Below are positions 1 through 64,000 of a DNA stretch of 64,000 bases, piece after piece. Both the position numbers and the translations under genes were made by a program. Position 1 is the first letter of the stretch. Each line of letters starts with the position of its first letter. This stretch comes from Ptychodera flava (Eukaryota; Hemichordata; Enteropneusta; Ptychoderidae): the NCBI RefSeq assembly GCF_041260155.1, contig NC_091928.1:31584888-31648887 (forward strand), written 5' to 3'. The notes under the pieces are model-generated. The model was not told the origin of the DNA. It searched no databases and saw nothing but the letters and a program-made list of their open reading frames with translations.

Positions 1-75
1 AGTCTGCCTGATGTAAGAGTAAAACTTGGTAAAGGAAGCCGATGGCTACAGTCACAGCAAGATATGCTTCACTGA
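1..75 (+). CDS. Possible 3' end of an unidentified gene
   Basis: Frame 1 is open from the first base of the window to a TGA at 73-75. It encodes about 24 residues rich in Lys, Arg, Gln and Leu (SLPDVRVKLGKGSRW...). This could be the C-terminal end of a gene that lies mostly before the window, or simply chance. No family is recognisable and no clear AATAAA follows closely. Only the open frame is seen; its coding nature is a guess. Confidence 0.15.
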   Translation, partial: SLPDVRVKLGKGSRWLQSQQDMLH

Positions 76-1650
76 ATTTGATTGTGTTTCGATGAAGTGA
101 GTGGACTTTAAAACAGGAGTCATGGAATACGACGAGTAACTCTATCACCACCAAACTCATGGTCATTCAATTGTTTTCAATGAGAAGAGCAAGATGAGTG
201 GACCTGTATGCAGGAACATATGGTGTCAGAACGTGGAACACTTATATCTTGTTTCAATCATGTGGCCACTCTACCGCCATACGTACTGGATATAGCCATG
301 AGAAATTTCTAGACTGCTTTTCCCTTCGGACTTTACCCACAAGCGGTTGGAATGTTCGGTGTCCGATTTTACACCCCGTCTGTGGGTATACCTTGGGGTC
401 AAATGTCCATTATTCACCACAAAGTGTGATTCGGGACCGGCAAAGCCAGTACATCTGATAAAATGAAGAGGTATCCTGTCATCTGACCAGTATATTCTAG
501 CTCAAAGTAAATAACATCCATTTCTTTTATCGGACAATGTTAGAGTAACTCATAGTTTTTTGGGAATGTACCATTAAATCTTGTGATAGTGTTGGTCAGC
601 ATTATTTTAGGATGTGCTATATGTTTTGCCTTCAAGAATTTGACATTAATTTTCGGATTGAGTGGGGCAAACGCTTTCTGACATTTTCCTTTTCCACTTG
701 GGAAATAAAGCTGTGGAGAGGCTGAAAAATCAGAGTATCCATTTTAACCGCCCATCCCGAACCAGATGGTGGATCCTGCAATATCGTTTTGTATTTTGTC
801 TTCGGATTGTTCACTTGTAGACTCGGAAAAGTCATAGTTCCTGTACAAAGCTATAGTAAATAGTTTGCACGCTTTTTTAGACTGTTTATGACACTAGAAA
901 GCTGTACTAAATCACAATTGATAATTGCCGTTATTGTCGATTCTGGAAGTGACCTGCAAAGTGTGAGGATTGCGTTTGGTAACATAATCAAATCATGCAT
1001 GAGTTTTCTTAGTGAATGCACAAACAATAGGTTTTGTACCATAATATACCATATCACAGATGTGTTCATCGTAGTCATGTGCAAGCATGTCATTGGCAGT
1101 TATGGAGGTCCAGCGTTTCACTGTACATCACACAATAATTTTTAAACAGAATAATGAATTGTTCACCATGTGCCATTTACTCTTGGCGTTATGCGCATGG
1201 GTGTCTCGCCAAATTCTGTTGACTTGCCAGAAATAGACGTAATAAATTTCAAAAACATCCTTATTGTTTTTTGTTTTTGTATGTTTTGTTTTTGCAACGA
1301 GTAAAATGGACTCTTTGGGAGTGACTTGTATGGATATAGAATTGATCACGAAAGCTATCATACGGTAAAGAAAGAGAAATACAATTTTCACTAATAAAAA
1401 GTGAAGGAATCAGTCATATACACAGGAAAGGTTCTAAAAACTCATTTGTTTATGATTAATGTTGAGACGGACACCAAGCAATTATTGGACTGCAAACAAC
1501 CAGTTATACTCGCATGGCGTTGTGTCTTTGAGTACACATCGATCACGTGGGAAAATTTTAACGGTGGCCACTGGGCTCTTTACGTAAGTGTAAAACATGA
1601 CTGTCATTTGGAAAGGGAAAACACTCACCGTGTTAGTACCCGATCGATGT
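76..1650. other. Intergenic, nothing recognised
   Basis: Both strands were read. Only short frames without domain features appear (for example 198-458 on plus and 851-1093 on minus, which overlaps an equally long frame on the other strand). I see no splice-bounded exon, tRNA or repeat structure here. Confidence 0.5.
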
Positions 1651-1654
1651 CATA

Positions 1655-1852
1655 TCACATTTGAATCTAACATAATTAATTATGCAAATGAGCATGAAAT
1701 ATGCAAGTCGCACCCACCCAAAACTTATCAGTTCTTGCCAATTCTCAAACAGAATGTGTGTACCAGATTTGATTCTGATCTAATAAGCCTTGTTTGAGAT
1801 ATCGGGCCCACAGACAGACACACAGACAGACACACAGACAGACACACAGACA
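1655..1852 (+). repeat. Dispersed CAGA-tailed repeat, copy 1
   Basis: This segment has a short conserved body (a run about Asn-rich AT sequence, then CACCCA..AAACTTATCAGTTCTTG, then a 'TTTGAGATATCG' block) that ends in a CAGACAGACACA microsatellite at about 1806-1850. The same order of blocks recurs at 31335-31545 and 32466-32702. This marks a dispersed non-coding family whose 3' end is the CAGA tract. The class is unknown; no terminal inverted repeat or target duplication was seen. Confidence 0.55.
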
Positions 1853-1956
1853 TAAAATAATCTAGCATGCCTTCCTCCAACTCTTTTGATATGTCAATTA
1901 TGGGTACCTGTTTGTTTGCTGTAAACAGAATTCTGCTGCCATGCACCAGTTTTGTC

Positions 1957-1957
1957 G

Positions 1958-1992
<35 letters not shown>

Positions 1993-1994
1993 TC
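1957..1994. repeat. (CTTT)n microsatellite
   Basis: About nine uninterrupted CTTT units, followed directly by a CpG-rich flank. It accounts for the Lys/Glu/Arg-repeat reading frame on the minus strand. Confidence 0.95.
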
Positions 1995-2549
1995 GCGCGA
2001 GCCACATGACAGAAGCCCAAGCCGCACGGCCTAGCCCGCCAAAAGGCTACAATTATTGCAGCTACGGTAGATGCTGTGGCCGAACTGCTTTACTCCCTGC
2101 AATTGGTCGCGTCACGGAGTAAAACAGGGTACGAAGACCGTTACATGAGTTATCACTTTTACAGTATATTGCCTTGATCTTGACAAATTGATTTAATCCT
2201 CTGATGAGGTCAGTAAATTAAACCAGAAGGGAGTGTCTGTGGTTTAATGAATTAGTAGACTGTGGTCACGTAATCAATGATTGGTTGCAATCAGAGTGTT
2301 CCGTAACGTGAGAGAACACCGTTGATGGCGAATACATGTTTTCCTGGAAATACAGATCGATGAAGTACAATAGAACATACTCCCATTGCGGTCTTTCGTA
2401 TGACACCCTGTGGGAGTACAAGTGAAATCACATCCATTCTCAATCAGACTTGTTGTTTGGTCATGTTAACACACCTCCCGTATAGAACCCTCTTCCTCAA
2501 GCAGACTTGTTTTTGAGTTTTTGAGTTTCGAAGCTCGGCGACGTGTCCT

Positions 2550-2926
2550 TGAGGGAGGCGCTATTCGCCTCGGAATTTGATATTCGGATTCAGGTTTTTT
2601 TTACTGTACTTTGCTCATATACTGCTCGTATGAAAGCATTTCGAAGCTGATGGAATAAATGCATTTTTTACTGTCTTGTTTTTTGTGAAACTCTAAAAAT
2701 TTAATTTTTTTCTCGGGATAGTTAACATAAGATTTGCGGCCACTTTGAATTTAATATCGGTAACTCAGTTCGGTACTTTTTTCCCTTGAACCAACAATGT
2801 TTCTCTAAAACCAACATTTGTATGGTGACCCCGTGACTTTTATTGTGGATTTTGAAAGAGCATGGTTTTAGTTTACCTTGAGGAAAGTTTGAGGAAAATA
2901 TTTTTGTTACGAGGTGCCTACTACGT
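2550..2926 (-). mobile_element. AGGTAG-family MITE, diverged copy
   Basis: This is related to the best copy at 20602-20955, in reverse orientation. The recognisable blocks, in order, are a left end near GCGCCTCGG, a 'GATATTCGGA' block, a 'TAGTTAACA..GCGGCCACTTTGAAT' block, a 'TGGTGACC' block, and a right end ending in CGAGGTGCCTACTAC. It is well diverged and the borders are approximate. Confidence 0.6.
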
Positions 2927-3155
2927 GAAGTATAACGCTCCCCGTCTCGCTGAAGTTTTAACAGTAAATGCATCTGTATATGCAATACATCAAAGTTGCA
3001 AAACACCCAAGGATATCTCAAAGTGTTCAGCCTTGTGGCGGGAGAGCTACTTAAATGAAAGTATGGCAGCGAAAACTGACACTTGTTTTGACTAAGTTTC
3101 ACCAGCATAATTCAACTGGCATGAAGAGAGAGTTTCAAATATTCACTTTAGCCCT

Positions 3156-3345
3156 CAATGTATTTGAATAGGAAATTTTAGGGCATGACCGCTTAGCTTT
3201 TCTGAACTAAAATTTTGTTACAATTTTTTATTTGCTGCGATCAAATTACATTGTGTTAATTTTCTTTTGTGTGTTTTTCAGCCGCTTAGACGCGTACCTT
3301 TTCTTATTTAGAGTGGACGCAAAACAAAGAATTTAATTACTTTGG
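3156..3345. repeat. Long inverted repeat, left arm
   Basis: An arm of roughly 190 bp, from 'CAATGTATTTGAATAGG' to 'AAGAATTTAATTACT', reappears as its reverse complement at 6803-6994 with only scattered differences. The arms enclose about 3.4 kb that includes LINE and MITE fragments. A 32-bp piece of the same arm (GGACGCAAAACAAAGAATTT...) occurs a third time, in direct orientation, at 7042-7073. Confidence 0.8.
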
Positions 3346-3384
3346 CCTAAGACAATTTTTTGCCGTGTTCGTGTTTCGAAAATT

Positions 3385-3585
3385 GTGTTCATTCCATAGA
3401 GTGAACGTAGGGGCGGCGGCCATTTTCTATTTCAATATCTCGGTAAATGTTCGATAGCTTGTTTCTCTAGTACCAAACCTTGCCGTAAGCCCCGATTTTT
3501 ATTCTTGACTTGGTAAGAGAATGGTTGAAACTTTCACTCAGGAAAGTTTGAGAGAAGGTGTAAGTCTTTCGAGTCTAAAAAGATC
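3385..3585 (-). mobile_element. AGGTAG-family MITE, partial copy
   Basis: This is the 3' two-thirds of the family in reverse orientation: 'CCATAGAGT', 'GCGGCCATTTTCTATTTC', 'TTGTTTCTCTAGTACCAAA', and 'AGAGAATGGTTGAAA' ending near 'TTTCGAG'. It lacks the first part. Confidence 0.6.
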
Positions 3586-4635
3586 TGTTCCCTTGGCGCA
3601 CTCTACTGTAATCATTTCAATATGATCTTGGTGTAGAAACGAGAAACCGGTTTCTACAAGAGAACAAAAATATCGGAAAATGTATCAAAAGGATACAGCT
3701 AATGGAGACGTTATAAGCAACTTGAACCTGTCGTCTGTGCCGGATATAATCAATTACGAAACCAATCAAAAATGACTTCATTCGAAGGGTTTTAATTTCG
3801 TCATTAAATTATTCATTGTCAGGTGTATTGTTTCCCACGCTTAAAATAATTGCTATTTATTTTACCGCCAATACTGCCGTGTAGTCAAACGTGGTAAACT
3901 CATCATTTCTCCTGTCACGAGGGCACGTGCGCTTGCGCAATGGCGATTCATTATTACCCAGTACAGTTAATTTACTTCTGCATTTTAAGGCGATTATGTT
4001 TCACTGGTTTTAAAGTTGAGTGAAATGATTGCTGTATTACAATTATTTACATTGCAGGAGGACGATGTAATCCCAGAAAAAATTGCATCTATACCTATGC
4101 TGTAATGACTCGGACGCTGAGTAACAATGTAGTTTATAGTTGTATTATATTCGTCCACGAATAAGGTCAAACATGTGTCATTCCTGTCAGAAAAACTCTA
4201 AACTATTAGCAACTATGTCCAGTCAATTACTCCTATAACTTTGTGATCTTTCGTACCATACACTGACATGAGGGGTATACGTAACAATTTAAAACAAAAG
4301 ATAAACTCTCTGTCAGTATCGGAGAAACGAATGAAAGTTTATAATGGAAAGTTAGAAGCTTCTTTCAAAACTTAAGTCAAATCAATGTTCAGGTAAAATC
4401 TTTGCTGTACATGTAAATTCAGCAACATTGGCATTGAATCTAACTATGTCAACGGTTGCTTTGATGACGCTGTTTAGGAGTTGACTTAGATACAGATGAT
4501 TAATATTTGATGTCACATCCCTCTGACCATGACAGAAAGCTTAGTATGAAAGAGGTGGTTTCGATTTCTTAGACCATAATTAAAGTTCGTTGGTTTTCGT
4601 TCAACGGAAACAATATTAATGAATGAGCTAGAAAC
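3586..4635. other. Intergenic, nothing recognised
   Basis: AT-rich sequence with only very short frames on either strand. No exon with usable splice sites and no repeat structure was recognised between the MITE fragment and the LINE. Confidence 0.5.
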
Positions 4636-4639
4636 TTTA

Positions 4640-6040
4640 TAATTGCACATCATAATTATAATCATAATCTTTATTTCTTATATAGCGCATTACATATTTA
4701 AATATCTAAACGCGCTTTACATTAAAAACAAAGAAATAAGTGACAAATAAAAACAGTAAATTTTAAATGTTCAATAAAAGTAACAGCTGGTAAAACTAAA
4801 GAAATGGCTAAAATAGATCAACAAATAAAACTCAGGTATTAAATGACTTAAAAGGGTATAAAACTCATGTATAAAATGACTTAAAAAGGTAAGTTTTTAA
4901 CCCGACTTTAAAATTATCGAGTGACTGAGATGCACGTTTAAGGTGCGACGGCAAAGAATTCCACAAACGAGGCGCACATATTGAAAACGCCCTATCACCA
5001 TAGTAAGCTGTGCGGCCGATGGGTTGATGTAACTTAATTTCCCCATTTGAAAATGAACGCAATGTATGACTAGTACTACATTTAATCAAAAGGTCATGAA
5101 GGTAAGATGGTACATGACTACAGAGAACTTTGAAAGTAATACAAAAAATTTTAAATTGAATACGTTGTTCAACAGGGAGCCAATGAAGGTCACAAGAATG
5201 GGAGTAATGTGATCACTATTTTCTCTTCCTGGTAACAAGTCGAGCTGCCGAAATTTGAATTGCTTAAATTTGCAGTTTGCGTATTTCAAACGAAGTGAGA
5301 CCGAAAAGTAAACTGTTGCAATAATCCAGGCGAGATGTGATAAAAGCATGAATGAGTTTCTCAGTTAAAGGCTGATCAAGTATATTTACGGATTTTACCA
5401 ATCTTCCAAAGAGCATGAGAGGCCGATTTACGCACATTGACAACATGTGCTGACATACTGCCACTAGAATCCATCGTGACACCAAGATTGCGAACACTGT
5501 CAGATGGGTGAACAATGACATCACCTATTTAATATCACAACGAGGAACCGAGCTTAGACCTGTAAATTTAGAAGAAAAATGAATGACCTCGGTTTTACCA
5601 TCATTTAGAGCGAGCATATTGTTTCGCATCCATCCCCTGATTTCATTAACACATAGCTCAATTAAAGTTGTCGGGACTTGATCTGCTTCGCAAGTGATAT
5701 ACGATTGCGTGTCATCAGCGTACATCATGTAATGTAATTTATGCTTGAAAATGATATCCTCTAAGGGTGCTGTGTACAGATGAATAAAATTGGTCCGAGA
5801 ACGGAACCTTGGGGTACACCACAATCGAGAAATTGTGCCTCAGACACGACTGACCCAACACACACTGCGTTCGCCCCTGCAGATAGGATTTAAACCAAGT
5901 CAGCACTGTCCCCGTGATACCAAATCTATGACACAGCCTATGTAATAAGATGTCGTGATCAATCGTGTCAAAAGCAGCAGATAAATCGAGTAAAATTAAA
6001 ATAACATCTTTGCGTCGATCAAGAGCACGTAGATATTAGG
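4640..6040 (-). mobile_element. 5'-truncated L2/CR1-like LINE
   Basis: Minus-strand translation shows reverse-transcriptase pieces in the right order. Near 5940-6005 is [21 protein letters not shown], the catalytic aspartates, lies at 5711-5722. RLDYCNSLLFG lies around 5290-5350, and a conserved C-terminal block AFSICAPRLWNSLP lies around 4960-5000. The 3' end has the GCGCTATATAAGAAATAAAG tail and an ATTATGATT-type repeat at about 4645-4690, as in L2/CR1-group elements. The pieces sit in several frames, so the copy is dead. The endonuclease and N-terminal RT are missing, as expected for 5' truncation. The clade within the L2/CR1/Jockey assemblage is inferred from motif style. Confidence 0.85.
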
Positions 6041-6125
6041 GTATTCTAGCAATGGGATCAAAAACTGGTTATATCAAAGATGATCCATTGTCCTGGGGAA
6101 AGTTGATTCGAGTAAAAAAGTGTTA

Positions 6126-6309
6126 AAGGTATACTGTCACCTGTTCCAATTTTGCTACAGTTGCCATGGAAAGAGAAATCTAACTAGTCACAGATTTGAG
6201 CGGGTGGCCGCTTTTTAAAAATAACGCCCTCACATGGGCATTTCGGATACCAAGGAACGCCCCTTGACCATATATGGGCATATATAGATTACAGGTGACT
6301 GTATACCTT
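6126..6309. mobile_element. Short MITE with TA target duplication
   Basis: A 184-bp element flanked by TA. Its ends read AAGGTATACTGTCACCTG, and the reverse complement AAGGTATACAGTCACCTG lies at the other end, a single difference in the terminal inverted repeat. No coding capacity. The TA target fits a Tc1/mariner-type mobiliser (inference). Confidence 0.8.
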
Positions 6310-6312
6310 TAA

Positions 6313-6612
6313 AGGTATAATGAGCCAGGGGACAGATATTCGAACTCTCAAGTTTTTCAATATTGGTCTGATCTACTGCTTGTGAGGACTAATTTTAAAG
6401 TCCTTTGAAAAACCGAAATTTTATTTTTCCCCATAGAGTTGTCACAGGGATAGTGGCCACTTTTAATCATAATGTCAAATACCGGTAGATGTTAGGTAAT
6501 TTTCTCTTTCTCGTATCAAATGTGCACGGTGAACCCTGATGTTCATTTGGAAACAGTATGGTTGGGCGTTTGAACAAAAGTTTAAATCTATCTCTTTCGA
6601 AGTGCATACTTT
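6313..6612 (-). mobile_element. AGGTAG-family MITE copy
   Basis: Reverse-oriented copy directly abutting the 184-bp MITE. It starts AGGTATAATGAGCC and has 'GGGGACAGATATTCG', 'CCCCATAGAGTTGTCACAGG' and 'GCACGGTGAACCCTGAT'. It ends 'TCGAAGTGCATACTTTA'. About 300 bp, diverged. Confidence 0.7.
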
Positions 6613-6802
6613 ATCAAGTCTTTACAATTACACAAACACAATAATGAATTTTTCACCTATTGTTACACTGAAATGCAATTCTCTGTGCTGTGAGATAGCA
6701 ATCTTCTCTGTTACAAGTTGACTATTGATCAACATATACACTGCTTCTCGGAATGTTTTGCTGAGTGATCGGAATAAAAACTTAACGCCATCATTGCGTA
6801 AG

Positions 6803-6994
6803 GTCAAAAGTAATTGAATTCTTTGGTTTGCGTCCACTCTAAATGGGAAAAGGTACGCGTCTAAGCGGCTGAAAAATACACACAAGAAAATTAACACAAT
6901 GTAATTTGATTGCAGCAAATGAAAAATTGTAATAAAATTTTAGTTCAGAAAAGCTAAGCGGTCATGTCCTAAAATTTCCTATTCAAATACATTG
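6803..6994. repeat. Long inverted repeat, right arm
   Basis: Reverse complement of 3156-3345, with shared landmarks CGCGTCTAAGCGGCTGAAAA and AGAAAAGCTAAGCGGTCATG. See the left arm for the third partial copy at 7042-7073. Confidence 0.8.
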
Positions 6995-7157
6995 TGTGCG
7001 TTTTTCATGAAAACCTTAAAAAACCTACAGGGTGGGGTGGGGACGCAAAACAAAGAATTTAATTACTTGGTCTAATGATCGTAACCAGTAGTTGAGAGTG
7101 TCCACTGAAAATACTAGATAAACAGCCGATTTGAAGAAATTGTTATTTTAATTTGTA

Positions 7158-8448
<1,291 letters not shown>

Positions 8449-10667
8449 ATGGCAGCAAAAGAACCAACTTATTCAGAGGAAATAGACGACAATTTTTTGT
8501 CTTGTATCATTTGCTCAGAGCGTTACAACAATGCAAAACTGCTGCCGTGTCTTCACAGCTTCTGTGAGCCGTGTCTTGATAAGCTGGCAGAGGAAGGAGG
8601 GACGATAACCTGTCCAATATGTCGGCGCTCGCACCAACTTCCGGATACTGGCGTGGCAGGTGTCTGTGGTAATGTATTCATCAACGAACTGGTGAGAATG
8701 TTTAAAAGAGTGAAGGGGGCTCCATGGAGCCGAACACTTGCGATGGGTGCCAGGAAGCAGTATCTGTCAAACGCTGCATCGAATGCGAGGTTGACATGTG
8801 TAGAAATTGCGCTGTCTCTCACTCCCGATTTAGGGCTACAAGGTCACATCAACAGATGACCCTGGAAGAGTTCGAAGCTGCCAAGTCCGGGGATCCCTCC
8901 TCAGTGCAGCCACCTGTCTACTGTACCGATCACCCAGAGAGTCCAGTTGAATTTTATTGTGATACCTGTGACAGGGTCATCTGTGTAAGGTGTACAGCTT
9001 TCGAACACTCCAGACCTGAGCATCAATACAGTCACTTGACAGAGGTGGCGACGGAATACTACAAAGTTTTGAAGCAAGCAATCGAAAAGGTGAAAGTGAA
9101 AGAACTTGAAGCCGATCGAAGCAAAGCTGCTGTCATGGAAACGGCTGAATCACTTGATAGCTGTTACCAAGCAGAGAAAGAGATCATGGAACAACACATT
9201 CAGAAAACAATCGATGACGTCACTCGTATCATCCGAGAAAACGGTTACAAGCTTCTCGGAGAATTGAAAGACGAGTACAACAGAAGGAAAATAAACTTAA
9301 ACGCACAGTTGAAAGAATTGGAGTGCGTGGAGAGTGACATGTCATATGCAAGGGAGTATGCTGAGAAACTGATGCATTATGGGAATGCTGCACAGTTGAT
9401 GTCAGCCAAGAAAGGAATTTCATCTCAAATGGAAGAATTACTGAGAGTGGAAACAAAACTTGACCCGACTGAGACTGACTACATGGAGTTCAAACCATCT
9501 GATGATTTTTGTAAAGCAAAAACTCTGGGTGTGCTGTGTAACGACCTTGCAGAACGCTGTACATTGGTTGATGTTCCTGAGCATGTCAGGGTTAATGAGA
9601 ATATTGACATCACCCTAGAAACAGGTACACGACATAAGCGATGCAAGATGTGTGATTAAAGAGTGGACGCAGTCCTGACGAAACCGGATAAAAGCCAGGA
9701 AAACATCGCAGCCGCAGATGATGGTGATGGGACGTGGAGTTTGAAAACCGTTGCCACAATGGTTGGAAATCATGAAATCACAGTGTCTGTATCCAAGAAA
9801 CCAATCACAGGGTCGCCAGTGACAATCAGAGTGATTCCACAGAAAGGTTTGATTTGTAAATTTGGCAGGAAAGGTTCAGGTGAAGGAGACTTGGATGATG
9901 CTTGGGGTGTCATGGTAACGAGAGATGGCAATATTCGGGTGTGTGATCGGAACAATGAGAGATTGCAGACATTCACATTAAATGGGAAATATCAGTCTAC
10001 AACAACATTCAGTAATATTTCAACGACAGTTTCTCCTGATTGGTCGACAGTATCAGAGGATGGTACCATCTTTACGAGTGATGGCACTGTTGGTCAAGTA
10101 ATTGGACACGATGAGTTTGGCAGAGTGCTTAGATGTTTTGGAAAAGGAGTGATAAGTTATTGTTTTGGAATTGCAATGAGTCCCATGGATGGCAGAGTCT
10201 ATGTTGTTGATAATAAGGGGCACTGCATACATATTTATGATCAAGATGGCAATTATTGTAAGTCTTTTGGTTGTGAAGGACAAGGCCAAGGGCAGTTGTG
10301 TAAACCTGTAGGCATTGCAATTGACGGTGAAGGCAAAGCCTTTGTATCTGATCGGCACAATCATCGCATTCAAGTGTTTGATGCTGAGGGTCAATATCTG
10401 TACAGCTTTGGAAGTGAAGGATCTGGTGATAATCAGATGAGATACCCTTCGGGGATAGCACTTGATTGTGATGGCAATGTGTATGTGTGTGACAAAGGTA
10501 ATAACAGAGTGATGAAGTATGAATCTGATGGTAAATTTATCGGTCGTATTGACAGCGAAGATAATACGGTAGATGATCCTAGAAGTATTTGTGTTACGGA
10601 TGACAGACCATTGGGCTATGTTGTAACTAATTCCAAGGGGAAGAACATACAAGTCTTCTCACAGTGA
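8449..10667 (+). pseudogene. TRIM-NHL E3 ubiquitin ligase-like gene, interrupted
   Basis: An intronless TRIM2/TRIM3-type locus. The RING finger starts at the ATG at 8449 and has all eight ligands: C19, C22, C34, H36, C39, C42, C55, C58. It is followed in another frame (from about 8724) by a B-box1-like CxxC block, a B-box2 (YCTDHPESPVEFYCDTC), a coiled coil of roughly 130 residues, and the start of a filamin-like domain. After a stop the same frame continues with the rest of the filamin domain (ITGSPVTIRVIP) and about six NHL blades ending at 10667. Two breaks are seen: a one-base frame change near the G5 run at 8715-8719, and an in-frame TAA at 9657-9659. The family ubiquitinates targets and binds RNA or protein through NHL, often in innate immunity or development. 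The clean remainder suggests recent inactivation or an assembly error; a RING-only product of 136 residues remains possible. Confidence 0.85.
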
Positions 10668-10670
10668 AAT

Positions 10671-11196
10671 TTCATCTAGTCGATTGAATATTTAAAAAAA
10701 AGAATACGCCAGTCAACTAGTCCAGTTGTTTGATGTGTTTCTGTGTCTTAAGAAAGATTGACAACTTCTTCAAATCTTGTCTTTTATTATCCCGTTTTGT
10801 TTGTTTTGCTATGTACTCTTCCGTTTTGAACCTTGCTAAGATCATAGTCCCTCCACCTTGCTGAGATGGACTGCTCTGGTTTCGAGATCACTCTACTCTT
10901 GTTCTAACTATCACATCACTATGAATGTATGAGCAGTGCATGACAGAGTTTGCTGAGGTTGTGTGTTTTAAGTCATTCAGTTTGAACTACATGTAAGAAT
11001 ACACCGTGGGGTGAAATAAGCAGACTTTGGACTCTTTCAATACTTACTTGCTGCTTCTTCGGACTCATTTTGAAACTTGAAGAGCCACTAGTAACTTCCA
11101 TGCCCTCCTTTTTTCTGTGAATTTAGAAATCGATCTTAATCGCGATTACAAAGACAGCAGCTATTTGAATTTAAAGTATATGTGGTTTTGGTACTT
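10671..11196. other. 3' flank of the TRIM-NHL locus
   Basis: Non-coding. A nine-base A run lies at about 10693-10701, but no AATAAA was found close to the stop codon. Nothing else was recognised before the tandem-repeat element. Confidence 0.4.
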
Positions 11197-11200
11197 TATT

Positions 11201-12775
11201 AGTCCCCACGGTCACCGTCCGGGGGAATTATAGGTTTGGTCATGTCCGTTCCTCCGTCCGTCCGTCCGTCCGTTCACGCAGATATCTCAGAGATGCCTGG
11301 AGCGATTTCATTCAAACTTGGTACAAGGATTACTCCTTATGTCATACATATGCACGTCAATTTGTTTTGTGATACGATCCAATATGGCCGCCATGCGGCC
11401 ATTTTGTTACGATTTTTTCATGTACGGAGCCATAACTCAGGCACATCTCAACCGATTTTATTGTAAGTTGGTACAAGGACATCAATCTTTGTCATACATA
11501 TGCATGTCAATTTGTTTCACAATACGATTCAATATGGCTGCGTGGCGGCCATTTTGTTACTATTTTTCATGTCCCGAACCATAACTCAGACATGTATCAA
11601 CCAATTTTATTCAAAGTTGGTACAAGGACATTGACTATTGTCATACATATGTACGTCAATTTGTTTCATGATATGATCCAATATGGCCGCATGGCGGCCA
11701 TTTTGTTACAATTTTTTCATGTCAAGAGCCATAACTTAGCACGTCTCAACTGATTTTATTCAAAGTTGGTACAAGGACATTGATCTATGTCATACATATG
11801 CATGTGAATTTGTTTCACAATATGATGCAATATGACTGCGTTGCAGCCATTTTTTCCGTTTTTTTCATGTCCAGGGCCATAACTAAGGCACATCTCAACC
11901 GATTTTATTCAAAATGGTACAAGGACATTGACTTATGTCATATATATATGCACTTCGATTTTTTTTTTACAGTGAGATCAAATACAATGGCTGCGTGGCG
12001 GCCATTATGTTATGATTTTTTTATCTCCACAGCCATAATTCAGACATGTATCAACCGATTTTATTCAAAGTTGGTTACAAGGACATTAACGTATTGTCAT
12101 ATTATGTAATAGATTTGCATGTCAATTGGTTTCACAATCCGATGCAATGTGGCTGCCTGGTGGCCATTTAGTTACGTTTTTTCATGTACAGAGCCATAAC
12201 TCAGACATATTTCCACCAATATCATTCAAAGTTGGTACAAGGACATTGACCTACGTCATACATATGCACATCAGTTTGTTTCACGACATGTAGTAGTATC
12301 ATGTCAATCATTGAATTTTCGTAATTACGCTGATATGTCAAGAAATACTGCATCAAATTTCATGAAACTTGGTACAGATGTTAAGGTCACATTGCTTTAA
12401 CAGTGAATAAAGACATTTATCAGTGTTATGGTAATTAATTTGAAATTAAATTCGCATAATGAACTTTCCTAATTAGAGTGATATATCCACAAATACTGCA
12501 TCAAATTTGATGAAACGTTTGGAAATGTTGAAAATGTTTGAAAATGTTTGGCAACATCCTGTTGATTAATTACTAATTGACTGATTTAATGACCTTTTGT
12601 AATTAGGATGGCGGCCTACATTGGTTTTATGTTTTCACCACCATAGAACTCAATCATTCTATCTGTATCGCAGTATTTTTAATCACAGACCTAATTAATG
12701 AACAGGACTCTATCCTCTCCGAAGACTTGTAATTAAAGTACCCATTAACAAGTGGGGACTGTGTCATCAATGATG
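11201..12775 (+). mobile_element. Non-autonomous element carrying a ~150-bp array
   Basis: The left end is AGTCCCCAC at 11201-11209, followed by CCGT repeats at 11254-11273. Seven units of about 150 bp follow, and then a non-repeated tail rich in 'AATTAGAGTGATAT' and 'ACTGCATCAAATTTGATGAAAC'. At 12752-12760 lies GTGGGGACT, the inverted match of the left end. A partial inverted copy of the tail occurs at 46760-47265. There are no protein motifs; the class is unknown and the exact right border is uncertain, since homology with the other copy runs on to about 12775. Confidence 0.6.
11285..12295 (+). repeat. Tandem array, ~150-bp unit, seven copies
   Basis: Each unit contains TTGGTACAAGGACATTGA, then CATACATATGCA, TTTGTTTCA and a CpG-rich palindromic block (GGCCGCATGGCGGCC), then ATTTTGTTAC, TTTTTTCATG and AGCCATAAC. 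The landmark GGTACAAGG occurs near 11320, 11469, 11620, 11768, 11917, 12073 (one base inserted) and 12235. The spacing is therefore about 149-162 bp. Confidence 0.9.
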
Positions 12776-12789
12776 ACTTGTTTCATTGG

Positions 12790-14849
12790 TATCAAAGTTT
12801 CGACAGTAATCCACGTTTTGTTTTGTTTTGTTTCTGAAAGAAAATGACGTACATGTATTCTTGAGGAAAGTTTGTGCGAAGTTTACATATCTTGTTTTTG
12901 AACCACGTACTATATTTAAGAAGCATAAAGGCTTAGAGTAAAACCATACTCATCAATATACTTTCATTTAGTGAGATAATCGTACATTTTGTAGCCAAAT
13001 GAAAGTCCAATGGTGATCTAATGTATACTGGTAAATGCATGACACAGAGAAAAGTGTTTTGATGAAACAACAAAGACACTAAATTATAAGAAAGTTCAGT
13101 TGGTAAGAAATATGCATTTGGTTCATTTTTTGATTTTTTTTCTATTTTCATTAATCGGATTGACATGTATATATTCTGCAATACCATTGGAAGAGGGTGT
13201 GAAGAGCTTCCCAACTATTTGTTGTCATTTAGCTTGCAATTTATTCAGCCACCTTTGTTCATCGTTCTACAAACACAGTCATTTGCCGGGCCAAGAAAGT
13301 GAGTTACAGGTCAGCTACAGTGCGCTTTACAGGGATCGAATATTCATTACAATGAATTTCTGTGTGGGACTTCCATGTAACTGTGCCTTCAATTGATATA
13401 TCAAAACTGGATATATTTCAACAGAGTAACACTTCTGATCATGTGATTGGAAATATTAATAACCGCTTCCAATATATAGGACATTCAGTTTACAATTTTT
13501 GTACTCGTTCTCCTTTTAAAGCGTAAATGATATTTTGGAATTGTAACTTTCAGTAATTCAGCCTTGTGATTGTAAGAATTTCAAAAAGATTTCAGAGACT
13601 GGAAATTCTTTAGAACGTGTCAAATATATTACATCCTGGAGTACTGAATAAAGCCAATCACACAATAACTAATATAGGAGTGCAATAGAATACATGCTTA
13701 TGGAAATGAAAGTGTGATGGATTTTCAAATATTGATATGACATCAAAATGGGATTTGGTGAATGTGTATGTGCAATGATTAGCCTTGATTTCTCAACAGC
13801 AATTCAAATCAGTCGTAAACTTATTTGAAACTTCAGCTCATGGATGTTTTCAGACGCTGCTCACCACTGTACCGATTCACACGTGTGTCTAGGATAGTGA
13901 ATGGCTATGATTTCTGAATGATTTATTAAAATGAAAATTATCTCTCATATACTAATATGCTGGTGTTAAAAAAACTGAATGCCTCATAGTTGTGCATCAC
14001 ACATTATCATCATGTGTGAAGCAACAGTGTACTATGACAGGTGTCATTCTACACGTATGCTAATTCAGTCAGTCAGGATGTTGTTATCAGTTGGAAGACC
14101 ACTTTTCACTCACTCGAGGAATCCTATTCGATCCAAGAGAATGTTAACATCATAGTCTAGTACGAGATTGACTGAAAGAATGTCCATGAAATCCGTAAGA
14201 AATCAGTGTAATGACAAATTTATCAAAGTGGAAACTTTATCAACCATCCCATTTTATCGTGTCACTGGAACTACTTGGGTAGCTCTTTTCTTACTACTGT
14301 AAAATTTTAAAAGCAATCGTGTTTAAGACAGAGAACTCCAAACTTAGACTCTGATCTGACTTTTGTGAACGTGCAGAGACAAGTTTACGCGCTGTGACCG
14401 TCGCTAACTTCATCACAGTCCCTCTGTGACTGTGACTTCATCTTTACACTCTAAGGTCAACATGTAAGTCTGCACCTGATTCGGAACCCCATACGCTGTA
14501 GAGATTATCACGTCACTCCGTCTATAGATATTGAGATAATTCGCGCTGGTCAAAGCAATCTTTACCTTACTTCTTCGCTTAAGTGTGATAAATTTTTGAC
14601 AAAAGGAAGAGTTGTGTATATTGTGTGTTTAACCTAATTTACAAAAGTCGAACAAGTGGCAGTTTTGAGAAATTTTATCTATTCAGATTTTATGCAAGAT
14701 TTATGAATCGATTAAAGTAATATTATTTACGTATTGTAAATATACAGGTATATTTTCGATCATTCCGTAAATATACATGTCGCAATTTGAGAATTCACCA
14801 TATTTGTGAAATCAGCTCAGAGCGTTTGTTTAACTGAGACCGGATCTTT
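12790..14849. other. Intergenic, nothing recognised
   Basis: AT-rich sequence with only short frames. A frame at about 13112-13396 begins with a hydrophobic, signal-peptide-like stretch, but nothing else supports a gene. Confidence 0.45.
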
Positions 14850-15141
14850 TTTTGAAGCTCATGAAGTAAATACAGTTTTCACGGGCTCATATCATTTTTA
14901 TTTTCTTTATTTTTTGTGAAAATCTACAATTTTGATTTTCCCCATCGAGTTAATACAATGATGGCAGCCATTTTGAATTTTGAAGTGTCATGTAATACTG
15001 AGTAATTTCTTTCTCTGGTACCAAAGTTTGCATGGTGACTCCTGATTGTATCTATGATTTCAAAAGAGGATGGCTTGAAGTTCTCTTTCAGAAATTTTTA
15101 GCAAAAGTTAACGTATTTCAATTTCGTGGTGGGAACTACCT
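14850..15141 (-). mobile_element. AGGTAG-family MITE copy
   Basis: Reverse-oriented copy. Seen in order are 'TTTTTTGAAGCTCATG', 'CCCCATCGAGTTAATACA', 'GGCAGCCATTTTGAATTT', 'GGTACCAAAGTTTGCATGG', and a good right end, GGTGGGAACTACCT. The left end is degraded. Confidence 0.7.
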
Positions 15142-15590
15142 TCATAAAAATTGGTTCACATTTTTGCGTCTTCTAAGCAGTGTGCCGGTTTACTTTGGTT
15201 AAGTTTGATAATTTGTTTCCATATTACGAGTTGAAAACCTTCCTAACGTTTAACTTTACATTGGTCCGGAGTTTCTTAACAGTGATGGCAGAACGTAAGT
15301 ATTATTTGTCCCTGCATCAACATTTGCATGATTCTTTGACGTAAAATGTTCTTTTTACGGAAACGTCTCACATCACCTTTTTATACGCTACGTATGCCCA
15401 ACGTGATACGGTACATATAGACGGTACTGCGGGGATACCAGGAATTGTACTCGTCAGTGACGACAGGAAATCAAAAGTATCTAATTATATTAAAAAGCGT
15501 TACGAAAAATCCCTTCGTTCGATACAATGGAACAGAAATTAACTATCTCTCGATTATCTGTTCGATTATTTTTGTCACAAGTCCTGAATA

Positions 15591-15799
15591 ACACGATTGG
15601 AACTAATTAAGGACAGTTGGATCTTCATATTGTTCAAATTTCTCAAAAATGTTGGATGCCCTATAGCTGAATGTTGCAATATTACAAAATACTCATAAAG
15701 AAAGTGTATCATAAAAAGAAAAACAGATAAGCTTACATTTGAAGATTAAACCGACATTACTTCACCATCCAATTATCCAAAAATGTGTTCCAATCGTGT
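15591..15799. mobile_element. ACACGATTGG MITE, short copy
   Basis: The ends read ACACGATTGGAAC and GTTCCAATCGTGT, an inverted pair, and TA precedes the left end. The length is about 209 bp. A longer relative lies at 21048-21723. Both carry a second inner match ('TTGGAT' / 'ATCCAA'). Confidence 0.75.
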
Positions 15800-16200
15800 T
15801 TGAATGTACACTTTGTGCTTCAGCTAGACAAAGTTAGTCACACTTTATTTTGAACTTATCAGGTATTCGTCGTCATCCTCGAAACATGAAGTAATTGTGT
15901 ACATTTTCGTAACGTGTCTTTTGATTCGCACGCCCATTATTAATCACAGGTGTGCGGCAGGTCGTGAATGATAGATTCACACAAGCGATGTCTTCGTGTC
16001 GGTATCTGCAAAATGGGACAGCACTTTTCTTGCGGTCGCATTAAAAATTCCAAAAATGAATTGAATGACTGGAGGAGCTATAATCAGAAAGCTTATGTCA
16101 CAGGTCAAAACTAAATTTCCCTCCAAACTATTCATCTTTTCTTCGGACACCTACTTCTCTTTGCAATGATGTCACCCCTGTCAATGTCACTCTCTACTTC

Positions 16201-16417
16201 ACCCTTTTAGCGCTGTAATTTTCTCCCGCCAAAATTTAGTGCAAAATTTTACGAATTTTTATGAATTTTTCTGTAACTTTTTGATAATTTTGGACCAAAT
16301 GGACATCACATTTCATTGGCTAAAGTTTTTATTCAAAATGTTGGCAAAAATCTGAGAAAAATGGACAGGAGTTTATTTTATGGAGGGGACAAAAATAGAC
16401 TTTGGTGCTTAAAGGGT
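16201..16417. mobile_element. ACCCTTTNAGCGC MITE
   Basis: A 217-bp element that starts ACCCTTTTAGCGCTGTAATT and ends GGTGCTTAAAGGGT, followed by TA. The interior, with 'CCCGCCAAAATTT' and 'TGGACCAAATGGACAT', matches the outer element at 45187-46377. Terminal inverted repeats are about 13 bp with a couple of mismatches. Confidence 0.8.
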
Positions 16418-16739
16418 TAAAACCATCCAAAGTAGCGATGTCAATAATTTTGCACGCCGCTGAGGAATTCTGTAAGCCCTAAGTTGTGTCTGAAACGATG
16501 AGGTCAATTTGAGTATTGGACATAGGTATGTTTCATAAAATCCGCCATTCAAACAATCATACAAATCTGCGGATATTTGTTTTTGATCTCCGTAGGTCAT
16601 TAGTAGAGGCGTTAAGAGAGCGACATATATTTACTCAGGAGCAGAACAACATGTTTTTAATTTCGTGAACTTTGCTTGATTTTTCAAATAGGAATCAAAG
16701 GGCGTAAAAATAGTGTGGGATGTAATTACCCTCCTCTTG

Positions 16740-17008
16740 TCATTAATGTGGGCAAAATGCACTGTGGGACGTGTCAGCGGTATTTCCCACAAGTCACGTG
16801 ACTCGATTCGTGAATAAGTAGGCCAGTGCTAGTATAGAGTTTGAATACTATACTTTTGTACATTTTATGTGAACCTTAAATCAAATTGGCACCGTTGAGC
16901 GTTAGTCACATTTGACGGTGAGATGCAGAGAGTCGGACGCGGATTCTTTATTTCTTATTCACTCCATAGTTTTTTGTATTTTTCCCTGTCTCGCTGAACT
17001 CGATCATT
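16740..17008 (+). promoter_or_regulatory. Putative promoter of the TNF ligand gene
   Basis: Just upstream of the TNF ligand start codon lies a palindromic E-box, AGTCACGTGACT, at 16792-16803, of the type bound by USF/MITF/TFE bHLH-zip factors. The near-NF-kB string GGTATTTCCC lies at 16780-16789. No convincing TATA box was found. The assignment as promoter rests on position and motif match only. Confidence 0.35.
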
Positions 17009-19235
17009 ATGGCTGATCAGTGGCAGAAAGGTGGTAAAATTGTGTCGCGTACTGTGATGATTTCCTGCTTACAGATGATCATCACTATTGTCATCTTTTC
17101 TCTCGTCATCGCAATTCTATGGCTCCACTTCCAGAGCGAGCTTTCCAAACTTAAAGTTTCCATGGAAAATTTGGACAACTCGCGGGCCAGTGGAGATCAG
17201 TCGAGGGCGACGTTAACTGCTGGCGGCAATTCAAAACCCTGCATATGCAGTAACCCTGGTATCGATTCGGGGACGACGGGAGGCCATGGCGGTGTAAATG
17301 CTGACGACAGGAACAGCCAAGACGGAGGAGAGAGCCAAAATTTGTTTAATTGCTGCTCAGCAAAGCAAGAAACGGTAGAACAGGTAAAAGAAGGATATTA
17401 TATTTCTTCGTTCTGACTCCTTCGAGCGTATAGTAAACACCTATTGCCTGTTCATGAGGGCTATTGTATCGCCCGTCTATTACCCCGAGGGACCGTGTGT
17501 TACCAGAAACACATCGCTATTCCCCGAGGCCGTAGGCCGAGGGGTATAGCGAGATGTTTCTGGTAACACACGGCCACGAGGGGTTATAGACGAGCGCTAT
17601 AGCCCGAATAAAGACCAGGCGATAGGTGTTTTATAACACACCACATGCTCATGTTGTATTGTTATATAGTTTTTAATGTGTTTTGATATTTTGCACCACA
17701 ACAATCCATTGTAACAAGTTTACTGGACGATGTATCCACAGCGGTTTCAGTTGTACGTGGTAGTACCACTTTCTTTCAAAAAATATTCTAAGCATACCTA
17801 GTGACATCCTTAGTTGCACTTTAATCTTTTCCGTCTATGAGCTGTTCAAGTTCCTACGCTGTTGGACTGTTGGAAAATGTTGGAAAATCTGTTTTAGAGA
17901 ATGTGTCGTCACGTATCCCGGACGCACATCACGTTCCAGTCACCCGCCATTGTTGCAAAGCTGCAGACGACACTACGGTCACGTGACCAGACACTTTTCC
18001 AAATTTGGTCAGGACTATTTCCCTAGGGAAATAGCTTTTCAAAAAATACCCTCTGACGTCACTTTTGTCGATCTGATGGGGACTAGACGTATCTATTTTC
18101 TCGTCACGTGACGTATTCTAGCGAATCGCGACACGGAATGAGCATGTGGCGTGTTATAATATGCACTGCGACACGGATATTCTCACACTTGTGAATGCCT
18201 CTTTACGGAAAGGTACCTGTAGTGCCCCCTATAGCCTCGTTTTGATTTACATCCGGGTACCTTTCCGTAAAGAGGCATTGTGAATAGTGCATTGGGGGAT
18301 TCCCGAACTCATTGTTATATAATAACTGATACAAAAGTCAGGCATGGTATGTCATTTAGGAGTGGGAGTGGCGCCACAATTATAACTACCTGTTTTCGGC
18401 GGCGGTTTCGTTTAAAATTTCACAATTTATTTCAAATACGAAGCCAAATTCACATGAGAGAAGTATGAAAGATTAAAATACTGAGATGTATCCAGTACAA
18501 TATACGATTGAAAAGATCTACCTTTTTGCGGTATCTTTTTACCCCATTTCGGATTTAACCACACCCGTCGTACAAAGTTAGACCACCTCTAACAATGACT
18601 GTTTTCATGGTATTCAAAACCAAGCGTATATTTGTCATTTTAATCCGTAAGAAAGAATATTATATGTGAATTTACTACAAGTGATAACGTTTTGATGAAT
18701 TTTTAGTGTACTTTCTCTGTTTGTAAGATGCAACTTCGGTTCTACTCCGTAAATCGTGTTGAGATGTCTTGTGTTCCACATATCAACGCAACCTCTGTGT
18801 GTGTGTCTGTGTGTGTGATGTTCAATGTTGATATTGACAACTCAATTCTAGTACGGACCAGCCTTCATTTGTCAACAATAACATCGCTTATTGTACGCAA
18901 TTACGAACATTACATTTACGGTAGAAGGATGTTGCGATGTACATGTCTTACAAAGTGAAAGTTATGAAACTATTATAAAAGTTACTGATTTTTTCCGTCA
19001 TTAAATGATTTATTTTCACTGTTTTTTTTCAGTTGATTGCAAAAGCCCTAGAAGACGAGAGGCAACTACTCGATCAATCAAGACAAGGTAAGTAGTTTCA
19101 ACCCTAAAAATAGCAGCGACGCGTGACCATTTAATTCCGTGTTTCGATTCTTATTTCTAAAAATATCTTGCATTGTATACGTAACAAACCACATTGCACA
19201 TTTAACGATATAGATTTGCAACTAACTGATGTTTG

Positions 19236-19291
<56 letters not shown>

Positions 19292-22200
19292 GAGAGAGAG
19301 AGAGAGAGAGAGAGAGAAGGGAAGGGAGGGAGAGTCAGGTGGACAGACAGAGGAGACAGTCAGACAGACAAACGGGGAAATACAAACGATACAGAGAAGG
19401 CAGAAAAAGGACCGAAAATATAAGAGACAAAAGGAACCTCATCTATCAAACCGTGGCCTTCCACCAGTTAAGGGAGCATTCGTATTTTTACGGGGAAGGG
19501 TAGCTGGTGGAAATTAAGCTACAAATGAAATTTAAATAGCTACCTGTCAAATTTAATTCTAAAATTTGACACCCCCTCCAATTCATAAATCGTAAAATGT
19601 AACCCCCTCCGATTCAGGCTTGATTCATTAACGTTTTGCACCCTATGGCCCTGGGGTGAAATATTTGAACCTTCAAAAGTGTCTGCAAGAAAAAGAGTGA
19701 TCCTCAAAAATTTTCATGCACAAAAAAGTGACCGTACCAAGATGTCAGAGTCCGTTTCAGTGATATTTTAATTGACATATAACTTCTCATTTGACCTTTG
19801 AACCTTCAAAGAATCCAATATCATATTTGTTTTTTACATTTGCTTCTGCAAACACAATTTTCTCATTACATACATTTACATATCTTACATTCATATCATA
19901 TCAAACATTTATAAATTTACGGATATAGCTAGTTTTGTATTAAAAAAAGTTATTCTTAGTTTCCGCATAGACTACAATGTATGGTGAATCAACATTCAAG
20001 TAATTCCAAAATCAACTTTTTCCATAACTTCATACAAAACTTCGTAAAATATGGCCTCCCCCAATCACTGATTGTAAAATTCGACCCCCCCCCCCAAAAA
20101 AAAAGGTTCCGTAAAAGTCACCCCTCTCATTTCCACCGACCCTTCCCACCGTTAAAAAAACCCGAATGCTCCTAATGATACGTGTGGTTGTTTTGTTGTT
20201 GTTGTTGGGGTTTGTTTTTTTTTTTTGGGGGGGGGAGAAAGATATCTTAGGATATCAAGGTCGCATTACACAAACATCTCCAGTTAGTCACCTCCAAGTT
20301 TTTGACAAGTCTACTGCGCGATGGGATAGTTTCATCATCGATAAGTCATTGGCATATTGTGAGGTTTGTTGTCCTATTTTCTCAACTTAGAAATCCGACA
20401 ATCAACTAGTGGCGAGATTGAGCGGCAAATTCAGCGTCTTATGAATAACAACAGAACTCAAGTACAGCCAAGTTTAGGTAGTAGCCGTAGTTCAATTCCC
20501 GTTGCTGTTCATGTGACCAGAGATTCGACATGCGCAACACTGGCAGCTGGTAAGTATACATGGATTTGCTCATCTCAGCTCTTCACATATTATTGGACAT
20601 AAGGTAGTTCGCACCTCGAAAGTGAAAGACTTAAAACTTTTGCTCAAACTCTCCCTGGAGAATCTTTCCACCATTCTCTTTCAAAATCAAGGATAAAAAT
20701 TGAGAGTCACCGTGCAAATTTTGGTACGAGAGAAACAAATAACTCAAGATTTACCGAAATTCAAAATTCAAAATGGCCGCCATCCCTGTGTTAACTCTAT
20801 GGAGAAAAATAAAATTTTCGAATTTCGAAAAACTAAGCCGGTTAAAAGTTTTCTTACTCCAAGAGCTTTAAAATGAATCCCTACAAGTGGTAGATCAGAA
20901 AAGAACTGTAAAAATTTGAGAGTCCGAATATCTGTCCCCGAGGTGCATTCTACCTTAAGTCTGTGATGTCGTATGTGTGATTAGATGCCAATAAGCTTAC
21001 AGTGCAATGTGTGAAAACTCTCGCAGCAATTCATTTATTTACCTATAACACGATTGGAACTATTTTGGGAAAATTGGATGAAGGTAATTATTGGGAAAAT
21101 GTAACGAAATCGAAATTTTTACAGCTGAAATTTTACAAAATGATAGAAAAGAGTAAAATTTGAAATATTGTTCTCATCGAACAAAACAACGAAAACACAA
21201 TGATTATTGCATACCTTTTTCATCGGATTCATTTTTATGAAAAAATGTTGATTTTTGTGTAAATGTACTGAAGAAACGAGACAAAATGCTTAAAATTTCT
21301 CTAATTGACGACTTTTGAGTCAGGGCACTTTTGAAATGCCCTGCCTTTTCGTGAATGTAAGGCTTCATAAACATTTAATTGAGTCAAGGCACATTGTAAA
21401 TGACCCTGACTGACTTAACTGTAGACTTCATTTTGGTCAAGGAAAATTGACAAACTGAGATTATTACTAGTTTTTCAGTAATGAAGAAACTACAGACAAA
21501 CTCTCATATTTTCATTCAAATATAAATATTGTTCCTATGTTTTGAACAGTATTGCACTAGATACTATCATGCACTGATACTTACTCATAACATTTCAACA
21601 GCATTGTAAATTTTGAATAAAATTTTAAAGTTGGTGAGCAAATCAGGTGTAATATTAGACAAATTTCTAAAATTCTTGAGAAATTGTGCCTATCCAATTA
21701 TTCCAAATTAGTTCCAATCGTTTTACCTATTCATCTGTCGTCCTATCTCTCTATCGGGCAGCGGGGACTCCAACAAAAGATGTACACGCACGGCCTGAAT
21801 GGGTCTTCTGAGAAAACTTAACGAGAAAGAGAAAGAAAATTAAAAACTTGTGTTTAAAGTTGTGAGCTACTGCCATAGTGTCACCGTGTTTATGCGATGA
21901 TGCGTATAGAATGCAGAGTACAGCAAAGTGATCGTTGGTATTTAAAAAGAAGGTGAAAGAAAATGAGACGTTACTATCTTTCCAGATAAAGACATCTAGA
22001 GTTGTTACGGTGAAATATCCATTGAAATCGAGCAGAAATGATCACGTCGGCACTTCGGAAACATCCAAGCATTGGCATGGGATGTCTGTCTTTCACCACT
22101 GAGGGTTCGTGGTGCAAACATCTTTATAGGGTTTCCGTTCGGTTAGACATGTACACGGGTCATGACACTCAAGTAAACGGGTCATGACATTCTACAGGCT

Positions 22201-25200
22201 AATTAAAACGATTACAGAGAAATCATTTCACGAGCAGAAAAATACTGGTTGGTGGACTACCGGGGCAAGGTATAGCAACATTAACGCCCACGTGTTATGC
22301 ATAAAGATATTTACAGACAGACAGACAGCTTCCATTGAAGCAGATCAAAGTGCACTACAGGTTGAGACAATAGGAAAAATTCACTTGCACTCTATTTGAT
22401 GACTTCATTGAGCGTTCCTAGGAACGAAAACGAGGTAAGGGACCGTTCAGTTTTTACGGCCGGGGGGGAGGGGGCGGCAAAATCGGGGGGGGGGGTCATC
22501 GTAATTTGGAATCCGCAAAGGGGGGTCATCGCTTTTTCACTGGCCATGATCGACCGTCTTTACAGGCGGGCCGCCTTCGGCGGCCCACTACAATAAATAT
22601 ACATTATGTATTACCCATGACCCTCTTAACGGGCAGACGCCTTTGGCGGCCCACTCCAATTAGGTTTACTTCATGCAATGGCCATGATTGACCCTCTTTA
22701 CCGGCGGGCCGCCTGGGGCGGCCCACTACAATAAATTGACTTTATGTAATACCCCACGGCAATCTTACCGTAAAATCCCAATTGAAGCCGCGACTTCTAT
22801 TAGAAACATTTTTGAGGGACCCCTTGGATCACGCACTGAATAATGGTAATGGCCGCGCGCCTTCAGCGGCCCTGTCCAGTAAAGTCTACTTTATGCAATA
22901 GCCATGATCGACCCTCTTTACCGGCGTGCCACCTTTGGTGGCCCACTAGAATAAAGTTGACTTAACGTAATGGCCCATGACCCTCTTAACCGGAGGGCTG
23001 CCTTTGTCGAACCACTCCAATAAAGTTTACTATATACAATGTCCATGGACATGAGTTGTCTATGGAAATGAAGTTAAAACTATTGCCTTACAGTCGTCCT
23101 AATTAACAGACGTTTCAATGTGGCTGAGAAGTTTGTGCACTGGCATCTCTCCTACACGAATAAAGTGCGCCGCGTACCGGAGTTCAAATCCAAACCATGC
23201 GGGTAAATTTGATATATGGGTTTTGGTTATTTTTCAGGGGGGGGGGGTCATCAATTTTTTTAGTCTGACAAAGGGGGGGTCATATTTTTTTCACAAAAAA
23301 TGCAGGGGGGGTCTATATTTTTTTGAACACCAGCGACAAGATTTTGCCGCCCCCCCGGCCGTAAAAACTGAACGCTCCCTAATTTCGTCGAAATACGTCA
23401 TCCTGACAACTTAGGGTCTGTTAATTTACATATGAAAAGCTCTCGATCGTATTGTTGGGTAACGGAAACGCCACCCGCAGGCCACGTGTGCCCGCAGGCT
23501 TAAATTTTGTACAAGACTGCTGGTAGCAATAAGCTCGTCAGAATATTTCATCAGATTTACATTACCATTCAGCGATACGTACGATTGTTGTTGACTTCAT
23601 AGGGCCCTCAGTTCGTCTACGAAGCTATCAATATAATAGAACCTGTGTTCTTGAGCTGAAGTTTGTGTTGTTATGTAATATCCTCCCTTGGTCTATCTAT
23701 AGTTTTGTTACCAAATCGAAAGTACGGGTATTTAATATCGCCAAGCAAAGATAAACTAGTACTAGTCGATGATACATTATTGAAAAGTTATTGAATTTAA
23801 TAGAAAACCAAATTTATGGAGGTCAACGCCTAGATGTACAAAGTGTGCGCGACCATCATTTTTGACTGAGTCTCATGGTAGAATGCGCCTTCTGATCTAC
23901 CACTCGTCGGGTCTCATTTTAAAGCTCTTGGAGTAAGAAAAATACCATCTTTGTTTTTCGACATTTAAAGAGTATAATTTTCCAATACTGAATTTCAAAT
24001 ATGGGTAAATATTATGTAATTTGTTTGCCTCGTACCAAAGTTTGCATTGTGACCTCTGATTTTCATTCCCGATTTGCTAAGAAACTGGTTGAAAGTTTCA
24101 TTGAGGAAAAATTAAGTCTTGAACTTTTCGAGGTGCATACTCTCTTAAAGTGTCTAACTGCAATTTTTGATTTACTGTGTTATCAACAGCTTGACAAGAT
24201 AACAATACCATACCAATTCACCAGGACGGTTTCAATTTTCCACACATCATAGTTCCTGTAAAAATATAATGATGGCAATAGTCATTTCCTTAACGGTCGT
24301 CGACGATGTTTCGATCAGCAAGTTAGTTTCGAGATGACATATCCGGGAGTATTTTCGGTGCGCAAGCCACACAAGTTTCTTACGGAAACCACAGTGAATT
24401 GACAGTATTTCGTGACCGCGGTTGCTTTGCAATAATATTTCCTAGACGATAGTGGAGTAGAAAACACTGTGCCATAGAAAGGGTGGTGAAAATAATAATC
24501 GACCTCACTGGACGTTAAATAAACACATAGTCAAGCGTCCTAGACGAACCAATGGATGAATAAACGGACTATTTGTGAATAAGTTATTGCATGAATGAAC
24601 GAACGAACGAACGAATGAATGAATGAATGAATGAATGAATGAATGAATGAATGAATGAATGAATGAATGAATGAATGAATGAATGAATGAATGAATGAAT
24701 GAATGAATGAAGGGATAAACAGACACACGGACGAATCAATAGATGAAACAGTAAACCCAAGACAGTTGAATCTTTTACCTAATTATTTATTTTAATAAAT
24801 TTAAATTTCAGGTCAACAGATAGAAGGGAACTGGATCAAAGTGGGTCCATGGGAAGCATCCCATGGGCTTGCATTCAGTGAAAACGTGGTCAGCGATGGC
24901 TATCATTTGATCGTTCCGAAGTCCGGTCTTTACTTCGTCTATTCACAGGTCAGTAGAAGAACGTCTGAAACGACAGTTTGGTGTCAAAAACAGACCAAAG
25001 TGCCAGATTAGTTTCCATCTTTGATCAAAACATGTCATTTCACATGCAAACATGTTTAACGATGGTGGTAAAAATGTTATATTGCGGATTCTCATCTTCA
25101 ACATATAGCTATTTTAGTTACCGTCTTGAGCCTCGTTTTGCTATAATGGCCAGTGAGGGCGCATCTCCATATGTGGTCGAAGATTGGAGCCTCGTAGCGA

Positions 25201-25956
25201 ACGAGCGGCTGAGAGAGTTTGGCACTCAGCTATTTCTTCCCGACAGTAGAAGTTCTGTGTTTTTACTCTCGGTGATGGTTCGCAACGTCTTCTAATCACG
25301 CCAATGCATGTAACTTTTTAGGTTTACTTTGTCTATGAAAGGGAGACTGGAAGACCCAATATCGACAACGAGTTGTTACACCTCACTAGTCTTGGTATGT
25401 AAGGTTATTTCAACTTTAATATCATACCGTTACTTTTTAGTTTTGATCTAGACGTGGAAAACGTTTCTTAATTTTACAAAAATTTCATTCCATTGATCAA
25501 AACAGAGGTAATTATCCTTGTGGAATACTACATTTTACATAATGCCGACAATTCAAGTACAGGCTAGTTTTTTGCTCAGTCTCAACCATACCTAAATGAA
25601 TTCTCAATTTAAAGATTAGACATATTTTGCAAAGTAACGTTGAAAAGTTGCACCATAGAAAATGAAACTCTTAGTAAGCAATGTAGAGATGAAGACCATG
25701 CGGTGGATTCATCAGTATTGATTTGTTTAGCTTTATTTTAACAGGTAACACCGATAGAGATTTGATGAAAAGTGTTCGCATCCGAGAAGATGAGGTGGCA
25801 AATGTCAGCAGTTTCCATTCCGGATTGTTCAAACTTCGAGAGGGAGACAAGATCTACATGAAGGTGTACCTACCGAGCAGTGAAGTGAAGGTGGGATGTG
25901 AAGAGCCGTCAACGTTCATGGGGATGTACATGGTCAATGATGACCTGTACACGTAG
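17009..25956 (+). CDS. TNF-superfamily ligand, six coding exons
   Basis: Exons are 17009-17383, 19033-19087, 20391-20549, 24812-24948, 25322-25394 and 25745-25956. All five introns are GT-AG, phases agree, and the total is 1011 bases (336 residues plus stop). The product is a type II membrane protein. It has a short basic cytosolic tail, a hydrophobic segment at about residues 17-39 (MIITIVIFSLVIAIL), a Gly/Ser-rich stalk with a CIC motif, and a helical Glu/Gln/Arg-rich trimerisation-like stretch at about 125-165. A TNF homology domain spans about 181-332. Exon 4 gives the family signature LIVPKSGLYFVYSQ (about 229-242), and the last exon gives GLFKLREGDKIYMKV and STFMGMYMV. Family members act as trimers that bind TNF receptors and signal in immunity and apoptosis. 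There is no furin-type RxxR site I would insist on. The subfamily is not assignable by eye. No defect was seen. Confidence 0.93.
17430..17635. repeat. 205-bp imperfect palindrome in TNF intron 1
   Basis: Two arms of about 100 bp meet at GAGGCCGTAGGCC (centre about 17532). Matching landmarks include TGTGTTACCAGAAAC on the left and GTTTCTGGTAACACA on the right. The outer ends are AAACACCTATTGCC on the left and GGCGATAGGTGTTT on the right. The arms are roughly four-fifths identical by eye. The left arm starts 46 bases after the exon 1 donor, and the right arm runs into the next inverted-repeat element. Confidence 0.85.
17631..18159. mobile_element. 529-bp inverted-repeat element, TNF intron 1
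   Basis: The 22-bp ends match apart from one base: TTATAACACACCACATGC on the left, and GCATGTGGCGTGTTATAA as its inverted partner on the right. There is no coding capacity. It may form one composite with the adjoining palindrome, because they share the junction. Confidence 0.75.
18195..18278. repeat. Perfect 23-bp inverted repeat (hairpin)
   Basis: ATGCCTCTTTACGG...GGTACC at 18195-18217 is exactly repeated in inverse at 18256-18278, with a 38-base spacer. The core CGTAAAGAGGC is also found at about 26589-26598. The transcript of intron 1 would fold here. Confidence 0.9.
19236..19318. repeat. (GA)n microsatellite, TNF intron 2
   Basis: About 80 bp of AG repeats with one or two interruptions, followed by a purine-rich stretch. 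It produces the Arg-Glu repeat frames in all plus-strand readings. Confidence 0.95.
19472..20172. mobile_element. GGGAGCATTCG MITE with TAA target copy, TNF intron 2
   Basis: The left end GGGAGCATTCGTATTTTTAC pairs with the right end AACCCGAATGCTCC, with homology continuing for about 45-50 bp (GGAAGGGT..GGTGGAAAT). TAA lies on both sides (19469-19471 and 20173-20175), a three-base target copy as in PIF/Harbinger elements. The interior is C-rich ('CCCCCTCC') and non-coding. Confidence 0.75.
20602..20955 (+). mobile_element. AGGTAG-family MITE, best copy, TNF intron 3
   Basis: A 354-bp element flanked by TA. The terminal inverted repeats are AGGTAGTTCGCACCTCG and, at the other end inverted, AGGTAGAATGCACCTCG (14 of 17 match). 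The interior holds CAAAATGGCCGCCAT and 'AACTCTATGGAGAAAAAT'. At least seven other copies lie in this window. The TA target suggests Tc1/mariner-type mobilisation. Confidence 0.88.
21048..21723. mobile_element. ACACGATTGG MITE, long copy, TNF intron 3
   Basis: The left end ACACGATTGGAACTATTTTG pairs with the right end CCAAATTAGTTCCAATCG in inverse, and TA occurs on both sides (21046-21047 and 21724-21725). The length is about 676 bp, three times the copy at 15591. The interior shows no protein. Confidence 0.75.
22439..23379. mobile_element. GGGACCGTTCAG element with internal hairpin repeats, TNF intron 3
   Basis: Terminal inverted repeats of about 40 bp start GGGACCGTTCAGTTTTTACG, with the inverted partner CGTAAAAACTGAACGCTCCC. 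TAA flanks both ends (22436-22438 and 23380-23382), a three-base target copy suggesting PIF/Harbinger. The interior has several related units around short palindromes such as GGGCCGCCTTCGGCGGCCC, near 22567, 22648, 22707 and 22932, each followed by 'ACTNCAATAAA' and 'CATGACCCTCTT'. Confidence 0.8.
23876..24146 (-). mobile_element. AGGTAG-family MITE copy, TNF intron 3
   Basis: Reverse-oriented copy. The start GGTAGAATGCGCCT joins directly to TTCTGATCTACCACT, so an early block is deleted. 'TCGTACCAAAGTTTGCA' and a right end near TTCGAGGTGCATAC follow. A short open frame inside is coincidental. Confidence 0.75.
24592..24710. repeat. (GAAT)n microsatellite, TNF intron 3
   Basis: Roughly 28 tetranucleotide units, starting as GAAC and becoming GAAT. 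It lies about 100 bp before exon 4 of the TNF ligand gene. It explains the Phe-Ile-His-Ser repeat frames on the minus strand. Confidence 0.97.
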
Positions 25957-27295
25957 TGGGGAAAACATCGACTTCCAAAGCAGCTATTTGGAGTAATGTA
26001 GCTGCAAAGCCTTGATACAGACAACAAGAACATTAAGTCCGGCAGAGACACAGAAAGGCATTACCTGTAATCGAAGCTCACAGTTCGTCATTTATAAAAC
26101 AGTGTTTGGTATATTTTAAGTCACAAGGTAAATGCCTTTGAATTTGCTTATCAACCGTGTTCTCTCAATGAAAGCCAATATCATAACACAGTGTTGGCGG
26201 CGCATTTTTTACGCGGCCTGTAGAAATAATAATCATAAACTAGAAAGCATTTGCAAGCAAAAGCGAAGTTCCAGAGACCAGAGCAGCGGAAGAAGCAAGA
26301 GAATGTGTGACAAAGATAGGTGCAGAATGAAAGAGTGCTTTGGATTTTAATATTCAGGGCTGATAGCAGTAAACACCATAATACAACTAAAAGCAAGGCA
26401 GTCCGGGGAATTACAGTACACAGATTACAAATGCCTACATGTATGGTAAAAACGCAACAGATACATACGGGGGCGACAACGCACGGAAATGTTTATCAGA
26501 CGACATTCTCGCGAGCCAGAGCAATAATTTTCGCTCCGCTGACCTACGCAAAAATCAATCGCTTGACGGGTAGCGCTGAGTTGTTGCCGTAAAGAGGCGT
26601 GTCATTTACAACGATGAGAAGGAAACATCGGACCTAGGCCGTTGAAATTGAGCCACATGCATTTTCATTTGATTAAAAGCACAGACTAAAACAATTTTCA
26701 TTGCTATGTCGCTGTTTTCACAAGATGCTGACCATTTGATCTTGGAAAGTTGAGTTCCTTTTACGTGCAGCCAACGCATGCCGGTGCATGACAGACAGTA
26801 CGTTCACTATGAATGCCTAGCTCTGCATGGCAGGGCTGTGTGTTACCGGCGTTAAACGGCCTCCCACCACAGCCCCGCAGATTGATGTAGGAAAAACAGC
26901 TGGTGGCTCCTCAGAAATACGGCGGGCAGTTTCTCCGCCAAAACAGCCGATTTTGAGTCCAACTTTGCATTGATCATCGTTTTCGAGCACACCCACCTCG
27001 CCTAGGTACACGATGTGCCCAGCCGCGCTTGTAAACTTAGGGAAAGGCTAATTTTCACTCTCTGGGCGAGCGAGGCGATTGACACGCCGCCATGTTGTCT
27101 CATGAGCATTCGGGCGAAACAGTATAGCGCCACGTACGGCGAGTATTTAGAGAAAAATAAAATCAAAAAGCAACAAAAAACAAAGCGTAAGAAAGCTAGA
27201 ATTATTAATAACTGAACGCAATATGATAGTTGAGCAATGCCAAATAAAAAATAAATATAAACAAACAAGAAATGCCCGTAAAACCCGTCCGAGCT
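25957..27295. other. 3' flank of the TNF ligand gene and a CpG-richer stretch
   Basis: No good AATAAA lies near the stop. From about 26580 to 27130 the sequence is richer in CG dinucleotides (for example GGGCGAGCGAGGCG near 27065). It could belong to a promoter or to an old repeat. No exon was recognised. Confidence 0.4.
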
Positions 27296-27345
27296 GAGCG
27301 ATGACGTCATAAGCGTGTCGCAATGCATTCTGGGTAATTAAGGTA
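27296..27345. promoter_or_regulatory. CRE-like motif and TTCTGGGTAATT box
   Basis: A perfect cAMP-response-type palindrome, TGACGTCA, lies at 27302-27309 and is followed by GCATTCTGGGTAATT at about 27324-27339, resembling a ZNF143/THAP11-like site. No gene start was found beside it, so its activity is speculative. Confidence 0.25.
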
Positions 27346-27388
27346 AAATTTGTGTATAGCATGTTCTATGGTAGTAAAACCGGAAATA

Positions 27389-27393
27389 GAGAG

Positions 27394-27428
<35 letters not shown>

Positions 27429-27429
27429 A
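27389..27429. repeat. (GAAA)n microsatellite
   Basis: About nine GAAA units preceded by a short GA run. Confidence 0.93.
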
Positions 27430-28055
27430 GGAAAGTGAGCAAAAACTAACAGTTCCAGAGCTGGTCTCTGGAACTAATTAATAAGCTACGATGAAAGGAG
27501 GAGTCTAACGTACTTTATTCACCTGTGACTCGCTGAGATTGTTTTATGTGAGTTGTCTTCAGGGGCATTTCCAACGAACCAGTTCTCACTTCAAGAACTG
27601 TACGACGTTGAAAATTTACCAAAATTTCTAATCAAACCTGTGCCATTTTATCGTAAATTTGGTTATTTATCGGGTGGATGAATTCTGCTTGCCTCATACC
27701 TCTGATAAATGGCTAATTTAATAACACGCGATCATTTTATTTGACTTTCATAATCTCACATTCAGTGATGATAAAAAAGCCAATTCTTCACCAAAGCGAA
27801 AGTTCACTCTGTTATGAGTCTGAAAGTTTAGTGTTCATATTGTGTGTGCTATTCAGTCTTATCCAATGACAGTGTGAATTACAAACTGTAAATATTCGTT
27901 TCCTTTTGCAATACATTAGAGTGTATATTATTTGTATATCTATTTTTGTGAAAATAATGTACAGAAACGTCACATGCACATTCTATGCATTCTGACAAAG
28001 AACATTAAGTTTTATTAGAAGTTACTAGTTATATTTTTATCATTAGTAAGAAGAA

Positions 28056-28057
<2 letters not shown>

Positions 28058-28134
<77 letters not shown>

Positions 28135-28152
28135 AGGAATATATATAAAATA

Positions 28153-28189
<37 letters not shown>

Positions 28190-28195
28190 TATATA
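28058..28195. repeat. Compound (AT)n microsatellite
   Basis: Two AT tracts, about 28058-28132 and 28155-28193, separated by a short imperfect spacer containing 'AAGGAATATATATAAAA'. Confidence 0.95.
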
Positions 28196-28594
28196 AGGAT
28201 TATAAATATATAGACTTATTTTTGTAGAAGAGAAGCTTATAGCAAATACAGGAGCATCTTTTCATCTTTGTCAGCGATGACTCTTCTATAGGCAAACATC
28301 AAGGCGTGTGGATCGTCGGGTACTCATGTGCGATACTTGAATCAAAAGTAATAATATTATAAGTAATTTACATGCATGTAGTTGGATACATTTGCATCTC
28401 CCATGTGTCAGCCCTTCTGACAAAGTCAAGGAGGGTGACAATTTCATTCCAGAACCAGATATGAACTGAAAATGCTCACGTGTTTCATACAGTTATGTGT
28501 AAATTTGAACCTTTGCCACATGTTTGCAACTTCATTGAAAGTATTATGATCAACATAATGAACAATAATCACCGCTGATTAATTCTCAAAGGTC

Positions 28595-29210
28595 ATGAAG
28601 TATACAAATATGTAATTAGCTGAAATAAAAATATTAAAGTTCTTTGACTGCTGTCATTTATATAGCAAGTGTAATTACCGTTGGCCAAGTCCTTCAAGCC
28701 ATATATGCCGAGCTGTGAAAGCTCATTAGATATGCAAATTGTAAATTAGCTGACATGAAAATGTGAAATGACTTTCGATATTGTTTTAACCAGGTATAAT
28801 CATCAATGTTGTCATGTTTTGCCAACTTTGATCAAGTAAATCCCAGTATATATCCCTAATAAGCAAAGTTCATTAAATATGTAAATTAGGAATTGACTTA
28901 AGTAAAAATGCTTAATGATTGTCAATAATGTTGTATCATGGTATCTGCAATATATGTAGCAAGTTTTGTCAACTTTGGTCAAGTCAATTCAGATATATAT
29001 CTCTAATTAGGAAAGTTCATTAAACATGCAAATTAGGAATTTGCTGAAGAGAAAATGATTAATGACTTTCAATAATATTGTATTACAGTGTCTGATATGT
29101 ACATAGCAAGTTACATCAATTTTGATCAAGTCAATTCAGATGAATATCCCTAAGTATGAAAATTCATTTAATATGCAAATTAGGAATTGGCTGAAGTAAA
29201 AATAGCGTCA
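28595..29210 (+). repeat. Diverged tandem array, ~128-147-bp unit
   Basis: A recurring block of AATTAG, GAATTGNCTGA, AGTAAAAATG, TAGCAAG, CAACTTTGATCAAGT, ATATATCCCTAAT and AAAGTTCATTAAATATGC occurs about five times (near 28614, 28742, 28884, 29031 and 29179). Units are diverged. The 'TCTAATTA..GAAAGTTCATTAAATATGCAA' block also resembles the tail of the 11.2-kb element and its inverted copy at 46.8-47.3 kb. Confidence 0.75.
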
Positions 29211-29519
29211 ATGACACTGTAGCTCCCATCCTGGACTATTTAGTGTTTGTTCTCTGGTCATATATTTGAACATGTGTGAAAGGGATAAAGTGCATGAAGT
29301 GAAAATACTTAAATGAAATGTACTTGAGACAGTGAAATATGTTTAATGTAATTATTCAGAATATAAAATGGAAAATATACAGAATTAGATATATCGAATA
29401 CTGTGATACAACCATTAACTCAACAAGTCCTTTACAATGACATAGCCCCCACTTGTAATAGGAGTACTAGTCTTGATGGGGCAGGAAAATGTGGTCATTA
29501 AGAAGTATCATTGGAGTGT

Positions 29520-30085
29520 ATATGTTGAGATCTATGGGCACATAGGTCTATGTCGTTGTTCCAATTTGAAACACATGAGGCATGTCTAAGTTACGGTTCT
29601 AAATCGGGAAAAAAGATCAGACCTCTAGCAGTATTGGCCAGCCAAGAAATACATATGCGCATTATAAATGAGGTACAAGATGTGACATCTTAAGGTCTAA
29701 TATCCTATCAAAATTGGAGGGTATAGAACTTGTGGTTACTGAAATATGCATATATATGTATAATCAAGGTCAAAGGTCATCGAGGTCACATGACATTTTG
29801 AAAAAAAAATTATATTGCTAATTAATCCCTATATGCCAAAAATTCAGATCTCTAGCTCTATTCACTTGCCCAGAATTAGATGTGTACATAATTAATGAGG
29901 TAAAGCGTGTGTTGTCATAAGGTCTTCCATCCTACTAAATACAAAGGACATAGCACTTGTGGTTACTTATTTATTGACATAAACATATATTTTAGGTAAA
30001 AGGTCATCGAGGTCACATGACATTTGGTCAAAAAATTTCTCTCCTATAGTTATCCCTATATACCAAAAATCAGACATCCAGTATT
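29520..30085 (+). repeat. ~228-bp tandem array, left block
   Basis: Two and a half units. Landmarks are CAGACCTCTAGC near 29609, TTCAGATCTCTAGC near 29840 and ATCAGACATCCAG near 30067. Each full unit includes 'GCATAATTAATGAGGT', 'CACTTGTGGTTACT', and a nuclear-receptor-like hexamer cluster (AGGTCAAAGGTCA at 29767-29779). Confidence 0.8.
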
Positions 30086-31334
30086 GGCTTTTATGAATAA
30101 GGAAAATGTGTCAATAGATGACAAAATTTGTTCCTGAATTTCTCAAAATCATCTGTGCCGTGCCGTGTAGCAGCAAAATGAGTTTGTGACCTTTGAAGTA
30201 CGCGTTTCAAAAAATAAATACCCATGGGAACCTGCTCACCACGCCACGCAACTCATGTACAGCTGACTATGGTGCACTTGTCAGGCGATGGTCGATGATT
30301 CTGGTTATTGCCTATATTGTCAAGTTCAATGCCTAATTTACGGAACACGAACTCTGTCTAGTGTATTCGAAGCTCTGCGTACAGGTTGTGCACATGGCCT
30401 CTACCACGTGGTGTCCTGTGGACAGTGTGGTACAAGCCGTCGGCCTACCACCGTACCGCCGGGAAACGCAGACCTATTGTACGCAGGAGCTAGCCTACTG
30501 CTGCTGATTTAACATCAATGCCAACATGGAAATCTCATGAAAAATTTGTCATTGTTGGTTCTGTAGCTAATACAATCTTGAAAAGCAACTTAAAAGACAC
30601 AGACTGTCAATACGTCGCCATAATATTATGCTGATCTCAGCGGAACCATGCCGGAATATAAATTCGCTGACACACACACAAGATTGAAAAGTGTCACTCT
30701 ACATCTCATTCTCAGGAGAAAATGCATTGATCAACCCGATAATCTAGCTTTTGGTTCGCTATGTCCAGAGTAACCCACACGATTCTTGATAGACTCTCCA
30801 CAGGCGCTGTGCCTTGTTTTGTGCGCGCCGCGATGGGCCTGCATTCGAAGGCTGTGCAGCTGTGAGCACGCGCTGCCAGACACAGCGACTGTCAGTTTTT
30901 GCAAAGGTATGAATATTCATAAGGGTAGTGACCTCAAAAGAACACCTATCTAACTGGGCGGAAAGAATTTTACACTATTAGCCAGTAGACCTATATATGC
31001 GGTATGTTATTATTTTTATTTTTGATTTTATTTGGCTATGGTACTTGTCATTTTTGTTTGATTAACGGATGTGTGGAGTTCTGTAAAGTACCCGGATCAG
31101 GCATAAATCCGACCGGTCGCTTGCAAGGACGTCCAGACCCGGGATTTGCGTCGCGTCTCTGAAGGGTGCGCGCGTGTTCCTACAGGGAAGAACGCGAATC
31201 GCAGGGTCTCTGCCAGACTAGATTCTTAAAGTCAAACGTCGACACGACGACATCAACAGTCAAAACTCAAGATTAGCGATCAGCGTGGCCGAGTGACTGA
31301 ATTCAGAAATCACTTTGCGTAAAATGTTTAGTAT
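30086..31334. other. Unique-looking GC-richer segment between two arrays
   Basis: Sequence splitting the 228-bp array into two blocks. It is richer in GC than its surroundings, especially 30240-30500 and 30770-31260. A 74-codon frame at 30288-30512 (Cys-rich) shows no known domain. No splice-bounded exon was confirmed. It may be an insertion, but no clean borders were found. Confidence 0.4.
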
Positions 31335-31545
31335 AGCGCCCTCAAACATACTTATTTAGCCTCCCCATAGACTTATACAGGCCACAAATTTTCTTTTACT
31401 CATAACTTGATAAATTCGCAAAGCACAACCACCAAAAACTAATCAGTTCTTGCAAATTTGAAGAACAAATTGTGTGCGAAATGTGATCGGAATCTGCCAA
31501 GCCGTTTTTGAGATATCGTGCTAACAGACAGACACACACACAGAA
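31335..31545 (+). repeat. Dispersed CAGA-tailed repeat, copy 2
   Basis: Starts AGCGCCCTCAAAC, passes through CCCCATAGACTTATAC and CACCAAAAACTAATCAG, and ends TTTTTGAGATATCG followed by ACAGACAGACACAC. It has the same block order as copies 1 and 3. Confidence 0.7.
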
Positions 31546-31587
31546 ACGCCTAAACCATAACCTCGCTGCGCGCATGCGCACGCGAGG

Positions 31588-32260
31588 TAAAAATCAGACC
31601 TCTAGCTCTATTGGCTCGCTCAAAATTAGATATGCGCATAATTAATGAGGTGCAATATGTGGCGTCATAAGCTGTCCCATCATACCATACATGAAGGCTG
31701 TAGCACTTGTGGTTACTGAGTTATGGACAAATATGTATATTTGAGGTCAAAGGTCACCGAGGTCACGTGACATTTTGTCAAAAAAATTGTATTGCGAAGT
31801 TATCCCTATATACCAAAAATCAGACCTCTAGCTCTATTGGCTGGCTCAGAATTAGATATGCGCATAATTAATGAGGTACAGGATGTGGTGTCATAAGGTC
31901 TCCCATCATACCAAATATGAAGGGTGTAGCACTTGGGGTTACTTAGTTATGGCCATATATGTATATTTGAGGTCAAAGGTCATTGGGGTCACATGACATT
32001 TTGTCAAAAAAATTGTATTGCTAAGTTATACCTATATACCAAAAATCAGACCTCTAGCTCTATTGGCTGGCTCAGAATTAGATATGCGCATAATTAATGA
32101 GGTACAGGATGTGATGTCATAAGGTCTCCCATCATACCAAATATGAAGGGTGTAGCACTTGTGGTTACTGAGTTATGGACATATACTCATATTTAAGGTC
32201 ATCGAGATCACATGACATTTTGTCAAAAAATTTGTATTGCTAAGTTATCCCTATATACTT
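31588..32260 (+). repeat. ~228-bp tandem array, right block
   Basis: Three units with CAGACCTCTAGCTCTATTGG near 31594, 31823 and 32048, a period of 225-230 bp. AGGTCA hexamer clusters lie at 31744-31765 and 31970-31991, and a degraded one at about 32197. These units are closer to one another than to the left block. Confidence 0.9.
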
Positions 32261-32390
32261 ATTTTCACTTTATTTAGTGTGATTAGATATTATTTTAGCT
32301 GAAAAAAGGGTCCAGGGAAAGTAAGGAAAATCCAGTATTCCACAGTGTAACAATTGGCTGAAAATATAAAATTTCTTTCAGTCTCTAGAA

Positions 32391-32428
32391 TCCGAAACCG
32401 AATCCGAAACCGAATCCGAAACCGAGTC
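32391..32428. repeat. (CCGAAACCGAAT)n short tandem repeat
   Basis: Three units of a 12-base repeat of the form ATCCGAAACCGA, the last one diverging. Confidence 0.9.
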
Positions 32429-32465
32429 TAATTTCAGCATCGTCTAGCCAGAGTGTAACGTGGGG

Positions 32466-32702
32466 ATAGCGCCCTCAAACCACAGATACCGGCTTCCCAT
32501 AGACTACCATGTATCAGAAAAATTAAAACTGTGATAACTTCATTAATATGCAAGCCACGCCCACCAAAACCTTTTCAGTTCTAGCCATTTGAATTCTGAA
32601 GATGTCTACCAAATTTGACTGAAATACGTTCAGCCGTTTTTGAGAAAATGGACCAACAGACAGACAGACAGACAGACACACAGACGGACAGACAGACAGA
32701 CA
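32466..32702 (+). repeat. Dispersed CAGA-tailed repeat, copy 3
   Basis: Starts AGCGCCCTCAAACC, then TTCCCATAGACTACCATG, CACGCCCACCAAAACC and TTCAGCCGTTTTTGAGA. It ends in a 45-bp CAGA microsatellite (32654-32702). Confidence 0.75.
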
Positions 32703-34092
32703 TCGCTGCGACATATGCCCACGTGTGTAAACACGTGAGCAAAAAGGGACAAAACGTATTTGCTACTGTTGTATCAACAGACAATTTTGAACACTGCGAC
32801 AATTCACCTGTGCATGTACACCTGGCGATCGACCTGCTTAGTCCGTTTGTTGAAGGGACAAAGTTACCATCATATGATATCATTTCCTTCCTAGTAGTTT
32901 TACTTCCAGAACTACCGCAGTAACTAGTTAGTGTCGTGAATTATGATTTATGTAACATTTCTGAACCATTAATAAAAGAAATCATTGCCACGGAGGGCTA
33001 ATGATATCGACAGACTGTCACTTTGGACCGTCGAACAAATTACAAGAAATGTACAGAACTTTTTTTAAGATTTTGTTTGCACAAATGCTGCGACGCCGAC
33101 AGGTACGGGTCGTAATCGCAAAAATTGCAAGGACGCTGAATTCAGTGTACACTATGTAGGCCAAGACAGCATTTTCCTCTTGAAGTAAACAAAATGAGCC
33201 CCAAGAATTATATTGATTTGTAAATATGTGCATTGTTAGCCCACTGCAGTATTCTTCTGTCTTGCTATCTTTCCACTTTGATAACATTGCTTAGTCCTAT
33301 GCCTGTACTTTATGTGTGCCACAAACTGACATTCTCGCAACTGAACAACAATTACGCAGAAATGTCTGAAATCGGAGTACATATAACACCTTCATAATTT
33401 ATATTTTTGAGAATAAATCGTTGAATGATATCAATGAAGCACATATTCATCCTTATGATTAACGTTTTTCGTAAAAGATTGACAATCTGTTCTAAACCAA
33501 TGTATTCCATGATTTCCGTAAGAGTGAGGATTTGAGGGTATACCCTTTATCATTAGTACCCTAGGGAGTCCTACTAGGGTGAGGGTTAGAAATTGAGTTC
33601 TCAGTTTGAGGTTCACATAACTAAAGAAATATCTCTCTAAACAAATATCTCTCTTACAAGAATTATCTTCTCTTCTTGTCTGTACTAAGACTGATGTCAA
33701 TAGAAGACACTGTTCTCAAAAGTACTATTTCCAAAGACACTGTGCTTAACACTAGACATCCACAAAACATCCTTTACATTTGTTTCCGCATCAAAGTCTT
33801 AGCATCCGTTCTGACAAGTAATACTGAAATAACATTGTCTACATCTTGATTAATTGGGCATTTAATTCTTACTAAAACTCAAAAATATACAACTTTTGCC
33901 ACACAGCTTTACGCTCGGAGAAAAAGGTTGGAGTGGAGAAACCCCTAAACATGTTTAGAATTTTCAGAACAAGTCACTGGAGGGCGCTTTTTAAAAATCA
34001 TGTGAGTGGGACATGCTATTCATCATGAGCCAGTGATCATTTCGATCAAAACTAACGGAAAAATCGCCAGAAGATACAGCTAATGGAACTTT
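32703..34092. other. Intergenic, nothing recognised
   Basis: AT-rich, with frames under 100 codons on both strands and no domain. A conserved coding or repeat signal was not recognised. Confidence 0.45.
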
Positions 34093-34432
34093 AATATGCG
34101 CCTCGGTAACAGATATTCAGACTATCAATTTTTCACAATTCCTTTCTGATCTACCTCCTGTGTGGCTTATTTTGAAGCTCTTCGGAAACACATAGTTTCC
34201 ATTGGCTTTTGTGAAAATCAGGAATTATATTTTCCCCATAGAGATAACACAGGAATCGCGGCAATTTCTCATTTCAAATATCGGTTAATATAGGGTAATT
34301 TGTTTCTGAAGTAACAAAGTTGCACGGTGAACAACAATTTTTATTCTTGATTTTGAAAGAGAATAGTTGAAAGTTCGCTCAAAGAAAATTTGAGCAAAGC
34401 TATGATCAGTCATTTTCGAGGCGAGAACTGAA
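34093..34432 (-). mobile_element. AGGTAG-family MITE copy
   Basis: A reverse-oriented, nearly full-length copy. It starts ATGCGCCTCGGTAACAG and has TTTCTGATCTACCTCCTG and 'CCCCATAGAGATAACACAGG'. It ends 'CATTTTCGAGGCGAGAACT'. Confidence 0.8.
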
Positions 34433-35483
34433 CTGAACTAGTGTCTTGGTTTTCCCCATGACGACATACACTATAAATAATCATGGTGTGATCATACAAA
34501 GTGAAAGTGCAAGAGGTTATGCAATATGCCCGACAGAACTTTTGCAGATAGTAACAAAATGGAACATCCCTATCTCCTTCGTCTGAGGCGTATCAGAAAG
34601 TGAGAAAATGAGATCTATCATTGACAGTTTTTCTCATTTGTTATATTATGTTGAATGCAACTATGGAGAACTTCCTTTTCCCCTTAATCTATCATCCGTT
34701 GCATTCTAGTTAATTATCTTGTGTAACGTTTCTTACTACAAAGAAGGGAAGTTCTTTGAACTACATAACTGGAATACCATCCACAATGGATTTTCTCCCG
34801 TTCCTCAGTTTTGTTATTGTTCTGTTCTGGCTCTGCGAGAATTAACCAATTTTGTTTTTAACAACATTCTTCCAGTGTCTCACACAAGATTTTGCATTCT
34901 TAAAATTCAAAAGGAAAGAACCGAAATGGCTTTGCTACCACTGCACGGATATTGGACTTTTCTCTCTGAGAGTTTTACGGTTATGGTCCCCTCAGTGTTC
35001 TTGAAACGCTTTTCGAAATATTTTATATATTCAAAAGCTGATTTCTTGTTATACGATAAGAAGTAGAATACACAAGCTTATAAGATCCTTGTCTGAAGAC
35101 CGATCAGATTTTCGGATTTCAGACTATGAAGAGAATGGTTAAGGCTTAGATTTATATATGTGCAGGCCTTCTCTGACGTATGCTACTCTACATTCAACTT
35201 TCACTGATATTGAAAGTTTCTCAGATCAAAAATTTGAGTAAATTTACACTCTGATATTGTTTTAATATTTTATGTCATAATAAGAATTCTGAAAATATGT
35301 TGCTTTAGTTCGGTTGTGCAACGCATTACATTAAGAACATACTTTGGAATCAATGCTGCGATGTGTACGCGGGACGAAATGTCGATATATTTCGGCCAGG
35401 AACTCAAAGCTCGCCCTCATGAACACTTGCTGGCTTGACAACGGCTAAATGTTAACGCTATTTCTGTATCTTTCTTGCTTTAG

Positions 35484-36928
35484 TTTCGATGGGTATCTCC
35501 TTCAAGGTGAACAGCTAGACGAATTGATCAAACACCGTCATTCCAAGGGCATGTGACTCAAAGTTGGCCATTGAGACTCTTTCAATGAGATGTCTTTCAC
35601 CGAATACGTGCCCAGTGAAGAGTGTTACATGGTTGTACCGAAGTCAGGACTCTACCATGTCTTCTCACAGTTAGATCTTGAGTATCCTTCATTCTGCGGA
35701 TATTTTAATTTTGTAAATCGTATTGATCAAGAAGAAGAATCGAAATACCATTTTATGGGCAAAAATTCTCAAAATAAGCCCCAACAAGTGGTAGATCAAA
35801 AAGGCACTGTAAAAATTTGAGAGTCAAAATATCTTTCCCCTAGGCGCATTCTACGTCAATGCTGTTCCCTGTTCTGCTTGCTAAAATCATGTTGACCAAC
35901 CTGTCAATTTTTAACGTCACACTGTTGAAACTTAGTCTTGACAGGTGTTCATTACACAAAAGCGACATTTTTTGCGTTATGTTGTCAAGGTTAATAGATT
36001 GTGAGCTTAATATTTACTTTACGGGAAGACTAGAAGCGCATTCTATTGAACAAAATAATAAAAACTGTCAAAGTTTTGCATCCTTTGTCCCTTTAATCAA
36101 TCAAGATTGCGTGCTATGATCACAGGCTGGCTTTCTAGATAGCAGAACGAGAGGCCATGGCCACCGAGCGGACCTCAAAAAATATCTGCATCATACTGTG
36201 TTAAGTGAGTAAATTTCACTCATTTTGTGCGATTGCCATTAATAAACGGTTGCTACATATTTCATTATGGGAGAGAGGCCCCTCTCAGTGACCAATTAAG
36301 ACCAGACGCGATTTTATACATCCGGCGGGTTGGGGTATGATATGACTCGTTAGTATGTCCGTTTCCCTTCGTCAGATTCTTCTTTTCTGTTATAACTAAA
36401 AGGGAATAAAGACAGAAGATGGGTCAGTGTACCATGTAACTGCGTTTCAATTTATGGGCCAGATTTGAGAATTTATCACAAAAAAGGGGCTTGTACATCA
36501 GAGCCTGGAGTAAGATCTCACTCCAGAGTCTGTGTATTTACTTAAAAATTGTTGTTTAAATCATGGTTATAGTTAAGCATGTCATCTGCTCTGAAATATT
36601 GGACAAATGCATATTCATCTACTTGTTTTATCTTGCAGCTAATAACGGATCGCCATATCATATTGACCTGATGAAAAGCGTTCACATCGGAAGTTTCCAT
36701 TCTGGACTGTTCCAACTGAGAGAGGGAGACAAGATCTACTTGAAAGTTTATTTACCGAGCAGCGAAGTTCAGTTAGACTGTTCTCCGGAGTCGACGTACA
36801 TGGGAATGTATCTTATCAGTGATGACCCGAGTGTGTTTAAATTATATTTTAATATGTTTATATTATTGGCAGATAACTGCCATAATCCCAGTAGAGGAAT
36901 TTACTGGTTGGAGAATTGGAATAAGTGA
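35484..36928 (+). pseudogene. Second TNF-superfamily ligand, remnant
   Basis: Two exon-like pieces match the 3' half of the gene at 17009-25956. Piece 1 (about 35484-35670) follows a TTTCTTGCTTTAG acceptor and ends in the TNF signature VVPKSGLYHVFSQ. It contains two in-frame TGA codons (35554-35556 and 35572-35574) and no GT donor directly after the CAG. Piece 2 (36641-36928) follows TTATCTTGCAG, is open in phase 1 like exon 6 of the intact gene, and reads GLFQLREGDKIYLKV then STYMGMYLI. A poly(A) signal AATAAA lies at 37164-37169. Exons for the tail, membrane anchor and stalk, and the equivalent of exon 5, were not found. I infer a tandem duplicate that decayed. Alternatively, piece 2 may still be used with exons I missed. 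Confidence 0.7.
35735..35857 (+). mobile_element. AGGTAG-family MITE, partial copy
   Basis: This is the 3' third of the family in forward orientation: 'CAACAAGTGGTAGATCA', 'CTGTAAAAATTTGAGAGTC', then 'CCCTAGGCGCATTCTACG'. It abuts the first TNF-like piece. Confidence 0.7.
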
Positions 36929-36929
36929 C

Positions 36930-38680
36930 TTGAGAACTTATTTTAGACCAACATAAGTTTCTTTTCCGCTGAAGGCAGAATGGAAGCTGATGTCATATCT
37001 AATCTAAAACATCGTTTTTCAGGTTGACATTTGTGCAAGAGAATGACAAGATTACGCGAATTTTTTGTAGGAAAAATTACTGAATTGTTGTGTGAAATAA
37101 TTGCCGAGTTCTTATTGATAAGGCCATGTATCAATTTCTGTTCTTTGTTCAAGGAAATTACTGAATAAATAAGATGAAACATTAAATTTCAAAACTCTCT
37201 TAGCCTTCTATTGATTATTTTGTTTCAAGTTTAACTCTTACCATGCCGACTATAATGCATGTGCTCAGGTTTTAGTGAACAGAATAGAAAGAAACTCATG
37301 TCTTGGGTAATTTGAAGATCGACAACATCTAAGCACTGTGTGACCTATACGCCCTTTGACGACCCATTACCCTGTATTGCTTTTTCTTGGTTCATCACCA
37401 CAAGGAAATTGCGAGAATGTAGCGAGAAATCGATACTGGTTTGCTTTTTGCGAGAATTCTCCGAGATTTTTTTTATTCATGGGCAAGAATTAGTTGAATA
37501 TTTTCTTTGCCATAAATCGGCGGGAAACAAAATTCTTACCATCAAAAAGCTAAAATTTGTATTTGCATGAATTTTTCCTCGCAGTTTGACGGCGAAAGTG
37601 ATTGATAGAACTTTGTTTCTCGTAGATTCATGGCGAGAAAATACATTCTCTCCTATTGTGTGCGAGAAAAAATAAATTTTTGCAGTATTCTGTCAAAAAC
37701 CGATAAAGTGTCAATTTATTCCCTCGCTATATTTTCCGCTAGTGTTACAAATCCCAGCTTATGATTAAAAAAACCAAAACATTTCGGTGAATCAGCAACG
37801 GAAATATTTAGAGAGAAAAGACCAATACAAGTAACTCATAAGATATCACGGCATGCATAAAGTCGAGGTTTTCTCTATGACGTTAAATGGTTCCGTTTGT
37901 ATATGTCGTGTATATAGGCAACCATTACTTCATCTCACACATTGTCAGCATCTGCTCTCTGTCAATCAACTAGTGTAAGTTGACATCACACATTGTCAGC
38001 ATCTGCTCTCTGTCAATATTACTCAGTTGAACACTGACGTATCGCCCACGCATTGGAGTCCCACAACCACATCTGATATGAATTTGATTTTCCCTGTTCA
38101 TGCTTCCAAATTTGGTTGTCCTCGAAGTTTTCACTATCACCGAAACGGATCTTAGCATTCTTTAACCGGAAAGCTAAAAACGTAAAATTTATGACTGTCA
38201 ATTTCTATGCATATACCGTGACATTTATTATTCATGTCATTGTTTAAAATGAAGCCCGTCTATAAGACCATGATTACTTATCAGTTTTATATCAATAAAG
38301 AAAGGTTTGAACGCAACTCCAAATATTTCAGGACACTAAAACAATTCAGGGAAGGAGAACAGTTTATCTACACGGAGTTTCACAGAAATTAAATAATATG
38401 TCCTCAAGGCGTATTCTACCAGCTTGAGAACACAACATGCATACATGTGAGGTGCATTAATCATGGTAAAGGGATAAAGTCGCCATTTGTCCCTTTAACA
38501 AACGCATCTCAGACGTGACTGAACTTTAATTATGTATTATAACATTGCAGTGTTTATTTGTGATGACTGTAGTTCCTTATTTGTCAACATGGAGAGTACA
38601 ATGAAAAACAAAAATACTAAAAGTCAGCAAAATTTAGGACTACAGCAAGCTACTTGCGTTTAACATTTGATGATTTATTT
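36930..38680. other. 3' flank of the TNF remnant, then nothing coding
   Basis: AATAAA at 37164-37169 may end the remnant's transcript. At 37937-38016 a 35-bp piece (ACACATTGTCAGCATCTGCT...) occurs twice, 51 bp apart. A weak trace of the AGGTAG MITE end ('AAGGCGTATTCTACC') lies at about 38407-38421. No gene was recognised. Confidence 0.4.
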
Positions 38681-39830
38681 ATTTTATTTTATTAATTTTT
38701 ATTTTATTAATAATGACTTCCACAGCCGAGGCCATTTATGGAAGACTGTTAGTAAAAATACAGATACAGAGTTAAAGCAAGAAGACAAGACGAACAAACT
38801 TTAACAAATACTGAGAAAACAATGTTTTAAAACATTTTTAAAACCATTTAAATTTACAGACAAAGGATCAATGTCATTGTGTTCGTTTAAAAGCAAATTA
38901 AATTGTCTCGGAATTCTACTAAAAAGAGAGTCACGAACACAATTAACTCTACCAAATGGCACATGAAACAAAGTAGTACGCCGAGTTGAAAACCTTGGTA
39001 CATGAAGACTAAAAAATGAAGCTAAAGCATTAACATTAAACTTTGCATTTATGCATTTGTATAAAAATATATTATCAAATATAGTCCTCCTTGATTTTAA
39101 TGACTGTAAATTGTAAATATTGCACAACGAGTCAATGTCATCACTGTAAAAACCAGTAATTCTTTTATGAAGAAATGTTAAAAATTTATGCTGTACTCTT
39201 TCAATTCTATCAGACTGGTGTTTACTAATACTGTTCCAAATAACAGAAGCATATTCAAGCTTAGACCTTACCAAGGTAAAGTACAATAATTTTAAAACGT
39301 GCACACTGTTAATACAATGGCTATTCCTCATAATAAAACCGAGAGCTTTTCTAGCACCTTGAATCATGTTATTTACATGGTCCAAAAATTTAATCTTTGG
39401 TCAATAATAACACCGAGATCTCTTATGCTACTGACTCTACTCAATGCATGAGTGTCGAGTTTGTAAGGGAAAATATGAACATTTCTTTTCAATGAAACAG
39501 TAAGAACTTTACATTTAGTAGGATTAAGATTCAATAACCAAGTGTCAGACCAGCTGATAATTCTATCGATGTCAGATTGCAGCAATAAAGAGTCAATATC
39601 CGAATCAATGATACGATAAATCTTCATGTCATCGGCAAAAAGTAACGACTCCGACACAAGATTATCAGAGATGTCATTAATGAAAAGAATAAATAAAAGT
39701 GGACCAAGGTGAGAGCCCTGAGGAACGCCCGAAAGGACGTGAAAATATGCATAGCATGGTTGTATACTTTTCCTCTGTGACACTATAGCCATGATCAATG
39801 TCCAAGACAGATTCCTCTGCATATGAAATC
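38680..39830 (-). mobile_element. Second 5'-truncated LINE (Jockey/CR1-like)
   Basis: Minus-strand frames give RT motif 4/5, SGVPQGSHLGPLLFILFIND, and FADD (39628-39639). A thumb-like block, LNPTKCKVLTVS, follows, and then in a second frame RSKLEYASVIWN and about 150 more residues to a stop near 38801. One frame change lies between the two parts (near 39375-39395). The 3' end runs into ATTTTATTAATAAAAT-rich sequence at 38670-38710. It lacks the endonuclease and the front of RT. The motif style differs from the LINE at 4.6-6.0 kb, so it belongs to another clade. Confidence 0.88.
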
Positions 39831-40690
39831 CATGATGACTTTCTCAACAGTTATAATACTTGTATACGCTACAAGACACCTTAACCTTGATATGAACTAT
39901 GATTCTGTTTAAAACATTCATCAAATGAATTCAATCTACTTCAGCTGTCCAATAAAGCAATGTATAATGATGCAATGTCTACCTATGACAACAATCCTCT
40001 CTGTCAGTGATGACTTTCTCCCAATTCCACCAAGGTTGGTATTCTTTATCCATCCACGAACATGAACCCTTTTTAGCTTTGGTATTGAAGTTTGCATCCA
40101 CAGCATTCTAAGACCCTGATCGAGGTTTTTCTGTCTGAACTCTGAACCGTTTGCTTGTGCGACGTTGTTAAGACCAGGGAGAAATTCAAATTCACAAGCT
40201 GGCACAAGGACACAGCTATTATTCTGATTATTCAATGGAAACATCAGACAATGGCCTAAGGATTCCATGCACCGATCTCAATGCGCTACGTAATATGTAC
40301 GTTGTGTTTGATTTCGATTGTGAGCTCACGTTTGAGAAACATCATACTCTTTTCACTGATTATTGCCATGCTAATCAATGGTTTGCTGACCTATTTACAT
40401 TAAATTGAATTAACTTTTTCAAGACATTTTGACTTTTGATGACATACATTTCATGAGGTAGTTGATACATACATTTGAAGTAGTCGGTCATTGACAGCAC
40501 AGGAAACCTTTCCTCCACTCAATATTCATCGATCAATTGTCTTGACCTCAACAGTGTCAGGGGCACATTCCTCACGAATGCGTACTAAAATTATAAAGTG
40601 TGTGATATAGGCCAAATGAAAAAGACAAAATTACGGTACAAATATATCAATCCCTACGTTTCAAAGGAAAAACGACATAAAGCTGGTAGG
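39831..40690. other. Unresolved segment with one unidentified minus-strand frame
   Basis: A 110-codon minus-strand frame (40268 to 39936) is open and not low-complexity (FLPGLNNVAQANGSEF), but it matches no family I recognise. No splice context was confirmed. The rest is AT-rich and featureless. Confidence 0.3.
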
Positions 40691-40699
40691 TATATCATA

Positions 40700-43010
40700 T
40701 AACGCACTTAGCCAAATTTATAAAATCTCTATTTATTTGTAGCATGCAACAGGATAATTGAATGTCAGCCAGGGTATTAAAATTCTATTATTGAACGCCC
40801 TACAACAAGTCATGTATTTACATACACAATGTCACTTTGGATGACAGCAGTGTCTAAATATTACTAAAGTCACTAAGTTTGGGTCATTGCCTGGATCAGC
40901 AAAATATCTTGTAGCAAATTTGATTCAATCATAAAGTGAACAAATATTTCAAACTTTGTGAGGGGAAAAATGTCACAGAAATTGAAGTACTTGTCATGAT
41001 CCATTTGAATGTTACTACCGGTATTTGATTTCAGTGAGGTCAGACTAAACAATGTAGCTCAAAATGAATAAGATGGAAGAAACTAAATCTGAAATTAAAG
41101 ACTTGACTACAATGCTAGCAAATTACAATCACCTTTACTTGACATCCAGGACCTGTTTGATACAGATCTATCTTAAATACATATTTATCAACCATAAGAT
41201 GGCCGGTATTATGGGATGTCTTGGAATCTAGAGTAGAAGTCAAATGCTGCAGAAGTTACATTTTGATGAAATATCAAGTTAAGGAGTTGTTGACATAATG
41301 TTGGCAGACATGGAACTGCTTGCAAAATTCCTAAAAAAACGGTGCCAAGAGAAGTTAAATATTAATACATGCATTGAAATGTCAATGATTAGGAAACAAA
41401 TGGTACTTCAGGCTATCAACACTACCAATGCCTGTAAACTGGACTTTGGTACCAACCTACCGGTACATTGGTCTGGTTCCAAATCACCAGTGGTCATACA
41501 TGCAGTATTTCTGGGTGTCAGTCTGGTTCTAACTACTTCCCTGTGGATTACCCTTTAACTTCAGCTTCATATTTCCATGTATCTGCAAATCAGGATAGAC
41601 CAGTGAATGAGCTCGAGATTTATATACTAAGGTATGTGAGACCAGTTTCACAGGAAGTATTAATTGTGTAGTTAAAGCGTGTGCTGAATTTTCAACCAAA
41701 TGCCATTGCCTACCAAAGGTCAACTTTCGGCAAGTATGGTGACTTAATTTATTGCCTTGTTTTTGCATGATCAGTTGCCGAGCAAATATCCTACTAAAAT
41801 TTCATCTTTTATCATAAAAAATTACCAAAAATTACCACTATGATTCTTTTGTTGGGTGATTATACCTTGATGAAGTGAATTCAGACGATGAAAGCCTTAT
41901 CATACACGCTATAAATTTGCTAGTTCTTTACCTGAGACAATACAAATCGGTTTACTGAAGCTTGGATATAACGGCAACCCTAATTCAATTCAACTATTAC
42001 AGCTAACAAGTGACCTGGAGGCTGGCATATGCAAATTTCATCATCATTTGTACGAAACTGAATGACGTCATCCTTACTGACATAAAACCTTATCTGTTTG
42101 TTTCCGGATTCCGTATAAACATTTTGAGAGAAAAAGAGAAACAAAATTTTGAAAGTTTACAACTGCTAATTGTTTGAGAATATCTAATGGCTACATTGCT
42201 AAAAAGCCATAAGTATCAAAGTTGAAAGCTGTAAAACCAGCAATATTTGAGGAAATTGTTTCTCGGACACAGAGTGAAAATTTTGCTGTAAAATATTGCG
42301 AATGCAGTTTTTATCATTATTTGAACAAAACTGAGATATAATAACATACTGTCAAATTCAAAACCAAGTGCAATTCCTATTTGTTGGATGTGTACAGAGA
42401 AGATTTTTGAAGAGCAAGTAAAAAGCGTTTATAAAGATTCCTAAATCGTAATAAGGGCATTAATGAGAAGCTTTGCTTTGAAGTTGAATGCTGACAGACA
42501 AACAAAATCAGAGAAAATAACAGTTTTACAAAAATTGAGAACATGTAGCTAAGAAAATCTGCAAATACATTTTTCCTTGTCTTTTGAACAAATCTAAATG
42601 CAGTCGTTGAAGATTTTCCAAGCAGCAGTTTTAGAGAAAAAAAAAGCAAAGTTGACATAGGTCACCAGACAATGATGGATGGCTCCATGTTGCTTACAAT
42701 GGAGCTACAAAATTCTCATTCAGTAATTTCTAAATATCCAAAATATAGATCATAAGTTGATAGTATACTAGAATATGTATTATCTGTCAGATACCTGCAA
42801 CAGATATTAAAAATACACAGAGTATTCTCAGAGAATTCAGTGTGAGTTGACTGACCCCACAAAGGTCATCATAAATCACCAGTTTAGAATGGTGTAAATG
42901 TTTGTAATTATGTGTGGAAATTTGTGTTGATGCAAACCACAGGCACTGAAACAAGATTTTTAGCTTCTCGTCTGTTTACAGAGAGAGAAGTTATTCAAGT
43001 TCAAAAATGG
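40700..43010 (+). repeat. Segmental repeat, copy 1
   Basis: Non-coding segment whose ordered landmarks recur three more times in the window. They are AGCCAGGGTATTA (40765), CAGTGAGGTCAGACTAAACA (41032), CTGTAAACTGGACTTTGGT (41433), GCATATGCAAATTTCATCAT (42026), TTGAATGCTGACAGAC (42484) and TACAATGGAGCTACAAAATT (42697). Copies start near 44565, 48000 and 55918. Confidence 0.8.
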
Positions 43011-44560
43011 CGTGAAAGCAACGCCGCCGTCTCTCAACCTCCAGGCATTCTGATGGGTCATCTCAGAAACTGTTGGGGTGTTCATAGTTCGGGTTGAGGT
43101 ACAGGAGAGCGATTTTGTGGCAAAAATCAAATGGGACTTAGCCAATGTTAAGCCTTTCTTCATGCGTACTTAGTTGACTGCAACCTATTACAGACAACTG
43201 AGCTGACATTGTAGGGCAATTCATTTGTGTTTGCTTGTTTTGTGTGCACTAGGTGTGTTCGGTACAGAGTCATACAGATTAAAACGACTAAAAATTTGAG
43301 ATGGGGAAATCTAACATCGGCGTTTATGGCGGCCATGTTTACAACTAATACTCAGATCAGGGGCCGTGCTGGGCCAGCATAAACGTTGCAGTGAGAATGC
43401 CGCAGATGTCAAGTCTGAGCTAGGACTCAGGTCAACCCCTTGACTCCCGGTTCAGGGGCATTGGGAACTGTTCTCAAGTATTATTTTAAGTCAGACTCAG
43501 ATCAGGGGCGGTGCTGGGCAAGAGTAAACATTCCAGTAAGAATGCCGGCATAGTGAAACGTAGGGGTAATTATGACATCTGGAATTATCATGGATCCAAA
43601 TTTTTCATCGGTTCTTGTGTGTCTTACATGGAAAAAATGCAAAAATTGGTCCGCAATTAAAAAATCAATCTCAGCTTCATTTCTGGATCAGATTTTACAA
43701 CAAATTGATACCGAATGTAACAAAATTATGTTCACAGCCTTCAAAGCTGTCTCACAACATATCCTGGGGTGGTATAGGTCATTTAAGGTCACAGACTGAG
43801 AAAATTACCTGAAATATACAACACTTTGAGCAGATGATTTATCTAATAACATCCCTCGGGACTTTTTATACCATATTACAAAGCTATCAGACAAGTAGTT
43901 TTTAGAGAACAAGATTTCTTGACCAAAAAGTCAACATTGTCTTAAAAATACAAATTTGCATATCTCAGGATAATTTCCAAATACCCAACTATTGCCATCC
44001 CTGGGCATCTGTATACCAAATATAAAATCTATCTGTGTAGTGGTTTTAAAGAAAAAATATTTTTAAACTTTTCTGACCCAAAATAATAAAAATTACCCTA
44101 AAACGGTAATTTTGCTAATTTTGCCGTAATTTCAGCACAGCATAAGGGTAACAACCTTGCAAACACCCAACCCCAATTTGAGAGTAGCTGGGCCCGTGCT
44201 TTCAGAGAGAAATAATTTTTACTTAAAATGAGGAAAATATCAAAAATATTCAGCAAAAATACAAAATTCAAGATATCTTCACAATATACATACAACTTGA
44301 TACAGTCCTCCTAAGTTAGTTGCATACTAATTTTCAAAGCAATCAAAATAGCGGTTCTTGAGTAATTTTTTACCATTTTCACATTTTCTTAGCTCATTTG
44401 CATAATCTGGGCAATGCAAACTTCATTCGAACAAAATCACATCTACAGCCCAGGATGCATACATAAATACCATGCTAAAATGTGCAGTGGTTCGCGAATT
44501 TTTGATGTTGATGGACAAACTATACGCACATACATGTACATGTATATACATATAGACGCC
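43011..44560. other. Spacer between segmental copies 1 and 2
   Basis: No gene. A direct repeat (CAGATCAGGGGCNGTGCTGGGC with flanking matches) occurs near 43351 and 43498, about 147 bp apart. The remainder is AT-rich with frames under 80 codons. Confidence 0.45.
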
Positions 44561-45186
44561 ACCCAATTCAGCTTATACGATAACCTCACATTGGTATACC
44601 AAATGTGAGCTAAACATTAATACATGCATTGAAATGCCAATGATTGGCAAACAAATAATACATCAGGCTTTCAACAGTCCTAATGTCTGTAACGTGGACT
44701 TTGGTCGATGTAACAATTAGTACTTACTGGTACATCGGCCTGGTCCCAAATCACCTGGGGTCACATGTGCAGTACTGTAACTCTGCATGTCAGTCAGTTT
44801 CTAACTGCTTCCCTGTGGATTGCTTAGAACTTCAGCTCAGATTTCCATGTTTCTACAAAAAGGATAGACCAGTGAACGAGATTTATACATAACAATACTA
44901 AAGTAGCTTATGTGAGACAATTTTACAAAAAGAATTTGTGTGGTTAGCTTGTGCTAAATTTCCCACCAAATGGCGGTATTTACCAAAAGGTCAACTTAGC
45001 AAGCATAATGACTTTTATTGCCCTGTTTGTGCATGGTCAGTTGTCCAACAAATATCCTGCTAATGTTTTTTTTATATCATAAAATGCTACAAAAAAATTA
45101 CTGTTATGATTCTTTTCGTTGACTGATTATAACTTGATGATGTGAATTCTGATGAAGAAGGCCATCACATACTTGTTATAAATTTA

Positions 45187-46377
45187 ACCCTTTGAGCGCT
45201 GTAATTTTTCCCGCCAAAAATTTTGATGCAACATTTTACAGATTTTATTAAGTTTCATGTATTTTTTTTCATAATTTTGGACTAAATGGACATTATATTT
45301 TATTGGCTACAGATTTTTATCAAACTTTTAGCAAAAAATTAGAAAAATATTGATTGGTGTACATATGATAAAGGTGACAAAATTTGACTTTGGCGCTTAA
45401 GGTGGTTGGAAAGGCAATTTTTGCACCAATTCTTTTCTCAGGGTTAATGTCAAGTTTCAAGTGTTAGAATCAAGATATTTAGTTCAAATTTTCAGGATAA
45501 CTCCCTAGTTAATATTTTCTCCAAAGAATATAAAAATTGTATATTTGCAGCCATGATTTTGAAATATGACACCAGTAAATATTAAAATTTAATTTTTCAT
45601 ATTTTTTTTACATATTTGAATTTAATAACAATTGGATAGTATTAATATTACCAAATTAGTTATAAATATGTTGACACTATTTATTGCAAGATTTGTACGG
45701 CAGGATTTGTAAATAAAATTTGTTTTTATGATTTTATATGGGTTTATATATCAAAAAATTATTAAAAATTCTTTCAAATTTCAAAATGTGATTTTTCAAA
45801 AAATACTTCAAATACAGGAAAATTGTGCCGTACAAATCTTATCTGTAACCTTGTTAGTAGGCTGTAAAAATTCCATGTCCATATCTCATTTCAAAGTTGG
45901 ATTAAATTAGTATACAATTATGTAGAAAACTGTTATTCTGTCAAAAATGTTGAAAACAAGCCATATTTGCACCCCTCTTTTGAAGTCATAGAGCAGTTTT
46001 TTTTGGTTAATCTCACTTTTGACACCTCTTTGACACTCAAAGAATCTAAAAATGCATTTACAATAGCAGTCACTCACTCTGAATGCCAGCACCGCCTTGT
46101 CAAACTTTCCTGAAAAACAGCAAATAATGACTTTCCCTTTTCAAACATTTTATCAAAAGCTAGGGGACCTCTACCATAGTTAATACACTAAGGACTCCCC
46201 AACTTCTTCTTATTTGGTCAGTTTTTCAGAAGTTTTAACAGGCTATAACTCTGCAATGCCTTTGTGCCCAAATGTCTAGTTTTTTTTATTCACAGAGAAT
46301 GTTGACTACTTTTATATTTTAATATTTTTTTTGAAATTTATAACTGACGCTCTAGCCTTTCCAACCACCTTAAGGGT
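45187..46377. mobile_element. ACCCTTTNAGCGC MITE split by another MITE
   Basis: The outer element starts ACCCTTTGAGCGCTGTAATT and ends CTTAAGGGT, with TA on both sides (45185-45186 and 46378-46379). Without the inner element it would be about 220 bp, the size of its relative at 16201-16417. Confidence 0.85.
45400..46370. mobile_element. AGGTGGTTGGAAAGGC element nested in a MITE
   Basis: A 971-bp element with perfect 16-bp terminal inverted repeats (AGGTGGTTGGAAAGGC and GCCTTTCCAACCACCT). A TA copy lies on each side (45398-45399 and 46371-46372). The interior is AT-rich and non-coding. The TA target and AGGT ends suggest a Tc1/mariner-related mobiliser, perhaps shared with the AGGTAG family. 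Confidence 0.9.
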
Positions 46378-46761
46378 TAATAGTTCTTAACCTGAGGCAA
46401 ATACAAATCGGTTTACTTTAGCTTGGATAACATTTTTGTAACTCAAATAATTCAACTATTAAAGGTAACAAATGACCTAGAAGTTGGCATATGCAACTTT
46501 CATCATCCTTTGTACAAAACTGAATGAGACATCCCTATCGATATGAAACCAAATTTTATTGCTTCTGAATAAGTTGCAGATAAAAAATGAGAAACTTTTA
46601 AGTTTATATCTGCAAATTGTTTAAGAATATTTAACAAAATTTCTTTATGCAAATATTACAAAAATAAGTTTCCAAAAACTTGACAAGGGCATTAATAAGA
46701 AGCTATGATTTGAATTTGAAAGCTGACAGACAATCACTATCAGAGAACAAGTTGTCGTTGA

Positions 46762-47265
46762 TGACAGTCCCCACTTGTTAATGGGTATTTTGATTCCAGG
46801 TGCATGGAGAGGATAGTGTCCTCTTCATTAATTAGGTCTGTGTTTAAAAATGCTGTGATACAGATAGGGCTTCATGGCTGACAATCAGTTAGATGGTGGT
46901 GAAAACATAACACCAATCTAAGCTGCCATCCTAATTACAAAAGGCCATTAAATCAGTCAGTAATCGATTGACAGGATGTTGCTAAACATTTTTGCATCCT
47001 ATTATAAAACTGACAAATTATCACCTGTACCATTTTTCATAAAGTTTATTGCAGTGCTTCTGGGCATTCACCCTCAAAACAAGAAAATTACTATATGCAA
47101 ATCAGCATATTTATGAAAGTCATACTGCTATAGGTCATTGATTTGTACTGGTATTTACAACACTGTGAGATCAACATCTGTACCAAGCTTCATCAAATTT
47201 GATGCAGTATTTGTGGACATATCACTCTAATTAAGAAAGTTCATTAAATATGCAATTAAAAATTA
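46762..47265 (-). mobile_element. Inverted partial copy of the 11.2-kb element tail
   Basis: Begins GATGACAGTCCCCACTTGTT, the inverse of the right end at about 12745-12770. It continues with 'TTAATTAGGTCTGTG', 'TTAGATGGTGGTGAAAACAT', 'CTAATTACAAAAGG', 'TCATCAAATTTGATGCAGTA' and 'CTAATTAAGAAAGTTCATTAA'. The tandem array part is absent. Confidence 0.8.
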
Positions 47266-47995
47266 ACATAACACTGATAAGTGTGTATAACCAAAGCACT
47301 CTGCATGAGAGTGAACTAACTCATCTATACAAATGATCCTAGCATTTTGGATTCTGCCATCTGCGTAATCAGCGCTGTGTACCCCGTGTAGTCTCCTGAC
47401 CAGTGAATCACGTGGCTCACGAAACAAGTTGTAGAGATGAAATTGTAAAACCATTTCACCAGCAACCCTTATATATACCAAATGTGAGCTAATATGTTGA
47501 CTTCCAGCATTTAATGAATGCTATTTCATTCATTTTTCTGAATGGCTGATTGTGCACGATGCCAACAGTTACAGGAGAATACTGTCTTCTTAGGAATTTT
47601 GTGCAAATTATGAGTTTACCAGCCGTAATGATTAAAATAAATTCGTTCAGAAAAGCAGCTAAGTTCATCATCTACTCCTTCAAGGTATGTTGAAAGTTTC
47701 CACTTAAAATCAGAAATCCTGAAAAATTTTGGACTTAATACTTGCACACATCGAGCTTGTATAGATATGATAAAAACCACATGCATTCTGACAGACTTTG
47801 TCGGTAGAAATACAGATGCAAACCAACAGTACATGTATCTTGAACAGTTAGATTTAGCTTCCGGTTGAAGATGAAATATATCTTGAAATTCATTTCAAAC
47901 AACTCCATATGCCATCCTATATAATCTTCATTTACCAAAGTCCACCACATTTCATAGTTTAAGTTTGATAGTATACCAGTATATAGTAATTCGTG
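47266..47995. other. Intergenic, nothing recognised
   Basis: Short frames only on the minus strand. TATATACCAAATGTGAGCTA at 47472-47491 echoes the start of the segmental repeats at 44590 and 55948. Confidence 0.4.
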
Positions 47996-47999
47996 TATG

Positions 48000-49915
48000 G
48001 ACAATCATGAAAATAACACACTTTCCAAAATTCATAAAATCTTAATTCATTGGTAGCATGTAACAGCAAAATTGAATGGCAGCCAGGGTATTACAATTGT
48101 ATTGAATAGCATACAACAAGTCATGTAATTTACACACATCAAACAACGTCACTTTTGATGACAGCATTGTCTAAATATTAATGAAGTCACTAAATTTGGG
48201 TCCTTTACTTATAATCATAATGTGATCTGATATTTCAAATTTTGTACAATTTCAAATGTCCCAGAAATTGAAGTACTTGTCATGATCCATTTAAACATTA
48301 CTATCGGTATTTGTTTTCAGTGAGGTCAGACTAAACACTTTGATGTAGCTCAAAATGAAGAATAAGATGGAAATAACTAAATCTGAAATTTAAGACTTGA
48401 TAACAATGCTGGAAAATTTAATAATCACACTGACTTGACATTCAGAAACAGTTTACTTCTGTCTTAAATTAATAAATGGTACCAACCATTAGACGGCCAG
48501 TATTATGGGATGTCTTGGAATCTTGAGTAAGAGTCAAATGCTGCAGTATTGTTACTTGACATTTTGATGAAATATCAAGTTAATGAGTTGTTGAAGTAAT
48601 GTAGGTAGACATGGAAATGTTTGCAAAATAAATTCTCAAGAAATAGCGCCAAGAGAATGCATTGACATGTCAGTGATCAGCAAACAAATGCTACTTCAGA
48701 CTTTCAACACTCCAAATGCCTGTAAACTGGACTTCGGTCTCTGTACAAACCTACATTGGCCTGGTTCCAAATCACCTGGAGTCATATGCAGTATCTCTGA
48801 ATGTCAATCTTGTTCTAACTCCTTCCCAGTGGATTACTCACAACTTCAGCTTCAGATTTCTTTGTATCTACAAATAAGGATAGACCAGTGAAAGAGATTT
48901 GTACATATACTAAGGTATGTGAGACAGTGTTACAGAAAGAATTTCTGAGGATAGCTGTGCTGTATTTGACACCAAATGGCAATGCTTACCAAAAGGTCAA
49001 CTTACAACAAATATGGTGACTTTTATTGCCTTGTTTGTGCACGGTCAGTTGTTCAGCACATATCCTGCTAAAATTTATTCTTTATCATAAAAAATTGCCA
49101 AAAAATTACCATTATGATTCTTTTATTGGGTGATTATACCTTGACAATATGGATTCAGATGAAAGCCATATCATACAGGCTATAAATGTGTTAGTTCTTT
49201 ACCTGAGACAATACAAATTTGTTTACTGCAGCTTGGATAACATAACGGCAACTCAAATAATTCAACTATTACTGGCATAGGACTAGCAACAAGTGACTTA
49301 GAGGCTGGCATATGCAAATTTCATCATCATTTGTACAAATCTGAATAAGGCCATCCCTATTGACATGAAACAAAATTTGATTGTTTCACGATAAACATTT
49401 TGAGGAAAAAAATGAGGCAAAAGTATAAATGTGACACCTACTGATAGTTTAAGATTATCCAATAACTACATTGCTAAAAAGCCATTAGTATCAAATTTGA
49501 AAGCTGTAAAACCAACAATATAAGAGAAATTGTTTCTCAGATAAATAATGAAAATTTTGCTGCAAAATTGCAATTTTCATCATTATTTGAACAAAACTGA
49601 GAGGTAAGATACTGCCAATTTCAAAACCAAGTACAATTCCTAATTGATGGATGTGTACAGAGAAGACTTTTAAAGAAAAAGTGGAAACTGTCACGGACAG
49701 TAATTTTCCTAAAACGTGATAAGAGCATTACTTAGAAGCTATGCTTTGAATTTGAGTGCTGACAGACCAGCAATATTAGATAAAAAAGCAGTTTTATAAA
49801 ATGTAGCTCAGAAAATCTGCATATACACATTTTTATACATTTTGAAATTCTAAATGCAGTCATGGAAGATTTCCAAGCAGCAGTTTAAGAGAAAAAGTGC
49901 AAAGTTGACAGAGTC
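48000..49915 (+). repeat. Segmental repeat, copy 3 (first part)
   Basis: Collinear with copy 1: AGCCAGGGTATTACAATTG (48084), CAGTGAGGTCAGACTAAACA (48319), CTGTAAACTGGACTTCGGTC (48719) and GGCATATGCAAATTTCATC (49306). It stops after GCAAAGTTGACAGAG at about 49912. The continuation (GTGGAGCTACAAAATTC) is found 5.6 kb later at 55489, so the copy has been split by the insertion between. Confidence 0.8.
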
Positions 49916-51199
49916 ATGTGGCTTAACAAAAATAACGTTTCAAGGATGACAAAAGTGCCAAATTTACTGCAGATGTTTGCATGTATGTGCAGATCAAAAT
50001 TAGCTATTGCTTAAGAAATGTTGCTACCGGAAAGGCTTGAAGATGTCATAAATTCAAAATGGCTGCCACTTTATTGCTTACAATGTTAAAATACGGTTAA
50101 TTCAGACAGGTTTCCATATTTTTTTGAAAAAACTGACACAAACATCCTAAATTTCAATACAACATAAAACTAATGAAAATCAATTATTATAATGACGTCA
50201 TAAAGCTGAAATGGCTGACCAAATTCAAAATATCCCCATCATATTGTCTAAAAATGTTAAAATACTGTTAATTAAGCCTGTTTTCATCATTTTATTGCCG
50301 AAACTGAAATTAAGACCAAAATTAAAGACAAAACATATAATTTCTGCAAATTAATTATTGTGATGATGTCATAAAACCAACACGGCAACCAAATATAACA
50401 AAATGGCCAATTATGAAGTTCATTATGATTAGTACAATAGCCCATTTAGGTCGCAAAATGATAGTTAAAAAGTAATGTATAATTTGTATTTATATTCCAT
50501 TAACTCAAAATAAAGATAAATGTAACAAAACTTAGCAAATAAGCTCAACACAAGTTACAAACTATTATGAAATTATTAATCATCTAACAGTGGTCTCTGT
50601 CTGAAAACCGAATCGATATAAAGGAATTGAAGGCAACTATACTCATCGGTTCTACCTTTGAAAGTGTTACGGTATAGTGAATAAATCAATATAAGTGGGA
50701 TTTCATGATAACGAAAAACATGGCGGAGTCAATAGTGTTTCGACCCTGGTCATGTGACCTTTGGTCCCCGGAAAAAGGTTTTATTTTTGTGATTTTGGTT
50801 TTTTCGCTTCCTTTGTTTGAGAAGCGTTTTTTGGTTTGTTGAATTTTCTGTTTTTTATGTGTTGGTGTGTGGTGAAAGACATAGTTTTGTCCTACAGTAG
50901 TTCTCTATTTAGAAGATGTGCTGGCCTAAAAAGGCCGTTGGGTAAGGGTTTTTATGAATAAAGAGAAGACTTTTTCTCGCCTTTGGAAGCTAGCTTACCT
51001 TGCCTTTTTGCAGCTTCCGTGAATTTTATTGAAAGTGTCTTTGCCTTTAATTTTTTCGATACGTTTTGCTGTCTGGAGATCTCGACCAAAAACATAAAAA
51101 ACACCAGTAAGCACATAAACTGAAATTGAAGATTAAACAAAAACAAGAACTGAGAAAGATTCTCAGATTCATCAAAATTCTTGCAAATCAGTCAACAAA

Positions 51200-51980
51200 T
51201 GTTGACTGAGATATCAACAAATTTATTTGGTTCATAAGATTGAAAAGCAAACAAAAAAATCAATCAGACATCTGTTCTTAGATAAGTCCATGTTGGACAC
51301 TACCAACAGCGGAAAACCCAAAATTGTAAAACTGTCTCGAAGCAACTTACAGATCGATAGGGAAAATTCCATGCACAACCCACATCTGAAAGAACATGGC
51401 TCTAGCAGAAAAGAATGCTCTTAATAATCTATGCAAAAATCAAACAAATTACGATAAAACCAACCAATAAAGGAAGAGGCATAGCAATTGTGAATACGAC
51501 ACATGGCATTAAAGAAAGTTATATACAGCTGCGAAATGAACTCTATTACTGTACATTAAAGCAACACTTCGCGACATTAACCATCCCGTGGAAATGGTGA
51601 AATCATTTATGTGCGACAAGAAGATCTTTGACGAGGAGACTTACAGTTTCCTCAATTCCGTAGGTAGAATAATTTGTACACCACAATGGTATCTCCTGCA
51701 AAAAATACACAAAACTCAAGCAGAAGGAACAACCATTATCCAACATAGAAGTGGCTGCTGGAGCTCAGCAAACCAAATCTCAGAATGTTAAAAAACATGC
51801 CACAAAATGTAGCGTTGGACTCTGAAACAGTACCAGCCAACACATACGATACCAAAAAAGAGGAAAAATACCAACAAAACACATACATAAAAGCCTTACT
51901 GCCGATTATTCTGAAATACAACATATTTTAATTCAACAGAGAAAAATATAAACAAATCTGAGGATGCAGAATGAATGGGC
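51200..51980 (+). mobile_element. Penelope-like retroelement fossil, front part of RT
   Basis: Translation shows blocks of Penelope-like reverse transcriptase style: an IxIKPxNKGRGIAIV-like 'DKG' block, and a TPQWYLLQKIHK block matching the family's FYLLPKIHK. The coding region is broken by several disruptions. The RT core and catalytic region were not found nearby. Old and inactive. Confidence 0.65.
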
Positions 51981-54230
51981 TCACCAGAAATAGTTGACAT
52001 CACATACCATGAAATGGAGAAAGTTATATTAAATCCCAAATCCGTCAAATATTTGAATGGAACCCTTTAAAAGGTAACCATTTCATGATTTACACAGGAA
52101 CAGAACATTAAACGGCCTACGACATCATTTCTAAAGGTTTTATTTTTTCCCTTCAAAAACTCAGTTAGGGGACCAGTCTATGGATTGCATATCGTGCCAG
52201 TTCAAACAGATGTGCTCGAAGGGCCAAATTTGATTCCTTTTCATGCCTGATGATCAGGGGGCCTTCACACCAGAGCCAGGCAGCAGTATTTGCATATTGA
52301 CCAACAGGTACAATTGACATCATTTGTACCACACTATTGACAAGAAAGTGTATTTAGAGGTCCTTGCATAAATTAGACCAAGTAAACACTGGCAGTGTGC
52401 ACACTGGTGGTCCAACTGCAGGGACTTGTCAAGTTGCTTCCAGCGAGGAGAGTGTTGACCAAAATTCAGAAAGTGATTTCGAGGGGAAGTAGCTTAAAGG
52501 CGCATAGGGAACCCCAGGTATCCGGGACGAGTGGCTCCAAATCAGAGTCGGATTCTGACTCTGAAAGACAAAGTGCAAGTGAACAAAGCAATAGAATGCT
52601 CAGGACAGATTGGAAGCATGATGAGGCTACGTATTATTTCTTTGTATGAAATAAGACAGTATCAGTCTCAGTTTGAACTTTACACGGTTGATTTCTTTTA
52701 CAAAAAGTGGAGCGATCCCGCGCCTGAGTGTTTCGGTTCAATGCATCGCGTGTTGTAGCTGCAGAACAGTACACTCAGTGTGATAGTTTTCGGACGAACT
52801 CAGTTTTCGGACATTCAATCACATGCTGTTCGTCGTACTCACTTCGCTCCGTCATGATAGCATTTTGCAAGTTACGTGACCTCATATTAAGTGAAGTGAT
52901 ACTGCTGTCCCGTTTTGGATAGTTTTAATTTTAGTAGAAGCTCTTTCGGGGTACAAATTTTGCGAACTTTGCCGGACCGTACGATAAAAGGTGTCGAAAG
53001 CAACACAAAGAGACGGCCCATATGTCCGCTAGGTAAGCGCCAAGCACATCGAAACATGGTTGAGTTGTCTATGGATTAAACGTGACTAATTATCACGAAA
53101 TATTTGCATACAGTTTTTTAAACCCATCGAAAATGAAAATCGGGGTTTTGAAGTTTCAAATTATCAACATTTAGTCCCTAATCACATTCTAAATACGACA
53201 TCCGATTACTGCGATAGCAGTCCGATTACTACGCACTCAACACGGGGTCAAAAATTTGGCAACTTGACCCCCTAAATACCACTTCCGTCGTGTTAACAGT
53301 TTGAGGATAAACACAATAAAGTTTCAAAAGGTATGGTAATAAGATTTTGTAGTGCTCGTCATTTATGAAACGGCTTTGGGCGAAATTCACTACCCTGTCC
53401 GAAAACTGTCACACTGAGTGTAGCTGTGTTGGACGTCGACCTTTGACAGAACTATCATTTCCTTGGAGCACGAGACAAATGGTGCAATCGACCCATGTTC
53501 CCCTGCATTTTCAGAGCAAACGAATCCTGCAAAAAGTGATGTGTTAGGCCTATTTTGTACATGTTTTGAATGAAGAAAAACAAAGAAAGCTTGTCGCCGC
53601 ATTGTCGGGTCGCCATTTTAAATCGCCGTCTTCACGATTGTGTAGATACGGGAAGAAGCCTGCCACACAAATGTTTCCCGATGAATGAGGATGTGACATA
53701 GACTGTCATCCTTCTTGTAATGTTTATTTCCCATTTTTGGCACGAAAGCATAGTACACCTAATCAGATAGCCTGACAAGTCATTTTAATGTACTCGATCG
53801 ATTTGGCGATCGGCCATACGAGACATGTGACCGTTGGTGATCTTGTAAAAAGACCATGTCCCTATAGCAAACTAAAACATTTAGGCACTAAGCTTACAAT
53901 GTTCTCTCGTGCGCTGCGGGCTGGATGTGCGATCTCAGCAAAGGAAACCCTAGCCTCACACCCTTACGGACATGAAATCTGCAAAGGTGTGAAAGATTAT
54001 TTTCCCGTATTAAGATAAGTCATCGGCTGAACTTCTAAAAGCCGAAAAAGTTGAACAAGTTTGGCTAGGGGTACACGCCCAACCGTAACTTTTACTTGCC
54101 TTTTATCTGGACAAAGGCGGCGATACGCAAAGGCAGTGACGAAAGCTAACTTCAACACCCAAAGAGTGATTTTACGTTTGGTTGCATGGGCATGTCAAGG
54201 GCCCTTTATCTTCTAACATTCAGAACATTG
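51981..54230. other. Segment separating the two Penelope-like pieces
   Basis: Less AT-rich than its flanks and probably a later insertion. It contains an 84-codon frame at 52395-52649 with a Ser/Glu/Asp-rich tract (SGSKSESDSDSERQSASE), not recognised, and the 651-bp inverted-repeat element described separately. Confidence 0.4.
52771..53421. mobile_element. 651-bp MITE with ACACTCAGTGTG ends
   Basis: Terminal inverted repeats of 25 bp differ at one base: ACACTCAGTGTGATAGTTTT on the left and the inverse of ACACTCAGTGTGACAGTTTT on the right. The interior is CpG-containing and non-coding. No clear target copy was seen. Confidence 0.85.
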
Positions 54231-54239
54231 GTCGAGGAG

Positions 54240-54770
54240 TGCAACACCTTGCACCCTACGTTCAACATAGGAATTCATATTTGAACATTCTATCGACACA
54301 ATCTCATTCCTTGACATAGTGGTCTTCAATTTCAAATGTCAGAGATGCAATCAAAACCATCTGACAAAGTGTATTAAGAAATTCCTGTCACCTAACTTCA
54401 AAGGCTTAATTAAAGGTTTATGACTCAGGTATGTTCACACATGCAGCAACAATTTAGACTTCATAAAAACTTCAAACAGCAAAACTTCAACAACGAGACT
54501 ACAAGTAGCTTGTATAATAAAGAAGTAATTTAACAAATATCAGCTTTTCCTCATCAACAAAAATAAGGGTAATGATGTAACAAAAAACGTGTCAGCAAAA
54601 CCTTTATCTATTCATCAAAACCAACCTAATCAAACAATGTGATAAGAAACTGGAAAATGATGAAGGGCGATCAAACACTGGCCATTGTTTTCCAGAAAAC
54701 ATTTCATAGCATATAAAGGGGAAACTAATGTGGTAAATTTAGCAGCTGTTTATGGGTAGAAAAACTCAAA
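54240..54770 (+). mobile_element. Penelope-like retroelement fossil, C-terminal part
   Basis: Blocks resembling the end of Penelope-like RT: 'ISFLDIVVFN', 'RYVRT..NNLDFIKTSN', and 'IKHWPLF' followed by 'AYKGETNVVNL'. It has the same orientation as the piece at 51200-51980. Broken; no intact endonuclease domain was recognised. Confidence 0.6.
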
Positions 54771-55488
54771 ATATCACAAAAAATAGCACTTGCAATGATT
54801 CAGTCAAAAAATCCAACTGGCATACAGGAGGCATTGACCAAAATGTTCATCTTGCCAAATTTCAGCAAAATTGAGTTACTGAAGCGTTTTCTAACAGTGG
54901 GTGTCTACAGCTCACGGCATATGCCATACGCCATACGCCATACAGTAGGGTGCATAACGAATGATCACATTAGTCCTAGGACAATGGTCAAGAGGACTAA
55001 TAATCAATAATCTCGTAAGAGTCTGTTACTTGTGTTGAGCTTATTGGCTAAGTTTTGGTACATTTATCTTTTATTTTGAGTTTATGGAATATTACTAAAA
55101 ATTGTACATTACCTTTAACTACCATTTTATCACGTAAATGGGCTATTGTACCAAGCATAGTGAACTTCATAATCGGTCATTTTGTGATTTTCGGTTGCCA
55201 TGTTCATTTTATGACATCATCTCAATAATTAATTTGCATAAATTATGTTTTGTCTGTAATTCGGGGTGTTAATTTCAGTTCAGGCAATAAAATGCTGAAA
55301 AATGCCAGAATACACTGTATTTTGACATTTCTAAGCGATATAATGGCGGCCATTTTCAATTTATGGCGTCATCAAGCCTGTCCAGTGGCCCAAGTTTTTA
55401 GAAAAATAGCTTATTCTGATACATATATATGCAAACCTGTGTAGTAAATTTGGCACTTTGTCATTTATGTAACGATCTTGCTGTTTTT

Positions 55489-55810
55489 GGTGGAGCTACA
55501 AAATTCACAATCAGTAATTTATAGATATCCAAAATACAGATCATCCATCTAAATTTAATTTCATATTTAAGTTAATAGTATACCAAAATATGTATCTCTC
55601 AGATACCTGCATTTGATAATACAAATACACTAAGTAATTACAGAGAATTGAGTTTGAGTTGACTCCTCTGGTCCACAAATGGTCATCATAAATCACCACT
55701 TTACAATGGTGTAAATGTTTGAAATTTGTCTTGATATGATGCAAACCACAAGCACTGAGACGTGATTTTTAGCTCCTTGTCTATTCATAGAGAGAAAAGT
55801 TTTTATAGGA
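55489..55810 (+). repeat. Segmental repeat, copy 3 (continuation)
   Basis: Resumes at GTGGAGCTACAAAATTCACA, equivalent to 42700 in copy 1. It continues through 'GGTCATCATAAATCACCA' (55681) to 'AGAGAGAAAAG' (about 55788-55798). Confidence 0.75.
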
Positions 55811-55917
55811 GTGTTTTCCCTGAAATACATCATCCTGTAAAGAATATGATGCTGTAAGTGTTTAAATGTAACTTCTTTTCAAAAATATACCGTACTTTAA
55901 TATGTTACCAAAAGAAA

Positions 55918-57930
55918 TTTATTCAGCTTATACTATAAGCTAAAATTGGTATGCCAAATGTGAGCTAAAAATAATACATGCATTGATCATGCCATGATTT
56001 GCAAACCAATGATACATCAGGCTTCCAATAGTCTTAATGTCTGTAAAGTGGACTTTGGTCTCCATAACAACCTACCAGTACATTGGCATGGTCCCAAATC
56101 ACCTGGGGTCATACGTGCAGTATTTCTGCATGTCTGTCTGGTTCCGACTGCTTCCCTGTTGATTACTTACAACGTCAGCTTCAGATTTCCATGTATCTGC
56201 AAATCCGGATGGAATAGTGAATGAGATTCATACACAACAATACCAAGTTATGTGAGAGAGTTTTACAGAAGGTAATTGCATGGATAGCTTGTGTTGAATT
56301 TACCACCAAATGCACTGTTTACCAAAAGGTCAACTTACAACAAATATGGTGACTTTTATTGCCCTGTTTGTGCATGGTCAGTTGTCCAGCAAATATCCCG
56401 CTAATGTTTCATCTATTTCATAAAAAGCTACAGAAAATTACTGTAGTTATGATTCTTTTGTTGGTTGACTATACCGGTACCTTGATGATGTGAATTCTGA
56501 TGAAGAAAGCCATCTCATACTTGTTGTAAATTTAATATTTCTCATCTGAGACAAATACAAATCGGTTTGCTGAAGCTTGGATAACATAACGGCAACTCAA
56601 ATAATTCAATTCTTAAAGGTAACAAGTGACCTACAGTACAGGTTGGCGTATGCAACTTTCATCATCATTTATACAAAACTGAATGAGGCCTTCCCTATTG
56701 ACATGAAACCAAATTGAATTGCTTCTGAATAAGTTTCAGAGAAATTTTTTAACAATAAGAATATTTAACAACCACATTGCTAAAAACACCGTCAAGGACA
56801 ATGTGCTCATATTTGGGTCGAATTGGTCCATCAAGAAATATTTAAACCAGAAGAACAAGAATGACAAAGGTAAATAAGGTCTGAAACTTCAGGTACTGGA
56901 GGCTGCAAGTTTAGAAATAGGCTTAGCAGAGGAATGTTTCAACAGTCCTTCATGGTTTCAGCTGGTCTGCCAATATGTATCAGTTCATGAACACTGACAG
57001 GAAATGCCTCAAGGTCAGTGGAGTAGGCTGTTCCAGTCACTGATACCACTCCTACACATAGTAGGTACGCTGCATACAAATAGGCTAGAGATTACTGAAT
57101 CTCCAACTTAGATGTGTGGGTTGCTTCAGTTAATGCCACCACTCCTGCACATTTGCAGGATTTCCCCTTTTCTTACCTCATTTGCATATTTTTGACACTG
57201 ACATTCAGACATGTTCATTTGAACAACGTCACATCTCAACCCCTGAGTCTACCTATACACCAAATACTGTGCTGGTAAGTGAGGCGGTTTGGGAGCTTTT
57301 GCGTGTGACAGACATACCATACATGCATACATGCATACGCCATCGACTGGTATTTATATACATACGAAATATGAGCTAAAAAGTAAAAAGTGTCTCTATG
57401 CAAATGTTACAGTAATTTTCCTAAAACTTGATAAGGGCGTTACTAAGAAAGCTATGCTTTGAATTTGAATGCTGACAGACAAGCAATATTAGAGAGAAAG
57501 AAGTTTTACATAAATTGAGGAAATGTAGCACAGAAAATCCACATTTCCACATTTCCTTATCTTTTGGACAAATCTAAGTGCAGTCATGGACGATTTCCGA
57601 GCAGCAATTTTAGAGAAAAAGTACAAAGTTGACAGAGAACACCAACAATGATGGATGCCGATCCATGTCACTCACAGTGGAGCTAAAATGTCACCAGTTA
57701 GTAATTTCCAGATATCCAAAGTATAGATTATTTATCCAATTCCAATTAATCTCATAGTTCCAGTTAATGTTATACCAAAATATGTATCTGTCAGATACTT
57801 GCAGCTGATATACAGATATTATACCTACCGGTATGTACTCACCTCATTAACAGTACGAGTTGACTCCTCTGACCCACAGAGTCATGAGTGACCTCTTTCA
57901 TAAATCACAACAGTACAATTGTATTAATAT
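55918..57930 (+). repeat. Segmental repeat, copy 4
   Basis: Starts TTCAGCTTATACTATAAGC, like copy 2. It has CTGTAAAGTGGACTTTGGTC (56041) and 'GGTTGGCGTATGCAACTTTC' (56641). After about 56790 a roughly 580-bp unrelated stretch intervenes. Homology resumes at about 57378 (TAAAACTTGATAAGGGC, GAATGCTGACAGACAAGC) and runs to about 57930. Confidence 0.75.
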
Positions 57931-59061
57931 TTGAAATTACAAAACAAATGCTGCTAATGAATAGAGATTTACTTGAAGTCAACAGCTGCAGCCAATTTTG
58001 AAACTACCAAAATCACTGATACTGATATCATCGCGAGTGAAGAGTTATTTCCAGCAACAGTAGTTATCAATCTGCAGTACAATTTTCGTTTGGAATTAGT
58101 GAGTTGACAAACAGCTTTATCTATGGTACTTTATTGCATACTAATGATGTCATAGGTAAGAGAGTATACTAAAAAGGAGGGGATATGAGTGACAATTTGC
58201 CAGATGTAGATCTCAGATACATGAAACGCAGATATTGATAGCATTATGATTACACACTGGATGAAAAGATAGGATATTCTGTTGACAAAAGAACAAGAGG
58301 GTTACAGGCTAGGCGAGGTACCTGGACATTGGACACCTAATCATCAAATTATCCAGCTCTATAGTGAGCCATGTACAGTGCCTTACTTGGTAATTTGCAA
58401 GCTCCTTTGTTATCATAATAGCAATATTTGCATGTTTTTTGTTTCAGTTGATGGTAGGCACTTTGTGCACATGTGGAGGGAAAGTTACCATAAATCATAT
58501 CTGAGTTTTAAGCATTAGAATAGGGCCAGCTGCTTATATCCTGTAATCAAGGATTTGACATTCAAAATGAAAATCATTACGTGGAGAAAGGTTAATTCGG
58601 TTTCAAACAACAAAAGAAAGTGAGCTTATTTTATTAGTAACTTTCAATATCTACACAAGAAAAAATGCCCTGTTTGGATGCTGAACTCGATATCAAAAGC
58701 ACATTCATCAACTTTGCTGGCTTTCAGTTGGTGTATAGACCGGTAACACATGTGTGTTTTGTACAGTCAAGCTTTGAGTCGGTCTCAACTTACCAGAAGA
58801 ACAATCCTGAATCCAACTTATAATTCCACAAAATCCAAAGATTTGAAAATTACTGCCTTGTTGTCTCTTTGTTACAGGTATTCATTTGTACAAACAAGTA
58901 CGTATTTTAAAGTCTTTCATGTTCAGGACAACTTTAATCAGTGAAGGAAATCCTGTGAAACAACTGAAACAACAGCTCAAATCCTGTGATATTTTGAAAT
59001 TGACTAGCTATATACATGTATAAGTATATGGTAAATTGAATCATTACATGCAACAAACAAT
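57931..59061. other. Upstream of the GT4-like gene
   Basis: No exon confirmed. A frame at 58282-58518 contains a GTTTCAG acceptor-like site and the string VDGRHFVHMWRESYHKSY, but no family was recognised. No obvious TATA or CpG-rich promoter was seen before 59062. Confidence 0.3.
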
Positions 59062-61317
59062 ATGGCAGCACTACTTGTATCAACATCCTGGAACAAAAGT
59101 CCTCAGGGATCAACAACCTGGCAGCTGATCAGTGATTTCTGTGAAAACACACTGAAGAAAAAGCCTACTGAGTTGTCTGCAATTCACTGCACTGTCCTTG
59201 ATGTTGAACTGAGTGAAGATCTAAGAAAAGATGCTACAGCACATACAGTGGATTTAATTCCAGCAACAAGACCACAATGGTCTGATCCTGCTGAAGATCC
59301 ACCTGCAATAAACTGGCTTCTCAATCATGTCAACTACTATGAACACCTGCAGAATCTGCAAGATATTAGACATGTAGTTGCATTGTCTGCAAAGACAAAA
59401 AATGCTGCATCTGCTATACATAAACAACTCTTCCCTAAAGCCAAACTTCACCAAATACAGTCCAAACCTTCTGCGTTGTTTGTTGCAAATTCCTGGGATA
59501 AAGATGAGTTAGGTCTCACAGCATTTCACAGATCTCTTGTCCAAGATTTCTGTGACAGAAAGGCAAGTGGAGAAGCCCTGAAAGCCTACTCTACTGTACT
59601 TGATGTCAAAATCAGTGATGAACAGAAGAAAGATGCTGAGAGCTGTGGTGTTACCTTGATTCCAGCACAAATAAAGGAACTAGCTGATCCAGAAGATGAA
59701 CTTCCTGCACTGAAGAGGTTGGCACATCACCCGATATACTACCCAGACCTGAGAGAATTGGAAAATATCCAGTATGTAATTGGTTATGGTCCAACGACAG
59801 GACTGGCAGCAGCTGATATCAAAGCAAAACTGTTTCCCAGTGCAAAGTTAGTTCTCATCAATCATGTCTGCCCAGAACATAACTGTCTGCAAACTATAAA
59901 GAGCAGATTACAAGACTTTGAAGAAAAGATGCTGCGTATGGCAAAGTATGGCAAGTAAAGCAGACCTGATATTTTCCATTGGACCCAAGATCCACCAGTA
60001 TTTTCAGAATGCATACAGGGCTGAGGTCAATGGTAAATACTTGTCAGAGATTCCACATGAAGAAATTCTCCCAAGACCTGTCAGCTGTCAGTTGGGGAAG
60101 GATCCACAAAAAGGGGAAATTCAACAACACCACATACTGACATGTGGTCAGATTGATACACAAGAAGCCATAGAAAGATGTGATGTCATGGCAGCTTCTA
60201 TTGGTACTGCAGCTAATCAGTGGAAGGCAACACACACAAACTCTCCAATGTGGAAGATACAGGGTATCTCCCAACAAGCAGACAATACTATAGAAAAGTT
60301 CATATCCAACAAAATTAAGTGTCCTCATATCAAGCCCACTCTTCATCCAGGCCACTCAGCAAAAGCTCTGCTCAGATCTCTACAACAGTCTCACCTCTGT
60401 CTGCCCCTGCCTTCCTATGTTGATTACAGCTTTTATGGATTAGAAGCAATGGTATCTGGTTTACCAACAGCTGTCGATGAAAATTCTCATCTGGCTCACT
60501 TCATCATTAAACACTTTGAAGATCACACTGATGACTCCATTGTCAAAAGTCCTAAAAAGAACCTGTCCGAGAAAATAGTGAACCATCTTCAAAACACACA
60601 TGTGGCCTTTAAGAAAGCAAAGTGCCTGAAAACAGACTTAGTGAACAGTGAAGTCATATCAACAAGTTATGCAAGGTTTGCCTCCCGTGTAACTACATCG
60701 TTCAAGCAACAAAGTGGAGATGACAGCAAAGATAAAGGAGTGGAGAAAAACAAGAAGGTATTCATCAAGTTGGAATTTCTATAATCACTGTAATTTTTTT
60801 AAATATTTTAATGTGGCATTCTGATAAAGCATGCAAACTCAAATTAAAGTGTAAACACAAATTTACAAATCCTCGTCTGCTGATTGTAAAACAGACAACT
60901 TAAGACAATGACATCAATTATTGACTGTAACAGCAAGAACTAAATTAAATTTATACTCCAGATACAGTGCGTAAAACTCACATGGTATTATTGACAAAAT
61001 GTTGAGTGTGATCACTCCCATCAAAAGTCAGCAAGATATCAGATGTATCACTAAATGCATGAAAACATCTAAGTTGTTCCCTGAGCCCATGTGGCAAAAC
61101 TAGATAATTGTTGCCAGCTATTGAACGACAGAAAAAGACAGCTGTCCTGTTAAGAAATAGAGTTTGCTGTTAGTGCATTGAGTCTTGATCCTTTCTGCAC
61201 ACTCATGTGATTTGCAGATCATGCAGCAATTGGGCAATGACTCTGCTGAAGAGCCTCCAGCAGTTCCCACAACAGTTCAACAGTTTAAACCAATGCGATC
61301 GACCATCAGAACCAAGA
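59062..61317 (+). CDS. GT4-like protein with duplicated N-lobe, frame broken
   Basis: Frame 1 (59062-59958, 298 codons) holds two tandem copies of a Rossmann-like domain, about residues 3-132 and 138-268. Shared landmarks are SWNK/SWDK, DFC, TVLDV, LIPA, YY..L and KLFPxAKL. The next frame (59948-60757) continues with ADLIFSIGPKIHQYF and a C-lobe ending SFYGLEAMVSGLPTAVDENS, the layout of GT-B family 4 glycosyltransferases. The two frames join exactly if one copy of a 10-bp tandem duplication (59936-59955) is ignored. A GT donor at 60758 and an AG acceptor at 61216-61217 give a further exon, 61218-61317 (phase 0, donor AGA|GTAAGT), so the gene continues downstream. The glutamate usually opening the GT4 E-x7-E motif is Val here, suggesting loss of catalysis. 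Related modules occur at the N-terminus of large metazoan defence-type proteins (recalled family knowledge). Function is unknown. The ATG at 59062 is the first in the open frame. Confidence 0.75.
59936..59955 (+). repeat. 10-bp tandem duplication that shifts the frame
   Basis: GTATGGCAAA at 59936-59945 is followed by GTATGGCAAG at 59946-59955. The extra ten bases move the reading frame of the GT4-like gene from frame 1 to frame 2 and create the TAA at 59956-59958. Confidence 0.9.
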
Positions 61318-63534
61318 GTAAGTTATCAAGCGGCTGGTTACATGCAAACCCACGACCTAGCAAAAATAGTATAGTTTGACGCGCGCCTCCAACACTGAAT
61401 TTATAGTGGTGCAGACTCGCTGTTGTTCTGGTGAGTTGGATGTGTCTATTGTCATCATAAGTGTAATATTTGTCCTTCATCGTTCATGCGGCAAACAGCT
61501 GTTTGTGCTGACGCCAATGTGGTGAAGGGTCGGTCTTTTATGTTATTGTAGTACGGTCTTTTTTCTCGGAGTCCTTCCCTCACTAGTGTTATATTCCTTA
61601 CTACACACTTAAGAAAGGTGAAAGCATTGTTCTAAAGGTAATGTCTGCTGCAGCATACCGGTACATAATGAGAACTGACCTGTAAACTATAATAAGGTTG
61701 AATTCCGTTGTGACGACAAAGGATGGGCTCAAGAGGCACTCGAACAGCTGGCTGCACAGTATGTCTTTGTTGATTTGGGTGTACAAGTTTCATGCTGTAA
61801 TATTTTTGAAAGAAGCATGATGAATTGCTACGGGGTACTACTGTCATGGGAGAAACGAGGTGGAATATTTGTCAAAGATGTCAGTTACAGGTGGAGACTT
61901 GATAGATAACTACACTTCAGCGGACAGACTTACACAGTATTCGGTCCTTGATATAAGAAGAGCTGAAGCAAGTGAGAAGACAGATGCACTCGGGTACATA
62001 AAGATCAATATCTATAGTATCTAGTTGCCTACAAAAACAGAGTTGCAAGTCATCATCTGCCAGGTGATAAACCCCTAGCAACTCCGTTGGCTGTCCCATT
62101 GAAGCAGTTTCTGCCAAGTGAAGATTATTATTGTACTTGGGCCTCAGCCCAAGTACATTTGTTTTCATTCCGTGGGAAAAAACTGTAAGGTTATAACCAT
62201 TTCTGGCTGAGACCAGGGAGGGCAAAATGTATTGGCTTCATCTTTCTTGGCATAATAAATGGCGTAATGATGTTAACTGAATGGAAGTGCTGCTCTCAGC
62301 CAGTCTTGAATAAGTGAGATGTGAATATAAATGCTTCTCTATCTGAGTTTTTGCCACAAAATCTTCTGAATATAATCAAAATGTGCATCGAAATGCAACA
62401 ATTAATGTACCCTCCGTTTACTAGGCGATGGCACGACCCTTGCTACACCCACTGGACGAGCCAAAGTGGGAGGGGTAATTTCGGTTTGGTCGAACAGGAG
62501 GGCTCGAGACCAGAATTTAACATTTAAACTTGAAACATGTTTAATCACTGACAAGATGTGGATTAGTGTTAATCAAGAGAAAGTTTGAAAAGGAAAGGTT
62601 TTATATCCCGGACACAATGAAAAACATTACGACTGGAAACTGTACCCCCGGTTGAGAATAGTAATGCCCACAGCGATGGAGAACACTTATCCTTGAGCTG
62701 AGAAAACCAGACCATCATTTCGAAATAGAGCTGCAGATTCGAGAAGCTCGTTAAAAATAGCTAGGTACACCCCATAAAGGGGTGGTTTCGAGTCTTGAGG
62801 GCAAATTTCGCCTCCTTCATTTAGAAATCGTATGTTTGTTTTTCCAGGGGAACACATCATTTGACACAAAATTTGCATGAAAAGGGGTCGCCAGTAAGCA
62901 CGTGGTCAAATCTGGCATAAGAAACAATATGAAATGTTGGGTAAAGCCAGTCCAAAATAAACTGATTTGAACTTTTGTGTTTTGTAATTTATACCACTGC
63001 AGTAACATGACTTTTTTTTGACAACATCACACAATGTAATACGTTTTGAAACTGAATACTCTGACGTATTCTGTGTCCCCTTTGCTAAAAAATACGGTAT
63101 GCCGATTACCATGTAAGGAGATGATGACGTCAAGACAGATTTGTAGTGCGTTTGGTCTTGGATGGTGCACGAAGTTTTGTCGAGGTAGCTTGTGTATTTA
63201 TTTCCTAAATGGGAGATATTAGGGTCGATCTAAAAGAAGGCCGAAAAATGTTATGATACTCTAAGCGAGCTGAACTCCAATGCGAATGGTTGGATAATTT
63301 GGAGGGTGTCTAGACTGATCTCGTCTCATTAAGATTATTTGGCGGTCAGTATTGAATTTCAACTGCGTCACAAGTTTGCGTCGAACGGTCAACGAACGAT
63401 ATTTTAGAAATCTGGAGACATGGCAGTTTTATTTTAGTATTTTATATTTTACAAAAGATGTAAGAAGCAATGATTTTGTTGAAAATTCTGCAAAAAATAT
63501 AGGAAGATTTGATCGCGAACACATTTTCACTTGG
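61318..63534. other. Downstream of the last GT4-like exon, nothing recognised
   Basis: The donor at 61318 requires more exons, but I could not identify one here with certainty; they may lie beyond the window. Frames are under 105 codons and without domains. Confidence 0.4.
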
Positions 63535-63866
63535 GGGTCAACTAGCCCTGCGTACGATGCTGTGTGTTCCGCTACAGCTAACCGCCCCGCTCACCACAGC
63601 CCTGCAAAGACCCGTACGTTGGGTCGGTGACTTCAAATCCATTTTGGGACTTGACGTAAAAAGCCAAATTACTGCCGAAATTCAGCGTTCTTGGGCCCAA
63701 GTCGTATCCCAGCCTACCTCAGCTACTCGATCGCTTCCAAAATGACAGTCTTTTATTCACTTCTCGTAAATAACCGTCGAATGTCGGCAACTCTCTCGCT
63801 GGCCCTGCGTACGATGCTGTGTGTTAGCTGTAGCACATAGCATCGTACGCAGGGCTAGGGGTCAAC
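63535..63866. repeat. Triplicated GCCCTGCGTACGATGCT motif with hairpin
   Basis: CTAGCCCTGCGTACGATGCT occurs at 63542-63561, nearly again at 63799-63818 (CTGGCC...), and inverted at 63839-63858. The last two form a stem of about 20 bp with a 20-base loop. GGGGTCAAC lies beside the first copy (63535) and the third (63858). Confidence 0.85.
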
Positions 63867-64000
63867 ATGGGGTCGCAGCCATGTTGCCTCAAAACTTATT
63901 TCTGTCTGCACTCAAAACTCAAAAATGTCGCACATGAACCTGAAAAATCGATGTAATTTTGTCAAACTTCGGCGAAATTTCAGCCTATAGACAAAATTTC

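Follow-up and report, generated by a model that had tools for sequence, protein, structure and literature searches.

The window, by which we mean the whole stretch of 64,000 nucleotides analysed here, carries on its plus strand a gene of the GT4-conflict family (PF20706) in which a truncated and a complete GT-B N-lobe, termed D1 and D2, precede a single C-lobe (Table 1). Upstream on the same strand lies a TRIM-type gene with RING, B-boxes, filamin-like and NHL repeats and no evident introns (8446–10667), in which the frame changes near 8706 and an in-frame TAA is found at 9657–9659; this gene is likely a pseudogene or affected by assembly errors. With this TRIM-type gene, a weak TNF-like match and a reverse-transcriptase fragment, the window resembles animal DNA in its gene content. 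Direct repeats of as much as 2 kb and about 71–84% identity are dispersed over positions 40699–42660 and 48013–49913, with further pieces at 44566–45187, 55921–56725 and 57409–57938, the last of which ends about 1.1 kb before the GT4-conflict gene begins.

Table 1. Position and nature of the features in and behind the GT4-conflict gene.
Feature	Position	Strand	Basis or remark
D1: extra, truncated GT-B N-lobe, β1 to β5, residues 1–134	59062..59463	+	
D2: complete second N-lobe, residues 135 to about 320, spanning the frame break	59464..60022	+	PF20706, AF2 model
10-base near-tandem repeat ATGGCAAAGT/ATGGCAAGTA at the frame change	59938..59957	+	
Single GT-B C-lobe, residues about 345–527, second frame	60095..60643	+	
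Degenerate donor-pyrophosphate site: Q363, E371, R372	60149..60178	+	Alignment to MshA and bacterial rows
Degenerate EX7E motif PSYVDYSFYGLE	60410..60445	+	Second Glu E461 (MshA E324) retained, first lost
Polar tail behind the C-lobe; end at TAA, or splicing at weak donor GT 60758	60644..60784	+	
Possible downstream exon, low-complexity linker	61218..61317	+	Phase 0, pyrimidine-rich acceptor, GTAAGT donor

The region cannot be read as one open protein, as the original prediction had taken it to be. Its first frame (59035–59958) encodes 298 residues from the Met at 59062, with which the start of D1 coincides, and is closed by a TAA at 59956–59958, and the C-lobe is contained in the frame 59900–60784. 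The open frame breaks at about 59938–59960, beside the near-tandem repeat, and this is the single break found across the 1.72 kb coding stretch. A pseudogene or an erroneous assembly may lie behind the broken allele; the gene either worked until recently or was broken by a fault of assembly or sequencing.

When the break is read through, the protein matches PF20706 with E 4e-36 and 125.2 bits (cut-off 26) over profile positions 1–373 of 385, and each frame passes this cut-off alone (first frame E 8.7e-17, second frame E 4.2e-16). The earlier call of a GT4-like protein of the GT-B type was right, and PF20706, 'GT4-conflict', is its best Pfam family; no other GT4 family of Pfam matched the protein at E up to 10. 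The PF20706 cut-off is by itself unspecific, being exceeded in every one of 14 ordinary control genomes, presumably by common GT4 enzymes. A profile of the family N-lobe (A3), which shares columns with the D2 match, hits only four of the 79 genomes of one bacterial class. The structure models display the two-lobed, Rossmann-like GT-B fold. One N-lobe and one C-lobe are the usual arrangement of GT4-conflict proteins, in contrast to the N-N-C order found here, but this arrangement is no stated rule of membership and is that of D2 and the C-lobe taken alone. In the sections of Kaur et al. 2021 (PMC8195603) that concern the family, it is known from marine invertebrates and bacterial conflict systems, its GT4 domains are fused to TRADD-N in cnidarians, cephalochordates and hemichordates, and it is proposed to be an enzymatic effector of invertebrate immunity. 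Fusions of GT4-conflict domains to immune or cell-death domains (TRADD-N, Death-like, STAND) are frequent, not obligatory.

Each of the six motifs on which the original prediction had based two tandem N-lobes is indeed present twice at similar spacing, with offsets of 134–137 residues: SWNK at residue 9 and SWDK at 144, DFC at 25 and 162, TVLDV at 44 and 178, LIPA at 65 and 199, YY..L at 92 and 226 and LFPxAKL at 123 and 257. D1 and D2 are identical in 50 of 130 residues (38%; E 2e-28 in BLASTP), and their Smith-Waterman score is 218 compared to a maximum of 54 among 2000 shuffles. While the likeness of the two lobes is confirmed in this way, they are not equivalent, as D1 ends after β5 in the structure models without the final helix-strand-helix present in the complete D2. 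The predicted fold of D1 is confident when D1 is modelled with its own alignment, and the order of its elements is the same in this model and in the full-length AF2 model, in the alignment of which D1 is covered by no other row. That one C-lobe follows the two N-lobes was borne out by a match to PF20706 profile positions 141–373.

A separate profile search with each N-lobe had been suggested. D2 is detected with profile positions 1–118 of PF20706 alone (E 2.8e-13) and with the family N-lobe profile (E 5.5e-17, two-sequence search), whereas D1 reaches 14.5 bits against the curated PF20706 (E 0.018) and stays under the cut-off of 26. A profile of 40 bacterial family domains matches D1 alone at positions 6–115 with E 5.8e-6 and D1 inside the first frame with E 5.8e-5, each in a search of four sequences. 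As D1 falls below the curated score and the search with the bacterial profile was confined to four sequences, D1 is best supported by its likeness to D2. D1 and D2 are sisters with support of 100/97 in a tree that also contains 35 bacterial N-lobes, albeit with the placement of D1 made uncertain, according to the tree program, by its branch length; the end branch of D1 measures 1.55 and that of D2 0.57, indicative of a faster evolution of D1. Relative to the 35 bacterial N-lobes, the sister grouping places the doubling within the lineage of the window protein.

The N-N-C order was not encountered elsewhere in our comparison set, which for doubling as well as decay consists of bacterial loci and genomes only. 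The 49 N-lobe ORFs at 80 bacterial loci comprise 48 with the order N-C and one with an N-lobe alone, and a second N-lobe was present in none of the 49 at E ≤ 1e-3. Likewise, none of the five N-lobe places detected in four of the 79 genomes of one bacterial class contained tandem N-lobes.

According to the sections of PMC12182360 on GT4 enzymes, it is the C-lobe that binds the donor nucleotide and the N-lobe that binds the acceptor. Hence, the doubled part is the acceptor-side lobe and not, as had been supposed, the nucleotide- or sugar-facing one. We mapped the functional residues by aligning a family profile (A2) to MshA, whereby MshA R231, K236, E316, E324 and H133 correspond to positions 363, 371, 453/454, 461 and 268. 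At positions 363, 371 and 372, R, K and G (MshA R231, K236 and G237) are found in 36 of 36 bacterial rows, and the basic donor-pyrophosphate pair of active GT4 enzymes (MshA R231/K236) is replaced by Q363/E371 in the window protein. The EX7E motif of active GT4 enzymes is reduced to its second Glu (PSYVDYSFYGLEA); the first, MshA E316, is V453 or D454 depending on the choice of alignment. The acceptor-side His is retained, with H268 in the place of MshA H133, and D2 keeps Gly151 besides His268. D1 has a Ser at the position of this His, and neither lobe retains the first Gly of the GG loop, which is replaced by Gln in D1 and by Leu in D2. Parts of PMC3898925 and PMC12182360 describe the roles that the basic donor pair and EX7E play, and G23 and H133 are named as acceptor-side residues in PMC12182360.

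Beyond these residues, 18 of the 36 near-invariant columns, defined as common to at least 34 of the 36 bacterial rows, are kept in the window protein (among them W145, G151, G247, H268, G307, G401, E461, G466 and P468) and 18 are changed. Nine of the changed columns lie in the run 448–457, where the alignment register is open. The changes beyond the donor pair include N156H, H to Y242, H332, Q400, H476 and L501, and columns changed outside the donor site indicate that decay is wider than this site. The invariance of EGF in the bacterial rows is partly built in because one of the two search patterns held MPSR[AT]EGF, a bias that leaves the conservation of R and K and the comparison to MshA unaffected.

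Since the donor pair is Q/E and the first EX7E Glu is lost, the protein is, judged by its residues, probably a pseudo-glycosyltransferase that serves as a binding module. The 'binding or sensing module' envisaged in the original prediction fits this loss of donor-site residues, a line of evidence on which that prediction had not drawn. By sequence and model, the donor site is gone, yet the fold persists in the models and the family match remains strong. We read this as the signature of a pseudoenzyme, although a dying gene would look partly similar.

Downstream of the C-lobe, residues 549–573 of the tail have an AF2 pLDDT below 50. At 60758, the sequence of the putative donor (GTATTC) appears weak, and 60784 is an equally plausible end of the ORF. 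The candidate exon at 61218–61317 can be read in phase 0 behind a fair acceptor and gave no match to Pfam; it is one of five such candidate exons in 60758–64000, four of which share the GTAAGT donor, and its use in the gene is possible. A defence role had been suggested together with a larger defence-type protein continuing downstream. The association with defence is supported at the level of the family (PF20706; the relevant sections of PMC8195603), whereas no immune domain was detected in the 13 scanned of the 18 plus-strand frames of at least 40 residues that start after 60785 in the window, which ends at 64000. A larger protein continuing downstream is possible.

Taken as a whole, the observations may be accounted for by an animal GT4-conflict member in which part of the N-lobe was doubled and the donor site decayed, and which no longer transfers sugars and is used as a binding surface; we give this explanation an even chance. 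Its first two steps, a tandem duplication, within the gene, of the first five β-α units of the N-lobe and decay of the donor-binding site of the C-lobe, are shown by the sequence. Sugar transfer would have been lost, and the GT-B cleft, with its kept N-lobe His and second EX7E Glu, might together with the extra N-lobe bind a ligand or a partner protein. Hinge closure is usual in GT-B folds. Ligand binding, perhaps through such a closure, could be relayed to a signalling domain of the full gene, by analogy to other GT4-conflict proteins fused to TRADD-N and related domains.

A broken gene might also simply be decaying. In a former GT4-conflict gene, both catalysis and frame would have been lost and the doubled N-lobe would be a functionless scar; we regard this as a minor though serious possibility. 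The frame break with its stop at 59956–59958 and the 18 changed columns among the 36 that are near-invariant in the family agree with it, as does the TRIM-NHL gene at 8446–10667 of the same window, which also shifts frame and has an in-frame TAA, so that lesions are not confined to the GT4-conflict gene. However, only one break is present in 1.72 kb, core residues are retained in both frames and D1 is still predicted to fold confidently. Moreover, D1 and D2 are only 38% identical and neither contains a stop, which argues that the doubled form has been open for a long time.

Retention of the acceptor-side His (MshA H133, H268) and of the second EX7E Glu would suit an active GT4 effector with molecules of the invader or the host as its glycosylation targets and with an extra N-lobe that broadens the choice of acceptors, as would the proposal made at the family level in the respective sections of Kaur et al. 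(PMC8195603). We consider such an activity improbable: the donor-pyrophosphate site has lost both of its basic residues to substitution and EX7E its first Glu, D1 has the aforementioned Ser, and the first GG-loop Gly is missing from both lobes (Gln in D1, Leu in D2). The published enzymatic-effector proposal fits this member poorly. It is very improbable that the broken frame is real and used, yielding a 298-residue two-N-lobe protein that would regulate intact paralogs or act as their decoy. Both N-lobes do lie in the open first frame, which stops just before the last D2 strand, but the product would be without this strand of its second N-lobe, and the second frame keeps its family match along its length (E 4.2e-16), which suggests recent selection on the C-lobe.

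Returning to the non-transferring binding protein, the erased donor site, the predicted GT-B fold and the doubling of only the acceptor-side lobe point to a receptor-like use. A more far-reaching version, rather unlikely in our view, is that a bacterial-type conflict glycosyltransferase was horizontally acquired and turned into an animal immune receptor, dropping catalysis and doubling its acceptor-side lobe to become a two-site ligand sensor. If true, this sensor would parallel the decayed NTPases proposed as invader sensors. The case offers a sharp test for the function of the greatly expanded animal GT4-conflict families, namely ligand binding without transfer, and its value is lowered by the broken frame.

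The window protein shares its best profile match (E 4e-36) and the GT-B fold with the GT4-conflict family and differs from it by the doubled N-lobe and the lost donor-site residues. Also close to it are the GT4-type enzymes MshA (PDB 3c4q) and sucrose-phosphate synthase Tll1590 (6kih). In contrast to both, the window protein has an extra N-lobe in front, and MshA R231, K236 and E316 are Q363, E371 and V453 or D454 in it. Structures of VldE are among the Foldseek rows for the whole model. This pseudo-glycosyltransferase is, by the account in parts of PMC3441724, likewise glycosyltransferase-like and diverted from glycosyl transfer; unlike the role suggested here, VldE still catalyses a coupling reaction, and a doubled lobe is unmentioned in that account. 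The iSTAND modules (inactive STAND NTPase modules) of conflict systems provide, in the pertinent sections of PMC8195603, a precedent in which a decayed enzyme is proposed to sense invaders. They belong to a different family.

Elsewhere in the window, broken reverse-transcriptase-like frames of LINE-like elements are located on the minus strand at 5525–6035 and 38801–39843. The former gave a weak RVT_1 match at 5528–5839 (E 2.3e-5, below the cut-off), and the latter, without a Pfam match at 38804–39400, was judged reverse-transcriptase-like from its letters. On the plus strand, 16970–17416 is without a Pfam match but resembles the N-terminus of a type II membrane protein, and 36560–36928 gave a weak match to the C-terminal portion of the TNF family (E 0.0014, below the cut-off); both are possibly parts of one TNF ligand gene with a long intron.
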